Origin: an uncultured Spirochaetaceae bacterium
GTDB lineage: Bacteria > Spirochaetota > Spirochaetia > Sphaerochaetales > Sphaerochaetaceae
Assembly: GCA_944389075.1 (NCBI GenBank)
Contig: CALXLA010000027.1
Coordinates: 1-64,000 of the forward strand
Direction of reading: 5' to 3'
Length of the DNA stretch: 64,000 nt
Part shown: piece after piece, positions 1-64,000 of the stretch
Numbering within the stretch: position 1 is the stretch's first letter
Layout of the letters: every line of letters begins with the position of its first letter
The notes under the pieces: generated by a model
Seen by the model: the letters and a program-made list of their open reading frames with translations, nothing else
What the model was told of the DNA's origin: nothing
Databases searched by the model: none
Position numbers and translations under genes: made by a program

Positions 1-122
1 CTCCGGAGGAGCGGAAGTCAGCCTTCTATACCTCGTATGAGGCATGGGAGCATTCTGCGAAACGCCCTGAAAAGGAAAGAGCCCGGAAGCTCCATTTTCA
101 AGCGTCAGCTAAGATGGAGTAG
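1..122 (+). CDS. C-terminal end of an unidentified protein (cut by window start)
   Basis: An open frame enters from the left edge in frame 3 and stops at a TAG at 120-122. It gives about 39 residues rich in Lys, Arg, Glu and Ala (it includes YTSYEAWEHSAKRPEKER). The amphipathic, charged composition and the lack of stops look like a real C-terminus, but the piece is too short to place in a family. It converges with the esterase gene on the other strand, and the two 3' ends overlap by 18 bases. A second open frame on the same strand (37-312) runs across the esterase and looks like its shadow. Confidence 0.45.
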   Translation, partial: PEERKSAFYTSYEAWEHSAKRPEKERARKLHFQASAKME

Positions 123-743
123 TTCACTGCTCATAACCAGCCAGTTCAATGCATCTGCTGTTCTTTTTACAGGTTCCGTGAAATGGTTGCCGGGATTGAG
201 TACGAATGCTGTATTGATGCCCTGTGCCTTGAAATGCTGTCCGATTGCTTTTGTGTTTTCAAGGACTGAGGCGGTTTTTCCATTGCTTTCCTTTTCGCCA
301 AGTGAGAGATAAATCGAATCAGGAATCTTCTTTGGTTCATTGCTGGCAATGAAGTCCCTGATCTCAGGATACCAGAGGGAACCTGAGACAGAGGCTGCCC
401 GGCTGAAGAGATCTGTCCTGTACAGGGAGTAGAGCGCGAAGAGCCCTGCAAGAGAATATCCTGCAATACCCCTCCATTCCGGAGTCATGTCTTTTTCCGT
501 CTCGCTTATGATTTCCTCAAGCTTCCTGATGTAGTCATCTGCTTTTCCTCCGAATGGTTCTCCATCTGGAAAGATGGAAGGCGATGGCCATGGCGTGAGA
601 TCGTTGTTCCAGTCGAGTTCGGACAACACGACAAGCGTGAAGCTGTGATTTGTCAGCTTCATGATCTCCTTGCCATCATCCTTCACGGAATTGAGATAGA
701 TTATAGGTGCGTCTGGCCTTGATTTGTAGATTGTCGTTTTCAT
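105..743 (-). CDS. alpha/beta-hydrolase-fold esterase
   Basis: A 212-residue protein resembling the putative esterase family (IroE / enterochelin-esterase-like alpha/beta hydrolases). The nucleophile elbow is visible as GYSLAG (GxSxG). A likely catalytic His lies near the C-terminus in NPGNHFTEP, and the acid is probably in the segment between them. No signal peptide is seen, so it is probably cytoplasmic. It lies just downstream of the DEAD-box helicase gene on the same strand, separated by a terminator hairpin, so it probably has its own promoter; the ribosome-binding site before the ATG is weak. The substrate cannot be inferred. Confidence 0.75.
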   Translation of the reverse strand: MKTTIYKSRPDAPIIYLNSVKDDGKEIMKLTNHSFTLVVLSELDWNNDLTPWPSPSIFPDGEPFGGKADDYIRKLEEIISETEKDMTPEWRGIAGYSLAGLFALYSLYRTDLFSRAASVSGSLWYPEIRDFIASNEPKKIPDSIYLSLGEKESNGKTASVLENTKAIGQHFKAQGINTAFVLNPGNHFTEPVKRTADALNWLVMSSELLHLS

Positions 744-756
744 TTCTTAATTAATA

Positions 757-779
757 AAGCTGCAGGGTCTCTGCAGCTT
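757..779 (-). terminator. Rho-independent terminator after the DEAD-box helicase gene
   Basis: A perfect 9-bp stem (AAGCTGCAG / CTGCAGCTT) with a 5-base loop lies just past the stop of the helicase gene. On the minus strand it is followed by an A/T-rich tail (TATTAATT) rather than a pure U-run. Confidence 0.65.
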
Positions 780-785
780 GCGCAA

Positions 786-2612
786 TCAGCGTCTTCTTTT
801 TGATTTTGCCCTGGCTTTTGATTTCTTCCTGTCAGGGAATGAGAATGAACCATCCTCTCCAGGTCTTGTGTCGCGGCCATAAGGCTGGAAATCGTCCTCC
901 CAGTTCTTCCTGCGCTTGCGGTTGCGTACAGCTTCCTTGCGCATTGCAGGCTTCTTCTGCTCCTTTGCCCTTGTGACGATTGGCTTACCCTTATGGTTGC
1001 GGTCAGAGTAGGAGCGGAGGATCTTCTCTGCGACTGAGAAAGGCGCGCTTATGAATGAGCAGTCATCAAGAACCTCGATATCCCCGATATCCTGATCCCT
1101 GACTCCCGCATGATCCATGATGATATTGCAGAGCATGCCTTTCGTGAGGCCATCCTTCCTTCCTCTTGCGATGAAGAGCCTTGTTGTCCCTTCCTCATCC
1201 ATCGAAGGAGCCTTGACTTTATCGTAAGGTCCCTTGTTCCGGCTTTCCTCTCTTCTTTCCTTGTGGCTCTTCTTTGCCTTAGGAGTGATTGCCTCGATCT
1301 TCCTGTACTGCGAGATATCGAGCTCATTGCGGTAGAAGAAAGCGAGAAGGCTTGCGAATGCGCTTTCAGGATCCCTGTCGATGAGAAGCTCTCTCGCAAG
1401 TTCCTGATAGTTCTGGTTAGCCTCATTCCCGAGTGCATCTGATATCTGGGACTTGATCCTTTCCTTCTTTCCCCTGATGATCTCCTCGGCACCTGGGATC
1501 TCTTCCTTTCTTATCTCAGCGCGTGATGCCTTCGAGATATATGTGAGCTTCCTTGCCTCAGATGGAGTTATGAATGTGATTGCTGTGCCGTTCTTTCCAG
1601 CCCTTCCTGTCCTTCCGATTCTGTGGATGTAGATCTCCGGATCAGACGGGATAGAGTAGTTGATGACATGAGTGAGATCCTGGATATCAAGGCCACGGGC
1701 CGCGACATCGGTAGCTACGAGGATCGAAAGCTGCCTGTCCTTCATCTTCCTCAGAATCGCTTCTCTTTCCCTCTGTGAGAGATCTCCATGAAGAGCTGCC
1801 GCATCATAGCCTCTGTCAGCAAGCTTATTTCCGATCTCATCGCACTGTGTCTTAGTGCGGCAGAATACGACGCCATAGAAATCGCTTTCCCTGTCTATGA
1901 TTCTTGTCAGTGCCTCAAGCTTATCGCTCTCGCGTACCTCATAGTAAATCTGATCTGTTGAGATAGCTGCAGTATCCTGCTTCTGCGTCCTGATGATCTG
2001 AGGTGACTTCATGAAGCTTTCAGCAAGCTTCATTATCTCCTTGGGCATCGTTGCGGAGAACATCAGCATGCGCTTTGAATTCGGAACAGCCCTGAGCACC
2101 TGCTCGATATCCTCAATGAATCCCATATCGAGCATCTCATCAGCTTCATCGAGAACAAGGAACTGGAGGTCCTCAAGCTTCATTGAGCCTCTTCTTATAT
2201 GATCGAGGACACGTCCCGGCGTTCCTACGATTATGTTCACGCCCCTCTTGAGCTTCCTGAGCTGCTGTTCCATGCTGGCACCACCATAAATCGGCGTGAT
2301 CTCGATTCTCTTCTCACCCTTGAGCGATGAGATTTCCTCTGATACCTGACTTGCAAGCTCTCTTGTCGGAACGAGGATAAGAGCTTCTGTCTTATCTGTG
2401 CCTCCCTTGATTGTCTCGATTATCGGGAGAGCGAATGCCGCTGTCTTTCCTGTACCTGTCTGTGCCTGTCCTACAATCTCCGTCCCCTCCTGCAATAGAA
2501 GAGGTATTGCCAGTCTCTGTATCTCCGTTGGTTCTTCAAAGCCCTTCGCCTCGAGAGCCTTTATCGTAGTATCACTGAGTCCTAATTCTCTGAATGCTGA
2601 TAGATTATCCAT
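786..2612 (-). CDS. deaD: DEAD-box ATP-dependent RNA helicase (DeaD/CshA type)
   Basis: A 608-residue SF2 RNA helicase. In order it shows the Q motif near residues 10-35, Walker A AQTGTGKT, motif Ia PTRELASQ, GTPGR, the DEAD box VLDEADEML, SAT (MFSATMP), and motifs V-VI (VATDVAARGLD, HRIGRTGRAG). A DbpA-type RNA-binding domain follows at about 480-550 (LFIARGRKDGL). The last 50 residues are a very basic tail rich in Lys and Arg, typical of DeaD proteins that act on ribosome assembly and structured mRNA. It is divergent from the DUF2798 gene, and a TATACA-like -10 is visible in the shared upstream region. Confidence 0.95.
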   Translation of the reverse strand: MDNLSAFRELGLSDTTIKALEAKGFEEPTEIQRLAIPLLLQEGTEIVGQAQTGTGKTAAFALPIIETIKGGTDKTEALILVPTRELASQVSEEISSLKGEKRIEITPIYGGASMEQQLRKLKRGVNIIVGTPGRVLDHIRRGSMKLEDLQFLVLDEADEMLDMGFIEDIEQVLRAVPNSKRMLMFSATMPKEIMKLAESFMKSPQIIRTQKQDTAAISTDQIYYEVRESDKLEALTRIIDRESDFYGVVFCRTKTQCDEIGNKLADRGYDAAALHGDLSQREREAILRKMKDRQLSILVATDVAARGLDIQDLTHVINYSIPSDPEIYIHRIGRTGRAGKNGTAITFITPSEARKLTYISKASRAEIRKEEIPGAEEIIRGKKERIKSQISDALGNEANQNYQELARELLIDRDPESAFASLLAFFYRNELDISQYRKIEAITPKAKKSHKERREESRNKGPYDKVKAPSMDEEGTTRLFIARGRKDGLTKGMLCNIIMDHAGVRDQDIGDIEVLDDCSFISAPFSVAEKILRSYSDRNHKGKPIVTRAKEQKKPAMRKEAVRNRKRRKNWEDDFQPYGRDTRPGEDGSFSFPDRKKSKARAKSKRRR

Positions 2613-2661
2613 AGCCCTGATTGTATTGATAATTCAAGACAGTGTATACCGCTTCATTTAC

Positions 2662-2690
2662 TTGAAAAAAATCCTGATGAAGTCTAGATT
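2662..2690 (+). promoter_or_regulatory. sigma70-type promoter for the DUF2798 gene leader
   Basis: TTGAAA at 2662-2667 and TAGATT at 2685-2690 are separated by 17 bases. The predicted start site is near 2697, which places the hairpin that follows at the very 5' end of the transcript. Confidence 0.55.
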
Positions 2691-2697
2691 CCATTTC

Positions 2698-2745
2698 GGG
2701 CGAGTGTTCCTGAGGATGTAAATCCAGCCGGGGCACTCGCTTTTT
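2698..2745 (+). promoter_or_regulatory. structured 5' leader with terminator-like hairpin
   Basis: GCGAGTG (2700-2706) pairs with CACTCGC (2734-2740) and is followed at once by T5. Inside, TTCC can pair with GGGG, and GGAT pairs with ATCC closed by a GTAA (GNRA) tetraloop. The result is a long hairpin with an internal loop, followed by a U-run and then the GGAGGTG ribosome-binding site of the DUF2798 gene. No plus-strand gene precedes it, so it sits where an attenuator or riboswitch would. It matches no riboswitch class that I recognise. Confidence 0.5.
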
Positions 2746-2765
2746 CATGTCTTTGGAGGTGTATT

Positions 2766-3233
2766 GTGCCGAAAACACTGTTCGAGAGAGTCGTGTTCGC
2801 CATTCTGATGGTATTCATCATGGTGCTTGCGATGGAAATTTACAACCAGGGCCAGATCAGCGGTGGTCTTTCCTGGGATGATGTTCCGAGGGCTGCTCAT
2901 GAGTCTGCAATCATGATTCCAATATGTTTTGTGATGTCGTTCTTCATAGCAGATCCGGTTGCCGGGAGAATATGCAGTAGGAATGTATCTTCTGAGAAGG
3001 ATGGCAAGATTGTCCTCATCGCTTTCAGGGCCGCTGTCACTGTATCGATGATGTGTCCTCTGATGAGTCTCTGGGCAACGCTTCTCTTCAAGCGGCCTGA
3101 TGCTGTCGATTTCATTCCTGTATGGCTTACGACAGTCGCATCGAATTATCCTATGGCTTTCTTCTGGCAGCTGATGTTCTGCGGACCGCTTGTGAGATTC
3201 ATCTTCCGCATTCTTTTCAGTAAGCCGCGCTAG
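2766..3233 (+). CDS. DUF2798-like integral membrane protein
   Basis: A 155-residue protein with GTG start and a strong GGAGGTG ribosome-binding site. It has about four hydrophobic segments (residues 9-25, 45-63, 80-105 and 115-150). Length and pattern (FERVVFAILMVFIMVLAMEIYN near the start and paired helices with short loops) fit the DUF2798 family of small inner-membrane proteins of unknown function. It is preceded by its own promoter and a structured leader, which suggests a regulated gene, possibly in response to a small molecule or ion. Family assignment is from memory of the pattern. Confidence 0.7.
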   Translation: MPKTLFERVVFAILMVFIMVLAMEIYNQGQISGGLSWDDVPRAAHESAIMIPICFVMSFFIADPVAGRICSRNVSSEKDGKIVLIAFRAAVTVSMMCPLMSLWATLLFKRPDAVDFIPVWLTTVASNYPMAFFWQLMFCGPLVRFIFRILFSKPR

Positions 3234-3272
3234 GTATACAGCTTTTGCTTTCTGGATTATGATTGGCATGGC

Positions 3273-4523
3273 ATGAAGCATCGTTTTACCAGGCCTGAGA
3301 GGCTGATCATCATATTGTCCCTGATGATTGCAGTGCTTGTCATATTCCTTCTGTCGCTTTGGACAAGGGAGCTTTCAAGAAAGGAAGAGAGCGCTGCATT
3401 CGAGTCTGCTCTGAGGGCTTTTGTCAATGAAAATGGCGAGAGAGCGCTTTTCGAGGCTGCCGGGATACCTGTGGATTCCATGCATTACTCATATGAGGAT
3501 CTTCCGCTCTTTTCCGGAGAGAAGCCTGCATGGGAGTATTCTGAGGAAGACAGGAGAGGGATTTCCGTATTCGGAAAGGCTGCTCCTTCTGTCGTCAGGA
3601 TCACTGCGATGGGAGATCTGCAGCATTCCGCGGAAGGAAGCGGGGTCATACTCTCATCTGATGGATATATCATAACGAACAAACATGTTGTCGGAACCGC
3701 GAAGGCGTTCGCAATCAGCTTCTATGATTCCAGCTATGCGGAAGCTGTGCTTGTCGGCTATGACGATCTTTCCGATCTAGCGCTTCTGAAGGCTGACGCC
3801 ACAGCTCTTCCAGCAATAGAGATAGCTTCCTCTGATGATATCCTCACAGGGGAGACATGCTATGTCATAGGACATCCATTTTCCTATCCGTGGTCGATGT
3901 CGAAAGGGATAATATCGGGAGTGGACAGACTTGTTGCTGATGGGCGAGAGACAATTCCTTCGATGATACAGACAGATGCGGCCATCAATCCCGGCAACAG
4001 CGGAGGCCCTCTTCTCGACAGCCAGGGCAGGATGATTGGCCTGATAAGCAGGATCAGTACTGATACAGGTTCATCGGGCGGTGTCGGTTTCGCGATCCCT
4101 TCAGGGAGGATTATGAATTCCGTGAAGGAGATCATCGATGAAGGACGCGTAAGCAGGGGATGGCTTGATATCCTTTCGGTGGAGCTGAATCCTGTCATTG
4201 CAGATTTCGCCTCAATCCCCGTGGATAAAGGTATAGTCGTCTCCCAGGTAGTTCCCGGCGGAGAGGCTGACAGGGGAGGACTCAGAGGCGGTACCACTGC
4301 CGTGCAGTATGGACAGTCTGTCATCTATCTTGGAGGCGATGTGATCACAGCCATAGATGGGAAGCCTGTCGAAGGCTACGATGATTACTTCGCAGTGCTT
4401 TTCGATACCGATGCCGGCGATACTGTCGATATAACTGTCCTCAGGGATGGCGTTCCTGTTGTCCTTGAGGATGTGACGCTTATCGAGAGGACGATGGAGA
4501 ATTCAGGATGGATAGCAAGGTAG
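3273..4523 (+). CDS. HtrA/DegP-like trypsin-fold serine protease with PDZ domain
   Basis: A 416-residue S1C-family protease. It has an N-terminal membrane anchor (residues about 11-29), a linker region of about 60 residues, a trypsin-like domain (about 100-290), then a PDZ domain (about 300-405). The catalytic triad is intact: His138 (TNKHVVG), Asp168 (LSDLAL) and Ser243 (NPGNSGGPL). The architecture suggests a periplasmic quality-control or regulated protease tethered to the inner membrane. It has one PDZ, so it is closer to DegS/HtrA than to two-PDZ DegP. Its 3' end overlaps the uvrB start by 16 bases, implying cotranscription. Confidence 0.9.
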   Translation: MKHRFTRPERLIIILSLMIAVLVIFLLSLWTRELSRKEESAAFESALRAFVNENGERALFEAAGIPVDSMHYSYEDLPLFSGEKPAWEYSEEDRRGISVFGKAAPSVVRITAMGDLQHSAEGSGVILSSDGYIITNKHVVGTAKAFAISFYDSSYAEAVLVGYDDLSDLALLKADATALPAIEIASSDDILTGETCYVIGHPFSYPWSMSKGIISGVDRLVADGRETIPSMIQTDAAINPGNSGGPLLDSQGRMIGLISRISTDTGSSGGVGFAIPSGRIMNSVKEIIDEGRVSRGWLDILSVELNPVIADFASIPVDKGIVVSQVVPGGEADRGGLRGGTTAVQYGQSVIYLGGDVITAIDGKPVEGYDDYFAVLFDTDAGDTVDITVLRDGVPVVLEDVTLIERTMENSGWIAR

Positions 4524-6574
4524 GTGGCTACAACAGCATAGCAGGTGAGCCTGTCATAAGCTTTCAGGCAGGATACTCGAAGCCTTTCCATGTCGTCTCG
4601 GACTTCGATCTCTCCGGGGATCAGGGAGAAGCTGTCGAGAAGCTCTATGAAGGCTATCTCAAAGGTGACAGGGCACAGACACTGAAAGGCGTCACAGGTT
4701 CCGGTAAGACATTCACGATGGCTAAGCTCATCGAGAAGATACAGAAGCCTGCGCTCATACTTTCCCATAACAAGACGCTATCTGCGCAGCTCTACAGGGA
4801 GTTCAAATCATTCTTCCCTGAGAATGCCGTCACATACTTCGTATCGACATACGACTACTACCAGCCTGAGGCTTATGTGCCTGGCAAGGATCTCTACATA
4901 GAGAAGGAAGTCGATATCAACGATGAGATAGACAGGCTGAGGCTGCTTGCCTCATTTTCCCTCATGGAAAGGCGCGATGTGATTGTTGTCGCGACAGTCT
5001 CATGCATCTACGGCCTGGGCAATCCAGTCTCTCTCCGCGATATGCTCTACACATTCAGGGTCGGCGATGATTTCAGTCAGCCAAGGGTCTTCGAGCAGCT
5101 TACGAGGATGCTTTATGACAGAAATGACATGATACTGGAGCGTGGAACATTCAGGCCGAGAGGGGAGACTGTCGAAATCTATCCTGCATACATGGAAGCT
5201 GCTTTCCGCATTTACCTTGACTGGGATGAGATCTCACGCATCGTATGGTTCAATCCTCTTACCGGTGAGAGAATCGATGAGGCTGATACTGTCACACTCT
5301 ATCCTGCAAAGCAGTTCGTGATGCCTCAGGGACAGATAAACAATGCGCTCAGGCTGATTGATCAGGAGATGGAAGAGCGTGTCCAGTATTTCGAATCCAA
5401 TGGCAAGTTTGTCGAGGCTGAGAGAATCAAGAGCCGTGTTGAATATGATATGGAGATGCTTCAGGAAGTTGGCTACTGCTCAGGTATCGAGAACTATTCG
5501 AGGCTGCTTTCAGGCAGAGCTCCTGGTGAACGCCCTGCAGTCCTTCTCGATTACTTCCCTGATGATTTCGTCACATTCATAGATGAGTCCCATGTCACGC
5601 TTCCTCAGATAGGCGCGATGTATGAGGGAGACAGGTCGAGAAAGATGAATCTTGTCAACTATGGCTTCAGGCTTCCTTCCGCTCTGGACAACAGACCGAT
5701 GAAATACGAGGAATTCGATCATAAAGTCGGTCAGAGGATCTATGTATCCGCAACTCCCGGAGAACGCGAGAAGAAGGAGTCATCTCAGATTGTCGAACAG
5801 CTCATAAGGCCTACAGGTCTTCTCGATCCGAAGATCGAGGTCAGACCTACCGAGGGGCAGATGGAGGATCTTTATGGCGAGATACGCAAGACAATAGAGA
5901 AGGATGAGCGTGTCCTCGTGACGACGCTTACCAAGCGCATGGCAGAGGATCTCACAGACTATCTTTCTTCGCTTGGCCTTGCCGTAAGGTATCTTCACAG
6001 CGAGGTTGAGACTATTGAGCGCGTCGAGCTCCTGAAGGATCTCAGGCTCGGCAAGTTCGATGTCCTTGTAGGCATCAACCTTCTCAGGGAAGGCCTCGAT
6101 CTTCCTGAGGTATCGCTTGTCGCCATACTCGATGCTGATAAGATAGGCTTCCTGCGTTCTGCGACATCGCTTATACAGACTATAGGAAGGGCTGCCAGGA
6201 ATGCAGACGGCAGAGTGCTCATGTATGCTGATAAGATCTCCGATGCGATGAAGGAGGCTATCGATGAGACAGAGCACAGAAGGGCAGTCCAGATGGCATA
6301 CAACGAGGCTCATGGTATCACTCCGCGTACAATACGCAAGGCTGTAGAGGATATCCTGGAGCGCGAGAAGAAGGATGATGAGGAGGCTGTGAAGGATGAC
6401 ATAAAGATCGTCAAGGCTGGCTACAACCTCCTTTCGGAGAAGGACAGGAAGCGCTATATTCAGGAACTGACCCGTGAGATGACTGACATGGCGAAGCGAC
6501 TTGAGTTCGAGAAGGCCGCAATCATCCGCGATGAGATCGAGAGGATAAAATCAGGCAAGGACCTAGCACAGTGA
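4508..6574 (+). CDS. uvrB: UvrB, excinuclease ABC subunit B
   Basis: A 688-residue nucleotide excision repair protein that receives damaged DNA from UvrA, opens it with its cryptic helicase and recruits UvrC. Seen: Walker A GVTGSGKT at 61-68, the beta-hairpin segment with STYDYYQPEAYVP, FIDESHVT, motifs V-VI (LVGINLLREGLDLPEV, QTIGRAARN) and a C-terminal UVR motif (LEFEKAAIIRDEIERI). The start lies inside the htrA-like gene. The N-terminal about 25 residues exceed the usual UvrB start, but no internal Met offers an alternative. Its stop overlaps the 3' end of the convergent envelope-protein gene. Confidence 0.97.
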   Translation: MDSKVGGYNSIAGEPVISFQAGYSKPFHVVSDFDLSGDQGEAVEKLYEGYLKGDRAQTLKGVTGSGKTFTMAKLIEKIQKPALILSHNKTLSAQLYREFKSFFPENAVTYFVSTYDYYQPEAYVPGKDLYIEKEVDINDEIDRLRLLASFSLMERRDVIVVATVSCIYGLGNPVSLRDMLYTFRVGDDFSQPRVFEQLTRMLYDRNDMILERGTFRPRGETVEIYPAYMEAAFRIYLDWDEISRIVWFNPLTGERIDEADTVTLYPAKQFVMPQGQINNALRLIDQEMEERVQYFESNGKFVEAERIKSRVEYDMEMLQEVGYCSGIENYSRLLSGRAPGERPAVLLDYFPDDFVTFIDESHVTLPQIGAMYEGDRSRKMNLVNYGFRLPSALDNRPMKYEEFDHKVGQRIYVSATPGEREKKESSQIVEQLIRPTGLLDPKIEVRPTEGQMEDLYGEIRKTIEKDERVLVTTLTKRMAEDLTDYLSSLGLAVRYLHSEVETIERVELLKDLRLGKFDVLVGINLLREGLDLPEVSLVAILDADKIGFLRSATSLIQTIGRAARNADGRVLMYADKISDAMKEAIDETEHRRAVQMAYNEAHGITPRTIRKAVEDILEREKKDDEEAVKDDIKIVKAGYNLLSEKDRKRYIQELTREMTDMAKRLEFEKAAIIRDEIERIKSGKDLAQ

Positions 6575-7075
6575 TGCCAGGAACAGTATTCCTGCATTGA
6601 GTTCCCATCCTGAGGCAGAGCCATAGTAAGATACAGGGATTCCTATTGAGAAGATATTCGAGATTGTGAAGAGCGGTATGACCTCAGCGCCATATGAGAT
6701 GCTCAGGAAATCGCCCCCGAGATACCAGCTTGCCTTGACTCCCAGCAAGGCCCTCAGCGTGAACAGCTCCGAGAAAGAGTAGCCATAGCCTGCCTGTACT
6801 GCGAATTCAGCTTCTGCCTGCTTCATCCTTCTGCCTTCTGCTATGCTTCTTGATGAATAGCCTGCCGAGATAGGAATGTGAAGCTGATGTGGCCCGAATG
6901 ATATCGATGGGATATCGACAAGGAGCCCGGCAGAGACCGCGCTGTAGATATTCTCAGTCTCCGCAAAGCTGCTTGCGCTGTATGATACGGAAGCGCCTAT
7001 CTCAGGTTTCCATTCCGCACACCATGCAGAAGATACGGAAGCCAGCAATATTATCGTCATAATCAGTTTTCTCAT
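6563..7075 (-). CDS. small putative outer-membrane beta-barrel protein
   Basis: About 170 residues with a Sec signal peptide (MRKLIMTIILLASVSSAWCA) and a mature part of alternating hydrophobic/polar strands ending in a hydrophobic aromatic-poor strand. This is typical of small spirochaete beta-barrel proteins, though no family is recognised. I place the start at 7075 because a TGAGG ribosome-binding site lies 6 bases before it; an in-frame ATG at 7087 is the alternative. It begins 8 bases after the stop of the caspase-like lipoprotein gene, so the two are almost certainly one operon and may act together at the envelope. Confidence 0.65.
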   Translation of the reverse strand: MRKLIMTIILLASVSSAWCAEWKPEIGASVSYSASSFAETENIYSAVSAGLLVDIPSISFGPHQLHIPISAGYSSRSIAEGRRMKQAEAEFAVQAGYGYSFSELFTLRALLGVKASWYLGGDFLSISYGAEVIPLFTISNIFSIGIPVSYYGSASGWELNAGILFLASLC

Positions 7076-7083
7076 GGTATGCC

Positions 7084-7998
7084 TCATATAAAGGAGAATA
7101 GGATAAGATCGATCGGGGTGCGTACAGGCTGGGCTGTCTGCTTTTCCCAGAATTCATCAGCCATCGAATCCTTGATGCCCTGATATATCGAATAGAAAGT
7201 AATCATTCCTGTGGATGGCAGATCGGCTTTCTCTTTTGCGAAATCATAGCCAAGATAGCAGAGCATGTAATAAGTGAAAACGCTGTATTTTCCTGAGTTT
7301 ATGGCCCCGGAGATATCCATATTCGCAAGCGAGTTCTGGTTCTCTGTGCAGGAGGCGAGAATGTAGACATCATCTTCCGGTGGCCTTGCGCTGAATGATA
7401 GACGGAAAGCAGATGAAAGCGCATTGCCTATATTCGTGCCAATGTAATCTCCAGTTGTGGAAAACACTTCTCCAGCAAGCTCTGATTCTGTCTCGGATCC
7501 TGACTGGCATGCATCGATTATCATGCAGCTGTCTCCATCAAGGCTGGAAAGGGCATCACTTATATCTGAAAGAGCCAGGAAATCATCTTCCTTGCATCCG
7601 GGGTCAACCACTATCATTGATTCACCGTTTACGGCAATGCCATGGCCTGAAAAGTAGAATATTATGATATCCCCGGGAGATGTTCCGATTCCCTTGATAT
7701 ATGAAAGGAGCTTATCTTTGCCATAAATTGTCCTCTTCTCTGCATCGATGAGATGGTTATTTTCTTCCATGAATTTATGGAGCTCGAAGTCCATGCCTGA
7801 AGCTTCCGCAAGCAGTTTCATCTCTTCCTCGACAGCTCTGCTGTCATTAGCTGTGCATAAAAGGCGATTCACGTATTCAGGAGAGCCCTCATAAGTCAGA
7901 GAGACGCTTATGAGCACAGCAGTGGCTTTGCCATCCTGCGGATAGGGTGAGCATGATACGGCAAGAATGAGAAGCATCAGCGATAAGAATTTCATCAT
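7084..7998 (-). CDS. caspase-like (peptidase C14) lipoprotein
   Basis: A 304-residue protein with a lipoprotein signal peptide (lipobox LAVSC, Cys about 16) followed by a caspase/metacaspase p20-like domain. The dyad is intact: His in FYFSGHGIAV and Cys in MIIDACQSGS, each after the expected hydrophobic strand. It is thus predicted to be a membrane-anchored cysteine protease facing the periplasm or surface. The protein ends soon after the p20-like and p10-like regions, so no obvious effector domain is fused. It is cotranscribed with a small predicted beta-barrel protein. Both start codons (7998, 7995) lack a good ribosome-binding site. The substrate is unknown. Confidence 0.8.
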   Translation of the reverse strand: MMKFLSLMLLILAVSCSPYPQDGKATAVLISVSLTYEGSPEYVNRLLCTANDSRAVEEEMKLLAEASGMDFELHKFMEENNHLIDAEKRTIYGKDKLLSYIKGIGTSPGDIIIFYFSGHGIAVNGESMIVVDPGCKEDDFLALSDISDALSSLDGDSCMIIDACQSGSETESELAGEVFSTTGDYIGTNIGNALSSAFRLSFSARPPEDDVYILASCTENQNSLANMDISGAINSGKYSVFTYYMLCYLGYDFAKEKADLPSTGMITFYSIYQGIKDSMADEFWEKQTAQPVRTPIDLILFSFI

Positions 7999-8079
7999 AA
8001 CAATAATACGCCGTAAACTGCGATTTCTGCCAATCTGAAATGCTTTTCACAGGATTGTCTGAGGGAGTATCATGCAGAT

Positions 8080-9429
8080 ATGAGGCCGGTATATACGCTA
8101 GAAGAAGCAAGGGAGACAGATCACAGGCTTGTTGCCGATGATAAGCTTGATGAGACTGCGCTTATAGATAGTGCCGCAGCTGGAGCATATAACCTTACGA
8201 AGGATTTCCTGAAAGGAAGGATATGCGTTGCCGTGGGACCTGGCAACAATGGTTCCGACGGCCTTGAATATGCATATCTCCTTTCCAGAGATGGCTTTGA
8301 TGTCTCTGTGTATTATCTGACGGATAAGGGCAATGCCGAGAATATCAGAAGGCGGAAGATGCTTGAAGGCAAGGTCCCTGCCGTGTCATCGCTTTCAGGA
8401 TTCGATACAGTGATTGATGCGCTCTTCGGCTTCAGTCTAGATCCATCGAGAACTGAATACAGAAATGCTCTTGATGAGATAGGTGATGCCTTGCTGATAG
8501 CTCTTGATGTTCCTTCGGGATTCTATAGGGATGCTGATTATACAGTCACATTCATGGTCCCGAAGGCTGAGATGTATCTTCCATCCCTGAGAGGAAAATG
8601 CGGCAGGATCTTCTGCTTCAATCCCGGCTTCCCGGAGAATAAGCTCACAGGCAAAGGTATGTATCTTCTTTCCGATGAGGATTCAGAAATCCACAGGATT
8701 TCCATCGCGGATTACAAGAACACCAGAGGCCATGTACTCGCAATCGGAGGTTCTCAGCGCTATCCGGGAGCCCTGAGGCTTCTCTGCAGATCATGCTTCG
8801 CAGCAGGCGCGGGGCTTGTTACTGTGCTTACCGATGAGAAGACGATATTCAGGGAATATCCATCGCTGATGCCATTCTCGGACAGCTCATTCTCCAGATT
8901 CTCATCCATCGCCATAGGTCCTGGATGGGGTGATGGCGATCCTGATATCCTTTCATTAGCTGCGTCTTCGGGCAGACCTCTTGTCGTGGATGCGGATGCA
9001 GTTAAATACGCGCATCGGTTCAAATACTCCTGGAATGCTGTGCTTACGCCCCATGTAGGGGAGTACAGGACTCTTATGAGGAATCTCGGCCTTCCCGATG
9101 GTCTCGAAAGCGCTGCTTCCCTCAGAAAATCGCTGCTTCTTGCATCAAGGAAGCTTGAAGCTGTCATTGTCATGAAATCAGCATCTTTGTGGATTGCTGA
9201 TGGCGATGATGTCTATATCTATGATGGCGCGAATCCTTCCATCGGAGTCGCAGGAGCAGGGGATGTCCTTACAGGTATCATCGCAGCTCTTCTCGGACAA
9301 GGAGAGAAGCCATTGCAGGCTGCGGCCGATGGTGTCATACTTCATCAGAAAGCAGGATGCTCTGCTCATGGAAAATATGGCTATTATCCTGCGGAGGAGC
9401 TTATAGCCGAGACAGGGAGGCTCAGATGA
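8080..9429 (+). CDS. nnr: bifunctional NAD(P)H-hydrate epimerase / ADP-dependent NAD(P)H-hydrate dehydratase
   Basis: A 449-residue metabolite-repair enzyme. The N-terminal YjeF_N epimerase domain (about 1-200) interconverts R- and S-NAD(P)HX and carries GPGNNGSDGLEYAYLL. The C-terminal ribokinase-like dehydratase domain (about 210-445) carries AIGGSQRYPGALRL and the anion-hole motif AGAGDVLTGI. Together they restore hydrated NAD(P)H. The ATG at 8080 is preceded by GAGGGAG. It overlaps the next gene by an ATGA junction. Confidence 0.93.
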   Translation: MRPVYTLEEARETDHRLVADDKLDETALIDSAAAGAYNLTKDFLKGRICVAVGPGNNGSDGLEYAYLLSRDGFDVSVYYLTDKGNAENIRRRKMLEGKVPAVSSLSGFDTVIDALFGFSLDPSRTEYRNALDEIGDALLIALDVPSGFYRDADYTVTFMVPKAEMYLPSLRGKCGRIFCFNPGFPENKLTGKGMYLLSDEDSEIHRISIADYKNTRGHVLAIGGSQRYPGALRLLCRSCFAAGAGLVTVLTDEKTIFREYPSLMPFSDSSFSRFSSIAIGPGWGDGDPDILSLAASSGRPLVVDADAVKYAHRFKYSWNAVLTPHVGEYRTLMRNLGLPDGLESAASLRKSLLLASRKLEAVIVMKSASLWIADGDDVYIYDGANPSIGVAGAGDVLTGIIAALLGQGEKPLQAAADGVILHQKAGCSAHGKYGYYPAEELIAETGRLR

Positions 9430-9830
9430 TACAGGCATATTGCCTTTCAGTTATATACCTTATTGTTTCCGCCCTTCTTTTCCTTGTCGATTCATACAGG
9501 AGGGCCCTGTCGCCTGTCATACTGCTCAAGGGACTTCTTATCGAAAGACGCAGCGCATTGCGCATATTCATGATCGCCGGATTGCTGATAGCCTTACTTA
9601 TTGTCCTTTTTCCTGTATCTCCGGGGCCTGTGATCCTCGGTGATTTCATTCCGGCTTTCTGGATCATCTACTCAGCATTCTTCTTCTATATAAACTATTC
9701 TGCGAAATCATCGGAGGATGAGAAGGCTCCTACGGAAATCGTAAGCACGAAGCGCATGAGGACGCTTGGCATGATCACATCAGCAATCGCGGTGATTCAT
9801 TTTGCCTTCCCTTCGATTGTACTGCTATAA
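9426..9830 (+). CDS. hypothetical membrane protein, four predicted helices
   Basis: A 134-residue protein starting at the ATGA overlap with the NAD(P)HX repair gene. Hydrophobic segments lie at about residues 4-22, 43-60, 66-85 and 112-132, with a charged loop (KSSEDEKAPTEIVSTKRMR) between the third and fourth. I do not recognise a family. Translational coupling suggests coexpression with the repair enzyme and the NUDIX gene 8 bases downstream, but this gives no function. Confidence 0.7.
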   Translation: MIQAYCLSVIYLIVSALLFLVDSYRRALSPVILLKGLLIERRSALRIFMIAGLLIALLIVLFPVSPGPVILGDFIPAFWIIYSAFFFYINYSAKSSEDEKAPTEIVSTKRMRTLGMITSAIAVIHFAFPSIVLL

Positions 9831-9838
9831 TTCCTGCT

Positions 9839-10228
9839 ATGAATGAAAGGATCACGACGGCAGGCATTGCAATGAAAGGCGGGAAGGTGCTCATCGCGAA
9901 GAGGATTTCAGGCGGCGCGCTTTCTGATAAGTGGGAATTCCCCGGAGGCAAGAACCGCTATGGAGAGACTGCCGAGGATACGCTTAAACGCGAATGGAAA
10001 GAAGAGCTCGGAATCGATATTGAGGTAGGAGATGAGGTGTTTTCCTTTGATTTCACCAACAAGGATACGCTTTATCACCTGAAATGCTTTATGATTTCCA
10101 TCCTTTCAGAGGATTTCACACTTAGCGTGCATACGGAAGTCAGATTCGTTGGGCCCGAGGAGCTTTCTAGATACAGCTTCGGCGGATCTGATACCCAGAT
10201 AGCATCATTTCTGATGAATAAGTCTTGA
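9839..10228 (+). CDS. NUDIX hydrolase, MutT-like
   Basis: A 129-residue NUDIX protein. The Nudix box is complete (GGKNRYGETAEDTLKREWKEELG, given here as the G-x5-E-x7-REUxEExGU pattern at about residues 38-60). Length and the start TTAGIAMKGGKVLIAKR fit MutT-type (8-oxo-)dGTP diphosphatases that clean the nucleotide pool, though other nucleotide substrates are possible. It is 8 bases downstream of a membrane-protein gene and probably in the same operon as the NAD(P)HX repair enzyme, which makes a small metabolite-repair group. Confidence 0.85.
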   Translation: MNERITTAGIAMKGGKVLIAKRISGGALSDKWEFPGGKNRYGETAEDTLKREWKEELGIDIEVGDEVFSFDFTNKDTLYHLKCFMISILSEDFTLSVHTEVRFVGPEELSRYSFGGSDTQIASFLMNKS

Positions 10229-10265
10229 GTATCTCCGATGCATCTGTATAAAATCATCGGCTGTC

Positions 10266-11648
10266 ATGGATAAGCTATCTCAAGGCAGGAAGATGGATAT
10301 GCTCTCAGGCCCCCTGGCCGGGAAGCTGATCGCATTTGCTTTGCCGCTTGCAGCAAGCAGCATACTTCAGCAGCTTTTCAATGCTGTCGATGTAGCAGTC
10401 GTTGGGCATTTTGCCGCAAATCAGGCTCAGGCTACAGCCGCCGTAGGCTGCAATGGTCCCGTCATCAATCTCATAGTAAATCTTTTCGTAGGACTTTCCG
10501 TAGGTGCCAATGTCGTTGTATCGGCCTTCATAGGTCATCAGGAGAAGGATAATGCAAGACGTGCAGTGCACAGTGCGATGACAATTGCCCTGATTTCCGG
10601 AATACTCCTTCTTTTCATAGGACTTGTTGTCTCCAGACCTCTGCTTGAGCTTATCGGGACTCCGGAGGATGTCCTTGGCGATGCTGTCGTGTATCTGAGG
10701 ATATATTCGATTGGCATGCCTGTCATCATGGTCTACAACTTCGGTTCCGCCATACTGCGTTCCGTCGGAGATACGAAGAGACCTCTTTACTGTCTTACGC
10801 TTTCCGGCGTCCTTAATGCTGTCCTGAACATCTTTCTGGTCGTTGTGTTCCATCTCGACGTCGCAGGAGTAGCAATCGCGACTGTTATTTCGAATACAGT
10901 CAGCGCAGCGCTTGTATGGCATTTCCTTTCCCATGCGGACAGCGAGATAAGGCTGAGCGCGAAGGAGCTTGGAATCAACAGGAGTGATTTCGTCAGGATT
11001 GCGAAGATCGGTATTCCGGCAGGGCTCCAGTCGATGGTCTTCTCCGTATCGAATGTGATCATACAGAGCGTTCTCAACAGCTTCGGCACCAATGCCGTGG
11101 CTGGTTCCGCCGCTGCTGTGAATTATGAGAATTTCACATACTTCGTCGTCTCAGCATTCTGTCAGGCGGCCATGACATTCACAAGCCAGAACTTCAGTGC
11201 AGGAAATTACAGCAGATGCAGCAAAATCTTCAGGCTCTGCATGGCATTTGCCATGATATCGTCTCTCATCATGGGGTGGATCTTCATACTTGGAAGGAGT
11301 TTCTTCGCTTCTCTCTTCACGGATGATCCTGCTGTCATGCAATATGCCGAGACCAGGATGATCATCGTACTCAGCCTTTATTTCCTCCTGTGTACATATG
11401 AGGTGGCCGGTTCTTGTCTCAGAGGACTTGGATATTCAATGACTCCTGCTGTCCTTACGGTATTCGGAACCTGCGCTTTCCGTATCTTCTGGGTTGCCGT
11501 GATATGTCCTCTCTGGCCAGGATATGATGCTCTTCTTGCCGTGTATCCTATTTCCTGGATACTGACAGGAACAGCTGTCGTTGCTGCCTACTATATCATC
11601 AGAGGCAAGGCCTACAGGCTTCAGCGTGCATTGGGAGCTCATCTCTGA
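10266..11648 (+). CDS. MATE family efflux transporter
   Basis: A 460-residue protein with twelve hydrophobic segments in two halves of about 220 residues, typical of MatE antiporters that export cationic drugs or metabolites using Na+ or H+ gradients. The N-terminal segment (LAGKLIAFALPLAASSILQQLF) and the paired VAVVGHF / VNYENF regions at equivalent places in each half support the call. The first of three MATE genes in the window; the second is convergent with rsfS only 1.4 kb away. The substrate is unknown. Confidence 0.92.
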   Translation: MDKLSQGRKMDMLSGPLAGKLIAFALPLAASSILQQLFNAVDVAVVGHFAANQAQATAAVGCNGPVINLIVNLFVGLSVGANVVVSAFIGHQEKDNARRAVHSAMTIALISGILLLFIGLVVSRPLLELIGTPEDVLGDAVVYLRIYSIGMPVIMVYNFGSAILRSVGDTKRPLYCLTLSGVLNAVLNIFLVVVFHLDVAGVAIATVISNTVSAALVWHFLSHADSEIRLSAKELGINRSDFVRIAKIGIPAGLQSMVFSVSNVIIQSVLNSFGTNAVAGSAAAVNYENFTYFVVSAFCQAAMTFTSQNFSAGNYSRCSKIFRLCMAFAMISSLIMGWIFILGRSFFASLFTDDPAVMQYAETRMIIVLSLYFLLCTYEVAGSCLRGLGYSMTPAVLTVFGTCAFRIFWVAVICPLWPGYDALLAVYPISWILTGTAVVAAYYIIRGKAYRLQRALGAHL

Positions 11649-11689
11649 AGTGGGTTTGCTAAGAAAAGCTGTATCGGCTATCATCATGC

Positions 11690-12043
11690 GTGGAAAAGAT
11701 TATGAAAGAAGGAATAAAGAACAATTGCGATAAGCTCAAGGCTTTCCTTGAAGATCACAGATGCACAGATGTTGTCATCATCGATATGGAAAATGAATGC
11801 TCATGGACAGATGCATTCATCATTGCGACAGTCTCTTCCGTAGGACATCTCAAGGGTGTTGTACATCAGATATGGAATGAGCTGATCGATCTTGGAATGA
11901 GCGTCAACAACCGCCATAAGTCCCCTGGCGCAGATGGCTGGGAACTGATTGACTGCGGTGATATCGTCATCCACCTGATGAGCCAGGAACTCAGGGAATT
12001 CTACAATCTCGAAAAGCTCTGGAAGGCGACAGAAGCGCTCTGA
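11690..12043 (+). CDS. rsfS: ribosomal silencing factor RsfS
   Basis: A 117-residue RsfS/Iojap/YbeB protein that binds bL14 on the large subunit and blocks subunit joining under starvation. Diagnostic stretches are DVVIIDMENECSWTDAFIIA, KSPGADGWELIDCGDIV (shown in part) and IHLMSQELREFYNLEKLW. The start is either GTG at 11690 or ATG at 11702, four codons later; both have only a weak purine-rich site. Its stop abuts the end of the convergent MATE gene directly. Confidence 0.93.
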   Translation: MEKIMKEGIKNNCDKLKAFLEDHRCTDVVIIDMENECSWTDAFIIATVSSVGHLKGVVHQIWNELIDLGMSVNNRHKSPGADGWELIDCGDIVIHLMSQELREFYNLEKLWKATEAL

Positions 12044-13432
12044 TCATACGACTCTCTTCGTCTTCCATTTCCCTTTCAGGAACCGGATGACGAAGAATAT
12101 TGCCCGGCAGTACCAGTCTATGAACATGCCCCAGCATACTCCTATGAAGCCTATGCCGAGCATTTTGCCGAGCACTATCGAGAGCATGACTCGGAATACC
12201 CACATTGATGCAACCGATACGAACATCGTGAATCTTGCATCTCCCGCGGCTCTCAGGTAATTCGGAAGCGTGAATGCAAGAGGCCAGACCAGCACTGTCT
12301 GTATCATATTCAGCCTCGTGCTGTATATTGCGAGCGCTTCCGCGGTTTCCGAGAGATTATACATCTCCGCAAGCGGTCTTGCCGCTATGAATATCAGAGT
12401 GCAGGTGACTCCCATCATCATATAAGTCAGAGCCATCAGCTTCCTGCCATAGTATTCAGCCTGATCTGTCTTCCCAGCACCGCAGCACTGCCCGATTACG
12501 GTTACTGATGCCATGCCTATGGCAGATCCCGGGATATTCGACATCGTCGATACCGAATTGAATACGGCATTGGCAGCTATACTCGCAGTTCCGAATGATG
12601 CGACTGTGGAGCTTATCAGGATTTTCCCGATATGGAACATGCTGTTCTCGATGCCGGATGGAAGTGCGACTTTAAGGACGCGGTTTATCATCGGGATGCT
12701 CAGATCGAACTTCAGCGGCTCTTCTATGTGGATCACCTCCGATGTCCTTGTCACTTTATATACCATATAGAAGCATGCGACCATGCGCGATGCAAGCGAT
12801 GCGATTCCGGCGCCAAGAGTCCCAAGTCCCACAATGTTTATGAGGATGTAGTTCCCTGATACATTGATTACATTCATTATGATCGAGACTATCATCGTTA
12901 TCCTGCTCTTGCCCATAGAGCGGAAGAGCGCGTTTGCGCTGTTGAGGACTGCCAGGAACGGGAATGATATCAGGATGGGTTCGAAGTAGACGAGAGCTGC
13001 ATCCATGACATTCTCTTCTATGGATCCATAGACCAGATTCAGCACCTGACGTCTGAATATGAAGAGCAGGACAGAGACAAGTACGGAGAAGCTTATCGAG
13101 AGATACATCAGCTGTTTTGCTGAGTATCTTGCATTCTCTGGCTCTCCTTTTCCCAGATACTGCGATGCGACGACTGCGCCTCCTGTAGCGAATGCAGAGA
13201 AGAGGAAGATGAAGAGCGCGCTGATGCTGTCTATAAGAGAGACACCGGATACCGCATGCTCTCCGACTCCGGACACCATGATGGTATCCATCAGACCGAT
13301 TGTGACTGAGAGAAGTGTCTCTACAAGCAGAGGGATGATCAGGGACTTCAGGAATTTGTTGTCGAACATCAGTTCCGACTTATCTATCTTCATCGATCGC
13401 ATCGAGAGAAACTGTATTTCTTTTGCATTCAT
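12044..13432 (-). CDS. MATE family efflux transporter
   Basis: A 462-residue twelve-helix MatE protein, distinct in sequence from the other two in the window (FLKSLIIPLLVETLLSVTIGL at the first helix; GSAIGMASVTVIGQCCGAG in the second half). It probably exports organic cations or metabolites. The start is uncertain: Met codons at 13432, 13402, 13393 and 13369 are all possible, and the first helix begins only about residue 28, which would suit a start at 13369. It is convergent with rsfS and divergent from a lipoprotein gene. Confidence 0.9.
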   Translation of the reverse strand: MNAKEIQFLSMRSMKIDKSELMFDNKFLKSLIIPLLVETLLSVTIGLMDTIMVSGVGEHAVSGVSLIDSISALFIFLFSAFATGGAVVASQYLGKGEPENARYSAKQLMYLSISFSVLVSVLLFIFRRQVLNLVYGSIEENVMDAALVYFEPILISFPFLAVLNSANALFRSMGKSRITMIVSIIMNVINVSGNYILINIVGLGTLGAGIASLASRMVACFYMVYKVTRTSEVIHIEEPLKFDLSIPMINRVLKVALPSGIENSMFHIGKILISSTVASFGTASIAANAVFNSVSTMSNIPGSAIGMASVTVIGQCCGAGKTDQAEYYGRKLMALTYMMMGVTCTLIFIAARPLAEMYNLSETAEALAIYSTRLNMIQTVLVWPLAFTLPNYLRAAGDARFTMFVSVASMWVFRVMLSIVLGKMLGIGFIGVCWGMFIDWYCRAIFFVIRFLKGKWKTKRVV

Positions 13433-13510
13433 AATGCAAGTGATTTATTTTTCACTGCTTTTTTATGACATTTCCGTGGATGGGGATTATACTAAGATAT
13501 GGAGGTTCCG

Positions 13511-14638
13511 ATGCGTTTCCGTTACCTGCTTTACTCTTTTATTCTCATTACAGCAGTATCCTGTGCTTCAGTAAGTACCGAGCCCGAGGATCTTTTCAGG
13601 GAAGAGTCTTCTCCCATGATCATCATAGTGGAAGAGCCTGTTGCTGAGGAACCCGATGTTGTTATGCAAGAGCAGCCTTCAGAAGAGACAGTACCGTCTG
13701 AGGAAATCCCTGAAGAAGATACCCAGATAGCGGAGGATGCCACTGAAATTCCTGAAGTTGCCGTGCCTGCGGTTTCCGGGAATCTGAGTCCCGAGCAGAA
13801 GCAGGCTGAGGAACCTTTGCCTGCAAAAGAGACAATAGATGCAGAAGAAGAGACAGTGGAGTTTGGGATAATCTCTGCAGAGGCCAGAGAGCAGTCTGCA
13901 GTATTTGTGATCAGTTATCCTGAAAATATTGATTTCCAGCGTCTCTCGACAATTGGCGGAGGTCGTATTTCGGAGATAAGGCTTTCCGGAGATACCGCTG
14001 AAATAACAGTCACAGGCCTTGATAGCATAACGGATTATTCAATCTCATTTGCATATGATGGCGTTCCTGTTACAGATCCCTATGATATTCATACATCTTC
14101 ATTCGCAGGAACATACAGCTGGAGTCCTGCAAATGGCGAGGATGCGCCTCCTTTTGTCCTGTCAGTGAAGGAAGCTCCGGAGACTTCGGCCTTCAACTAT
14201 TATATATATCTGCATCCGATGGACTCTGAATTCCCGGAAGGCTTCGGCGAATGGGATATCCGCATAGCTCCTCTTGTCGATGAGGGGGAGAATGCGATGG
14301 AGGATCTGGATTACGATGATGCCCCGGAAGGCTATTTATGGAATAACAGGAAGTGGAATACAGGAAGCATAAAGCCATCAAGAATCACATATATAAGGTC
14401 TGTTGAGCCAGAGACTCCAGATGAGATTCATATGACCACGGCATCTGTGGCTCTTGGTTTCACAGCAGAATCAGATAACAGATTCATCTTCCATGAAAAG
14501 GATGGAAAGGCATATCTCATCTACAACAACATCATGTCTCCATCTATTGCGAATAACTTCATCAAGCGCAACCCGTCTCCTGGAATCAGAGAATATGAGG
14601 CAGATGGTTCCTGGTATACGCTGGAGAGGATTCAGTAA
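13511..14638 (+). CDS. acidic lipoprotein of unknown function
   Basis: A 375-residue protein with a lipoprotein signal (MRFRYLLYSFILITAVSCAS; lipobox AVSC). The start is fixed at 13511 by a GGAGGT site; the upstream ATG at 13499 is part of that site's context. After the Cys comes about 110 residues of very acidic, Glu/Pro/Val-rich low-complexity sequence (EEPVAEEPDVVMQEQPSEE), probably an extended linker. A folded C-terminal part follows with fibronectin-like strands (about 130-230) and a domain containing YLWNNRKWNTGSIKPSRITY. No family is recognised. A linker of this kind would hold the domain away from the membrane. Confidence 0.75.
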   Translation: MRFRYLLYSFILITAVSCASVSTEPEDLFREESSPMIIIVEEPVAEEPDVVMQEQPSEETVPSEEIPEEDTQIAEDATEIPEVAVPAVSGNLSPEQKQAEEPLPAKETIDAEEETVEFGIISAEAREQSAVFVISYPENIDFQRLSTIGGGRISEIRLSGDTAEITVTGLDSITDYSISFAYDGVPVTDPYDIHTSSFAGTYSWSPANGEDAPPFVLSVKEAPETSAFNYYIYLHPMDSEFPEGFGEWDIRIAPLVDEGENAMEDLDYDDAPEGYLWNNRKWNTGSIKPSRITYIRSVEPETPDEIHMTTASVALGFTAESDNRFIFHEKDGKAYLIYNNIMSPSIANNFIKRNPSPGIREYEADGSWYTLERIQ

Positions 14639-14663
14639 GGTGCAAGATTCATATCTGTGTGAC

Positions 14664-15182
14664 TTATTTCAGCAGATCAAGCAGGGTATATTCTCCCCTT
14701 GGTATGTTTGATAATCTCCTATATTCTCTGATTGCTGACAAAAGGGACTCACAGTCACTGAAGTATGATTTTACGAAATCGTATGTTTTCACATTATGAA
14801 AATGAAGAGTTGTCTTGCAGTATTCGCTGGGCTTCTTTCCAGATGATTTGTAATTTTCGTATTTGCCTTCATTGATGATAATCAGCATTTCTATCTCTGG
14901 AGCTGTCACAATGTTTATGACATCCACCTTATGTTCATATGCTTTGCTCAGCTTGAAATTCTCTTTGCGTGAATCAAGTATTCTTATGACGGAAATCTTT
15001 CCATTAAAGCCTTTCCTGAGATAACGTTCTTCGAAATTCTTAGCGCCCCTGCATCTGATGACTTTCTCATCTAGCATTTCATCACGTGGGAACAAAAGGA
15101 GATTGTTATCCACCAGAATATCGATGATTGCGGATTCTGCGGAACCTTCACATATGCAGGCCTTATATTTAGACAGCTCCAT
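14664..15182 (-). CDS. Toprim/RloB-like partner of AAA ATPase (putative defence effector)
   Basis: A 172-residue protein with features of a compact Toprim-like nuclease domain: an acidic residue after the first strand (ACICEGSAES, Glu12), an Asp at the end of a hydrophobic strand (IRILDSR, Asp70) and a TAPEIEMLI segment resembling the NPxFExW region of RloB-like proteins. Its ATG follows directly on the TGA of the ATPase gene with no intervening base, so translation is coupled. RloA-RloB and PARIS (AriA-AriB) defence pairs have the same design, an AAA15 ATPase plus a Toprim-like partner. Family and activity are inferred; AriB proteins are longer than this one. Confidence 0.6.
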   Translation of the reverse strand: MELSKYKACICEGSAESAIIDILVDNNLLLFPRDEMLDEKVIRCRGAKNFEERYLRKGFNGKISVIRILDSRKENFKLSKAYEHKVDVINIVTAPEIEMLIIINEGKYENYKSSGKKPSEYCKTTLHFHNVKTYDFVKSYFSDCESLLSAIREYRRLSNIPRGEYTLLDLLK

Positions 15183-16340
15183 TCAGGCGTCTCCCTTCAT
15201 GATAGTTTTCCGAAGATTGATATATGCTTCATAGAGAGGAGTGGTTCCTTCTAGGAATCCGCTCTGATACGCATCGCTTTTCTTGATGTCATTCCTGCGG
15301 AGGATATTGCTGAGATTCTCTGCAGTTATGCCACCTCTGTTGCGGACTATATAGATTGAATCGTTCCTGTCATATTCATCCAGCAGCTCAGGATAATGAG
15401 TGGTGAAAATCAGTGAAGCACCATTCCTGTTCAGCTCAGCATCCATGAAAAAGCGCATCATTGTCGTCACTATCTCTTTGTTGAAATGGTTCTCGATTTC
15501 ATCAATCAGGAGATAGCCACCGGTTTGCAGAACTTCCTTCATCATGGAGAAAGCAATGATGCCTTTGATAGTGCCCGATGAAAGATACTGCTCAAGTTCA
15601 GCTGCATTGTTGAGTATGATTTCATTGGAGCCTGTGAATCTGAGATGTATGAAAGTCCTGTCACCATCTTTTTCAAAGCGCAGCTCTTCTACTGTCGGAT
15701 CAAGGAAGCTGATTATCTCAGCCGGTATGCTTTCTGAGAATGGAAGCACGTTCATGTTTGTATATGTCAGAAGGCTATAAATATCCAGTTTGTCACCGGT
15801 TTTCCTGTTATATGCAATGATGAAGCTCACATCGTCAGGAAGATATGCTTCATCGGTTTTCCGTACTGATACAGGTTCAACAGATGAGAAATTCATCAGG
15901 TATTTCCTGGACTTCACGCTGGACAGTGGTTTCATCCTTAACCGTTCGACCTTGATTTTATAGATGTAATCTCCGGGCTTGCTCCTTTCTGCTGCTATTT
16001 CTGTCTCAAGGCAGCAGACATGATTGTCTTTGCTCAGGAAAGTGATTCTGAATACAGCATGCTCTGCATCTCCGATGATGCTTCTTGAAGGTACATGGTT
16101 CAGGCTTTCGCTTCTGAGAATCGCAGCTGCAACCTCTATTGCCTTCAGTATGGAAGTCTTTCCAGATGCATTGATGCCGATGAAAGCATTAGCTGTATTG
16201 AGGTACAGGGAAGGTGTCTGTGAAAGACAGAACAGTATATCTTTATCGTCCTCGCCGACTCTCTGTTGTGCATAGAATGCGATATCAAGCTTTTCCTTGA
16301 ATAATGGCAGTCCTGTTGCCTCTATCCTGAGTATTTTCAA
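15183..16340 (-). CDS. AAA15/OLD-like ATPase of a putative two-gene defence system
   Basis: A 385-residue ABC/SMC-type ATPase: Walker A GINASGKT at 55-62, a long central insertion, Walker B YLLIDEIENHF about residue 280, and the switch-His strand IFTTHYPELL about residue 315. This is the AAA_15/AAA_21 architecture of RloA, AriA and OLD N-terminal domains, which form sensor scaffolds for a nuclease partner. The start is TTG at 16340 with a good GGAGGAAG site, so expression may be low. A palindromic hairpin lies just before that site. It is divergent from the phase-variable restriction gene. Confidence 0.8.
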   Translation of the reverse strand: MKILRIEATGLPLFKEKLDIAFYAQQRVGEDDKDILFCLSQTPSLYLNTANAFIGINASGKTSILKAIEVAAAILRSESLNHVPSRSIIGDAEHAVFRITFLSKDNHVCCLETEIAAERSKPGDYIYKIKVERLRMKPLSSVKSRKYLMNFSSVEPVSVRKTDEAYLPDDVSFIIAYNRKTGDKLDIYSLLTYTNMNVLPFSESIPAEIISFLDPTVEELRFEKDGDRTFIHLRFTGSNEIILNNAAELEQYLSSGTIKGIIAFSMMKEVLQTGGYLLIDEIENHFNKEIVTTMMRFFMDAELNRNGASLIFTTHYPELLDEYDRNDSIYIVRNRGGITAENLSNILRRNDIKKSDAYQSGFLEGTTPLYEAYINLRKTIMKGDA

Positions 16341-16352
16341 ATCTTCCTCCAG

Positions 16353-16377
16353 ATAAAAACGTCTTTGCCGTTTTTAT
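16353..16377 (-). promoter_or_regulatory. palindrome/hairpin in the leader of the ATPase gene
   Basis: ATAAAAACG and CGTTTTTAT form a perfect 9-bp inverted repeat around a 7-base loop. On the minus strand the T5 is followed after 6 bases by the GGAGGAAG ribosome-binding site of the ATPase. It could be an operator or a transcription attenuator keeping the defence pair low. Confidence 0.45.
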
Positions 16378-16609
16378 TTTCTTATATCTTGAATATAAAG
16401 CAGTATATGGAAAATAACAACGTAAAATCCGGTTTTAGTTTGTGAGAATATATAGTTGGAATATAGATAACTGTTTTGTTGCTGCCAGCAGAGCTTAGGC
16501 AAGGATTATGCGGAGTTTATGCCTTATGAGTGACAAAAATGGATAACATTGAGATAAAGCTATGATATTCTTATCCTTGTCGATATATGACGCTAACGGG
16601 AGATGACAG

Positions 16610-19600
16610 GTGAGCTTTTACACAATAATTGACAGATATCGTACTTTATCATTGAGCACAGCCGATCAGGGGAATAAATTCGAACGGCTGATGAAAGCCT
16701 TTATTCTTACGAATCCGGAATATAAAGGCGAAGGAATCGATGAAGTCTGGCTTTGGAAGGATTTTCCTTATAGGAGTGATTTCGGTACAGGCCATGATGT
16801 TGGAATCGACCTTGTAGCAGTGACAGCTGCTGGTGAATACTGGGCTGTCCAGTGCAAATGCTACGATGAGAATGCATATATAAGCAAAGCAGCTGTAGAT
16901 ACATTCATAACCACATCTGCGAAATCCTTCCATGATGAAAGCGGGAATGTTTTAAGCTTCTCAAGAAGAATCTGGCTTGATACATCAGGAAAAGGCTTCT
17001 CAAAGAATGCTGAGGACTCTCTCAAGAATCAGAATCCGCCAGTAACCAGGATGGATTTCCATAAGCTTGCCAGCGCGGATGTCGATTGGGACAAGCTTGA
17101 TGAAGGTCTGTTTGGAGCGGATGCAGAGATTGCCAAGTATTCTCCGAGGCCGCATCAGCAGGAAGCAATAGACAAGGCTCATGAGTATTTCATGGATCAT
17201 GATAGGGGTAAGCTCATCATGGCTTGTGGTACCGGTAAGACATATACTTCGCTGAGAATCGCGGAAAATGAAATAAATAATGATTCTTTACGGGGGGGGG
17301 GTATTATTTCTAGCTCCGTCTATTGCTCTTGTAGGGCAGACGCTTAAAGAATGGTCAGCCCAGGCTGAAAAGCCGATTCACGGTATTTGTATTTGTTCAG
17401 ATCCTAAAGTTTCTCAGAAAGTATCAGAAGATGATTCGATAGGCGAATCAGTAATAGACCTAGCACTCCCGGCTTCAACCTCATACAGCGAAATAGAAAA
17501 ACAGATCAGAATCGCACGATTCAATCAGAAGCTAACAGGAGGACTTCTTGTCGTTTTCTCGACATACCAGTCAATAGAAGTCGTCCATGAAGTACAGAAA
17601 CGTTTGTCTGATGAGCTTGTCTTTGATATCTGCATATGCGATGAAGCTCATAGGACAACAGGCGTAACACGTAAAGATGAGGATGCTTCCGCTTTTGTGA
17701 AGATTCATGATGCTGAATATATAAAAGCGAAGAAGCGTCTTTATATGACAGCGACTCCAAGACTTTACAGTGCTGAGAATCAGAAGAAAGCAGCTGAGAG
17801 CGAAGCAATGGTATGGTCAATGGATGATCCTGCCACATATGGCGAGGAAATCTACAGGATAGGTTTTGGTGAAGCTGTGAAGCGCGGGCTTCTTTCTGAC
17901 TACAAGGTACTTGTCCTGACTCTCAATGAGGATGAGATGTCTACAGCTCTTCAGAACGAAATAGCATTGAGAAAGCCAGAAATACCTACAGATGATTCAT
18001 TGAAGCTTATTGGCTGTATAAACGCACTTTCGAAGATAACAAAGGATTCGGAGCTCCTGAATGAAGTAGATCCTGGTCTGATGCATAATGCCATTGCTTT
18101 CTGTCAGAACATAAAAATATCTGAGAAAACAAGGGATATGATGACGATATGCCGTGATGCTTATTATCAGACATTGACTGAAGAGGAACGATCAAGAATC
18201 GTATCAATTGAAGCAAGGCATATAGATGGTGGTATGGGGTCGTTGAAACGTTCTGAAGATCTTCAGTGGCTCAAGGATGTTGATAGGGAATCCAATCAGT
18301 GCCGTATACTGATGAATGTCCGTTGCCTTTCTGAGGGAGTTGATGTTCCTTCCCTTGATGCAGTCCTGTTCCTGTCTGCAAGGAATAGCCAGATTGATGT
18401 TGTCCAGTCTGTTGGACGTGTCATGAGAAGAGCAGAAGGAAAGAAATATGGGTATATCATCATTCCAGTTGTTATTCCGTCTGGTGTTGAGCCTGAGAAA
18501 GCACTTGATGACAATAAGCGCTTTGCGGTTGTTTGGACAGTCCTTCAGGCGCTGAGGGCTCATGATGACAGATTCAATGCGATAGTCAACAAGATTGAGC
18601 TGAATAAGAAACGGCCATCTCAGATTCTTGTGGGCGGTGTCGCCTCGATTCATGATACAGACGCCGGCGACAACGGAATGAGTGATGCTTTCAGGAGTAA
18701 GGGAGCTAAGCAGCTGATGCTTCAGTTCGGAGAACTTCAGAATGCAGTCTATGCGAAGCTTGTAAAGAAAGTCGGAGACAGACGTTACTGGGAGCAGTGG
18801 GCAAAGGATGTTGCAGAGATTGCTGAAAGGCATATTTGCCAGATAAAGAAATTAATATCAGTAGAAGATAGCCAATCTCGGAAATCTTTTGATAAATATC
18901 TGAAAGGACTCAGAAGGAATATCAACCCATCTGTAACAGAAGACGATGCTGTTGAGATGTTAGCCCAGCACTTCATAACACAGCCTGTATTTGAAGCGTT
19001 GTTCGAGGGATATTCATTCGTAGACAACAATGCGATGTCCAAGTCAATGAAAGGCATGGTCAAGATTCTCAATGAGCAGACTCCTAAAGAAGACAATGAG
19101 AAACTTGAGAGATTCTATGAATCTGTCAGGGAAAGGGCGAAGGACATAGATAATGCAGATGGAAAGCAGAAAATCATCATTGAGTTGTATGATAAATTCT
19201 TCAAGACAGCTTTCCCTAAGACTGTTGAGAAGCTTGGTATTGTCTATACTCCTGTAGAAGTCGTTGATTTCATCATCAACAGCGTAGAGGATGTAATGCA
19301 GAAAGAGTTCGGTAGATCTCTTTCTGATGAAAATGTCCATATCCTGGACCCCTTTACAGGAACAGGTACGTTCATTGTCCGTCTTCTTCAGAGTGGGATA
19401 ATAAAGCCGGAGGATATGGCAAGAAAATATAAGAATGAGCTTCATGCCTGTGAGATAGTCCTTCTTGCTTATTACATTGCATCAATCAATATTGAGAATA
19501 CTTATCATGATTTCATAGCGGAACAGGTCAGAAAGCAAAACCAGACGGCTGAAAAAGAAACAGATGACTATGGCTATGAGATTCAGAATGCAGCGGAAGA

Positions 19601-21542
19601 AGAGCCTGCATTTGAAGCAAAGGTCGCATATGATCCATTTGAAGGAATCTGTCTGACTGATACCTTCCAGATGGGGGAGGATAACAATGAGCTTCTTGAA
19701 GAAGTCTTCCCTCAGAATTCTCGAAGAGTAAACAAGTTAAAGAAGACACCAATAACTGTTATTGTTGGGAATCCGCCTTATTCTGTAGGACAGAATTCTG
19801 CAAATGATAATGCGCAGAACGAGCACTATCAATTTCTAGAAGAAAGAATTGCCGAAACATATGCTGCTGGTACTAATGCAACAAATAAGAATTCTCTCTA
19901 TGATTCATACATTAAAGCATTTAGATGGAGCACAGATAGAATTGGAGCTAATAATGGCATAATTGGGTTTATAACTAATTCAGGTTGGCTTATTAGTAAT
20001 GCAGCAGAAGGATTTCGAAAATGTCTAGAAACCGAATTCTCTAAAATATATGTCTTCGATTTGCGGGGTGCAATTAGAGGGAAAAGCGGAGAGGCTGCCA
20101 AACGCGAAGGTCAAAACGTATTCGATATTATGACAGGTGTTGCAATAACTATTCTTGTTAAAGAAAAAGGGTATACAGGTAAAGCTAAGGTAATGTATAA
20201 GCCAATTGATGATTATCTGAAGAGAGATGATAAGCTGAAGCTTTGTACTGAATATCGTTCGGTTCTTGATAGAAAATTCAAGGCTACGACATTGGTTCCT
20301 GATGAACATGGTGGATGGCTAAGAAAAAAGAGTAATAGATTTTCTTCATTCATACCACTTGGTGGTGAGGAAAAAGCATATTTCAATATAAGTTCAAGCG
20401 GTGTTAAAACAAATCGTGATTTATGGGTCTATTCTTTCAATAGAAGGCAACTAGAAGATAGAATATCTGTAGCAGTTGACTTTTTTAATTCCGAAGCTAT
20501 TCGGTTAGCGGATATTGTAACCCCTAAAAGCACACAGCAGTATTTGATGGAGAAATTAAACAATAATCCAGCACTTTTTTCATGGGATTATCCTAGCAGA
20601 ACACGTATATCCAAAGGGCAACGGATAAAATATAATTTAAATTCCATTGTTGAATCGATGTACAGGCCATTTTGCAAAGAGAATTTATATTTTTCAAGAG
20701 ATTTGATTAATACCATTGCTCAAAATGAAAAACTATATCCATATAATGAAAAAAACTTGACTATATGTTGCTCTGGAATAAGTGGGACAAAGGACCACTC
20801 GTGTCTGATTAGTGATTTAGTAACAGATTTGCATTTTGATGGAGATACAAAATGCTATCCATTATATTGGTATAAAGAGATATCTTTGTCACAATTAGAT
20901 CTTTTCTCTGGAGAAGGCATTAAATATGAAAGAAAGGATGGAATAACAGATTTCATTTTTTATCAGGCACAGCAGAAGTATGGGCCAAGAGTGACTAAGG
21001 AGGATATCTTCTATTATGTATATGGAATACTTCATTCAAAGAGCTATATAGAGAAGTTTGCAGATGATCTCAAGATGCAGCTTCCTCGGTTGCCATTGGT
21101 TTCTGAGCCTCAGAAATTTTGGGATTTCAGCAAAGCGGGAAGGATGCTTGCAGATCTTCATCTGAATTATGAGAATGTGCCTGCATATCCTGATGTGATA
21201 GTAGAAGGCGATAAAGGTAACTATATTGTCACAAAGATGCGTAATCCAAAGAATGGCCAGAAAGATACCATTATCTACAATGAAGATATCACCATAAAGA
21301 ATATTCCTGTTAAGGCATATGAATATGTAGTTAACGGAAAGAGTGCTATTGCTTGGATAATGGAGAGGTACCAGGATAAGACAGATAAGGACAGCCAGAT
21401 CAGGAACAATCCTAATGACTGGGGCATAGAGCATGGCAATTCTCGGTATATACTTGATTTGCTGCTGAGTGTCATCAATGTAAGCTGCCAGACTGTTGAT
21501 ATCATCAATAGCCTTCCTGAAGTCGATTGGGATAAGGAGTAA
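16610..21542 (+). CDS. Type ISP restriction-modification enzyme (Mrr nuclease-helicase-methylase), phase-variable, out of frame here
   Basis: One long gene split by a frameshift in a G10 tract (17292-17301). The first frame runs 16610-17347 and the second is open from before the tract to 21542. With one G fewer it would encode about 1643 residues in one chain. Domains in order: Mrr-like nuclease (Asp67, QCK 81-83), SF2 helicase (Walker A ACGTGKT 205-211, VLFLAPSIALVGQT just after the tract, DEAH about 344, TATP about 380, VGRVMRRAEG), coupler, gamma-type adenine methylase (ILDPFTGTGTF about 911, NPPY about 1054) and a C-terminal target recognition domain. This order matches LlaGI/LlaBIII-type single-chain enzymes that translocate along DNA and cut when converging. 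As written it would stop after 245 residues, with no helicase or methylase. The GTG start has a GGGAG site. Confidence 0.92.
17292..17301 (+). repeat. G10 homopolymer tract, frame switch in the restriction gene
   Basis: Ten consecutive G lie between the helicase Walker A region and motif Ia. Deleting one base joins the two frames exactly at ...SLRGG-VLFLAPSIA, a textbook helicase sequence, so G9 (or any length three bases apart) is predicted ON and G10 OFF. Slipped-strand mispairing at such tracts is a well-known switch in restriction genes. Confidence 0.9.
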
Positions 21543-21549
21543 GGAAATA

Positions 21550-22146
21550 ATGAGAAAGCTGTTCGTGATGGTTCTTATCAGCATAATCATACTGAGTTCT
21601 TGTACATCATTGTATGAATCAGATGATTATGCCGTTGCAGCAGAACGGTCAATACCGACATATGAATCATTGATTTATTCTTCAGGATATGGCGGTGTTG
21701 ATGTCACAGAAAACATATTGGTTTTTTGCAATACAGGAAATCCTATTTTCCAGATGGCGACAGAATCGAATATCGTTGAATCATTTACAGCAAATGGAAT
21801 CAGAGCCGCAGCTTTCTCAGACGTGTATAATATCCCTCTTTCAGAGTTCCCTGATGATATGTTCGATATAATCGCTGATTCTGGTTTCAGATACATATTG
21901 TACATAGCTTTTGGTGAGATGTATGTGTATGAATATAGTCTCGGAATCTCTCAGATGAATTTTGATTCACAGTTATTTGATATGTATGGAGAAGGAATAC
22001 CTGTAAGAATCGCTGGGACTATTGTTCCTGATAAAAATAAAGGACAGTCGTTTGCCGATACTCTTGAACCTGCTTGCGAATGTCTTGCTGATGGACTTGT
22101 GGATGAGTTTATGAAATACATTGCAGATCCTTTCAGCAATAACTAA
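21550..22146 (+). CDS. lipoprotein of unknown function linked to the restriction gene
   Basis: A 198-residue protein with a lipoprotein signal (MRKLFVMVLISIIILSSCTS, lipobox LSSC). Its ATG is 8 bases after the stop of the Type ISP gene with an AAGGA site, so it is probably cotranscribed. The mature part has alternating hydrophobic strands (FRYILYIAFGEMYVYEY) and could be a TolB-N-like or similar alpha/beta fold, but no family is recognised. A lipoprotein is an odd companion for a restriction enzyme and may simply be a neighbour downstream of the island insertion. Confidence 0.75.
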   Translation: MRKLFVMVLISIIILSSCTSLYESDDYAVAAERSIPTYESLIYSSGYGGVDVTENILVFCNTGNPIFQMATESNIVESFTANGIRAAAFSDVYNIPLSEFPDDMFDIIADSGFRYILYIAFGEMYVYEYSLGISQMNFDSQLFDMYGEGIPVRIAGTIVPDKNKGQSFADTLEPACECLADGLVDEFMKYIADPFSNN

Positions 22147-22306
22147 AACACAGGAGACCTTGCCTGTAAATGCCTTGTGTCTCCCAGAATTGTTATATCA
22201 GCTATTAGCGGAATACTACAGCGAATATTTCGAGCAACAGAGCCCATTCAGGCGAATATTTTGTGTTCGTCTAGGTTAATGCATTGCATGGAAAGGCTTC
22301 CCCAGA

Positions 22307-23701
22307 TTATTGAGCTGTCGTCTTCCCAAAAAGCTCTTCAGCCGTAATCAGATGGATATTGCTATGGCTTTCTGCAAGCGTTTTCATATCGCTGCCGAAT
22401 CCTGCTTTTGACAGTATGAAGAAGTCCGTTTTGCCAGAGCCGACAAGAAGCTGCTTTCTTGCCTCAAGCTGGGCAAAGACATTTACATGTACAGGGGAAT
22501 TCTGCCATTTGCATTCCCCGATAATCCAGCCGTCATCTGTCTTGCCGAAGAGATCGACCTCCTCGTTCCTTTTCTGTATAGGATTCGGAAAATCAATAGA
22601 GCCAATGGAACTTATCAGCAAATTAGAAGCAGATAGCACATATTCTCTGAAAGATCGTTCAATCTCCTTTGAGACAAAATCATTAAGCTTATTCAGGGCA
22701 TTGCTGAAAGCAGCTTCTCCTCTGCCTCGTTCGATAAGGGAGTAGTAGGGATGGACAAAACGATAGAAGAAAGCAAAGTACCCATCTATGATTTCCCATC
22801 CTTTACCAGTACCGTGTCCTTCGATCTTCTCTCTCTTTGCCACAATCTGCTGGGATGAAAGGGAAGAGAGAGCCATGCTTACATTTGCATAGCTTTGTCC
22901 GGTCTTGCCGCTTATCTTATTGACATCATTTGTTCCTCCAGCTATTTCTTCCAGGATTGCATCATACGTACTTGTTTTCCTGTAAACGCCTTTCATGAAG
23001 AGTTCCGCTTCTGTGAATAATGCACCTCCTGGGGTAAAGAACTCATCTTTGATTGCTTCTGAAATATTGCTATGCCTTGATACGAAGTTAAGGTAATAAG
23101 GAACTCCTCCAGTGATGACATGAGCTGCTGCTATATCATCGATGTTCCATGATGGAAACATTCTGGCGCTTTCTGCTGGAGAGAATGGAAAAAGCTTTAT
23201 CTGTTCTGTCCTTCTTCCATAGAGAGGACTTTGACTGCTTAGGACATTTTCCTCAATAAACCGTCTTGAAGATCCGGAGAGGATAAGAACAAGCTTTGTA
23301 TGTCTGAATACAGTGTCCACATAATGCTGCAATAGACCGATCATTTCAGCATTTGACTCACAGAGATAAGATATTTCATCGATTGCGAAAAAGAATCTTT
23401 CGTTTTCAGCTTTCTTTGCAATTGCATCGAAAATGGAGATGTAGTCAGTAAATGCCACTCCTTCTGTTCCGTATAGAGCCATGGAGGCTGAACGTGACAT
23501 GAGGCGAAGCTGTGTCTCATTGCTTCCATCCTGTATAGCCTCAAAGTAGACCCCGTTCTTTCCTTCAGTAAAGAAATCAATAAGGAATGATTTCCCGACT
23601 CTTCGTCTTCCATATAGGACAATGAATTCAAATTTTCCGCTGTTCCAGATTTTCTCCAGCCTTGCTTTCTCGTTATCCCTGCCAATCAGCCTTTCTTTCA
23701 T
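22307..23701 (-). CDS. ATPase_2 / DUF234 family protein
   Basis: A 464-residue protein with an N-terminal STAND-like ATPase_2 domain (ERLIGRDNEKARLEKIW; Walker A LYGRRRVGKSFLIDFF; Walker B FFAIDEISYL), a winged-helix region (about 235-300) and a C-terminal DUF234 domain with a PD-(D/E)xK-like signature (NEEVDLFGKTDDGWIIGECKW). The family is common in gut bacteria and archaea and its role is unknown. The nuclease-like end and the island context suggest a defence or mobile-element link. No good ribosome-binding site is seen before the ATG. Confidence 0.88.
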   Translation of the reverse strand: MKERLIGRDNEKARLEKIWNSGKFEFIVLYGRRRVGKSFLIDFFTEGKNGVYFEAIQDGSNETQLRLMSRSASMALYGTEGVAFTDYISIFDAIAKKAENERFFFAIDEISYLCESNAEMIGLLQHYVDTVFRHTKLVLILSGSSRRFIEENVLSSQSPLYGRRTEQIKLFPFSPAESARMFPSWNIDDIAAAHVITGGVPYYLNFVSRHSNISEAIKDEFFTPGGALFTEAELFMKGVYRKTSTYDAILEEIAGGTNDVNKISGKTGQSYANVSMALSSLSSQQIVAKREKIEGHGTGKGWEIIDGYFAFFYRFVHPYYSLIERGRGEAAFSNALNKLNDFVSKEIERSFREYVLSASNLLISSIGSIDFPNPIQKRNEEVDLFGKTDDGWIIGECKWQNSPVHVNVFAQLEARKQLLVGSGKTDFFILSKAGFGSDMKTLAESHSNIHLITAEELFGKTTAQ

Positions 23702-23719
23702 ATCTTTGATTGTAAATAA

Positions 23720-23745
23720 AAATTTATTAAATGTAAATTTATTAA
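23720..23745 (-). repeat. 15-base-spaced direct repeat in AT-rich promoter region
   Basis: The 11-mer AAATTTATTAA occurs at 23720-23730 and 23735-23745, upstream of the DUF234 protein gene. It may be a regulator site or just AT-rich promoter DNA. Confidence 0.35.
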
Positions 23746-23820
23746 GTTATTATTTAGTATTTCTTCTGATAAAGAGCAGACGACGGTATAATCCGCAATG
23801 ACTCTGTAACTGATTGCCGC

Positions 23821-24687
23821 TTACCATATGATAATCCGATGACGGTTGATTAGCTCTCTGTCTTGTCCGATAAGCTCATCTCTGACAATGAATGCATTGT
23901 CATGCGGTTTGATTCTGAACTCTCCTGAATGGAATTTCCTGTGGCAGGTAGGGCAGAGACAGAGCATATTTGATTTCACATCAGGGCCGCCTTCTGAGAT
24001 AGGAAGAATGTGATGCACATCAGCAGACAGGTATCTCCAGCTATCCACTCTATTCATATCGCTCTTCCAGCCTGTTCTGAGAATGACATCTCCGCAGATC
24101 TGGCAGCGGAAATCATAGAGATCCTTGATTGTCTCTTTTACCGTTGTGCTGCTGTAATATTCGTATCTGGTTCCGCTATGGCTAATCCTGACTTGTCCTC
24201 TCTTTCCTTCAGGAATATCAGGAAGCTCAAGAAGGCGGTCATTGACATCCTTGCTATTCCCAATCCAGGAGTTCCGTATCCATGTCTGTTCTTTCAGGCT
24301 ATCTTCTGGCTGATATTCATTTGCTTCAGCAATCAGTGTATTATCCGCATCTGAAAGATCATGCCTATCAATGCAGTCGAGGAAATAATAGAAGATAATG
24401 CAATAGTCTGGATTCCTGCAAAGCTGATGAAATAATTCTATGATATCAGGCAGCGGCCATCCTTTGAAAAAGCCTTGGTGTTTGCCGTTCAGCCCGAGAT
24501 AACGGTAGATGCCGAAGGATTGGTATCCTTTCGAGCTGCTATCAAGACCAAGTATTTTCTCATCCATTTCCCTTGTTGACATACCTGTGACAAGCCAGTT
24601 GTAGATGACAGCAGCTTTCTGCTTATCGTTATAGCAATTGAATTCACGGCTTCTATGGCTGAAATCAAGTGGAGGAAACTGCTTCAT
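23821..24687 (-). CDS. HNH endonuclease
   Basis: About 288 residues with a C-terminal HNH domain: zinc-binding CQICGD and CPTCHRKFH frame the catalytic stretch DVHHILPISEGGP and NMLCLC. The N-terminal about 180 residues are unrecognised and could recognise DNA or a modified base. It is the last gene of the defence island before the rnf operon. I place the start at 24687 (MKQFPPLDF); the frame stays open to 24774, but that extension is Cys-rich and lacks a ribosome-binding site. It could be an orphan modification-dependent nuclease or a homing-type remnant. Confidence 0.82.
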   Translation of the reverse strand: MKQFPPLDFSHRSREFNCYNDKQKAAVIYNWLVTGMSTREMDEKILGLDSSSKGYQSFGIYRYLGLNGKHQGFFKGWPLPDIIELFHQLCRNPDYCIIFYYFLDCIDRHDLSDADNTLIAEANEYQPEDSLKEQTWIRNSWIGNSKDVNDRLLELPDIPEGKRGQVRISHSGTRYEYYSSTTVKETIKDLYDFRCQICGDVILRTGWKSDMNRVDSWRYLSADVHHILPISEGGPDVKSNMLCLCPTCHRKFHSGEFRIKPHDNAFIVRDELIGQDRELINRHRIIIW

Positions 24688-24875
24688 GATGCAATTGTAG
24701 CAGCCTGCGCATAAGTTTGAAACAATTCTGCTTCGGGAAAGGTCAAAGTATCTGTCTCTGGTGGATGCCAGCAACAGCTGTTATGGGATATCCTAATTGC
24801 CTCTGCTATGCATTTTTCTGCTTTAATTCTGCTTAAAACGGCGGTATCATTAAACTAATTTTTCTGGAGAGACTT

Positions 24876-26189
24876 GTGGTTAAGCTAGCTGCGTTCAAAA
24901 GAGGCGGTGTCCATCCTGATGACAAGAAGAGACTATCCAAGGATAAGGCGATAGAGGTTCTTCCTCTTCCGTCAGAGCTTGTGGTCTCCATGTCCCAGCA
25001 TCTTGGAGCACCTGCCACACCTGTAAAGAAGAAAGGCGATGAAGTGAAGCGCGGAGAGGTGATCGGCACAGCCGCATCCTACATTTCCGCTGATGTCCAT
25101 AGTCCTGTGGACGGAACTGTCATCGATATCCGTCGTGTCCGCACAGCAGCAGGAGCTGTTGCAGATGCAATCGTAATAAAGCCTGCTGAAGTACAGACAA
25201 CCCAGTTCAATGAGAGATTCGACTGGGAGACTGAGAGCTCGGATGAGCTTCTGAAGACTGTACGCTCGATGGGCATTGTCGGCATGGGTGGCGCTACATT
25301 CCCGACAGATGTCAAGCTCACGATCCCGATGGGAAAGAGAGCAGAGGCACTGATCATCAATGGAGTGGAGTGCGAGCCTTATCTCACATCTGATTATCGT
25401 CTGATGATGGAAAGGGCAGATGGCCTTCTCGAAGGTGTGATGGCTGCTGCCAGAATCACATCTCCTGATAAGATTTATATAGGAATAGAGGCAAACAAGC
25501 TTGATGCCGCTGACTATATCGAGAAGAAGGTTTCGGAGCATGGCTATCCTATACAGGTTGTCCGTCTCCGCGTGAAGTATCCTCAGGGAGATGAGAAGCA
25601 GCTGATCAAGGCTGTGCTGAATAGGGAAGTGCCATCAGGTAAGCTTCCTCTTGATGTAGGTGCCGTGGTGATGAACGCTTCAACTGCATATGCGGTGTAT
25701 GAGGCGGTGCGTTTCCATAAGCCGCTTATCGAGCGCATCTGCACAGTATCCGGCGAATCTGTCAATGAGCCTAAGAATGTTCTTGCACCGATTGGAACCA
25801 AGTTCTCTGACCTCATCGCATTCTGTGGCGGTGAGAAGGATGATCTTGTATCGATTGTCGCAGGCGGACCAATGATGGGTTTCGCGGTATCTGATGAAGA
25901 TACTCCGATGGTCAAAGGCTCTGGCGGCCTTCTCCTGCTTCCTAAGATGTATGAGGAAGCCTCATTCCCATGCGTGCTCTGCGGGAAATGCGTACAGCAC
26001 TGTCCGATGGGACTTCAGCCTAACCTGATGTTCAGGAATATCAAATACGGCAATTACCAGGTGGCACTGGATCTTGGCCTTATGGACTGCAAGGAATGCG
26101 GCTGCTGTGCATATACATGTCCATCCCAGCTTCCGCTCGTCCAGGGCTTCAAGCTTGGCAAGAAGATGGCAAGGAGGCTTAAGAAATGA
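24876..26189 (+). CDS. rnfC: RnfC, ion-translocating ferredoxin:NAD+ oxidoreductase subunit C
   Basis: A 437-residue cytoplasmic subunit that binds NAD(H) and passes electrons between RnfB and NAD. Seen: the N-terminal RnfC barrel (KRGGVHPDDKK), a Rossmann-like nucleotide-binding region (GMGGATFPTDVKL, ECEPYLTSDYRLM), an SLBB region, and two C-terminal 4Fe-4S motifs (CVLCGKCVQHCPMG and CKECGCCAYTCPSQ). The GTG start has a TGGAGA site. It opens the rnfCDGEAB operon and overlaps rnfD by 4 bases. Confidence 0.97.
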   Translation: MVKLAAFKRGGVHPDDKKRLSKDKAIEVLPLPSELVVSMSQHLGAPATPVKKKGDEVKRGEVIGTAASYISADVHSPVDGTVIDIRRVRTAAGAVADAIVIKPAEVQTTQFNERFDWETESSDELLKTVRSMGIVGMGGATFPTDVKLTIPMGKRAEALIINGVECEPYLTSDYRLMMERADGLLEGVMAAARITSPDKIYIGIEANKLDAADYIEKKVSEHGYPIQVVRLRVKYPQGDEKQLIKAVLNREVPSGKLPLDVGAVVMNASTAYAVYEAVRFHKPLIERICTVSGESVNEPKNVLAPIGTKFSDLIAFCGGEKDDLVSIVAGGPMMGFAVSDEDTPMVKGSGGLLLLPKMYEEASFPCVLCGKCVQHCPMGLQPNLMFRNIKYGNYQVALDLGLMDCKECGCCAYTCPSQLPLVQGFKLGKKMARRLKK

Positions 26190-27250
26190 CTACGGTGAAA
26201 TCAAGTCCGCACATCCATGGGCCTCTGAGGACCGACAAGGCAATGCTCATGGTCGTGATTGCATTGCTACCCTCTGCTCTCTGGGGAGTGTATGCATTTG
26301 GATTCAAGGCATTATTCACGCTTGTGGTGGCAATTGCATCTGCGCTTCTGACAGAGTATCTTCTGGGAAAGGTATCCCATGAATTCACGCTCCGTGATGG
26401 TTCTGCGCTGGTCACAGGGCTTCTTATCGGTATGAATATGCCACCTCTGGCATATCATCAGTTCTATATACCGCTTATCGCATCGGCGTTCGCGATTACA
26501 GTTGTCAAGTGGACATTCGGAGGACTTGGCTGCAACTGGATGAACCCGGCTCTTGCAGGAAGAGTCTTCGTATTCTTCTCATTCACCTCGCAGATGTCGT
26601 CATTCGTGCTTCCGCGCACGCTTTCAGTTGATGGTATTTCATCTGCGACACCGCTTTCCGCGATGAAGACAGCGATGTCTGGCGGAGCCGCTGGAAGAAG
26701 CACTGATCTCCTGACGCTTCCTGTTACTGACTTCGCTCAGAATATAGCGGATAAGCTTGGAATATCGCCATACGCAGTCGATGAATTCTTCGGAAATACC
26801 GCAGGCTGTATCGGCGAGGTCTCTGCGATCCTCCTGCTTCTCGGCGGGCTGTTCCTTATCTGGCGCGGTATCATAACATGGCGTATCCCTGTTGTGTATA
26901 TCGGTTCTTTCGCGCTGCTTTCATGGGCTTTCGGTGGTATACCATATGGTCTTGGCGCATTCCATGGAGAGATCCTCCTTCCTGTCTTCTCAGGAGGCCT
27001 GATGCTTGGAGCATTCTTCATGGCGACTGACTGGGTGACTACTCCGACGACGCCGAAAGGCGAGATCATCTTCGCAATCGGATGCGGATTCTTCACATTC
27101 CTCATCAGATATTTCGGCTCTCTTCCAGAAGGCGTATCACTTGCAATCATCCTGATGAATATCGTGACACCTCTTATCGAGAAGCTTACCAGAGTGAAGA
27201 GATTCGGCTATGTGAAGCCTGAGAAGAAGGCAAAGGAGGCTAAGGCATGA
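26186..27250 (+). CDS. rnfD: RnfD, Rnf complex membrane subunit D
   Basis: A 354-residue NqrB/RnfD-family membrane protein with about ten helices. The motif SSATPLSAMK about residue 153 contains the Thr expected to carry covalently bound FMN. RnfD forms part of the ion-translocating core with RnfA and RnfE. Other typical stretches are GGLGCNWMNPALAGRVF and ATDWVTTPTTPKG. It overlaps rnfC and rnfG by ATGA-type junctions. Confidence 0.97.
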   Translation: MTTVKSSPHIHGPLRTDKAMLMVVIALLPSALWGVYAFGFKALFTLVVAIASALLTEYLLGKVSHEFTLRDGSALVTGLLIGMNMPPLAYHQFYIPLIASAFAITVVKWTFGGLGCNWMNPALAGRVFVFFSFTSQMSSFVLPRTLSVDGISSATPLSAMKTAMSGGAAGRSTDLLTLPVTDFAQNIADKLGISPYAVDEFFGNTAGCIGEVSAILLLLGGLFLIWRGIITWRIPVVYIGSFALLSWAFGGIPYGLGAFHGEILLPVFSGGLMLGAFFMATDWVTTPTTPKGEIIFAIGCGFFTFLIRYFGSLPEGVSLAIILMNIVTPLIEKLTRVKRFGYVKPEKKAKEAKA

Positions 27251-27804
27251 CAAAGAACATCGCGAAGGTCGCCTTCATCCTTTTTGCCATATCGGCTGTA
27301 TGCACAGCACTCTGCGCAATCGTCAATGAGATCACGGCACCGGCTATTGCACTTAATACTGAGAGTACAAGGCTCAACGCTCTTGAGGCTGTATCCGCAG
27401 GGTATGAGATAGGCGATCAGATGGAAGGTGATGGCGGTTCCATCTCATATGCTATCCCGCTCATGGATAACGGAAACACAGCTGGATATATCCTTGAGAT
27501 CATGACATCTGGCTATGGCGGCGAGATGTCAGTCATCGCATCATATTCCACAGATGGTACAGTGCTTGGTGCCAAGCTGATGTCCAATTCGGAGACACCG
27601 GGACTCGGCAAGAAAGCAGAAGAGGAATGGTATATGGATATGTTCGAAGGGAAGGGAGGTTCTGAGCCTGTTCCTACGGCGAAGTCGATGCTTCCTGCAG
27701 ATCTTTCCGCACAGGTATCCGGTGCGACGATCACATTCACAGGTGTATCATCTGCAATAGCTGCAGGTTCTGAATACGTCAAAGGCCTGGAGGGAAGCGT
27801 ATGA
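27247..27804 (+). CDS. rnfG: RnfG, Rnf complex subunit G (FMN-binding)
   Basis: A 185-residue protein with one N-terminal membrane helix (IAKVAFILFAISAVCTALCA) and a periplasmic FMN-binding domain. The SGAT motif in AQVSGATITFTGVSSAI marks the Thr that receives FMN covalently by the flavin transferase ApbE (no apbE gene lies in this window). The preceding SETPGLGKKAEE segment is also typical. Overlaps rnfD and rnfE by 4 bases each. Confidence 0.95.
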   Translation: MTKNIAKVAFILFAISAVCTALCAIVNEITAPAIALNTESTRLNALEAVSAGYEIGDQMEGDGGSISYAIPLMDNGNTAGYILEIMTSGYGGEMSVIASYSTDGTVLGAKLMSNSETPGLGKKAEEEWYMDMFEGKGGSEPVPTAKSMLPADLSAQVSGATITFTGVSSAIAAGSEYVKGLEGSV

Positions 27805-28421
27805 GTCAGATGAAAGAACTCACAAAAGGCATTTTCAAGGAAAATCCTGTATTCATAATCATGCTTGGTATGTGCCCGACACTCGGTGTGTCCACTCAGG
27901 TGTCGAACGCGCTTGGCATGGGAGCAAGCGTCATCTTCGTGCTGACATGCTCAAATATATTCATATCGCTGTGCAGGAAGATCATTCCCGATGCGATAAG
28001 AATCCCGTGTTACATCGTAATAATCGCATCATTCGTCACGATTGTTGAGATGGTCCTCCATGCATTTGTGCCAGCTGTCTATGATGCCCTCGGCGTATAT
28101 CTTCCTCTGATAGTCGTCAACTGCATCATCCTCGGACGTGCTGAGGCATTTGCCAGCAAGAACGGTGTCGTTGCGAGTGCGCTTGATGGAATCGGGATGG
28201 GAATCGGCTTCACGCTCTCGCTTACTCTTATCGCTCTTATAAGAGAAGTGCTCGGAGCAGGTACGATCACGCTCTTCCCCGTAGGTGGTTTCTCAGGCAC
28301 AATCACGCTTCCTGGGATTTCCGAGTCCCCAGTGAGGGTCATGACACTTGCTGCAGGAGCTCTCTTGCTGATGGGCTACCTTAAGGCATTCTTCCAGTGG
28401 AAGGGGGAGAAGAAAGCATGA
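27801..28421 (+). CDS. rnfE: RnfE, Rnf complex membrane subunit E
   Basis: A 206-residue six-helix membrane protein of the RnfE/NqrD family. The conserved Cys-containing half-helices CPTLGVS and NCIILGRAEAFASKNG are present; in related structures such Cys residues of the A/E (NqrD/NqrE) pair hold an iron-sulfur centre at the membrane midpoint. It overlaps rnfA by ATGA at 28418. Confidence 0.96.
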   Translation: MSQMKELTKGIFKENPVFIIMLGMCPTLGVSTQVSNALGMGASVIFVLTCSNIFISLCRKIIPDAIRIPCYIVIIASFVTIVEMVLHAFVPAVYDALGVYLPLIVVNCIILGRAEAFASKNGVVASALDGIGMGIGFTLSLTLIALIREVLGAGTITLFPVGGFSGTITLPGISESPVRVMTLAAGALLLMGYLKAFFQWKGEKKA

Positions 28422-29011
28422 GCTACATAGGTATACTCCTTACATATGTCTTCATCCAGAACTTCATACTTGTCCAGTTCATGGGACTCTGTCCGTTCAT
28501 CGGTGTCTCAAAGAACACTGAGAGCGCAGTCGGAATGGGTGCGGCTGTAACATTCGTAACGGCAATCGCATCTGTTGTCTGCTGGGCAGTATATGAGTTC
28601 CTCCTTGCGCCATTCGGGCTTGAGTACCTCAGGACCATCGCATTCATCCTCGTAATCGCAGCTCTTGTCCAGCTTGTCGAGATGGTGATCAGGAAGATGA
28701 GCCCTGGTCTTTATAAGGCACTCGGAATCTATCTTCCGCTCATTACTACGAACTGTGCGGTTCTCGGTATCGCAATCATCAATATCGATAACGGATACAA
28801 TCTTCTTGAGTCATTCACAGCAGGACTTGCAGCAGGGCTTGGTTTCACGATGGCAATCATCCTGATGAGCTGCATCCGTGAAAAGCTCGATATGACACCG
28901 GTAAGGCGTGTCTTCAGAGGCGTGCCTATCGCATTTATCTCGGCAGGCCTGATGGCTCTCGCATTCATGATGTTCGATAAGAGCCTGATTGCCAATCTCG
29001 GGCTGGTATAA
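28418..29011 (+). CDS. rnfA: RnfA, Rnf complex membrane subunit A
   Basis: A 197-residue six-helix protein homologous to RnfE (FMGLCPFIGVSKNTESAVGMG; TTNCAVLGIAI), with inverted topology relative to it. The start at 28418 (MSYIGILLTYVFIQNF) is fixed by the ATGA overlap and a GGGGGAGAAG site. Together RnfA and RnfE form the symmetric electron and ion path. Confidence 0.96.
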   Translation: MSYIGILLTYVFIQNFILVQFMGLCPFIGVSKNTESAVGMGAAVTFVTAIASVVCWAVYEFLLAPFGLEYLRTIAFILVIAALVQLVEMVIRKMSPGLYKALGIYLPLITTNCAVLGIAIINIDNGYNLLESFTAGLAAGLGFTMAIILMSCIREKLDMTPVRRVFRGVPIAFISAGLMALAFMMFDKSLIANLGLV

Positions 29012-29022
29012 GGAGGAGTGCT

Positions 29023-29817
29023 ATGGCTATCGTTATCGCATTTCTGATTGTCGGAGGTCTGGGACTCATTCTGGGAATCGGGCTTGCCGTTGCTGATAAG
29101 AAGCTTCATGTGGAGAAGGATGAGAAGCTTATCGAACTTGAGGAGGCCATGCCTGGCGCAAACTGCGGAGGCTGTGGCTATGCTGGCTGCCAGGCTTATG
29201 CCGAGGCGGTGTTCAAGGGAGAAGCCGCTCCTGGGCTCTGCTCTCCTGGAGGTAATGCCCTTGCAGAGAAGATGGGGCAGATCCTCGGTGTCAAGGTGGA
29301 GGCCAAGGAGAAGATGGTCGCATTCGTTTTCTGCCGTGGAAACCGTGATACGACAAAGACCGAGTTTGTCTATTCAGGTATCCAGGACTGCAATGCCGCA
29401 TCACTTCTTCAGGGCGGTCCTTCTGCATGCAAGGAAGGATGTCTTCATCTTGGTTCCTGCATAAGCGTATGCCCTGCCGGTGCGATATCCAAGACAGAAG
29501 ATGGCAACATTGTAGTGGATAAGGAGAAATGCATCGGCTGCGGCAAGTGCACTACTGTCTGTCCTAACAATGTCATAAAGATGGTTCCATACAGTGCGGA
29601 GTACATTGTCGCGTGCAATAACCATCAGAATGGCGCCCAGGTCAGGAAAGCTTGCCAGGTTGGCTGCATAGGCTGTAGAATATGTCAGGTCAAGGTTGAG
29701 GGTTCTCCTTTCAAGGTTGAGAACTTCCTTTCCGTAAATGATTATTCAGTACCGCAGGACAAGGCCGCAGAAGCTGCAGGACTCTGTCCTCAGAAGTGCA
29801 TAATCAGAAGGAGCTGA
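29023..29817 (+). CDS. rnfB: RnfB, Rnf complex ferredoxin-accepting iron-sulfur subunit
   Basis: A 264-residue protein with one N-terminal helix (IVIAFLIVGGLGLILGIGL), a 4Fe-4S domain (GANCGGCGYAGCQAYAEAV) and a C-terminal ferredoxin part with several clusters (CISVCPAGAIS, CIGCGKCTTVCPNN, CQVGCIGCRICQ, CPQKC). It takes electrons from reduced ferredoxin. AGGAGG precedes the ATG by 5 bases. It closes the operon in the order C-D-G-E-A-B. Confidence 0.97.
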   Translation: MAIVIAFLIVGGLGLILGIGLAVADKKLHVEKDEKLIELEEAMPGANCGGCGYAGCQAYAEAVFKGEAAPGLCSPGGNALAEKMGQILGVKVEAKEKMVAFVFCRGNRDTTKTEFVYSGIQDCNAASLLQGGPSACKEGCLHLGSCISVCPAGAISKTEDGNIVVDKEKCIGCGKCTTVCPNNVIKMVPYSAEYIVACNNHQNGAQVRKACQVGCIGCRICQVKVEGSPFKVENFLSVNDYSVPQDKAAEAAGLCPQKCIIRRS

Positions 29818-29823
29818 TAAATA

Positions 29824-31635
29824 GTGAGGATAGCGCTTGGGCTATATACAGAGCTTACAGCATCATCTCCGGTGCCCGCATTCAGACGGGCACTATCTGT
29901 CATATATAAGCCTGTTCTCTCATATCTCTACAACAATCCCGGACTGAAAATATCGCTTTATCAGAGCACTGCGATGATGAAGTATATAGACAACAGCTCG
30001 CCTGAGATGAATCTTCTGATCTCTTCGCTTGCGAAGCGGCAGGATCTTGAGCTGATTACAGGTTCCTACAGCCAGACGATAATATCCCTCAACCCTCCGA
30101 AGGACAGGAGCTATCAGATAGAGAAGATGACGACCCTGATAAGAAGATATTATGGTGTCAGAGCGACATCGTCATTCTTCTATGGGCAGATCTGGTCGCC
30201 ATTGTATGTCCATGCGCTCAAGGCCGCGGGAATATCATCGGTTGTCATTTCAGCATACAAGGCAACCGGAAGGGAAAGGATCAGCACATCATCTTTCGTG
30301 ATGAATGAGCTTGGCAAGCGTGTCAAAATCCATGTCGCGTCTGACGATGCGGCGTCTCTTGTCTCCCATTTCGCCCAGGGGATCATAGGCTTTGATGAGA
30401 TGTATGAGGGGATACACCATATACTGGAGACAGCTTCCGATGATGTCGTCCTCTTCCTCAATGCGGATCAGCTGATACAGGGTTCGGTCAGGGCTGCGTG
30501 CGAAGAAAGGACAGGAGAGCTCTTCATATCCATCCTTCAGCGCTATGGGCAGGAAATCATATCGCTTTCACAGATGGAAGTGACTCATCCGGGGTATCTT
30601 GATGCGGGCTGGTATGGACGTGATGCATGGTCGTGCGGGCTCCGTTCGTTCAACGATCTCTTCGTCCGCAATGAGAACTACCGCTATCTCTTCAACAGAT
30701 TCATATCGCTTTCGGAACAGATTGTCGGCTACAAGAAGGACAAGGCTCTCAAGCGCGATGTCGAGGCAGAGCTTTTCCATATGTCGCTAGGTCCGCTCTT
30801 CATACATGATGCGCAGTGCACGCCCCTCAGACTGTCTGAGCGGAAGCTGTACTGGAAAGCCATAATCGAAAGCGAGAAGCGCTTCTTCGATCAGGATCCG
30901 CAGGCGCTCTTCAGGGAGTATGATCTTGAGGAGATAGGACAGAATGACTATATAGCGCGGAATAAGGTCTATTCAGCAGTGTTCAGCCCTAAAGGCGGCG
31001 GTGTCGCTGAATTCTGCTACAAACCTGCGCTGATGAACATGATTGATACTCGTCCTATGTTCGACAGGGCTTTCCCATATGTTCCTTTCCTGAAGTCATT
31101 CACGGATATCATAAATGGAGATGAGAATATCTTCGATGGAAGGGAGATGCTTTATGATGCATCTGTGATATCAAAGACAAGGGGTGAGTATCAGTTCTCT
31201 GCATCAGATGGCCCTATATCCATAGTGAAGCTCTTCAAGCTGAGAGCCCAGACCCTTGTGATGGAGACTGCCATAACAACTTCAGAGGATATCGATGGAC
31301 GATATGTCGTTCCCGTATATCTTGCGATTCCTGAGATGTTCCTGCAGTCGCCGGATCAGCGTAAGCTTATGCTCCTGAGCCTTCTTGAAGATGTGCGTAC
31401 CGTCAGATATACTGACTCAGCATCAGGGCTTCTCATGTCTTTCTCGTCAACAGAAGGATTCTCGCTTACGGAATGCAAAGTGAAGCAGAGCCAGTATACA
31501 TCGCTAGGACTTGAATCATTCGATCTGTATACGGAGCTCATGTTCTCTTTCCCTCTGAAGCTGAGAGCAGGGGAAGCACACAGCTTCCGCTTCATAGCCC
31601 GCGTTGGTGACATCAATACAAAAGATAAGGAGTGA
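29824..31635 (+). CDS. GH57/DUF1926-like protein with degenerate catalytic motifs
   Basis: A 603-residue protein resembling the 4-alpha-glucanotransferase/alpha-amylase group of GH57: an N-terminal barrel (about 1-300), helical middle and C-terminal beta-sandwich (DUF1925/1926-like). At the place where active family members have a WxxERVWEP-like motif, this protein reads FFYGQIWSP, so the usual nucleophile Glu seems absent. At the second site DGEKFG it reads ADQLIQG. It may be inactive or have a changed role. It starts at GTG 29824, 6 bases after rnfB, without a clear ribosome-binding site, so it may be coupled to the rnf operon. The alignment is by eye. Confidence 0.65.
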   Translation: MRIALGLYTELTASSPVPAFRRALSVIYKPVLSYLYNNPGLKISLYQSTAMMKYIDNSSPEMNLLISSLAKRQDLELITGSYSQTIISLNPPKDRSYQIEKMTTLIRRYYGVRATSSFFYGQIWSPLYVHALKAAGISSVVISAYKATGRERISTSSFVMNELGKRVKIHVASDDAASLVSHFAQGIIGFDEMYEGIHHILETASDDVVLFLNADQLIQGSVRAACEERTGELFISILQRYGQEIISLSQMEVTHPGYLDAGWYGRDAWSCGLRSFNDLFVRNENYRYLFNRFISLSEQIVGYKKDKALKRDVEAELFHMSLGPLFIHDAQCTPLRLSERKLYWKAIIESEKRFFDQDPQALFREYDLEEIGQNDYIARNKVYSAVFSPKGGGVAEFCYKPALMNMIDTRPMFDRAFPYVPFLKSFTDIINGDENIFDGREMLYDASVISKTRGEYQFSASDGPISIVKLFKLRAQTLVMETAITTSEDIDGRYVVPVYLAIPEMFLQSPDQRKLMLLSLLEDVRTVRYTDSASGLLMSFSSTEGFSLTECKVKQSQYTSLGLESFDLYTELMFSFPLKLRAGEAHSFRFIARVGDINTKDKE

Positions 31636-31639
31636 TAAT

Positions 31640-32738
31640 ATGTTCATTGAAAACAGAGCTGAATTCGAGGATATAAAGGAAGAAGCCTATACTGTATGGA
31701 GGCGTCTTTGAACAGGCGGGGACTGAAGATAAGATAAAAGCACTCGAAGAGGAGACTGCGGCCCCTGATTTCTGGTCGGATCCCGAGAAGGCTGAGAAGA
31801 CATTCTCGAATCTCAATGCACTCAAGGAAAGCTACAATCCATGGAAGGAGATAGTAGCTGAGATCGATGAGCTTTCAGAGCTGATCGAGCTTTATTCATC
31901 TGAAGATGATGAGAGTCTCAGACAGGAGCTGGAGAGCCAGATTACTGCTATCGCAGAGAAGTTCAGGCCTCTCAAGCTCAAGACTCTCCTTGACGGGAAG
32001 AATGATAAGAACAATGTGTATCTTTCCGTTCATGCAGGTGCCGGTGGAAACGAGGCCTCAGACTGGACCCAGATGCTTACGAGGATGTACACACGCTGGG
32101 CAGAGCGCCATGGCTTCAAGTGCGAGATGCTTGATATGCAGGAAGATGAAGGCGGGCTGAAGAGCGTTTCGATGAAGATATCAGGGCCATACGCCTTTGG
32201 TTATCTCAAGGGTGAGGCTGGTGTCCATCGCCTTGTCAGGATCAGCCCGTTCGATGCCGCGAAGCGCCGCCACACGTCATTCGCATCTGTCTATGCTTCT
32301 CCTGAGATCGATGATGATATCGAGATAGAGCTCAAGCCTGAGGATTACAGACTTGATACATACCGTGCCGGAGGCGCTGGCGGACAGCACGTCAACAAGA
32401 CAGACAGCGCTGTCAGGATCACACACTATGCGACAGGAATCGTCGTACAGTGCCAGAACGAGCGAAGCCAGTACATGAACAAGGATGTCGCTTTCAAGAT
32501 GCTCCGCTCAAGGCTCTATGAGTACTATCAGAAGGAAAGGGAGAAGGAGAAGGAGAAGGATGCCATCGCAAAGAAGGATATCTCCTGGGGCAACCAGATC
32601 CGGAGCTATGTATTCCAGCCTTATACCATGGTCAAGGACCACAGGACTGGCTGCAGTACAGGCAACATCATAGCAGTGATGGATGGTGAGATAGATGACT
32701 TCATCGAAGCATTCCTGCACTTTCAGAAAGAGGCTTAG
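31640..32738 (+). CDS. prfB: peptide chain release factor 2 (programmed +1 frameshift)
   Basis: RF2 recognises UGA and UAA. Frame 0 starts at ATG 31640 and reaches an in-frame TGA at 31709-31711 after 23 codons. Moving +1 at CTT gives a continuous frame to 32738 and a 365-residue product, the usual RF2 length. In the main frame: GAGGNEASDW, the class-I GGQ motif in GAGGQHVNKTDSAVRITH, and a C-terminal region with QNERSQYMNKD. The anticodon-like SPF tripeptide is present (VRISPFDAAKRRHTSF). The RF2 reading level thus controls its own synthesis. It follows the GH57-like gene by 4 bases. Confidence 0.97.
31698..31711 (+). promoter_or_regulatory. prfB programmed frameshift site
   Basis: GGAGG (31698-31702), a 3-base spacer, slippery CTT (31706-31708) and TGA (31709-31711). 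The spacing equals the classical E. coli arrangement. The base after TGA is A rather than the common C. Confidence 0.93.
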
Positions 32739-33918
32739 CCTTATATTCATGCTTCTGCTTCTGTCATTGCCTGCAGGAGCTGTTCCTTACCGTGCCCTTG
32801 TCGTATCATCCGATGAGGGCATAGCCTCTCTTATCCTCTCATCGCTTACGTTGCTGTCAGGGGAAGTTACATCACCTTCTGCATGCGAGGAGGCGAGAGC
32901 CAGAATTGAAGCGGAGGCAAGGATTGCGGAGGAACAGAGAATCTCTGGATATCTTACGGCTGAGAATCTTTCCGCTCTATCCTCATATGCTCCTGCCGAT
33001 ACCCAATTGCCAGATGAGCCTTTCGTCCTTGAAGTCACGGATGTCTCAATCGGAGAGACTGAGGCATCATTTCTCAGGGAAGGTGATGATGATGCCTTCG
33101 GCTATCTCAGGCTTTCGCAGGGGCTTGATCTCATAATCTCGGCCGGAACAGCTGATGAAGGTCTGATGAGTGAGGTGACCGTTTATGCGAATGGGGATCT
33201 CGTGTATCAGGCCGTGTACCTTTCATCGGATGAAAACAGCATCTTCCTTCCGCTTACAGAGGCCCTGCTGCCTTATCTGAAATCAGATGATTACATGATT
33301 GTCCCTGTCCTTGTGCCATCGAATGTATCATTCACAGTAGATGGACAGACAGTTCCTCTTGTCTATGGCTATACGGTTCTTTCAAAAGGCGAGCATACTA
33401 TAAGGTATACTTCCCCGGCTTTTGAGAACCTTGAGGAGACTGTGATCGTCGATGATGGTTTTGCGATCAATCCTGTCCTGACGCCATTGTTCTCAGGTCC
33501 TGCGATTGTCTCATCGATCCCATTCGATGCTGAGATATATTATCAGGGGGTAGGTGTCGAGAATCATCTTGCTATGAATGGTACGGTTCCTTTCTCCATC
33601 ACTGCTACAGCTGATGGTTTCGCTCCGTTCTCGATACAGTCCACAAGGCTTTCGGATAATCTTACGATAATGCTAAGGCCTGAATGGATGGATGGGGCGA
33701 ATCTTGTCGATCAGGCCAAGACAAGATTCTACAATGCGCTTCTTGGTACATTGATCACATTCGGCATTCATGTAGCTGCCAATGCAGTTTCCAACGTATA
33801 TCCTGACTATAGCGTTGCACCGCTTGCAACCGCTCTTGCTGGAGTGAGCATCGTCCAGCTTGTTGAGCTTGTTGACTCGATGTTCGATTATTTCCAGGCA
33901 GCACGCCTTGGTATGTAG
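32695..33918 (+). CDS. secreted PEGA-like protein of unknown function
   Basis: A 407-residue protein with a signal peptide (RLSLIFMLLLLSLPAGAVPY). The coordinates use the ATG at 32695, which overlaps prfB by 44 bases and gives a positively charged n-region; an ATG at 32749 would leave a signal peptide without basic residues. About residues 215-320 hold two PEGA-like repeats (SFTVDGQTVPLVYGYTVL and IPFDAEIYYQGVGVE), and a C-terminal hydrophobic region follows (about 350-400). PEGA domains often occur in surface or stalk-like proteins. Probably envelope-located; function unknown. Confidence 0.7.
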   Translation: MTSSKHSCTFRKRLSLIFMLLLLSLPAGAVPYRALVVSSDEGIASLILSSLTLLSGEVTSPSACEEARARIEAEARIAEEQRISGYLTAENLSALSSYAPADTQLPDEPFVLEVTDVSIGETEASFLREGDDDAFGYLRLSQGLDLIISAGTADEGLMSEVTVYANGDLVYQAVYLSSDENSIFLPLTEALLPYLKSDDYMIVPVLVPSNVSFTVDGQTVPLVYGYTVLSKGEHTIRYTSPAFENLEETVIVDDGFAINPVLTPLFSGPAIVSSIPFDAEIYYQGVGVENHLAMNGTVPFSITATADGFAPFSIQSTRLSDNLTIMLRPEWMDGANLVDQAKTRFYNALLGTLITFGIHVAANAVSNVYPDYSVAPLATALAGVSIVQLVELVDSMFDYFQAARLGM

Positions 33919-33923
33919 GAGGT

Positions 33924-34808
33924 ATGATGTTCTTTAAGAAGTTTGGTGAGAAGCTCAAGAACCTCTTCGGAGGAAGGAAGATAAACGAGGAGTTCTTCGA
34001 GGAACTTGAGGATACTCTTATCGAAGGTGATCTCGGAGCAAGGCTGACAGATGAGATTGTGCAGTCTCTCAGGGATATCGCGAAGAAGGAAGGACTTACG
34101 GAGGCTTCAGAACTTCAGTCCAGGATGAAGGATATCCTTTCGCAGTACATAAGAAGCTATGACAGGATGCCTGAGAAAGGCGAGCTTACAGTCTATATGA
34201 TCCTTGGTGTCAATGGCGTCGGAAAGACCACGACCATCGCGAAGATGGCAAAGTACTATACGGCAAAAGGCCTCAAGGTCCTTCTTGCCGCCGGCGATAC
34301 TTTCAGGGCTGCGGCTGTCGATCAGCTTGATATCCATGCAGAGAGGCTTGGCATGCGCATCGTCAAGCAGAAGATGGGATCGGATCCCGGTGCTGTCGTA
34401 TTCGATGCGATCACAAGCGCGCAGGCTCATGGCGATGATCTCATCCTTGCAGATACCGCAGGGCGCATGCATAACAAGGAGAACCTGATGAAGGAGCTCC
34501 AGAAGATGGACAAGGTCATCAAGGCAAAGGGTATCAAGGAGGACTGTTACCGCAAATTCCTTGTCATCGATGCGACGACAGGGCAGAACGGGCTTCAGCA
34601 GGCAATGCTCTTCAACCAGGCAGTGAAGCTTGATGGAGTGATCCTGACAAAGTATGACAGCGCGGCAAAAGGCGGTGCCCTTGTGCAGATAGGAAGGCTT
34701 CTCGATCTTCCTGTCGTCTTTGTCTGTGTTGGCGAGAAGTATGATGATATCCGTCCATTTGACAAGGAAGAGTATCTCACATCGCTCTTAGGACTCGATA
34801 GGCAATGA
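33924..34808 (+). CDS. ftsY: FtsY, signal recognition particle receptor
   Basis: A 294-residue SRP GTPase that docks SRP-bound ribosomes at the membrane. NG domain only, with a short N-terminal basic segment (FFKKFGEKLKNLFGG) and no acidic A domain. G1 is GVNGVGKTTTIAKMA, then AAGDTFRAAAVDQL, DTAGR, TKYD and GVGEKYDD-type closing sequence (CVGEKYDDIRPF). GGAGG lies just before; ATG 33924 or the next codon 33927 may be used. Overlaps the next gene by ATGA. Confidence 0.96.
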   Translation: MMFFKKFGEKLKNLFGGRKINEEFFEELEDTLIEGDLGARLTDEIVQSLRDIAKKEGLTEASELQSRMKDILSQYIRSYDRMPEKGELTVYMILGVNGVGKTTTIAKMAKYYTAKGLKVLLAAGDTFRAAAVDQLDIHAERLGMRIVKQKMGSDPGAVVFDAITSAQAHGDDLILADTAGRMHNKENLMKELQKMDKVIKAKGIKEDCYRKFLVIDATTGQNGLQQAMLFNQAVKLDGVILTKYDSAAKGGALVQIGRLLDLPVVFVCVGEKYDDIRPFDKEEYLTSLLGLDRQ

Positions 34809-35716
34809 GAAGGCTTTCCCTGCTTGTCCTGATGATAGCGGCAGTGATGGAGCTCAATGCATCCTTCTTCATCTCAAACGCCCTTGGCCAGGATCTTGGT
34901 CCGGTTGAGAACCTTTCGGGGACTGGCTATGAAGGTGAGAAGGATGGGGATGTCACGCGCCTCTATCTTGATGGGGAACTTGTCAGGGAAAGGACAGATG
35001 ATGCCGATGGCAGCTATACGATAACAGAGGGCAATACTTCTGAGTCAGTAATATATGAGAATGGTATCAGGACAGCCCGTATAGTAGATGACAATGGTGT
35101 CCTTCATGAGTACAGATATTCATATGATGGCGACATACTCAGGAGAGTCACATATTCTGTCGATGGCGAGCTTGTGAGCATAGTCGAGTATATCGAGACT
35201 CCATCGGGCAAGCTTGCTGCATTAGCAGGTACGGAAGAAGGCTATTTCACGCCTGATTACTATATCTATGAAAGAGATGGCGAGTATATAAAGGCAGAGG
35301 CTCACAGCTTTGATGGTTCTGTCTTTGATGTTCCATCAGGCTATACGCTCTCTGAGGATGGAACATGGCATGGCACATCGGTAATAGATGGTATCGAGTA
35401 TGAGAGAGTATATTCCGCAGATGGGCTTCTCATCTCAGAGAGAACGGAAGGCATCCTCCGGGAGTTCTCATATGATGATGAAGGCAATCTCTCATTGGCT
35501 GTGTCTGAAGAAGGCGATATAAGGACAGAGACTGCCTTTGCGGATGGGGAGAGAGCTTCTGAAAGAAGATATATCGAAGGGAAGCTTTCATCAGAACGCA
35601 CATTCAGAAGCGATGGGCTCATCGAGGAGCTGAGATTCCGTGACGATGAGCCATATGCGAGGATCCTTTTCGACAGGGATGGGCTGAGGGTCCTGGAGGT
35701 TGAGAATCTCGGATGA
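34805..35716 (+). CDS. periplasmic protein with YD/MORN-like repeats
   Basis: A 303-residue protein with a signal peptide (MRRLSLLVLMIAAVMELNASFF) followed by many short beta-hairpin units with pattern Y-x-D-G-x-L-x-R-x-x-Y (EYRYSYDGDILRRVTYS; FSYDDEGNLSLAVSEEG; AFADGERASERRYIEG). These resemble YD/RHS or YwqK-type antitoxin repeats. It is translationally coupled to ftsY upstream and to the FtsX-like permease downstream, so it may be an accessory or substrate of the ABC exporter. Confidence 0.7.
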   Translation: MRRLSLLVLMIAAVMELNASFFISNALGQDLGPVENLSGTGYEGEKDGDVTRLYLDGELVRERTDDADGSYTITEGNTSESVIYENGIRTARIVDDNGVLHEYRYSYDGDILRRVTYSVDGELVSIVEYIETPSGKLAALAGTEEGYFTPDYYIYERDGEYIKAEAHSFDGSVFDVPSGYTLSEDGTWHGTSVIDGIEYERVYSADGLLISERTEGILREFSYDDEGNLSLAVSEEGDIRTETAFADGERASERRYIEGKLSSERTFRSDGLIEELRFRDDEPYARILFDRDGLRVLEVENLG

Positions 35717-36783
35717 TACTCAGTCTTGCTTTGCGATATTCCTTCTCTCCTGTCTCCCATCATAGAAGACGCTCTGTGAGGATAATGCTGACAGCGGCGC
35801 TCTCCATGGCAATCTTCATCACGGTCATATCGATAATGGACTATCTTCAGGGAGAGAGAATCGGCAGGATACGCGATGTGCGTTCCTTCGATATCGTGAT
35901 TGAAGGAAGCTTCAGGGAAGACGCTGAGGCAATGTTCCCTGATGCCGATGTCTTCGTATACGCGGAAAAGGAAGCGCTTGCGGAAGGCCATGCAGTGGTC
36001 ATCAGATACATAGGCGATGATTACAATGGCGGTATATCCATGCTCCGGGGCGATTCCTCGGGGCTTGTCGTTCCTTACCAGCTCATGTCTCTTTCGGATG
36101 ATGGTACTATTTCTGTGACGATGCTTTCGGAGAGGCGAGGAGGGCTGGTCCTTCCTTCTTCTGAGAAGATTCCGATAACAGGAGTATACGCTACATCTCT
36201 TGGCTCTGATTTCGATTCATCGCATATATTCATGCCGCTTTCAGCAGCTCCAGAGGATGCCTCATTCATGACAGCTGTAAAAGGAGCTGATCCTGATATG
36301 GCTGATGCCTTGCGCTCCTCAGGTTATGACTGCAGAAGCTGGATGGAAAGCGAGAGCGTCCTGTATTCCGCATTCATGACAGAGAAGACCATGATGGTTG
36401 TCGTGCTCTCGTTCCTGTTTCTCATCCTTCTTGTTTCCCTCAATGGAAGCGTAAGGATCTTTTATCAGTCGAGAAGCAGGGAGAGGGCTGAGCTCATATT
36501 GCTGGGGCTAGGGAGAAGAAGGACAGCGGCCGCTTTCATCCTGTCTTTCATGATTGTGCTTCTTTCGGCTTTCATCCTTTCGGTTGTCCTGTCATATGCC
36601 GCTATCTGGATATCTGAGCGATATCTTTCATCTCTTATGTACAGGGCTGTATCGCTTTCCTTTCCATTGAGTGCGATGATTGTATCATCAGCTGTCATCG
36701 CAGCTGTTGCATTGATGATTGCGATTCAGAAAGAATGCAGGGAGAGCAGGAAGGATATCATGGAGGTGCTGGGTGAAAGATGA
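35713..36783 (+). CDS. FtsX/LolE-like ABC transporter permease
   Basis: A 356-residue permease with the MacB/LolCE topology: one N-terminal helix (about 26-45), a periplasmic domain of about 190 residues, then three C-terminal helices (about 222-245, 265-295, 315-340). Together with the adjacent ATPase and second permease it forms a complete heteromeric exporter, as in LolCDE, which extracts lipoproteins from the inner membrane. This fits a lipoprotein-rich diderm, but a MacB-like role is possible. Confidence 0.8.
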   Translation: MILSLALRYSFSPVSHHRRRSVRIMLTAALSMAIFITVISIMDYLQGERIGRIRDVRSFDIVIEGSFREDAEAMFPDADVFVYAEKEALAEGHAVVIRYIGDDYNGGISMLRGDSSGLVVPYQLMSLSDDGTISVTMLSERRGGLVLPSSEKIPITGVYATSLGSDFDSSHIFMPLSAAPEDASFMTAVKGADPDMADALRSSGYDCRSWMESESVLYSAFMTEKTMMVVVLSFLFLILLVSLNGSVRIFYQSRSRERAELILLGLGRRRTAAAFILSFMIVLLSAFILSVVLSYAAIWISERYLSSLMYRAVSLSFPLSAMIVSSAVIAAVALMIAIQKECRESRKDIMEVLGER

Positions 36784-37450
36784 GGTTCTGAGGCTTGAGG
36801 CTGTTTATAAAAGCTATGATGTTCCAGGCGGGAAGCTTCATATCCTGAATGGCACGGACCTTTCTGTCGGGAAAGGGGAGATCATATCTATAAGAGGCCG
36901 CAGCGGTTCAGGAAAGAGCACGCTGCTTTCTGTAGCGGCCCTCCTTCTTTCCGCTGATTCGGGACGTATCCTATATTCCGGGAAGGATACTGCAGCCCTT
37001 TCAGGAAAAGAGATTGAGGAGCTCAGGCTCAGGAAGATGGGTTTCGTATTCCAGGCTGCCACGCTTCTTGATGACTTCTCCGCAGAGGAGAATGCCGCAA
37101 TGCCTCTGCTTATAGCAGGTGAGAGGAAGAAAGATGCGATAAGGCGTGCGGATGAGCTTCTTGAGGCATTGTCAGTCTCTGACAGAAAGGACCACAGACC
37201 TGCAGAGCTTTCAGGAGGCGAGAGACAGCGTGTGGCGATAGCAAGGGCTCTTGCGCTTTCTCCTGATATCATATTCGCCGATGAGCCCACTGGCTCTCTT
37301 GATGAGAAGACAGCGCTCGATGTCGAGTCGCTGATGCTTGAGTCTGTGCGCCTCTCCGGAAGCTCTCTTGTCTATGTGACCCACAACAGCGATTTCGCCA
37401 TGAAAGCCGACAGGGCGCTTGTCCTGAAGGAAGGAGTGCTCATTGTCTGA
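36773..37450 (+). CDS. LolD-like ABC transporter ATP-binding protein
   Basis: A 225-residue ATPase: Walker [14 protein letters not shown]-loop [21 protein letters not shown], signature [15 protein letters not shown], Walker [14 protein letters not shown] and H-loop VYVTHNSDF. The ADEPTGSLD form is characteristic of the LolD/MacB/FtsE group. The GTG start at 36773 follows a strong GGAGGTG site, and the gene overlaps the permease before it by 11 bases. Confidence 0.9.
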
Positions 37451-38558
37451 TTTCGGGAAGCTGTACATCATGCGCAAATGCGGTGAGAAGATGAGCTGGA
37501 ACTACAGGGTCTCAGCCTTGATTCCATTGCTGATTATTTTCCTTATCTCCGCAGTGCTTTCCTTCTCCATGATATTCATCTCATCTGTCTCTGAACGCAT
37601 CGACAGGATGCTTCAGCTTTTCGGTTCCGGTACGATTGCCGCGGTGGCTGTCCCGGAGAGCCTTACAGAAGGTACGGAGGTATCACTCACATGCACATCG
37701 CAGGCTCTGCTGTATTCTGCTGATGGTACGACAGCTGCAGCCGTGAAAGGCGTGATGGATGGTTATTTCGATGGCTATCGCAGCGAAGAGCTTGAGCTCT
37801 CAACAATCGAAGGGGAATTCACCAATCCTTCCGTGATATCATCAGCACTTGCATCCACGCTTGGCCTTGAGCTTGGAGACAGGCTTATGATGATGATCAT
37901 GGACACTGAAGGCAGGGCAAGGCCTTATCTCCTTACAGTCCGCGGCATATTCGCATCAGTCTATCCACAGCTTGATTCCCATCTCATCTATGTCCCTCTG
38001 GAACTCGTTGATGGCACGAATACATGGGAGATTCTTCTTGCAGAAGGAGAGGATGATGCCTCTGTCCTAAGTGCCATCAGGAATGAAGGGATATTCGCAA
38101 GAAGCTATAGGGAGATTTACAGTTCAGCATACAGGAACATAGGGACATCGCTTTCCGTGATGCATCTCGTACTTGCGGCTGTCGCAGTGCTTGCAGCTTA
38201 CTTTTCATCAGACATCGCAGAGTCCTACACATCGAGGGATGAGAAGGATATAAAGGCGCTTCTCATGATGGGACTTCCTATGAAGACTCTCAGGGCTGTC
38301 TATCTCAGAATCACGATGGCGGCTGTATCCATGGCTGCGATTGCCGGTATTGTGGCAGGAACCCTTCTCAGTTTCTTCTCGCCCTCCCTCATCTCGATGA
38401 TAGCATCAAGGAATGCATCGCTTCTTGCGTATTACGTCACATCTCTTGAAGTCTCGATACCATTTGCTTCTCTTATCGTCATGCTTCTGCTGATGCTTGC
38501 TGTATCTGCTTTTTCCGTTTTCATATTCCTGAGGCGCATGCACAGGAGCTTCAGGTGA
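37443..38558 (+). CDS. FtsX/LolC-like ABC transporter permease
   Basis: A 371-residue permease with the same topology as its partner: an N-terminal helix (about 25-47), a periplasmic domain, and three C-terminal helices (about 235-255, 280-310, 335-362). The TTG start at 37443 has a GGAGTG site and overlaps the ATPase gene end. It is the last gene of the ftsY-linked exporter operon. Confidence 0.8.
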   Translation: MSDFGKLYIMRKCGEKMSWNYRVSALIPLLIIFLISAVLSFSMIFISSVSERIDRMLQLFGSGTIAAVAVPESLTEGTEVSLTCTSQALLYSADGTTAAAVKGVMDGYFDGYRSEELELSTIEGEFTNPSVISSALASTLGLELGDRLMMMIMDTEGRARPYLLTVRGIFASVYPQLDSHLIYVPLELVDGTNTWEILLAEGEDDASVLSAIRNEGIFARSYREIYSSAYRNIGTSLSVMHLVLAAVAVLAAYFSSDIAESYTSRDEKDIKALLMMGLPMKTLRAVYLRITMAAVSMAAIAGIVAGTLLSFFSPSLISMIASRNASLLAYYVTSLEVSIPFASLIVMLLLMLAVSAFSVFIFLRRMHRSFR

Positions 38559-38599
38559 TGGATGTTGCCATGTTTTGATTCAGGCTGTAGAATTTCCGG

Positions 38600-39523
38600 G
38601 TGAACCTTGAAGCATTCCAGATCGGAACAAGTGGAATGATGCCTCTTCCGGGGCGATTCCTTACATCTGTATTACTCAGGCGCGATGGAGACCTCTTCCT
38701 TTTTGATTCAGGGGAGGGGACTCAGGTTTCCATGAAGATGCTGAATCTGAAATGGAAGAAGATAAGCGCCATATTCATTTCTCATATGCATGCGGATCAT
38801 GTCACAGGGCTTCCCGGCATGCTTATGCTCTCATCCCAGGTGTACAGGGTAGAGCCTCTGTACATAATAGGGCCTCAGAAGATAGCTGAGTATGTCGAGT
38901 CACAGCGCCGAATCCTCGATATGTACATAAACTATGAGATCAAGGTGATTCCTGTGGAGACAGGCATTGTATATCGTGGCGATGGCTTCACTATCCAGGC
39001 TTTTCCTCTCATCCATACAAAGCCATGCTATGGCTACTGCCTTGTGGAGGAGAAGAGGAAAGGCGAGTTCTTTCCTGAGAAGGCTATGGAGCTTGGAGTA
39101 CCTAAGGGCAAGATGTGGGGAACACTGCAGAGCGGCACATCTGTCACGCTTGGGGATGGCAGGGTGATCACTAGCGATATGGTCATGGGCCCGTCAAGGG
39201 ATGGCAGGAAGATCAGCTATGTCACCGACAGCCTGTACTTCGAGAATATCGCGGATTACGTCCATGATTCAGATATCCTGTTCTGCGAGGGAATGTTCGA
39301 GAAGGCGCTTTCAGCGGAAGCTAAGGAAAAGAAGCATATGACCAGCTATGAGGCAGGTCTGATTGCAAGAGACAGCAACAGCAGGCTTCTCTGCCTCCAG
39401 CACTATTCCCCGCGCTACAGCGACAAGGAGCTCAAGACCCTCCTTGCTGATGCTAAATCTGTCTTCCCTGATACCATCCTCACGAAAGACAGGATGACAT
39501 TCAATGTCCCTCTGAAAGACTGA
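38600..39523 (+). CDS. rnz: ribonuclease Z
   Basis: A 307-residue metallo-beta-lactamase-fold endonuclease that trims tRNA 3' ends. The zinc-binding SHMHADHVTGLPG motif is complete. Also seen: the flexible-arm region (about 145-185), the SYVTDSLY Asp and the LLCLQHYSPRY terminal His. The only tRNA in this window lacks an encoded CCA, which fits a need for RNase Z. GTG start. Confidence 0.93.
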   Translation: MNLEAFQIGTSGMMPLPGRFLTSVLLRRDGDLFLFDSGEGTQVSMKMLNLKWKKISAIFISHMHADHVTGLPGMLMLSSQVYRVEPLYIIGPQKIAEYVESQRRILDMYINYEIKVIPVETGIVYRGDGFTIQAFPLIHTKPCYGYCLVEEKRKGEFFPEKAMELGVPKGKMWGTLQSGTSVTLGDGRVITSDMVMGPSRDGRKISYVTDSLYFENIADYVHDSDILFCEGMFEKALSAEAKEKKHMTSYEAGLIARDSNSRLLCLQHYSPRYSDKELKTLLADAKSVFPDTILTKDRMTFNVPLKD

Positions 39524-39532
39524 GACAGAAAA

Positions 39533-39558
39533 AATCCTCTGACATCTGCCAGAGGATT
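39533..39558 (-). terminator. Rho-independent terminator between rnz and the repeat protein
   Basis: AATCCTCTG / CAGAGGATT form a 9-bp stem with an 8-base loop. On the minus strand it is followed by T6, so it primarily ends the repeat-protein transcript. It may also stop the rnz transcript from the other side. Confidence 0.8.
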
Positions 39559-39563
39559 CTGTG

Positions 39564-40481
39564 TCATGCTCTTGATGCTTCCTGTATCAGGTCATCTGGA
39601 GCGATATCCCTTCCATCGAGTGTCGCTATATTCACTATGCTGAAATCCTTGAGGGCATCCTGTGCCTCTTCCTTGTTGTAGAGAGGAAGAACTGCATAGA
39701 AGAGGCCGTTCTCGCTGAATACGAGAGTATCCTCACCGAACGATGCCTCGATTGTCTCTTCCGTGGTATCGCCAGTAATTGCCGCAATCGAAAGATCGTA
39801 GCCATAGGCAAGGGCTTCCTTTGTCTCTTCTGCAAGAACCTGATGGAAATCAAGCGGGACTGATTTCTCTCCGACTTCGACTTCCTTGACGACCTCGACA
39901 GGCTTCTCGACTTCAACAGGCACTTCCCTGACAACCTCTACCGGTACTTCCTTGATGACTTCGACAGGAACTTCGACAACCTTCTCAACTTCCTTTACTA
40001 CCTCTACCGGGACCTGTACTTCCCTGATGATCTCAACAGGAACTTCCTTAACCACCTCAACAGGTATCTCAACGCGTCTTTCGACTTCTCTGACGACTTC
40101 TACAGGAACCTCCACTGTCTTTATCACTTCAACAGGGACTTCCTTGATTACTTCTACAGTCTTCTCGACAACCTGTCCTGCAACAGGATCATCTTTCGGA
40201 GCTGTATAAAGCGAACTGTCATATGCATTCGGCGAAAGCTTATCGATAGTATCCTTGTATTCAGGTTCTCCTTTTCTGGCTGCCATGACACCAACCTGTA
40301 TAAGAAGAAGACCGATAAGGATGGGGAATATCTTCGTCAGCACCGAATAAATCTGATCTGCAGTCACTTCGTATGCCGGAACTATCGCATTTATGAAAAT
40401 AAGGACGAAAATAGCCAGTACAATGACAGAGATGACTATGCTGGTGATGACAAGCTTAGCTGTCGAAGAAGGTTTAGCCAT
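39564..40481 (-). CDS. membrane protein with long VEV-type repeat
   Basis: A 305-residue protein starting at 40481 behind a strong GGGAGG site. It has two membrane helices (about 10-32 and 47-67), then about 100 residues of repeats built on EVPVEVVKEV (about 104-203), then a folded C-terminal domain (about 205-305). The repeat alternates Val with Glu, Lys and Pro and could form an extended beta-rich or polyproline-like spacer. With two helices, both ends would lie on the same side of the membrane. Similar valine/glutamate repeats occur in unrelated proteins, so no function follows. Confidence 0.75.
   Translation of the reverse strand: MAKPSSTAKLVITSIVISVIVLAIFVLIFINAIVPAYEVTADQIYSVLTKIFPILIGLLLIQVGVMAARKGEPEYKDTIDKLSPNAYDSSLYTAPKDDPVAGQVVEKTVEVIKEVPVEVIKTVEVPVEVVREVERRVEIPVEVVKEVPVEIIREVQVPVEVVKEVEKVVEVPVEVIKEVPVEVVREVPVEVEKPVEVVKEVEVGEKSVPLDFHQVLAEETKEALAYGYDLSIAAITGDTTEETIEASFGEDTLVFSENGLFYAVLPLYNKEEAQDALKDFSIVNIATLDGRDIAPDDLIQEASRA
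39873..40172 (-). repeat. degenerate VEV-coding tandem repeat
   Basis: About 300 bases encode roughly ten imperfect copies of a 9-11-residue unit with core PVEV(V/I)KEV. Codon variation between copies shows it is old rather than a recent expansion. The opposite strand has a long open frame of Thr/Ser/Gly repeats, a by-product of the repeat. Confidence 0.8.
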
Positions 40482-40628
40482 GATTCCTCCCGGGGATACC
40501 AAAAGTATTCCTATAGAGTTATGATAGCATTGCAATATGATGAAAACAAGCTGAAAAATTTCTTTTAGCGTGCGTAAGTTGCAGTATAATCAAAACTTTT
40601 TGGGCATCAGGACATCAAGGAGGAAATC

Positions 40629-41177
40629 ATGGCAGCTGAAATCATAGAGAGAAGCGATGAGTGCGCTGAGAGAACGGGCAGACTTCTGTCCGAAGGATGT
40701 GTCGGTATCCTGCCTTGCGATACGATCTATGGGCTTTCCGGAATCGCTGATAAGCCAAGGGCTGATAGAATCTATGAGATAAAGCGCCGCCCGCTTTCCA
40801 AGTCTTTCATAATCCTCATGGACAAGGATACGCTGCAGCATTCTTCGCTGATTGTCCCGGATGAGCTTATGGAACGCTGGCCTGCGCCTTTTACCGCCAT
40901 CCTCAAGGCTCCTGATGGTTCAACCCATGCTGTAAGGGTTCCCTCAGACCCGTTCATACAGGATGTGATTGCAATCTCCGGTCCTATATTCTCGACATCC
41001 GTCAATTTCTCAGGAGAGCCATCGCTTCTCTCATTTGACGATATCCTGCCAGTATTCAGCGATTCAGTGGATTTCATAGTCAGGGATACGGATGTACGCG
41101 GAGGGCTTCCATCCACGCTTATTGATGCGACTGAATACCCATTCCGCGTACTTAGGCAAGGTGGATACAGATTCTAG
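40629..41177 (+). CDS. tsaC: L-threonylcarbamoyladenylate synthase (TsaC/YrdC)
   Basis: A 182-residue Sua5/YciO/YrdC-fold enzyme that makes threonylcarbamoyl-AMP for t6A37 of ANN-decoding tRNAs. Seen: GILPCDTIYGLSGIA, the KRRPLSKSFIILM substrate-binding segment, AVRVPSDPFI and the STSVNFSGEP stretch. Length fits TsaC without the Sua5 extension. AGGAGG site at good distance. Its end overlaps the convergent DUF1015 gene by 4 bases. Confidence 0.93.
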   Translation: MAAEIIERSDECAERTGRLLSEGCVGILPCDTIYGLSGIADKPRADRIYEIKRRPLSKSFIILMDKDTLQHSSLIVPDELMERWPAPFTAILKAPDGSTHAVRVPSDPFIQDVIAISGPIFSTSVNFSGEPSLLSFDDILPVFSDSVDFIVRDTDVRGGLPSTLIDATEYPFRVLRQGGYRF

Positions 41178-42448
41178 CGTATCTTCCTTGCTTCCATGTA
41201 GTAGCGCTTCTCTTCTGCATGGCCTATCGAGAAAGTCTTTCTCGGGAATGCCTTGTCGCTGATTATCGAGGAAAAGAATGTCTCCTTCGAGATATCAGGG
41301 AGGATGAGGGCAAGATTGCCATTGCCTGCAAGAGAGAGAGTCTCTTCCGTTCCATGGATATAGTCAACCTGGCACTCATTGCCTTCGAGAAGCTTGTCTA
41401 TGACGCTCTGTATTGTCCAGGCGGAAAGGGCTTTCTCCGTATTGCTTGTCCTGTATCCGTAGAGCTTCTCCCCATCATAAAGCGCGAAGCGTCCCTGTGC
41501 CTCATTTATGAATGAGTGCATCTCTTTCTTTGATATCTCTTCAGTCTCTATGGCCGCGAAGGCTGAGAGCGTTCTGTCGAAAGTTGCCTTATCAAGGCCG
41601 AAGAAAGCTCTGTGTATAGGTTCGAACTGCAATCCCTCATCATAGATGTTCTCGACTTCAGCAAGCGCATAGCGTGCAGGATCTGCTGCCCATTCGCTTT
41701 CAGGGATCTCTTTCTTCCTGTCCTCCCATATGCTTTTCGCAGTCGCGAGGCTGTGATTGCCGTCGCCCATCGCAAAGAGAAGGGGATTTGCAGGATCCAG
41801 AGAGGAATACAGTTCCTCAAAAGCCTCATGTATGGCTTTCTTATCGCTTTCCCCGCTTATGACATAGCCTCTTATATGGCCGCCTCCGAGCATTAGGTCC
41901 GCATCATATGCTACAGGAAATGATTCCTTTCTGTCCCTTAGCGGTTCTATAACGCTTCTTCTGCTGTCCGAAATCAGTACGACAATATGAGGAAGCTCAA
42001 GCTTCGCATTCTTCCTTATTTCCTTCCTTGGCGGTATGCGCGAAAGGATGGTTCCTTCCGTAGCCCTTATGAGTGATTTCGAATCAGGCGAGAAGTCATA
42101 TTCCTCAAGGTCGAACATCCCGACAAGGCCATAGCGTGTTCCGCTTGCCGTGCTTCTTTCGACAAGCACATATGATGATGGATGGCATTCGAAGATTCCA
42201 GACTCAAGATATTCATTCATGGTCCTGTTGATGCTGTCGATCCTTTCTTCCTTGTCGGAATCCTCAAGGAAGGCTTCAGGGAGCGTTATCCTGAGCGTGG
42301 AAGGACTGTCGCCAACGATTCTGTCGGCTTTCTCCCAATAGCTTCTGTCTGATGTGAACTGATCGCAAGCGACTACTGCCCATTTCGAGATATCCGTTCC
42401 TTTTGAAGGAAGAAGGATATCTGAAGGCGAAAAACCAATGTTATGCAT
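41174..42448 (-). CDS. DUF1015 family protein
   Basis: A 424-residue protein of the DUF1015 family, which is widespread in anaerobes and has unknown function. Typical stretches are WAVVACDQFTSDRSYWE near the N-terminus, and GDGNHSLATAKSIW in the middle. No signal peptide or membrane helix is seen. It stands alone between convergent tsaC and divergent thiamine pyrophosphokinase. Confidence 0.88.
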   Translation of the reverse strand: MHNIGFSPSDILLPSKGTDISKWAVVACDQFTSDRSYWEKADRIVGDSPSTLRITLPEAFLEDSDKEERIDSINRTMNEYLESGIFECHPSSYVLVERSTASGTRYGLVGMFDLEEYDFSPDSKSLIRATEGTILSRIPPRKEIRKNAKLELPHIVVLISDSRRSVIEPLRDRKESFPVAYDADLMLGGGHIRGYVISGESDKKAIHEAFEELYSSLDPANPLLFAMGDGNHSLATAKSIWEDRKKEIPESEWAADPARYALAEVENIYDEGLQFEPIHRAFFGLDKATFDRTLSAFAAIETEEISKKEMHSFINEAQGRFALYDGEKLYGYRTSNTEKALSAWTIQSVIDKLLEGNECQVDYIHGTEETLSLAGNGNLALILPDISKETFFSSIISDKAFPRKTFSIGHAEEKRYYMEARKIR

Positions 42449-42504
42449 AGTTTCCTCCGCATCTATTATAGCAAAGCATCCATTGTCTGTTGTATTTTGT
42501 TTCC

Positions 42505-43128
42505 ATGAAGCAGCTGGTTATAATCGGAGGGGCAGCCCCCAGCCATCTTGAAATAGATCTGAGTGCATATGACCGCATAATCGCAGCAGATTCCGGCTAT
42601 GATACCGCAAAGCGCCTGTCGATACCTGTCACTGATGCAGTCGGCGATTTCGATTCGACTTCCTTCCGCGATGAGCTTATTGCTATGGGATTCGTTCCTT
42701 GCTCGCATGACAAGGATGAGAGCGATACCGAGCTTGCGATCAACAAGTGCACAGGAGACTACGATATGATAGGCGGCGGAGAAGGGCGATTTGACCATAT
42801 CCTTGCCCTCATAGCGCTCATGTCTTCAAAACCTGCTCCAAGGCTGTGGTTCACCGAGAAGGATCTGATTGCCGCGATATCCTCACCGATGAGGATCGAT
42901 GTCCCTTCGGACAGGTCAATCTCATTCTTCTCGTTCAAGGGAGAGACTCATGTGAAGACAGATGGCCTTGTATGGGAGCTTGATTCATTCCCGCTGTCTC
43001 TCTCCGGAGTCTCTCTCTCGAACAGGACGAAAGCAGGAACATTCACGATCCTTCCTGAGTCTGAGGTGATGATGAGAATGGATCTGGAGGATTTCCGGGA
43101 CGCCAGGTTTGCCGAGATTGAGGCTTGA
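42505..43128 (+). CDS. thiamine pyrophosphokinase
   Basis: A 207-residue enzyme that converts thiamine to thiamine pyrophosphate. Motifs: IAADSGYDTAKRL, VGDFDST and KDESDTELAI, which hold the Mg-ATP binding acidic residues; the C-terminal domain is shorter and strand-rich. I take the ATG at 42505; an in-frame TTG at 42490 has no better site. First of a three-gene string with a membrane protein and chorismate mutase. Confidence 0.88.
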   Translation: MKQLVIIGGAAPSHLEIDLSAYDRIIAADSGYDTAKRLSIPVTDAVGDFDSTSFRDELIAMGFVPCSHDKDESDTELAINKCTGDYDMIGGGEGRFDHILALIALMSSKPAPRLWFTEKDLIAAISSPMRIDVPSDRSISFFSFKGETHVKTDGLVWELDSFPLSLSGVSLSNRTKAGTFTILPESEVMMRMDLEDFRDARFAEIEA

Positions 43129-43143
43129 TGGTATTATTTCCAT

Positions 43144-43494
43144 ATGCTCGCTTTCAGAAGGATACTGGCATTCTCATCGAGGATACATTCATACTTATTG
43201 GTGCTTTATGTATTCTTCGCATTCCTTTTCGTGCTGTTCCTGTATTATCCTGTCAGCGAGGTCCTTATATCCTTTGTAAGAGCGTGGCAGATGGTCCTTG
43301 GCTGGACGATTTTCCTTGAGGGATTCTGGATCGTTCTCGCATCGATATACCTTTCCATCTGTTCGCGTGTCGCTACAGTAATGCCTATTGTCCAGACTCT
43401 TGTGCGGATGGTAGTCTACACTGCAATATCGATAATCATAGATTTCCTGAATACTGCGATAATAAGCGGATTCAGCTATGGGGGAGGTTCCTGA
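43144..43494 (+). CDS. hypothetical membrane protein, three helices
   Basis: A 116-residue protein with hydrophobic segments at about 16-36, 45-75 and 85-110 and a Gly/Ser-rich tail. I do not recognise a family. It sits 15 bases after thiamine pyrophosphokinase and overlaps the chorismate mutase start (TGATG), so it is in their operon. Confidence 0.7.
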   Translation: MLAFRRILAFSSRIHSYLLVLYVFFAFLFVLFLYYPVSEVLISFVRAWQMVLGWTIFLEGFWIVLASIYLSICSRVATVMPIVQTLVRMVVYTAISIIIDFLNTAIISGFSYGGGS

Positions 43495-43850
43495 TGTACG
43501 CACTGCGTGGCGCCATAACTGCAGATCTTGATACAGCTGAAGCCATCGATGAGGCGGTCAAGGAGATGATTGGATCGCTTTTCAGTCTCAATGGCCTAAA
43601 GGAAGAGGATATAGTGTCAGTGCTGTTCTCCCAGACAAAGGATCTCAGATCGAGGAATGCGGCAGCAGCATGCCGCAAAGCAGGATTCTGTGCTCGTGTT
43701 CCTCTTTTCTGCGTGCAGGAAGCAGATACCGAAAATGCGCTTGAAAAAGCCATCCGTGTTCTTGTCACGGTTGATGGGAAAATGGAAGGGAAACCGCATA
43801 TGGTATATCTCAAGGGTGCGTCAGTGTTGAGGCCAGATCTCAGGGAATAG
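43494..43850 (+). CDS. aroH: chorismate mutase, AroH type
   Basis: A 118-residue monofunctional chorismate mutase of the trimeric Bacillus AroH fold, which makes prephenate for Phe/Tyr synthesis. Typical: MYALRGAITADLDTAEAI, active-site Arg in LRGA, the SVLFSQTKDLRSRNAA stretch (Thr/Asp/Arg), VPLFCVQEADTENAL and the terminal HMVYLKGASVLRPDL. A GGAGG-type site lies within the upstream gene end. Confidence 0.93.
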   Translation: MYALRGAITADLDTAEAIDEAVKEMIGSLFSLNGLKEEDIVSVLFSQTKDLRSRNAAAACRKAGFCARVPLFCVQEADTENALEKAIRVLVTVDGKMEGKPHMVYLKGASVLRPDLRE

Positions 43851-43911
43851 TGTATATTTTCTTCTGCGGAATCAATTTAGAATCTTTTTCAAAATAATTG
43901 CTCTCAACCTA

Positions 43912-43940
43912 TTGAACATAATCGGATGTTCTGCTAAATT
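43912..43940 (+). promoter_or_regulatory. promoter of tRNA-Thr and the small basic protein
   Basis: TTGAAC (43912-43917) and TAAATT (43935-43940) with a 17-base spacer. The predicted start near 43947 lies about 11 bases before the tRNA. Confidence 0.65.
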
Positions 43941-43957
43941 ATCCCTCGTCGAAAGAT

Positions 43958-44031
43958 GCCTCCTTAGCTCAGCTGGCCAGAGCACGTGACTTGTAATCTC
44001 GGGGTCGTTGGTTCGAATCCGACAGGGGGCT
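43958..44031 (+). tRNA. tRNA-Thr (anticodon UGU)
   Basis: Acceptor GCCTCCT pairs with AGGGGGC (one G-U). The D arm contains GCTC/GAGC. The anticodon loop CTTGTAA has anticodon TGT, and the T arm is GTTGG-TTCGAAT-CCGAC. One mismatch (T-T) is in the anticodon stem. CCA is not encoded. Confidence 0.95.
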
Positions 44032-44063
44032 TACTTAGAGATAATCGTATCCGGAGGAAACAT

Positions 44064-44234
44064 ATGGCAGGAAACGTATCAAAGAACGCACGCCGTGAAG
44101 GTGCTAAGGTCCTTACCAGCAGATGGGGTGGAGCCATCAAGATGAAGAGCGTCTTCGAGAACGGAAAGCTCAGGCACGTAGCTTACTGCGAGAAGACTGG
44201 TAACACAGCCAGAAAGCCAAAGGATCTTATGTAA
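44064..44234 (+). CDS. 56-residue basic protein cotranscribed with tRNA-Thr
   Basis: A short gene with a strong GGAGGAAA site 6 bases before ATG and a terminator just after its stop. The product is basic (MAGNVSKNARREGAKVLT near its start; CEKTGNTARKP near its end) and has a Trp-Gly-Gly turn and one Cys. Codon choice is clean and resembles highly expressed genes. Size, charge and the tRNA link suggest a ribosome- or RNA-binding protein, but I do not recognise it as a known ribosomal protein. An upstream in-frame extension to 43986 would run through the tRNA and is not real. Confidence 0.8.
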   Translation: MAGNVSKNARREGAKVLTSRWGGAIKMKSVFENGKLRHVAYCEKTGNTARKPKDLM

Positions 44235-44237
44235 TAG

Positions 44238-44260
44238 AAAACCCCAGCGATGGGGTTTTT
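44238..44260 (+). terminator. Rho-independent terminator of the tRNA-Thr operon
   Basis: AAAACCCC / GGGGTTTT form an 8-bp stem with a 6-base loop, running into a T5 tract. It starts 3 bases after the small protein's stop. Confidence 0.92.
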
Positions 44261-44317
44261 CATTTCTCTCATGCCTTGCATAAGAATGCAGGGCTGTTTT
44301 TGTCTCATGAAAGAACA

Positions 44318-44342
44318 GGCTGCTGCAACGAGTACAGCAGCC
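44318..44342 (-). terminator. terminator of the rhamnose operon
   Basis: GGCTGCTG / CAGCAGCC form a perfect 8-bp stem with a 9-base loop just past the rhaD stop. On the minus strand a moderately T-rich tail (TGTTCTTTC) follows. Confidence 0.65.
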
Positions 44343-44349
44343 ATATCAT

Positions 44350-45153
44350 TCAGTTGAGGAATTCCTCGTTGATCTTCACGGAGAACGCGCCTGCAAGGAC
44401 TCTCAGCTGATCGTCTGTTATCGTCCTTATTATTCCCGCGCTCTTTGCCTTGAGATAGATCTCAGCGGCTTTCTCGATTGTATGGACTAGGCCGAATGTC
44501 TCATCGAAATCAGCACCTGAGCCGAATATGCCATGGAATGCCCATACCACCGCAGGATATTTCCTTATAAGCTTCGATGTCTCTTCTGCAATGTCTGTGC
44601 CTCCGGGAATCATCCAGTCGAGTATTCCGACACCTTCAGGGAATACGACAGCGCACTCCGTCTCGCTCTGCCAGAGAATGCGTGAGAGTGTCTTCGCATC
44701 CGGTTCTATCGTATAACTCAGTGCCGTGATGTTGGCAGGATGCGCATGGTATATGACGCGGCATCTGCCATCTGTCACGCTCATGCGGCTGATATGGTTG
44801 AGAAGATGGCTCGGAAGCTCGCTTGTGGGCTTTGCTCCATCCTCAAGTCCCCAGAGAATATCATAGCCCTTGCCATCGCTGTCGATTCTGATGATTCCGA
44901 TATTCTTCTCAGGAGCAAGAGGAACATTTCTCATGTACCTTCCGCTTCCTGTCGTTATGAAGTATTCAGATGCGATAGCTGACGCATCAATCGGCAGTTC
45001 CATATGGCGTGGCGATGATGTGAAGAGGTGAGCGCATGACTCTGCCTCTTCTGCCTTCATCCTGTATGTGAGATTTCCTCCATTTCTTTCATGCCACCCC
45101 TGCAGGAAGCCGTCATAGCACATCCTGATATAGTCTTCCAGTACCTTTTCCAT
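44350..45153 (-). CDS. rhaD: rhamnulose-1-phosphate aldolase
   Basis: A 267-residue class II aldolase that splits L-rhamnulose-1-phosphate into dihydroxyacetone phosphate and L-lactaldehyde. Zinc ligands are seen as VIYHAHPANI and a later VWAFHGIFG; the substrate Glu is probably in SETECAVVFPEG. The N-terminal GWHERNGGNLTYR is typical. Last gene of rhaB-rhaA-rhaD; its start follows the rhaA stop by 1 base. The lactaldehyde-handling enzyme is not in this window. Confidence 0.95.
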   Translation of the reverse strand: MEKVLEDYIRMCYDGFLQGWHERNGGNLTYRMKAEEAESCAHLFTSSPRHMELPIDASAIASEYFITTGSGRYMRNVPLAPEKNIGIIRIDSDGKGYDILWGLEDGAKPTSELPSHLLNHISRMSVTDGRCRVIYHAHPANITALSYTIEPDAKTLSRILWQSETECAVVFPEGVGILDWMIPGGTDIAEETSKLIRKYPAVVWAFHGIFGSGADFDETFGLVHTIEKAAEIYLKAKSAGIIRTITDDQLRVLAGAFSVKINEEFLN

Positions 45154-45154
45154 C

Positions 45155-46387
45155 TCATCCTCTCTTTGAAAGAACTTCTTTCTCGTATTTCATGACATCA
45201 TCGAACCAGCTGAAGTCATCCTTGAGCCCTTCGCGCCTGAGGTATTCATTCCAGACTTCCTGCCATGGCAGGGTCTTCATCTCCTCAGAGTATGCGAGAA
45301 GGTGAGTATAATTCTCGTTCTCCTGATCTTCCTTCATTCTCTTATTGTCTTCAAGAAGCGCCATCATCAGAGCCTTCTGCATGTTCCTTGTTCCGATTAT
45401 CCAGGCAGCGAGCCTGTTGATGGAAGCATCGAAGAAATCGAGACCGATGAGAACCTTGTCGGCAGCATCGTTCCTTATTATCTCCTTCGCGATTTCCTTT
45501 ATCTCATCATCGAGCCTTACTACATGGTCGCTGTCCCATCTCACAGCTCTTGTGACATGGAGAGGAATCCTGTCGAAATAGCAGAGCAGGGCAGACAGCT
45601 TCTCGGATATGACTTCTGTCGGATGGTAATGGCCGGAATCAAGAAGCTGATAGATCCCATGAGTCGCAGCATAGGCAAGATAGAATTCGCTGGAGCCTAC
45701 TGTGAATGACTCTACGCCGATTCCGAATACCTTGCTTTCCACGCTGTCGATAACTCCGTCGAGCTTCTCGGCATAGATCTCATCGAGAGCTTCCTTCAGC
45801 CTGAGGCGCGGTGTGATGCGGTCGGCAGGTGTATCCTTGAAGCCATCAGGAATCCAGAGATTGCAGAGGCTGTAAGTACCGAGCTCATCTGCGAAATACT
45901 TCGCAACGAGGCGGCTCCTCCTGCAGTGCTCGATCCAGAAATCCCTGACTTCCTTATGCGGAGATGAGAGCGTCAGGTTGTTCACGACCATCGGGTGAGA
46001 GAAGCATGTCGGGTTGAAATCGAGGCCAAGATTGTTCTTCCTGGCAAAATCTACCCAGGCTTTATAGTCCTCAGGCTCTATTTCGTTTCTATCCTTCTCC
46101 TTGCTGCTGACAAGATAGCTTGCGTGGAGATTTAGCCTCTTCGCGCCTGGTATGAATGATGATGCGAATTCAAAGTCTCTCATCAGTTCCTCAGCATTGC
46201 GTGCGCGTCCAGGATAGTTTCCTGTCGTCTGGATACCGCCTGAGAGCGCTCTTGCGCCTTTCTCGAATCCGATCACATCATCACCCTGCCAGCAGTTCAT
46301 GCTGATAGGGATTGTCTTTATCTTTGCGATTACAGCTTCTGTATCGATGCCGTACCTGCTGTATCTTTCCTTCGCGTCCTGATACAT
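45155..46387 (-). CDS. rhaA: L-rhamnose isomerase
   Basis: A 410-residue enzyme that converts L-rhamnose to L-rhamnulose. Typical stretches: ISMNCWQGDDVIGFE near the N-terminus, LNLHASYLVS, LGLDFNPTCFSHP, LLDSGHYHPTE and VRWDSDHVV, which hold the metal ligands. It is the middle gene of the catabolic operon and starts about 9 bases after rhaB with a GGAGGAAG site. Confidence 0.97.
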   Translation of the reverse strand: MYQDAKERYSRYGIDTEAVIAKIKTIPISMNCWQGDDVIGFEKGARALSGGIQTTGNYPGRARNAEELMRDFEFASSFIPGAKRLNLHASYLVSSKEKDRNEIEPEDYKAWVDFARKNNLGLDFNPTCFSHPMVVNNLTLSSPHKEVRDFWIEHCRRSRLVAKYFADELGTYSLCNLWIPDGFKDTPADRITPRLRLKEALDEIYAEKLDGVIDSVESKVFGIGVESFTVGSSEFYLAYAATHGIYQLLDSGHYHPTEVISEKLSALLCYFDRIPLHVTRAVRWDSDHVVRLDDEIKEIAKEIIRNDAADKVLIGLDFFDASINRLAAWIIGTRNMQKALMMALLEDNKRMKEDQENENYTHLLAYSEEMKTLPWQEVWNEYLRREGLKDDFSWFDDVMKYEKEVLSKRG

Positions 46388-46396
46388 TGCTTCCTC

Positions 46397-47746
46397 CTAT
46401 ATTGTCCTGATATCAAAAGATGAAGAGAGCAGAGATGGAATCTCTTCACGCTTTACCTCTCCTGTGTGCATCATAGCGCTGAGAAGAAGGCCTATCGCAC
46501 TGCCTTCATCAGGGCCAGATGTCACCTCAAGTCCTGTGTATTGCTTCGTGAGCTGATTCAGGAAGCTGTCCTTCGATCCTCCGCCGACTATGGCAAGGTG
46601 GGAGAACTTCCTTCCCGTGATATCCTCGATCTCACGGATTGCATCCCCGTAGGCAGATGCGAGGCTATGATAGACGACCAGCGCGGTCTCTCCGATATCC
46701 TCCGGCCTTCTGATGCCTTGTTCCTCAAGAGCTGCTGCCACTTCTTCCGTCATGTTCTCCGGGGACAGGAACCTCGGTGACAATGGATCCACAAGACCAA
46801 GCAGGTCAGATGATTCCGCTTTCCTGACAATGTCGTCGAAAGAGATATCTTCACCGGCTTCCTTCCTGATATTCTGCAGCATCCATGTTCCCATGATGTT
46901 CTTCAGGAATCTTATCTTGCCATCATCTGCGCCTTCATTTGTGAAGTTGCTGCTGAAAGCTTTCCCATCTGTGATCGCAGTCTCGTTCACTGCTCCCAGA
47001 AGCGACCATGTCCCTGATGACAGGAAGAGGCTGTCTTCCTTCAGCGGGCTTGCAAGGACCGCGCATGCGGTATCATGGGAAGGTCCGAGGATGAACAGCG
47101 GATCTGAATCGATCTCCGCCCTTATGTCATCCCTGAGCTTTCCCAGTATCCTGCCAGGCATCGAGATTTCCACGAATAGCCTTTCAGGAAGACCTGTCTT
47201 CCTTATGAGCTCATAGTCCCATTCGCGTGTGCCTGCTTTCACGAGATTTGTCGTAGTCGCATTCGTATATTCCTGTACCTTGACGCCTGTGAGACGGTAT
47301 GCAAGCCAGTCAGGGACCATCAGAAGGCTGTCAGCCTTTTCAAGAACATCCTTATCCTCGCAGAGAAGCTGATATAGCGTATTGAAACGCTGGAACTGTA
47401 TGCCCGTGCGTCTGTAGAGCTCTTCTCTCGATACTGGACATACAGCATTCTCTGTCCTGTCATCGCGATACGAGACAGCAGGCCCGAGCGCATTGCCATC
47501 CTTATCGAGAAGGATGTAGTCAACTGCCCATGTGTCTATCGATACGTAGTCGATATCCCCGGCTTTCCTGAGTCCGTTTATTATCTCAGCCTCAAGGTAG
47601 CCTATATCCCAGCAGAGATGCCCTGAGATATTCTCAAGTCTGTTAGGAAAGCGATGCACGATTTCCGTATGGATGCATCCGCCTTCAAGCCATGCCTTCA
47701 GCAGCTTGCCGCTCGATGCTCCGATATCTATTGCAAGATACTTCAT
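46397..47746 (-). CDS. rhaB: rhamnulokinase
   Basis: About 449 residues, FGGY-family sugar kinase that phosphorylates L-rhamnulose. N-terminal AIDIGASSGKLLKAWL binds phosphate; SIDTWAVDYILLD, the GPSHDTACAVL stretch and the C-terminal IVGGGSKDSFLNQL are typical for RhaB. I place the start at 47746 (MKYLAIDIG) by family comparison; the frame is open to 47794 and no start has a strong ribosome-binding site. Divergent from the AraC-type gene, with about 95 bases between, where the activator probably binds. Confidence 0.95.
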   Translation of the reverse strand: MKYLAIDIGASSGKLLKAWLEGGCIHTEIVHRFPNRLENISGHLCWDIGYLEAEIINGLRKAGDIDYVSIDTWAVDYILLDKDGNALGPAVSYRDDRTENAVCPVSREELYRRTGIQFQRFNTLYQLLCEDKDVLEKADSLLMVPDWLAYRLTGVKVQEYTNATTTNLVKAGTREWDYELIRKTGLPERLFVEISMPGRILGKLRDDIRAEIDSDPLFILGPSHDTACAVLASPLKEDSLFLSSGTWSLLGAVNETAITDGKAFSSNFTNEGADDGKIRFLKNIMGTWMLQNIRKEAGEDISFDDIVRKAESSDLLGLVDPLSPRFLSPENMTEEVAAALEEQGIRRPEDIGETALVVYHSLASAYGDAIREIEDITGRKFSHLAIVGGGSKDSFLNQLTKQYTGLEVTSGPDEGSAIGLLLSAMMHTGEVKREEIPSLLSSSFDIRTI

Positions 47747-47840
47747 GGATATATCATATTGCATAGAGGATATGCTGCAATTGATTATTCTCATCAGATC
47801 TTGATTGATTTTGACATTTCATCCCTATAAACTTATATCA

Positions 47841-48779
47841 ATGGCTGATATTCTTGATGGATTTTGCGCTTTAAGCGAGGAAGAGCGATACTACAGGCAT
47901 CTGTTTCTGTCAGGAAGGAGCTCTGCGGAATACATAAGGCTTCCTCATCAGGTGGAGGCATCTGCGCGCCTTGAGGAGAAGATCGTCCTTTCATCAAGCT
48001 ACTATTCCAGAGATGATGATAAGTCAGTGATTGTCCTCAAGCATCCTAATTACATGCCGCTGTACCTTCATTCACATCGCTTCGCTGAGATATGCTATGT
48101 GGTGCAGGGCAGGGTATCTGAGAACATAGAGGGACGCAAGCTTGAGCTGGGTAAAGGCAGTCTGATTGTCATTCTTCCGGGCTTCTATCACAGCATCGGT
48201 GTATTCGATGATGAGACCATTGCCGTGAATATAATCATAAGCAGGGATTTTTTTGCAGAGCTCGACAGAAGATTCTCCCTGGGACTTCTTGATTGCTCTT
48301 TTGCGGTTTTCAATGGCTTGGATATCTCTTCTGATATCTCGATGCTTTTCGACAGACAGGGCAGAGCCGATGATATCTCATCTCTTGAGATGGAAGTGAT
48401 TGCGGAAGCTGTGATGCTCAAACTCAGAAGATGTGAAAGGCGTACAGCTGAAATGTGCAGTTCTAAACGGAACGAGGTCTACCGCATCATGTCCTATATT
48501 GAGGAGAATCTCAGGGATGTGACGCTCTCTTCGCTTGCATCGCATTTCAATCTTTCAGAGCAGTATGCATCAAGAATGGTGAAAGAACGTACAGGCCAGC
48601 TTTTCTCAGCGATTGTAAGGAAGCTGAGGATGGAAGAGGCCTGTCGTCTTCTCATGAATGATAAGCTATCAATAAAGGAAATCGCCTATCTTGTGGGATA
48701 CACATCTCAGGAGCAGTTCAGCCGCACATTCAGGCTCTGCTATCAGATGAGTCCACGGGAATACAGGCTTTCAGTCTAG
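47841..48779 (+). CDS. AraC-family regulator, probably of rhamnose genes
   Basis: A 312-residue regulator with an N-terminal cupin (about 75-150; MPLYLHSHRFAEICYVVQG binds ligand) and two C-terminal helix-turn-helix units (about 215-310; LSSLASHFNLSEQYASRMVKE, shown in part, and SIKEIAYLVGYTSQEQFSRTF). The divergent position before rhaB and the flanking rhaM make it the likely RhaS/RhaR-like activator. An in-frame TTG at 47805 is possible, but ATG 47841 is preferred. Confidence 0.88.
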   Translation: MADILDGFCALSEEERYYRHLFLSGRSSAEYIRLPHQVEASARLEEKIVLSSSYYSRDDDKSVIVLKHPNYMPLYLHSHRFAEICYVVQGRVSENIEGRKLELGKGSLIVILPGFYHSIGVFDDETIAVNIIISRDFFAELDRRFSLGLLDCSFAVFNGLDISSDISMLFDRQGRADDISSLEMEVIAEAVMLKLRRCERRTAEMCSSKRNEVYRIMSYIEENLRDVTLSSLASHFNLSEQYASRMVKERTGQLFSAIVRKLRMEEACRLLMNDKLSIKEIAYLVGYTSQEQFSRTFRLCYQMSPREYRLSV

Positions 48780-49088
48780 ATGGAACATCTCCTCAAGAGG
48801 AATCGATACAGGGCTTTCATCCTCATTGGTATCCATCAAGGGTGCCATGAAGTGCCACCACTTCCTGATAGCATCCTCTCCGCCTAAGTCCTGGCTGCCC
48901 TTGTCGCCTTTCACTTTCTGGAATGCGAACAGATAACCTGTCTCTTCATCAAGATAAATCGAATAGTCGTAGACACCGGACTCCTTTATAGTCTTCTCAA
49001 CCTCAGGCCACAGCTCGCTGTGTCTCTTCTTATACTCATCCTTGCATCCCGGCTTGAGATGCATTCTGAATGCTTCACGTCTTTCCAT
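48771..49088 (-). CDS. rhaM: L-rhamnose mutarotase
   Basis: About 105 residues, RhaM/YiiL family, which interconverts rhamnose anomers. Key stretches: MHLKPGCKDEYKKRHSELWPE with the catalytic His, DYSIYLDEETGYLFAF and KWWHFMAPLMDTN. The frame is open to 49160, but family length supports the start at 49088. It converges with the regulator gene, overlapping by 9 bases, so its transcript is separate from rhaBAD. Confidence 0.93.
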   Translation of the reverse strand: MERREAFRMHLKPGCKDEYKKRHSELWPEVEKTIKESGVYDYSIYLDEETGYLFAFQKVKGDKGSQDLGGEDAIRKWWHFMAPLMDTNEDESPVSIPLEEMFHLD

Positions 49089-49180
49089 GGGAAAAGGATA
49101 GCACTTCTTCCCTGCAATGCAACACTGATTCTCTTGATATTCCTTGATGGAATCTGACATTGATTTGTGTGGAATTGAAA

Positions 49181-49198
49181 AGAGGCCTGCAGGCCTCT
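49181..49198 (-). terminator. terminator of the amino-acid ABC operon
   Basis: AGAGGCC-TGCA-GGCCTCT is a perfect 18-base palindrome right after the ATPase stop. On the minus strand it runs into TTTTC. Confidence 0.8.
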
Positions 49199-49201
49199 CT
49201 C

Positions 49202-49942
49202 TTACAGAATATGATTCAGGAAGTCTATGGTTCTCGGATTCTCCGGATGGGAGAACATCTTGTCAGGAGTTCCTTCCTCAAGAATCTCTCCGTTGTCCAT
49301 GAATATGACCTTGTCCGCAGCTGCTTTGGCAAAGCCCATCTCATGGGTTACGAGAAGCATTGTCATTCCTTCCTTGGCAAGATCCGTCATTACATCAAGT
49401 ACTTCCTTGATCATCTCCGGATCGAGCGCAGATGTCGGCTCATCGAAGAGCATTGCCTTAGGCTTCATCGCAAGGGAACGTGCGATTGCGACTCTCTGCT
49501 GCTGTCCGCCTGAAAGCTGGGTAGGGTGGACATCTGCCTTATCGCTGAGTCCTACGCGCTTGAGAAGATCCTTTGCAAGTGCCTCAGCCTCAGCTTTTCC
49601 CATCTTCTTCACTTTCATAGGAGCAAGCGTGATATTGTCGAGCACTGTGAGGTGAGGGAAGAGGTTGAATGACTGGAAGACCATTCCGACTTCCTCCCTG
49701 ATCTGACGGATATCCGTATCAGGTGATGTGATATCCACACCATCGATGAGTATGTGTCCGTCTGTTGCTGTCTCGAGGGCATTCACGCATCTCAGGAGTG
49801 TCGACTTTCCAGAGCCTGATGGCCCGATGATGACGACAACCTCCCCATCGTTGACAGTAAGGTTCGCATGCTTCACCGCATGAAGCACTCCGTTTGGTGT
49901 CGTATAGTCTTTTGATAAATCCTTTATTTCTATTTTAGCCAT
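49202..49942 (-). CDS. polar amino-acid ABC transporter ATP-binding protein
   Basis: About 246 residues, GlnQ/HisP-type ATPase: Walker [15 protein letters not shown]-loop [13 protein letters not shown], signature [15 protein letters not shown], Walker [17 protein letters not shown]-loop [10 protein letters not shown]. The start at 49942 (MAKIEIKDL) overlaps the permease stop. It energises import by the permease and binding protein encoded just upstream in the operon. Confidence 0.95.
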
Positions 49943-50795
49943 TTTTGTGAAGCCTCTCCTCAAGTATGCCTACAAGGCGTGAAAGCACAAGCGTTATTAT
50001 AAGATAGATGAGCGCGACGACGAGCATTGTCTCAAGCGAAAGGAATGTTCTTGAGATATACATCCTTCCGCAGCGCAGTATATCCTCAAGTGAGAGAACG
50101 GAAACAAGCGATGAATCCTTGAGCATCGAGATGAACTCATTTCCGATAGCAGGAAGAATCACCTTGATGGTCTGCGGCAGGATTATGTATCTGAATGCCT
50201 GGCTTCTTGAGAGACCAAGGGCAATCGCAGCTTCCATCTGTCCTTTCGGGATTGCCTGGATTCCAGCCCTGACAATCTCTCCCATGTATGCGCCGAAACA
50301 TATGGAAAGAGAGAAGATCGCGGCAATCAGACCTTCTACATGGAAGAATCTGCCTACAGCGTAGTAGATGAATATGAGCTGGACAAGGAGAGGAATGCCG
50401 CGGATCAGCTCTACGTAGATTCCGCAGATCATATTCAGCCATCTCTTCTTCGAAACAGATCCAAGTCCTGTGAAAGTACCGATTATCACGGCACCGATGA
50501 TTGAGAAGATAGTCACTTCGAATGTGACAGGAAGGCCACGGAGACATGTTGTGAATATCTGCCTGTATGGATCCGGGAAGAATATGAGAAGAATAGCGGA
50601 AAGGGCCAGGGCGCCGAAGAAAGTCAGTCTCCAGGATGTGAATATATGCTTTTCGCCTTTCTTCGGTATCAGCACGCCATCTGTCATCTGTATCGTGGCA
50701 GGGCCCGGCTTTGCCGCATGCGGATCGATGCTTACGGTTGTCTCTTTCAGTTTTTCCTTGCGGATTTTCTCTTCGATAGTATTGTTGTCGTTCAT
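49935..50795 (-). CDS. polar amino-acid ABC transporter permease
   Basis: About 286 residues. After an unusual soluble N-terminal region of about 50 residues (rich in Lys/Glu) comes a HisM/GlnP-type permease domain with about six helices, including one extra helix before the usual five. EAA loop: [21 protein letters not shown]. The start at 50795 has an AGGAAAA site. A single permease gene suggests a homodimeric channel. Confidence 0.93.
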
Positions 50796-50820
50796 AGATT
50801 TTCCTGCAGACTGCAAAATA

Positions 50821-50841
50821 GGCTCCCCTTTGCGGAGAGCC
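50821..50841 (-). promoter_or_regulatory. intercistronic hairpin between binding protein and permease genes
   Basis: GGCTCCCC and GGAGAGCC form a 7-of-8 bp stem around TTTGC. Such hairpins after binding-protein genes commonly slow 3' decay or cause partial termination, so that the binding protein is made in excess. Confidence 0.5.
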
Positions 50842-50860
50842 CACACGAATCAATAGGGGC

Positions 50861-51619
50861 TTAGATTATACCCCACTTTGCCTTGAGTGCATCGAACTCG
50901 CCATTTTCCATGAGGATCTGCAGACCTTCATTGATCATGTCAAGAAGCTCTGTGTTGCCCTTCTGTACGCCGATTGCTATATCTTCCGATGTGAATGGCT
51001 CTCCGGCGATAGTCAGGCGGTCCTTGTAGTTCTCGTTCTGGAGGACGAAGTCGCCAGCGATGAGGGAATCGCAGACAGCGCCATCGAGGTTACCATTGAG
51101 GAGATCCTCGATCGCAAGTCCGATATCATCATATCTTCTGATTTCGACAGGATATGACTCAAGTGCGAAATCACCTGTGGTTCCGATCTGGACACCGATT
51201 CTTGCGCCTTCTGCAAGTACATCGATCGATGTGATCTCATCAGCTCTTGAAGAATCAATGATGAGGACCTGTCCCTGCTGGTTGATAGGTGTTGAGAAAT
51301 CTATTGTAGCCTTTCTTTCCTCTGTGACTGTCACGCCAGAAGCAACAGCATCATACTGTCCGTTCCTGAGGCCTGCGAAGATTGTGTCCCATGGGATGTT
51401 CTCGACTACGAATGTCTTTCCGACAGCTTCGCCGATCATCGGAACAAGCTCTACTTCAAAGCCTGTAAGGTTCCCATCTTCATCGATATATTCGAATGGT
51501 GGCCATGTCGCGTCAGTCGCGAATACATATTCTGTCTTCTCGGCTTCTGATGCACCGCCTGCGAAGAGCATCGCAGGTACAACGAGGATAGCAAGAGCAA
51601 TAATTGCATATTTTTTCAT
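50861..51619 (-). CDS. polar amino-acid ABC transporter substrate-binding protein
   Basis: A 252-residue family 3 periplasmic binding protein. Signal peptide MKKYAIIALAILVVPAMLFA followed by GGASEAEK, with no lipobox Cys. The mature part has DATWPPFEYIDEDGNLTGFE (first lobe), VASGVTVTEERKATIDFS and GVQIGTTGDFALE. First gene of the importer operon; AGAGG site. The ligand is probably a polar or charged amino acid. Confidence 0.95.
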   Translation of the reverse strand: MKKYAIIALAILVVPAMLFAGGASEAEKTEYVFATDATWPPFEYIDEDGNLTGFEVELVPMIGEAVGKTFVVENIPWDTIFAGLRNGQYDAVASGVTVTEERKATIDFSTPINQQGQVLIIDSSRADEITSIDVLAEGARIGVQIGTTGDFALESYPVEIRRYDDIGLAIEDLLNGNLDGAVCDSLIAGDFVLQNENYKDRLTIAGEPFTSEDIAIGVQKGNTELLDMINEGLQILMENGEFDALKAKWGII

Positions 51620-51703
51620 AATCAAACCTCTATGTTACCGACAGAGTAGAGTTTTTGCATAACTATGTCAATTTGCTTATCAAAATAATGCATAAACATG
51701 CAA

Positions 51704-51727
51704 AAGCCGGACATTTCTGCCCGGCTT
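51704..51727 (-). terminator. terminator of the MATE gene
   Basis: AAGCCGG / CCGGCTT form a 7-bp stem with a 10-base loop, followed on the minus strand by TTTTGC, just past the MATE stop. Confidence 0.75.
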
Positions 51728-51730
51728 CAG

Positions 51731-53077
51731 TCATTCTCCGATTGGTTTTATTTTTGTCTTGTATACATAGATGTAGAATATCACGGAAAGCGTCAGGCCA
51801 ACGATATCTGCAAGGAAGAATGCGAGCCAGACATCGTTCAGCACTCCCCTGAGCGAGAGCAGGTATGCAATAGGAAGAAGGAATGCCAGCTGCCTTACAA
51901 TCGATACGACCATGGCGGCCCAGCCGACTCCAGTAGCCTGGAAGGATGCTGTGAGGGCAATGGATATCGCGGCAGGAATGAAGCAGAGCGAGACAATCCT
52001 GAGCGCGGGGATTCCGATCTCAAGCATCTCATCGCTTGCAGCGAAGAAGCCGAGGAGGACATCAGGGATGAGCTGGAAGATCGCAAGGCCTGTCGCGAGG
52101 ATAGCAAGAGCTATCGCGCATCCCACCTTTATTGTCTTCGTCATCCTCTTCTTGTTCTTCGCGCCATAGTTGAATGCAATGATCGGGATCGTTCCAGCCT
52201 GAAGTCCGAATACGGGCATGAATGCAAATGACTGGAGCTTGAAGTAGACGCCAAGTACGGATACGGCTGTCGTGCTGAATGATATCAGTATCGAGTTGAG
52301 TCCTGATACCATTATCGTGCTTACGCTGTTCATGATGATTGTCGGGACGCCCACTTTATAGCATTCCGCTATTATCTTTCCATCCGGCCTGAATTTCCTC
52401 GGCGAGATGCTGAGCTTTATGAACTTGTTCTTCCTTACGAAATAGATTGCAAGCATCATGCTGACGATCTGTCCTATCACTGTAGCTATTGCAGCTCCCG
52501 CAACTCCCATCCTGAACGTGAAGATGAAGACCGGATCAAGTATTATGTTCGTTATTGCCCCGGACATCTGGACAACCATGGGATGGAATGAGTCACCGGT
52601 TGCCTGCATTATCCTCTCGCATGTTATATCGACGAAGACTCCGAATGAGAAGACCATGCAGATCTGGGCATATATAGTGGAAAGGGAAAGAAGCTCTTCA
52701 TCATCCGTGAACATTGAGAGCATTGGCTTTGCGAGGAAAAGACCGGCCATGGCAAATACCGCCCATGTGGCAAGTGCGAGGAATATGCCATTGTCCGCGC
52801 ATTTCTCCGCGCTCTCGATATCCTTCTCGCCAAGTTTCCTCGCCAGAAGCGAGTTCACGCCTACTGCCGTGCCGACTCCAAATGCGATGATCAGGTTCTG
52901 CAGCGGGAATGCAAGCGAGACAGCAGTAAGGGCTGTCTCCGAGACTCTTGAAACGAAGATGCTGTCGACAATGTTATATAGAGCCTGAATAAGCATGGAC
53001 AGCATCAGCGGCAGGGAAAGCTTTATTACTAGCCTGCCTATTGGTTCATATCCCATTATGTTCTGCTTGTTTTCCAT
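51731..53077 (-). CDS. MATE family efflux transporter
   Basis: A 448-residue twelve-helix MatE protein (MGYEPIGRLVIKLSLPLML; VDSIFVSRVSE in helix 2; GVGTAVGVNSLLARKLGEKD). Third member in the window and not a recent copy of the other two. It probably exports drugs or metabolites by cation antiport. No clear ribosome-binding site before the ATG. It stands alone between the amino-acid importer and the aspartokinase gene. Confidence 0.92.
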   Translation of the reverse strand: MENKQNIMGYEPIGRLVIKLSLPLMLSMLIQALYNIVDSIFVSRVSETALTAVSLAFPLQNLIIAFGVGTAVGVNSLLARKLGEKDIESAEKCADNGIFLALATWAVFAMAGLFLAKPMLSMFTDDEELLSLSTIYAQICMVFSFGVFVDITCERIMQATGDSFHPMVVQMSGAITNIILDPVFIFTFRMGVAGAAIATVIGQIVSMMLAIYFVRKNKFIKLSISPRKFRPDGKIIAECYKVGVPTIIMNSVSTIMVSGLNSILISFSTTAVSVLGVYFKLQSFAFMPVFGLQAGTIPIIAFNYGAKNKKRMTKTIKVGCAIALAILATGLAIFQLIPDVLLGFFAASDEMLEIGIPALRIVSLCFIPAAISIALTASFQATGVGWAAMVVSIVRQLAFLLPIAYLLSLRGVLNDVWLAFFLADIVGLTLSVIFYIYVYKTKIKPIGE

Positions 53078-53198
53078 ATGTTATGGATATATAGGAATCA
53101 GATGAATAATGCAACAGTTCCGGAATTATATTTCATTTTTAAATAAGTATTTGCAGTAAAATAATTTGTCCAAATCGATGAAGCGTTTGCCATAATTA

Positions 53199-53228
53199 TT
53201 GATAAAATTTGCCCTTTGGCAATAAAAT
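53199..53228 (+). promoter_or_regulatory. aspartokinase promoter with palindrome in the spacer
   Basis: TTGATA (53199-53204) and TAAAAT (53223-53228) with an 18-base spacer. The spacer holds the inverted repeat TTGCC-CTTT-GGCAA (53209-53222), which may be a repressor site. Confidence 0.5.
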
Positions 53229-53247
53229 CTTTCAGTGGAGGCAGCCT

Positions 53248-54558
53248 ATGATAGTTTGCAAATTCGGCGGAAGCAGTGTTGCGGATGCAGCTCAGATAAA
53301 GAAGGTCAAAGCAATCCTTGAATCGGATCCAGAACGCACAATCGCGGTTGTGTCGGCTCCTGGCAAGAGAAGCAGTGACGATGAGAAAATCACGGATATG
53401 CTTTATAAGTGCAACTCTCTCGTGCAGAAGGGGCAGACTTGCAGGCTTGTCTTTGCAGAGATTGCGAAAAGATTCGTTGAGATCGCAAGGAATCTCAAGC
53501 TTGATGCGGAGGCTGTATCAGAGAAGCTTGATGAGATCAGGTATCAGCTGGATGCTGGAAAAGGTGCTGATTTTGCAGCTTCAAGAGGCGAGTATCTTTC
53601 CGCATGGATCATCAGTCAGTATCTTGGATGGGAATTCATAGATTCCGCGGATGTGATCGTCATAAATCAGGACTCCACTGTCAATGATGTGACATACCAG
53701 CGGGTACGTGAGAGGCTTGAGCCTGGCAAGAAATATGTCATTCCGGGTTTCTATGGAGAGACGGAGCAGGGAGTGCTGAAGACTTTCACGCGCGGTGGTT
53801 CTGATATCACCGGTGCTATAATCGCACGCTCTGTAGGCGCATCCCTTTATGAGAACTGGACCGATGTCTCTGGTATCTACAGGGCAGATCCTAGGGTTGT
53901 GAAATACGCGGAAGCGATTCCTGAGCTCTCATACAAGGAAGTCAGGGAGCTTTCCGATGTCGGAGCTTCTGTTTTCCATGAAGAAGCCATAGCGCCTATT
54001 TATGCATCAGGCATACCTATCAATATAAAGAATACCAACAGACCTGAGGATCCTGGTACGATGATCGTCCCTGAGAGCAGCAGGGAAGGGGCCGCAGGCG
54101 TCTCTGTGCGTACGTCCCTTTCGCGCCTTCAGGTCAGAAAGCTGATGATGTTCAAGAAGCACGGCATGAGGCATGCTCTTCTCACAATGCTTCATGTGTT
54201 CGGCATCAGGCCATGCTATTCACTCTATGGAATAGATACAATCGTCTGGTTCTATGAGTCCAGGATGGCAAGCGACAGCGTCACAGCAGCAATGTGCGAA
54301 AGACTGAAGAAGGAATTCTCCCTTGATGAATGCAAGGCGGATCATGGTCATGCGATCCTTGGGATAGTCGGCGGCAATATGGATATAGAGGGAGGCCCTT
54401 GTGTGAAGGCCCTGCAGGCTCTCTGCAAGGCAGGGATCGATGTCACTTCCGTGAATGCCGGCGCATCAGATGCCTCAGTTCTGATCGGAATCTGGGAAAA
54501 GGATGCAAAGGCTGCATTGAAAGCAGTATATGATGCTGTTTTCAGATCAGACAAATAA
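53248..54558 (+). CDS. lysC: aspartokinase
   Basis: A 436-residue monofunctional aspartate kinase, first step of Lys/Met/Thr synthesis. Motifs: MIVCKFGGSSVADA (ATP and aspartate binding), GRGG-like FTRGGSDITGAIIA, and WTDVSGIYRADPR. Two C-terminal ACT domains (about 300-436) mark feedback control by an amino acid. The start at 53248 is set by TGGAGGC; an upstream in-frame start is unlikely. The 3' end overlaps the convergent LysE gene by 12 bases. Confidence 0.93.
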   Translation: MIVCKFGGSSVADAAQIKKVKAILESDPERTIAVVSAPGKRSSDDEKITDMLYKCNSLVQKGQTCRLVFAEIAKRFVEIARNLKLDAEAVSEKLDEIRYQLDAGKGADFAASRGEYLSAWIISQYLGWEFIDSADVIVINQDSTVNDVTYQRVRERLEPGKKYVIPGFYGETEQGVLKTFTRGGSDITGAIIARSVGASLYENWTDVSGIYRADPRVVKYAEAIPELSYKEVRELSDVGASVFHEEAIAPIYASGIPINIKNTNRPEDPGTMIVPESSREGAAGVSVRTSLSRLQVRKLMMFKKHGMRHALLTMLHVFGIRPCYSLYGIDTIVWFYESRMASDSVTAAMCERLKKEFSLDECKADHGHAILGIVGGNMDIEGGPCVKALQALCKAGIDVTSVNAGASDASVLIGIWEKDAKAALKAVYDAVFRSDK

Positions 54559-55113
54559 TCTTACGGCGCAGTAGATGAGCGAGAGGGCGAAAATCATGTT
54601 CATAGCCCTCATGTGGTGCTGGAAAAGCTTGGAGAGCATTGCACCACCTACTGCCCATACAAGTCCCGAGAGGAAGCAGATTATAGGAATGAGTGCTGAG
54701 ATAAGCACTTGTTCTGCCATGCTGTCCGTCATCGGTATTATATATGTCGAGATTGCTGTAAGCGCAAGAAGATATACCTTTACATTGACAAGCTGCAGCA
54801 TCATCCCTTCGATGAATGTGCATCCTTCTCCGCTTTTGCCGGTATCCTTCCTTGAAAGCATCTTCAGAGCAAGATAGACAAGATATGCGGCACCTATTAT
54901 CTTAAGCACGATTTCCGCAGAAGGGATTATCGCGTACAGGGCCTTTGATGCAATGAATGAGATTGCGGTAACTGCTGTTATGCCTACAAGCATCCCCCAA
55001 TTCAGCCTGATGCCTTTCCGAAGTCCGCAGGAGGCTGCATTTGCCATGGATAGCAGCGTATTCGGTCCCGGGGTGATTGCCATCGCAATCATGTAGATAA
55101 TCAGATTTGTCAT
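54547..55113 (-). CDS. LysE/RhtB family amino-acid exporter
   Basis: About 188 residues with six hydrophobic segments. The family hallmark near the start, MAITPGPNTLLSMANAASCGLRKG, is clear. LysE-type proteins export amino acids such as lysine, threonine or homoserine. Convergent placement next to aspartokinase is suggestive for the lysine/threonine branch but may be chance. The start at 55113 lies just after the terminator of the sugar-ATPase gene and has no strong ribosome-binding site. Confidence 0.88.
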   Translation of the reverse strand: MTNLIIYMIAMAITPGPNTLLSMANAASCGLRKGIRLNWGMLVGITAVTAISFIASKALYAIIPSAEIVLKIIGAAYLVYLALKMLSRKDTGKSGEGCTFIEGMMLQLVNVKVYLLALTAISTYIIPMTDSMAEQVLISALIPIICFLSGLVWAVGGAMLSKLFQHHMRAMNMIFALSLIYCAVRLFV

Positions 55114-55125
55114 ATCATGAGAAAA

Positions 55126-55149
55126 CTTCCCTCCCGGAGAGGAGGGAAG
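55126..55149 (-). terminator. terminator of the sugar-transport ATPase gene
   Basis: CTTCCCTCC / GGAGGGAAG form a 9-bp stem with a 6-base loop. On the minus strand it is followed by TTTTCTC. Confidence 0.88.
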
Positions 55150-55161
55150 CAATGCTTAGCA

Positions 55162-56256
55162 TCAGCGGATTGTCTTCTCAGTCTCAAGGTCGAAGAACTT
55201 AGCCTTCTCCATGTTGGCGATAAGAGCAACCTTCTCATCTGGCGCAGGGATGACTGTCGGATCGATCTTTCCGACGACCTTTGCCTTGGATGTTGATACA
55301 TAGACCTGTGTCTCGGAACCAAGAGGCTCAACAACAGATACATGTCCGTTGATTGTCTTGCCATCAATCGGTGTGTGAGAGAACTCGACGTCTTCTGGCC
55401 TGATTCCGAATGTGACATCCTTGCCGATATATGGCTGGAGGACCTTTGCCTGGGCAGGAGTTACCTCAAGGCGGAATGTTCCCTCATCAGCATATACCTT
55501 GTCGCCTTCCTTCTTGATGTTGACGACGAGGAAGTTCATCGGAGGTGATCCAATGAAGCCTGCGACAAACTTGTTGTCTGGCTCATTGTAGAGTTCCATA
55601 GGTCCGCCGATCTGCTGGATGACACCAAGCTTCATGACAACGATCTTGTCAGCCATTGTGAGAGCCTCAACCTGGTCGTGAGTAACGTAGATCATTGTTG
55701 CCTTGAGTCTGTTGTGGAGACCTGAGATCTCAGCTCTCATCTGGACTCTGAGCTTTGCGTCGAGGTTCGAGAGAGGCTCGTCGAAGAGGAAGACCTTTGG
55801 CTTTCTGACGATAGCTCTTCCTACAGCAACACGCTGTCTCTGACCACCGGAAAGTGCCTTCGGCTTTCTCTCGAGGAGTGACTCGATGTCGAGGATCTTT
55901 GCAGCTTCCTTGACGCGCTGATCGATTTCATCCTTCGGGAACTTCCTGATCTTGAGACCGAATGCCATGTTGTCATATACGGTCATGTGCGGGTACAGAG
56001 CATAGTTCTGGAATACCATTGCTATATCCCTGTCCTTAGGAGGAACGTCATTCACCAGCTTTCCATCAATGTAGAGCTCGCCAGAGGAGATATCCTCGAG
56101 GCCAGCAATCATTCTCAGTGTTGTGGACTTTCCACAGCCTGAAGGGCCGACGAGAACAACGAATTCCTGATCTTCGATGTCGATGTTGACGTTATCAACA
56201 GCCTTTACGCCGCCATCGTAGATCTTGCAGATATTCTTAAGTACAACTGCAGCCAT
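55162..56256 (-). CDS. CUT1-type sugar ABC transporter ATP-binding protein (MsmK/UgpC/MalK-like)
   Basis: A 364-residue ATPase: Walker A GPSGCGKSTTLRM, Q-loop MVFQNYALYPHM, signature LSGGQRQRVAVGRA, Walker B FLFDEPLSNLDAK, H-loop VTHDQVEAL. The C-terminal OB-like TOBE domain (about 240-364) includes FIGSPPMNFL and FGIRPEDVEF. No permease or binding protein is adjacent, so it is probably a shared ATPase, as MsmK is, for several sugar importers. AAGGAGC site. It is divergent from a TetR gene that could control it. Confidence 0.93.
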   Translation of the reverse strand: MAAVVLKNICKIYDGGVKAVDNVNIDIEDQEFVVLVGPSGCGKSTTLRMIAGLEDISSGELYIDGKLVNDVPPKDRDIAMVFQNYALYPHMTVYDNMAFGLKIRKFPKDEIDQRVKEAAKILDIESLLERKPKALSGGQRQRVAVGRAIVRKPKVFLFDEPLSNLDAKLRVQMRAEISGLHNRLKATMIYVTHDQVEALTMADKIVVMKLGVIQQIGGPMELYNEPDNKFVAGFIGSPPMNFLVVNIKKEGDKVYADEGTFRLEVTPAQAKVLQPYIGKDVTFGIRPEDVEFSHTPIDGKTINGHVSVVEPLGSETQVYVSTSKAKVVGKIDPTVIPAPDEKVALIANMEKAKFFDLETEKTIR

Positions 56257-56376
56257 TCAATTGCTCCTTTTTCGAATTGATAATTCAATGCTAAAGCCAC
56301 GAATCGGTGCCGTAAAGGAAAAAATGCTTCCCGAGGAGCGCTTTTTGATGCAAAAATCCCTGAAAACCCCGGTTTG

Positions 56377-56402
56377 TTGACTAAATATACTATATTAGTC
56401 AA
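56377..56402 (+). promoter_or_regulatory. TetR operator/promoter palindrome
   Basis: TTGACTAA and TTAGTCAA form a perfect 8-bp inverted repeat around ATATACTATA. The left arm starts with a -35-like TTGACT and the centre holds TATACT-like -10 sequences. It ends 9 bases before the TetR start, ideal for autorepression. Confidence 0.7.
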
Positions 56403-56411
56403 AATAGCTGT

Positions 56412-56996
56412 ATGCCGAAGAAATACAGCGAGCAGGAGAAGGAAAACATAAGGAAGACATTGAGAAGGGAAGCCTGCGAATGCCTCAGGATCTATGGCGT
56501 AAGACGTACCACAGTCGATGAGCTGGTGCATAGGGCTGATATCCCGAAAGGGACGTTCTATCTTTTCTATCCTCATAAGGAAGCGCTTTTCTATGATGTG
56601 ATACATACATTCATAAATGACATAGAACCAATGTATCTCTCGCTTCTCCAGGAGCTTGATGAGAATCACATCGTCACATCCCTTACTGATGTTTTCTACA
56701 GGATCCTGATGCGCGTGTACGATGAAGGCCTTTTCCGTTTCCTTGATGGAGCCGAGCTTGATCTTGTGTTCCGGAAATACGGCGAGGCTGAGAACATTGA
56801 GCTTGAGAAGACATTCTCAGAAGCCATAAAGCATCTGTTCTCGTTCTTCTATATAGAGGACGAGAATGATATCGCGGCTTTCTCAGAAGGCTATAAAGCA
56901 TTGATGTATCTGCTTCTTTCCGCCGACAGGCTCGATGGGAAAGAAAAGACCCTCCGATTCCTGATCAGAGGGCTTGTACTGCAGATGGTGGAGTAG
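56412..56996 (+). CDS. TetR-family transcriptional regulator
   Basis: A 194-residue repressor. The N-terminal helix-turn-helix (about 12-60) reads YGVRRTTVDELVHRADIPKG followed by TFYLFYPHKEALF, which is classical TetR. The C-terminal ligand domain is unclassified. A perfect palindrome lies just upstream and points to autoregulation and perhaps control of the divergent ATPase. Its stop directly abuts the end of the convergent CNNM-like gene. Confidence 0.9.
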   Translation: MPKKYSEQEKENIRKTLRREACECLRIYGVRRTTVDELVHRADIPKGTFYLFYPHKEALFYDVIHTFINDIEPMYLSLLQELDENHIVTSLTDVFYRILMRVYDEGLFRFLDGAELDLVFRKYGEAENIELEKTFSEAIKHLFSFFYIEDENDIAAFSEGYKALMYLLLSADRLDGKEKTLRFLIRGLVLQMVE

Positions 56997-58340
56997 TTAT
57001 TCAGCTTTGTCCGCGTCCTCTGCAGTGGTTTCTTCTTCGGAAAGACGAGTGATGATGGCACTTTCTATCCTGCGGTTCTCTATCTTCGTCACATGGATAT
57101 CGAGGCCGTTTATCTTCACATCCAGCTCTGTGCCGTCCTCAGGAATCTGCTCAAGCGTGGATAGGACCATGCCTCCTATAGTGTCATAATCCTCGTTCTC
57201 CTCGATCTCTATTCCTGTTTCCTCTGAAAAGTCGGACAGAAGGAGAGAGCCGGAGACTTCCCATGTATTGTCATCGATTTTCTGTATCTCTGCTTCCTCA
57301 GCCGGATCGAACTCATCATAGATGTTGCCGACAATTTCCTCTATAAGGTCTTCCATCGTGATTATGCCTATAGTCTGTCCATATTCATCGACAACGATTG
57401 CGAGATGCGTCTTCTTGGCCTGCATGTTCTGGAAGAGCTTGTCTGCATGTATCGATTCCGGAACCATGTATGGCGGTCTGAGAAGATCCTTTATGCGCTT
57501 TCTCTCACCTTCATTGCGGTTGATGAGGAAATCACGCGCGTTGAGTATTCCCTTTATATCGTTTATGTTCTCGCCATATACCGGGAAGCGGGAAAGTCCA
57601 GTTTCCTTTATCTTGTCGAGGATTTCATATTCAGGAGTATCGATCTGGAACGCAACGACATCTGATTCCCTTGTCATGATTTCAGTAATCGATGTGTCAT
57701 TGAACTCGAATACATTCTGTATCCATTCCTTCTCATCCTCTTCGATGGATCCTGATTTGCCGCCAGCATCGACCATCATGCGGATATCGTCTTCCGTGAC
57801 TTCCTCATTGCCGCTCTTGTCTTCCATCCTCAGCAGCCTGAGGACAAGCGATGTGCATGCTGTAAGAAGCCAGATCGCGGGTCGCATGATCTTCGCAAGC
57901 ACGATGATCGTCCCACAGGCGAACTTAGCGACCTGATAGGACTTCTGCTGTGCAATCCTCTTTGGCACAAGCTCACCGAAGATGAGCGTGAAGAACGAGA
58001 TGATGATTGTCGTTATGACAATTGCGATCGTCCCGAGTGTAGCATCCGAAAGCGGCAGTCCCCAGCTTCTGAAGACAGGCACAAGATATACTGAGATATT
58101 GTCTGCTGCAAACGCAGAGCCAAGGAATCCCGCCAGGGTGATGCCTATCTGTATTGTCGAGAGGAATGCGGACTGATTCTCAGTGAGCCTCATCAGCTTC
58201 GAAGCTGCCTTGTCACCTTCTTCCGATAGCTTTTCGAGTTTTGTCCTGCTTAGTGATATCACGGCAATCTCTGTCGCCGCGAAAAACGCATTCAATAATA
58301 TAAGTATTATCTGCAGCAGAAGCTGCTGTATTATAGTCAC
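56997..58340 (-). CDS. CNNM/CorC-like hemolysin-family membrane protein
   Basis: A 447-residue protein with a DUF21 membrane domain (about 1-190, four segments), two CBS domains (about 210-335; ITEIMTRESDVVAFQ, LAIVVDEYGQTIGIITMEDL) and a C-terminal CorC_HlyC domain (about 345-430). Related proteins work in Mg2+ or Co2+ efflux or resistance; the old name is hemolysin/TlyC. No operon partners. Confidence 0.92.
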   Translation of the reverse strand: MTIIQQLLLQIILILLNAFFAATEIAVISLSRTKLEKLSEEGDKAASKLMRLTENQSAFLSTIQIGITLAGFLGSAFAADNISVYLVPVFRSWGLPLSDATLGTIAIVITTIIISFFTLIFGELVPKRIAQQKSYQVAKFACGTIIVLAKIMRPAIWLLTACTSLVLRLLRMEDKSGNEEVTEDDIRMMVDAGGKSGSIEEDEKEWIQNVFEFNDTSITEIMTRESDVVAFQIDTPEYEILDKIKETGLSRFPVYGENINDIKGILNARDFLINRNEGERKRIKDLLRPPYMVPESIHADKLFQNMQAKKTHLAIVVDEYGQTIGIITMEDLIEEIVGNIYDEFDPAEEAEIQKIDDNTWEVSGSLLLSDFSEETGIEIEENEDYDTIGGMVLSTLEQIPEDGTELDVKINGLDIHVTKIENRRIESAIITRLSEEETTAEDADKAE

Positions 58341-58597
58341 CTTAATTCTCCTTTATCTTCCTGAGTTTTCTTCCAGAGAACATTCAGAGCCGGAGATTAA
58401 GGCGGAAGCATCCTGATAAGTATGGGTCAGGATCTTCGTCATTCAATATGGCTCTACTGCCAGGGCCTTCGTCCATTTATCATCCTTTGCATCCAGTGAT
58501 GCGAGTGAAAACTAACTTTAATATTGGCAGTATTATCTTCTGCGGTCAAGGTTTGATTCCCTCATCTCCATATATTCTGCACATCAGGCAAAGAAAA

Positions 58598-58618
58598 GGC
58601 AGCCAGTTCAAGGCTGCC
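58598..58618 (-). terminator. terminator of the outer-membrane-type protein gene
   Basis: GGCAGCC / GGCTGCC form a 7-bp stem with a 7-base loop; on the minus strand TTTTCTTT follows. The other bases between 58341 and 58597 show no gene that I can support. Confidence 0.82.
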
Positions 58619-58627
58619 AGATTCTCT

Positions 58628-59167
58628 TCAGTATGCGTATGACACGCCAAGGTATGGCGCTATGTAGAAGCCTGTCATGAATCCTGCGTATGTATCGCCT
58701 TCATAAGTGAATGTTCCGAAGAAAGGACCACCAAGGCCGACTCCCACATTGAGCCTCAATGCGTCGAGGAACGTGAAGTCAACCGCGATTCTGCCATACA
58801 TTCCGATATAGAATTCAGAAAGGGCCTCAAGCACGGAAGGCACATATGTTCCATTTATGCCGACTCCTATAGTAAGCCCAAGAAGCGGATTGAATTCCAT
58901 CCTGTAGCCATAGCCGATTCTTGCGGCAACGCCTGCAATAGTCTTTCCTTGCAGGAATTCAAGTTCAGTTCCGATTCCGTATTCTATTCCTGAACCGTCC
59001 GATCCGATATAGTTCGCACCATCAACAGTAATTAGAAGAGTCATGTCGTTCGCATCTCCCGCCCACATCCACTGAGGCGATACAGATACGCCGATCTGAT
59101 TGTCAGCAGCTGAGGCTGCGAATGCTGAGCAGAATACCAGTGCCAGGATCAAGATTTTCTTCTTCAT
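58628..59167 (-). CDS. putative outer-membrane beta-barrel protein
   Basis: A 179-residue protein with a signal peptide (MKKKILILALVFCSAFAASA) and a mature chain of alternating-residue strands with Gly turns (ARIGYGYRMEFNPLLGLTIG), ending in a Tyr-rich strand (PYLGVSYAY), as for beta-barrels inserted by BamA. Start set at 59167 by AAGGAGAAAA. It resembles small spirochaete outer-membrane proteins, but no family is certain. Confidence 0.75.
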   Translation of the reverse strand: MKKKILILALVFCSAFAASAADNQIGVSVSPQWMWAGDANDMTLLITVDGANYIGSDGSGIEYGIGTELEFLQGKTIAGVAARIGYGYRMEFNPLLGLTIGVGINGTYVPSVLEALSEFYIGMYGRIAVDFTFLDALRLNVGVGLGGPFFGTFTYEGDTYAGFMTGFYIAPYLGVSYAY

Positions 59168-59278
59168 TGGTTTTCTCCTTGATTCCATTCTACTTGCAGG
59201 AGAACATCCTGCAAAGTGCATATGATTGCCTGTGTCGCTTATTGCTGCTGTTTCCGTATGTTGTGATATCCTTACATC

Positions 59279-60445
59279 ATGATAGATAGAGATGAGCTTG
59301 TTTCATTTGTCCAGGATGTGATACGCATCCCAAGCTATTCAGGACAGGAAGGTTCTGTGGCAGACTTCCTTCACGACAAGATGCTGTCCTTTGGGTTTGA
59401 TGAAGTGCAGCGTGTACGCTATGGAAGCATTCTTGGCTGCATTCATGGAAATAAGCCTGGTCCGACGATTCTAATGGATGGTCATATAGATACTGTTGAT
59501 GTAATCGACAGCAGCGAGTGGGCACATGATCCTTTCGGGGCTGAGATGGCAGACGGGAAAATCTATGGAAGGGGAACTTCCGATATGAAAGGCAGTGTCG
59601 CAGCTATGATTTATGCCGCATCTTCTTTCTCCGATCATGATTTTGCCGGCGATATCTATATTTCATGCACTGTTCATGAGGAATGCTTTGAAGGAGTATC
59701 AAGCCGTGAGATAACGAAGCTTGTCCATCCTGATTTCGTGATCATAGGTGAAGCGACATCGACAACTGTGAAGATCGGACAGAGAGGCAGGGCAGAAATC
59801 GTTGTCGAGACAGAAGGCATAAGCTGTCATTCATCGAATCCTGAAAAAGGCCTGAATGCTGTCTATTCGATGCTTGAAGTCATTACTGAGATAAGGAAAC
59901 TTGTGCCTACAGAGCATCCGGTTCTGGGCAAGGGCATACTTGAGCTTACCGATATCATCAGCTATCCATATCCCGGTGCTTCTGTGGTTCCGGCTCTCTG
60001 CCGCGCGACATTTGACAGACGTACGCTTGTCGGAGAGACAAAGGAAGATATCCTGTCTCAGGTCAATGATGCGATAACGAAGGCACAGAAAAGGAATCCG
60101 GCCATAAAAGCAAGGGCGTATATAGCAAAAGGCTCTGCTGATTGCTATACAGGTGAAAAGATAGAGGCTGAGCGTTATTTCCCTGCATGGGTCACATCGC
60201 TTGACGATCCATTTGTCAGGAAGGCTATCAAAGGTCTTGAGAAGGCTGGAATCGATGCGCCGATTTCACATTTCTCATTCTGCACAAACGGAAGCCATTA
60301 TGCAGGAGAGGCTGGTATCCCGACCATAGGATACGGGCCATCGCTTGAGTCGCTTGCCCATGTGAGGGATGAGTATATAGAGATTGATCAGCTTGTGAAG
60401 GCCGTTAATGGATTCCGTTCAATTCTGAAGGAACTTACAGCCTGA
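59279..60445 (+). CDS. M20-family metallohydrolase (YgeY-like)
   Basis: A 388-residue M20 peptidase/deacetylase. Zinc ligands and catalytic acids: MDGHIDTVD, GRGTSDMKGS, VHEECFEGVS and the C-terminal HFSFCTNGSHYAG. The dimerisation domain lies at about 175-285. Length and the ECFEG form of the Glu-Glu motif suit the YgeY group, linked in some anaerobes to selenium or purine metabolism; no such genes are next to it. It may instead be a dipeptidase or deacetylase. Confidence 0.85.
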   Translation: MIDRDELVSFVQDVIRIPSYSGQEGSVADFLHDKMLSFGFDEVQRVRYGSILGCIHGNKPGPTILMDGHIDTVDVIDSSEWAHDPFGAEMADGKIYGRGTSDMKGSVAAMIYAASSFSDHDFAGDIYISCTVHEECFEGVSSREITKLVHPDFVIIGEATSTTVKIGQRGRAEIVVETEGISCHSSNPEKGLNAVYSMLEVITEIRKLVPTEHPVLGKGILELTDIISYPYPGASVVPALCRATFDRRTLVGETKEDILSQVNDAITKAQKRNPAIKARAYIAKGSADCYTGEKIEAERYFPAWVTSLDDPFVRKAIKGLEKAGIDAPISHFSFCTNGSHYAGEAGIPTIGYGPSLESLAHVRDEYIEIDQLVKAVNGFRSILKELTA

Positions 60446-60448
60446 AGA

Positions 60449-60474
60449 GGGGACTTCCCCGGAGAGAAGTCCCC
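60449..60474. terminator. hairpin between convergent genes
   Basis: GGGGACTTC / GAAGTCCCC form a perfect 9-bp GC-rich stem with an 8-base loop between the M20 and flavodoxin stops. There is no T-run on either side, so termination strength is uncertain. Confidence 0.5.
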
Positions 60475-60481
60475 GGGGAGA

Positions 60482-60898
60482 TCACGCAAGGCTCTGAGCT
60501 GCTTCCTTAAGTGCATCTTCTGTCTCTGCGTCGGGAGCTTCCTGGCAGATCACAGGCTCATGTGTCAGCACTGCGCCTGCGTTCTCGCATCTTTCCTGCC
60601 AGTTGCGCATCCATTCGCCATCGCCCCATCCGTAGGAGCCGAACAGGATGATCCTCTTTCCGGATAGACTCCCTTCTACTGATGCGAACATCGGTTCGAA
60701 TACGTCTTCTTCCAGGACTTCGGCACCCATGGCAGGACAGCCGAAGGCTATTGCGTCGTAGCTGGATACATCGTCAGGGCCGAATGCCGATGGATCGATG
60801 ACAGATACCTCTGCCTTCTTGCCGAGTTCAGCCTTGACGATATCGGCCATTGCTTCTGTGTTGCCTGTACCAGAGTAGTAAACCAGTGCAGCTTTCAT
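60482..60898 (-). CDS. flavodoxin
   Basis: A 138-residue short-chain flavodoxin. The FMN phosphate loop is VYYSGTGNTEAMAD, with isoalloxazine loops near FGCPAMGAEVLEE and FGSYGWGDGEWM. It carries low-potential electrons and commonly replaces ferredoxin when iron is scarce. Start 60898 with a GGAGGAAA site. It follows the DUF3793 gene by 11 bases, in one operon behind two palindromic operators. Confidence 0.93.
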   Translation of the reverse strand: MKAALVYYSGTGNTEAMADIVKAELGKKAEVSVIDPSAFGPDDVSSYDAIAFGCPAMGAEVLEEDVFEPMFASVEGSLSGKRIILFGSYGWGDGEWMRNWQERCENAGAVLTHEPVICQEAPDAETEDALKEAAQSLA

Positions 60899-60909
60899 AT
60901 ATTTCCTCC

Positions 60910-61446
60910 TCAAGCTGTGATGCACAGCTTTTCAATTGCTGTTCCATTGCTGTATGCAGCCCAGTAGACTGCCCTGCATTTCGTCCACTTATCAAGAAGT
61001 TTCCTCGCAGAATCCTCATTGTCATAGACTTTCCATAAGCCGCTGAATCTGAAGTTGCGGCCCTTGTTCTCGATGAACCCTCTTACATCGCCAAGAGGGT
61101 ATCCCAGGAAGATCCCGACCTCATGCGGGAAGGATTCTGTCATGAATCGTTCCCTGAGCCTGGTAAGACAGCTTTTAAGGCAGCTGCAATCATAGCCAAG
61201 CGGTGAGAGTATCGAGACGGCTTCCTGGGATGACAATATTTCCTCAAGGCTTCTTGGTCTGTAGACAAGAAGCAGTGTGGAAGATGAGATGTTCTTAAGT
61301 GGCCAGATGAAGAGTCCTTTCTCCTCGAGGGCCTTTCTTGGGAATGCTGTTCTTTCAGTCAGAGGTTGCAGAGATAGAAGAGACGCGCTTTTCAGTCCTG
61401 CAAGGGTTGGTGCGGAATGCAATACAAGAAGATCGGTAAGAGACAT
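60910..61446 (-). CDS. DUF3793 family protein
   Basis: A 178-residue protein of the DUF3793 family, common in gut anaerobes next to flavodoxin and ferrous-iron uptake genes. Recognisable parts are the N-terminal LVLHSAPTLAGLKSASL and the PHEVGIFLGYPLGDVRGFI stretch. Function unknown; the neighbourhood suggests a role in iron limitation. Start at ATG 61446 with AAGGAGG. Confidence 0.85.
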   Translation of the reverse strand: MSLTDLLVLHSAPTLAGLKSASLLSLQPLTERTAFPRKALEEKGLFIWPLKNISSSTLLLVYRPRSLEEILSSQEAVSILSPLGYDCSCLKSCLTRLRERFMTESFPHEVGIFLGYPLGDVRGFIENKGRNFRFSGLWKVYDNEDSARKLLDKWTKCRAVYWAAYSNGTAIEKLCITA

Positions 61447-61457
61447 CTTTCCTCCTT

Positions 61458-61477
61458 GGGTTAGTCATTGCTAACCC
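61458..61477 (-). promoter_or_regulatory. palindromic operator 1 of the flavodoxin operon
   Basis: GGGTTAG-TCATTG-CTAACCC, a perfect 7-bp-arm palindrome, lies just upstream of the DUF3793 ribosome-binding site. Its 16-base core matches operator 2 in 13 or more positions. The arms resemble DtxR/IdeR-type boxes. Confidence 0.6.
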
Positions 61478-61490
61478 ATGATATCAATCA

Positions 61491-61529
61491 AAAGGACCGG
61501 AGGGAGAGAAGGAAGGACTCCGGCCCTTT
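61491..61529 (-). promoter_or_regulatory. leader stem-loop of the flavodoxin operon
   Basis: AAAGGACCGGAG and CTCCGGCCCTTT pair over 12 positions (one G-U) with a 15-base loop. On the minus strand a TTTTG follows. It lies between the predicted promoter and the gene, so it could be an attenuator or a barrier against read-through. Confidence 0.45.
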
Positions 61530-61538
61530 GACAATAGG

Positions 61539-61569
61539 AGTATAGCACATTGAGTTAGCGTTTGCTAAC
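61539..61569 (-). promoter_or_regulatory. promoter and operator 2 of the flavodoxin operon
   Basis: On the minus strand a TATACT -10 occupies 61544-61539. The palindrome GTTAGCGTTTGCTAAC (61554-61569) covers where the -35 would be, so a bound repressor would exclude polymerase. Confidence 0.55.
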
Positions 61570-61656
61570 CATTTTTTGATGCTTGACTGATAAATTTTTC
61601 TTCGATATCGTGTTTTTGACAAAAACAATAAAAATGTAAAATAAAAGAGGGTGGAT

Positions 61657-63534
61657 ATGTACAGCACGCTTGTTGAGATGTTCGACAAGAGAGTCCAGGC
61701 ATCGCCGGATGCCATTGCGCAATATGGTAAGGATGAGAAAGGTCTTTTCTATCCTATTTCATATAAGGAACTCCAGGAAAGGGTGAGGTCGCTTGCGCTT
61801 GCACTGAGAGAATTCGGCATCAGGCGTGGCGATAAGGTCGGAATCATATCTGATAACAGACCTGAGTGGCTTGCATCGGATCTCGCGATTCTTTCCCTTG
61901 GCGCAGCTGATGTCCCGCGTGGAAGGGATGCCATGCCATATGAGGTTGAGCACATCCTGAAGACGACAGATGCAGAGATCGTGTTTGCCGAGAATAATGA
62001 GCAGCTTGATAAAATCCTTGGCATCAGGAAGTCCCTCTCAAAGCTTAAGAAGATTATTCTTATCGAAGGAAAGATTCCGGAACAGGAAGATATTGAAGTT
62101 GTTCATTATTCAAGCCTCCTTGAGAAAGGCAGAGCACTTGCCTCAGTATCGGATCATGACTGGACAGATTATGGCTCCTCCGATGATATTGCCACAGTTA
62201 TATTCACATCCGGCACGACAGGACTGCCAAAGGGCGTGATGATCTCCCATGGCAGCATGCTGTATCAGCTTGGGGAGATTGATAAGATCATAGACTTCAA
62301 GCCTGGCTGGAAGTGGCTTTCCGTCCTTCCTGTATGGCATGCGTTTGAGCGGATACTCCAGTATGCGGCCCTTTATGAAACCAATGCAATTGCATATTCA
62401 AAGCCTATTGGCAAAATCCTCATGACTGATATCCAGAGAATCAATCCAGAGATCCTCCCATCTGTGCCAAGGATATGGGAGACAGTCAAAAGCGGTGTCT
62501 ATCAGACGCTCAAAGGGAAAAGCCCTGCAGAGGCAAGAGCCTTCAGTTTCTTCCTCTCGATGGCAAAGCGCTATCGCAGGCTTGAGAGCATAGTGAAGGA
62601 CAGGATCCCCAAGTATGGAAAGACATTCCGCCTGCCGATGCGTGTTGTATCATATATCCCTTATATCATTTCGAAAGGCATATACAAGATAGGCGACAAA
62701 GCTGCGTTCTCACAGATCAAGTCGAAGTTCGGCACCTCGTTTGTCGGAGGTGTAAGCGGCGGTGGTTCTATATCCAAGGATGCGACTGAGTTCTTTGAGG
62801 CAATCGGCATCAGGATCCTGAATGGCTATGGCCTTACGGAAACGGGACCTGTCGTAGGTGTGACAAGCTATAAGCATCCTGTCAATGGCATCATGCATAA
62901 ATTTGAAGGCACAGAGCTCAAGGTCGTTGACAAGGAAGGCAGGACATTGGGACCTGGTGAGAAAGGAGAGCTTCTCATAAGAGGACCTCAGGTCATGAAG
63001 GGCTATTATAATGACAAGGCCCGGACAGATGAGATCATCGATGAGGAAGGATTCCTTCACAGCGGAGATCTTGCGGTCCTTGATATCCATGGTGATTTCT
63101 CGATTGTCGGCAGAGTGAAGGATACGATAGTCCTTTCCGGTGGCGAGAATGTTGAGCCTGTTCCTATTGAGAAGGCTCTGATGGAAAGCGAGTATATAGA
63201 GACAGCCGTGGTTATCGGACAGGACAAGAAGCATCTTGGTGCCCTGATTTCCATAAATGAGAAGAACACGGAGCTTTATCTGAAAGCAAATAACATACCT
63301 TATGTAAGCAGGACCGGACTTGCTGAGCTTGATGATGTCAAAGCGCTTATCAACAAGGAAATCGTAAAATACGTCAACACAGAGCGAGGTTTCAAGGCCT
63401 TTGAGCAGATCTCGCGCTTCGCGATAACAGACAATCAGTTCCAGGTTGGCCGTGAACTGAGTGCGAAGCAGGAGATCAAGCGATCTGAAATAATGAAGCT
63501 CTACAGCAAGGAAATCGAGTCCATTTTCAATTGA
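61657..63534 (+). CDS. long-chain fatty-acid--CoA ligase (AMP-forming)
   Basis: A 625-residue ANL-family enzyme that activates fatty acids with ATP and CoA. Motifs: the P-loop IFTSGTTGLPKG, WLSVLPVWHAFER, LNGYGLTETGPVVG, the SGDLAVLDIHGDFSIVGR hinge region and the catalytic-Lys-bearing C-terminus near FQVGRELSAKQEIKR. It probably supplies acyl-CoA for phospholipids from host fatty acids, as expected in spirochaetes. I use the ATG at 61657 (GAGGGTGG site); an in-frame GTG two codons earlier is possible. Confidence 0.95.
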   Translation: MYSTLVEMFDKRVQASPDAIAQYGKDEKGLFYPISYKELQERVRSLALALREFGIRRGDKVGIISDNRPEWLASDLAILSLGAADVPRGRDAMPYEVEHILKTTDAEIVFAENNEQLDKILGIRKSLSKLKKIILIEGKIPEQEDIEVVHYSSLLEKGRALASVSDHDWTDYGSSDDIATVIFTSGTTGLPKGVMISHGSMLYQLGEIDKIIDFKPGWKWLSVLPVWHAFERILQYAALYETNAIAYSKPIGKILMTDIQRINPEILPSVPRIWETVKSGVYQTLKGKSPAEARAFSFFLSMAKRYRRLESIVKDRIPKYGKTFRLPMRVVSYIPYIISKGIYKIGDKAAFSQIKSKFGTSFVGGVSGGGSISKDATEFFEAIGIRILNGYGLTETGPVVGVTSYKHPVNGIMHKFEGTELKVVDKEGRTLGPGEKGELLIRGPQVMKGYYNDKARTDEIIDEEGFLHSGDLAVLDIHGDFSIVGRVKDTIVLSGGENVEPVPIEKALMESEYIETAVVIGQDKKHLGALISINEKNTELYLKANNIPYVSRTGLAELDDVKALINKEIVKYVNTERGFKAFEQISRFAITDNQFQVGRELSAKQEIKRSEIMKLYSKEIESIFN

Positions 63535-63570
63535 TTAAAGCAGAGCTACAGCTCATTCTGCTAAGGGGGG

Positions 63571-63606
63571 GCGTCTGGTGTGTCTTGTGATGCATCAGGC
63601 GTTTTT
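63571..63606 (+). terminator. terminator of the acyl-CoA ligase gene
   Basis: GCGTCTGGTG and CATCAGGCGT pair over about ten positions (with wobble) and run into T5. A G7 run (63565-63571) lies at its 5' edge. Confidence 0.82.
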
Positions 63607-63715
63607 ATTATCTGCATAATCCTCATGATTTATCCAAGACAAGGCTTTTCATACCACCTAATTGACAGACGATATCCATGATTTTCATGTAAGGGGTGAA
63701 TAATACAGAAAAATA

Positions 63716-63745
63716 TTGACAAAACTCAACGGGGGGGGGTAGGAT
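63716..63745 (+). promoter_or_regulatory. lipoprotein promoter with poly-G spacer
   Basis: TTGACA (63716-63721) and TAGGAT (63740-63745) are separated by 18 bases, nine of which are the G9 tract directly before the -10. Losing one G would give the optimal 17-base spacing. Slippage would thus tune transcription stepwise. Confidence 0.75.
63731..63739 (+). repeat. G9 homopolymer tract in a promoter spacer
   Basis: Nine consecutive G between the -35 and -10 elements of the lipoprotein gene. With the G10 tract in the restriction gene, it is one of the two longest G runs I see in this window. Confidence 0.9.
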
Positions 63746-63780
63746 TGAAGCATAGATATTCTTAGGAGGATTTTGAACTA

Positions 63781-64000
63781 TGAAAAAGCTTCTTGTTATT
63801 GCACTTTCCGCAATGATGCTTTTTGCATTCACAGCTTGTCAGCCAGCTGGAATTCCTGAAGACAGAATCATCATGGACAATGAGGACTTGACAGCTGCTC
63901 TTGAGCAGGGTGGCGAATGGTATCTTGGCGATGATATCACTGTCACAGAACAGCTTACTATCGCAAAAGAGGGCTTTGTCCTTGATGGACAGGGACTTTT
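63781..64000 (+). CDS. surface lipoprotein, N-terminal part (cut by window end)
   Basis: Seventy-three codons are visible. A strong AGGAGG site lies 12 bases before the ATG. The lipoprotein signal MKKLLVIALSAMMLFAFTAC ends with lipobox FTAC. The mature start includes QPAGIPEDRI and then WYLGDDITVTEQLTIAKEG, a pattern typical of the beginning of right-handed beta-helix or similar repeat adhesins. Its promoter is predicted phase-variable through a G9 tract. The full length and function are outside the window. Confidence 0.85.

Follow-up and report, generated by a model that had tools for sequence, protein, structure and literature searches.

A G10 run at the helicase motif I–Ia junction of a spirochaete Type ISP restriction-modification gene as a likely coding switch

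Introduction

A restriction-modification gene in the genome of an uncultured Spirochaetaceae bacterium is broken at a run of ten Gs. Is it a dying gene, or does it encode a complete enzyme whose synthesis can be turned on and off by the loss or gain of a single base? The window in which it lies, by which we mean the whole 64,000-nucleotide stretch analyzed here, comprises positions 1 to 64,000 of contig CALXLA010000027.1 (assembly GCA_944389075.1), and all coordinates refer to its + strand. In the phase-variable systems known so far, it is mostly a methylase, a specificity subunit or a Type IIG enzyme that is switched. No phase-variable Type ISP enzyme was found described in the openly accessible literature naming both Type ISP and phase variation that our search covered, and this is weak evidence of novelty.

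Results

A frame set by the length of a G run

The G10 homopolymer that we propose as a slippage switch occupies positions 17292–17301 (+) and separates two open frames. The upstream frame (16610–17347, +; GTG start at 16610, TAA stop at 17347) encodes 245 amino acids that comprise an Mrr-type nuclease domain and the start of a helicase through Walker A, and this is the product expected from G10. The downstream frame (17280–21542, +; ATG start at 17280, TAA stop at 21542) encodes 1420 amino acids, with native sequence from about 17301, and covers the helicase from motif Ia, a coupler, an N6-adenine methylase and a Type ISP C-terminal specificity domain. When one G is deleted computationally, the two become a single stop-free frame of 1643 codons; the frame is joined at G9 (n divisible by 3) and disjoined at G10. 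An earlier note on this DNA had proposed both the split at the G10 tract and the fusion to about 1643 residues upon loss of one G, and both are borne out. It had also placed the junction across helicase motif Ia. The run in fact lies between motif I (17228–17242) and motif Ia (17301–17345), directly upstream of the latter and not across it.

A long homopolymer within a coding frame, with the frame set by its length, is the arrangement by which a contingency locus is recognized, and it is the arrangement found here. From the window's own base statistics, only about 0.002 G runs of at least 10 are expected per window strand, and a G run of this length would thus not be expected by chance. A and T runs in the window reach a length of 7 at most.

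Relationship to LlaGI and LlaBIII

The upstream frame contains a Mrr_cat_2 nuclease domain at 16709–17104 (+; residues 34–165, Pfam E = 1.5e-40) with the sequence GIDLVAV...AVQCK, a motif of the D...QxK type, followed by the N-terminal part of ResIII (residues 177–221). Helicase motif I, the Walker A sequence GTGKT, lies at 17228–17242 (+) and aligns to that of LlaBIII. On the other side of the run, motif Ia (VLFLAPSIALVGQTL) follows directly at 17301–17345 (+) and motif II (DEAH) lies at 17640–17651 (+); a QSVGRVMRR motif was also found. The coupler domain (PF22240, E = 2.8e-50) spans 18786–19160 (+), methylase motif I (DPFTGTGTF) lies at 19347–19373 (+), motif IV (GNPPYS, with the NPPY of the N6-adenine type) at 19767–19784 (+), and the Type ISP C-terminal specificity domain (PF18135, E = 5.1e-102) at 20379–21461 (+). 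Pfam matches in the downstream frame also include the C-terminal part of ResIII, Helicase_C, Eco57I and N6_Mtase. The resulting order of Mrr_cat_2, ResIII, Helicase_C, ISP_coupler, Eco57I/N6_Mtase and Type_ISP_C is that of a Type ISP enzyme, but only an in-frame length of the run unites it in a single chain.

LlaGI and LlaBIII have the same single-chain order of Mrr nuclease, helicase, coupler, N6-adenine methylase and C-terminal specificity domain, and the window gene matches them both 5′ and 3′ of the run. For the downstream part, the solved structures of LlaGI (PDB 5FFJ) and LlaBIII (PDB 4XQK) are matched with E = 0, and for the upstream part that of LlaBIII (PDB 4XQK) with E = 9.6e-19, so that the relatedness extends over the full length of these enzymes. 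These matches place the junction at a loop of LlaBIII formed by about residues 220–229. Whereas the window gene carries G10 in this motif I–Ia loop, the literature searched gave no description of a homopolymer switch in either LlaGI or LlaBIII. Enzymes of this type translocate in an ATP-dependent manner, cleave between two head-to-head sites and methylate N6-adenine, and the window gene has the catalytic motifs GTGKT, DEAH, DPFTGTGTF and NPPY. Domain content and order, together with the matches to the two solved chains, identify the window gene as encoding a Type ISP restriction-modification enzyme, as the earlier note had recognized, and place it with LlaGI and LlaBIII; its chain is interrupted only by the length of the run.

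Run length and frame in related genes

A first scan of genome contigs yielded 80 relatives, which together with the window gene make 81 genes and 385 kb of gene. All four G or C runs of at least 9 in these genes lie at the motif I–Ia junction: the window G10, a C9 in a spirochaete MAG and a G10 in each of two Actinomyces genes. The search was then extended to the class and family of the spirochaete and to the genus, family and class of Actinomyces. The junction could be read on both sides in 109 distinct genes (110 rows, one being a duplicate of the same gene). A G or C run of 7–11 is present in 12 of the 109, the other 97 have 5 or fewer, and a length of 6 does not occur. Among the 12 genes with a run, 7 have upstream and downstream frames that disagree, against 0 of the 97 without (Fisher P = 2.7e-8, a value that counts related sequences and so overstates their independence).

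The Actinomyces genes span a range of lengths in both states. G7 (L112) and two copies of G10 (L128 and L129) are in frame; G9 (L157), two copies of G11 (L159 and L163), a G10 (L165/L158) whose flank differs from that of the in-frame G10 copies, and a G10 in a decayed gene (L161) are out of frame. A G9 in another Actinomycetaceae genome (L170) is also out of frame, and three related Actinomyces genes (L145, L155 and L156) have no run. The in-frame L128 (G10) and the out-of-frame L159 (G11) share 97.2% protein identity. Length thus differs among close relatives with near-identical flanks, from G7 through G9 and G10 to G11 and in both ON and OFF states, and it does so between species rather than within one; for several of the OFF copies in Actinomyces, the genome is close to a single contig and its read type unknown, so that long-read homopolymer errors are possible. 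The earlier note had called for tract lengths to be counted in related genomes, and had held that an identical G10 in all relatives, with decayed downstream frames, would speak against a switch. The lengths found are instead G7–G11 and C9, in and out of frame: the same-genus C9 is in frame, relatives in the family are run-free, and Actinomyces has G7–G11 in both states.

Among Actinomycetes outside the Actinomycetaceae, no run was found at the junctions read, and the trait is therefore not general to the class. A relative on a viral contig has no run at the junction; the phage search gave just two full-length matches, both distant. Plasmid relatives are many but distant, and none of the few plasmid junctions read has a run. 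Frame changes in L123, L129, L180, L187, L234 and L235 lie elsewhere in the gene and were not counted as switches. Two other run sites occur in the helicase region of Actinomycetaceae genes, with a G10 out of frame (L184/L185) and a C10 in frame (L181).

The gene of G172, from the same genus (L132 = L106), is 88.9% identical to the window gene over the helicase and methylase start, the region used for the tree. Its run is C9, in frame and read as Pro, versus G10 in the window gene, and the flanks are TA-C9-AG in the sister gene and TAC-G10-TA in the window gene. No run is present in L133 and L134, the nearest relatives in the family. A local flip might account for the G in one gene and the C in its sister. 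The sequences indicate that the runs arose separately in the window gene (G10), the same-genus gene (C9), Actinomyces and the other Actinomycetaceae genome. Grouping origins by judgement gives four at the site (window, L132, the Actinomyces group and L170) and two elsewhere (L181 and L184/L185), and the chance of at least 4 of 6 origins falling in the 12-codon site, given this judged grouping, is about 4e-8.

Many relatives have a Gly-rich loop, in which codon use alone makes a G run easier to gain; Gly codons leave the C9 (Pro) case unexplained.

G runs in the host lineage

The host genome (2.23 Mb) contains 15 G runs of at least 9, including the window G10, and only two A or T runs of at least 8 occur in the roughly 151 kb of it made up of the window and the stretches around the G runs. 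Seven of the G runs lie between TTGACA and TANNNT, at a spacing of 17–22, ahead of signal-peptide genes, most of which have a lipobox-like end. Another, in frame, falls between the second and third of the three Methylase_S domains of an HsdS that adjoins an hsdR-like frame, and two are located in or just before family 2 glycosyltransferases. The promoter pattern is present in 33 of 48 genus genomes, and a reversed control pattern gave zero hits. Near-identical copies of the promoter within one genome vary in run length (9 and 10 in G027; 8, 9 and 11 in G363; 8 and 10 in G326).

Promoters of this kind resemble those of Treponema pallidum, in which poly-G runs of about 7–11 ahead of tprE/G/J/L and tp0126 vary in length within an isolate and control transcription; for tp0126 the run is located between −35 and −10, and transcription is best at a 17-base spacing (PMC7864442). 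Because of this precedent, and because a promoter family shows length differences within one genome, the G runs of the host lineage are likely to be labile. The T. pallidum runs are promoter switches, unlike the coding run of the restriction gene. The host genus seems to have a large family of poly-G promoters, and phase variation of the Treponema type would then also occur in related spirochaetes.

A probable switch and its alternatives

In our view the locus is likely to be a Type ISP restriction-modification gene whose coding G run acts as a switch and was assembled in the OFF state. The run in the motif I–Ia loop would serve as a homopolymeric contingency tract that gains or loses Gs through slipped-strand mispairing during replication, presumably also in the population sampled here. 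At G9, or wherever n is divisible by 3, the complete single-chain enzyme would be made; it would place an N6-methyladenine mark and cut unmarked DNA after ATP-driven translocation. Other lengths would lead to an early stop, about 14 codons past the run in the window, and the predicted OFF product is a 245-residue stub with the Mrr-like nuclease and the Walker A segment only, in agreement with the earlier note. The assembled genome would have captured such an OFF length. The likely benefit would be bet-hedging, with some cells restricting phage or incoming DNA and carrying the methyl mark and others not, and the switch may have an effect on phage or on gene expression. That the gene is phase-variable, as the earlier note had proposed, is supported by recurrence of runs at the same site, by differences in length and frame among relatives, by open downstream frames and similar constraint 5′ and 3′ of the run, and by the many other G runs of the host genome.

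Could the run instead be incidental to a one-off frameshift in a dying gene, with the enzyme a pseudogene? The frame of the window gene is broken, restriction genes are often lost by frameshift, and one related OFF copy (L161) is decayed. However, the 1420 downstream codons of the window gene are open without any other lesion, and the downstream frame is likewise open in the OFF relatives L157, L158, L159 and L170, and in L163 as far as the contig reaches; L161 is the exception. The junction frame is unbroken in all 97 run-free relatives, and unrelated lineages have repeatedly gained runs at this site. Constraint is also similar to either side of the run: comparison of the window gene with L132 gives dN/dS values of 0.086 for the part preceding the run, 0.066 for the helicase, 0.071 for the coupler plus methylase and 0.165 for the specificity part, rough values with dS near saturation that mostly reflect the time before the present OFF state and of which we use only the similarity between the two sides. 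Because same-site runs have been gained several times in unrelated bacteria, a reversible on/off switch is more likely than a dead gene, which we regard as highly improbable. It is somewhat less improbable, but still quite unlikely, that the G10 is a consensus error, in which case the true length would be G9 and the assembled cells ON, in a gene that could still be phase-variable. Homopolymer length is a frequent assembly error, and the host genome is a draft of 60 contigs in which a one-base error within the G10 is possible. Ten Gs can be resolved by short reads, however, other runs of the host genome have lengths of 9, 11 and 12, and relatives too show out-of-frame lengths.

Two further alternatives accept G10 as a functional length. 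Long homopolymers can cause transcriptional slippage, and a one-base loss would suffice here, so that programmed slippage of RNA polymerase or the ribosome could always yield some full-length enzyme from G10, tuning its dose rather than switching it. A programmed site would be expected to hold one length, whereas lengths vary among close relatives and in-frame lengths are common (Actinomyces G7, and G10 by virtue of its flank; the same-genus C9), which fits change at the DNA level; we consider programmed slippage very unlikely. The other alternative concerns what is made in the OFF state. In the switch as we propose it, nuclease, helicase and methylase would all be off together at G10, and methylation would be lost. 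An internal start could instead yield the methylase and specificity domain at G10, such that restriction toggles and methylation stays. ATG 17280 opens the downstream frame ahead of the run, and ATG 19296, with a weak GAGG upstream, lies just before methylase motif I. There is also a precedent in the Type ISP locus HP0667–HP0669 of Helicobacter pylori 26695, where HP0669 (M.HpyAXVIII), comprising the methylase and specificity domains, is an active methylase by itself (PMC3936762). On the other hand, 17280 lacks a good ribosome site, the internal ribosome sites found are weak, and the activity of HP0669 was tested by overexpression in E. coli (PMC3936762). The site at ATG 19296 and the HP0669 precedent keep a methylase-only OFF state a live rival, albeit an unlikely one. 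The H. pylori locus is like the window gene in being a Type ISP locus interrupted by frameshifts, with a methylase part that works alone when overexpressed, but its frameshifts are stated not to be due to sequence repeats and so provide no slippage switch (PMC3936762).

Discussion

The most interesting part of these results is that runs recur at one loop in distant lineages. On balance we favor the view that the Type ISP motif I–Ia loop is a recurrent, independently evolved switch site, used with G in one case and C in another within a spirochaete genus, and also in the Actinomycetaceae. The tract would be harmless when ON, as the loop tolerates Gly or Pro; OFF would drop a whole self-contained system in one step; and every return to ON would have to methylate the whole genome before cutting. 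Recurrence at one loop in distant phyla would give a predictable, searchable switch site.

The closest analogue is Cj0031c of Campylobacter jejuni, which like the window gene combines endonuclease and methylase in one gene, and whose phase variation alters methylation and phage restriction (PMC4889913). Cj0031c is a Type IIG rather than a Type ISP enzyme, and the Type ISP chain adds an ATP-driven translocase. If the switch proposed here is real, a single base would toggle phage restriction, DNA uptake and the methyl mark together by acting on a complete translocating Type ISP enzyme. This raises the question of how a one-chain enzyme turned ON over an unmethylated chromosome avoids self-cutting.

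No same-species copy of the gene was found, and among the genus genomes searched only G172 also has it. DNA similarity between the G172 locus (L106) and the window is confined to the enzyme gene and the neighbors differ, indicating that the gene has moved. Up to and including the helicase, L133 and L134 from the family are nearly identical; their methylase and specificity parts differ strongly, a pattern consistent with specificity exchange.

Sequence of the Type ISP junction and its relatives

At the junction of the two frames of the Type ISP gene, the window reads TTTAC-G10-TATTA (17289-17306), whereas its sister gene from the same genus, L132, reads TTTTA-C9-AGATA at the same place. The strand sense of the run therefore differs between the two genes, being G in the window and C in L132, and this difference reflects either a separate gain of the run or, perhaps, a local flip. 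Two relatives from the family, L133 and L134, are almost the same in their nuclease and helicase parts (dN about 0.02) but far diverged in their methylase and specificity parts (dN 0.2-0.3), a contrast which suggests that specificity modules have been exchanged. In the Actinomycetaceae Type ISP genes, homopolymers are also found in the helicase part: a G10 with a frame break at about 1496-1505 in both L184 and L185, and an in-frame C10 at about 2486-2495 in L181. These runs are possible second switch sites.

The Type ISP gene is adjoined by an AAA_21 ATPase and a 172-aa partner (14664-16340, minus strand). The ATPase matches AbiLi in PADLOC (5.4e-33), and no matches were found for the partner. 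Together with a DUF234 ATPase (22307-23701) and an HNH endonuclease (23821-24774), this pair and the Type ISP gene look like a defence island.

G runs elsewhere in the host genome

The same genome encodes a 647-aa HsdS with three Methylase_S domains (L010, 3070-5013, minus strand), in which an in-frame G9 (contig C4:26699-26707) lies between domains two and three. An overlapping frame downstream resembles HsdR, and the locus is likely a Type I system with switching specificity. On contig C57, a G9 falls within a family 2 glycosyltransferase, close to its C-terminus (L019, position 72763), and a G11 lies a few bases 5' of another (L020, position 87295); both are probably phase-variable genes for surface sugars. 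A further G11 (L018, C51:46466-46476), a few bases 5' of the ATG of a DUF362 protein, could serve as the ribosome site of that gene or disturb it.

Near the window end, a promoter with a poly-G spacer (63716-63745; G9 at 63731-63739) has the layout TTGACA-9 bases-G9-TAGGAT, and downstream of it a lipoprotein-like ORF begins at about 63780 (start MKKLLVIALSAMMLFAFTAC). The promoter family to which it belongs is present in 33 of the 48 genomes of the host genus, with no matches to the reversed control pattern.
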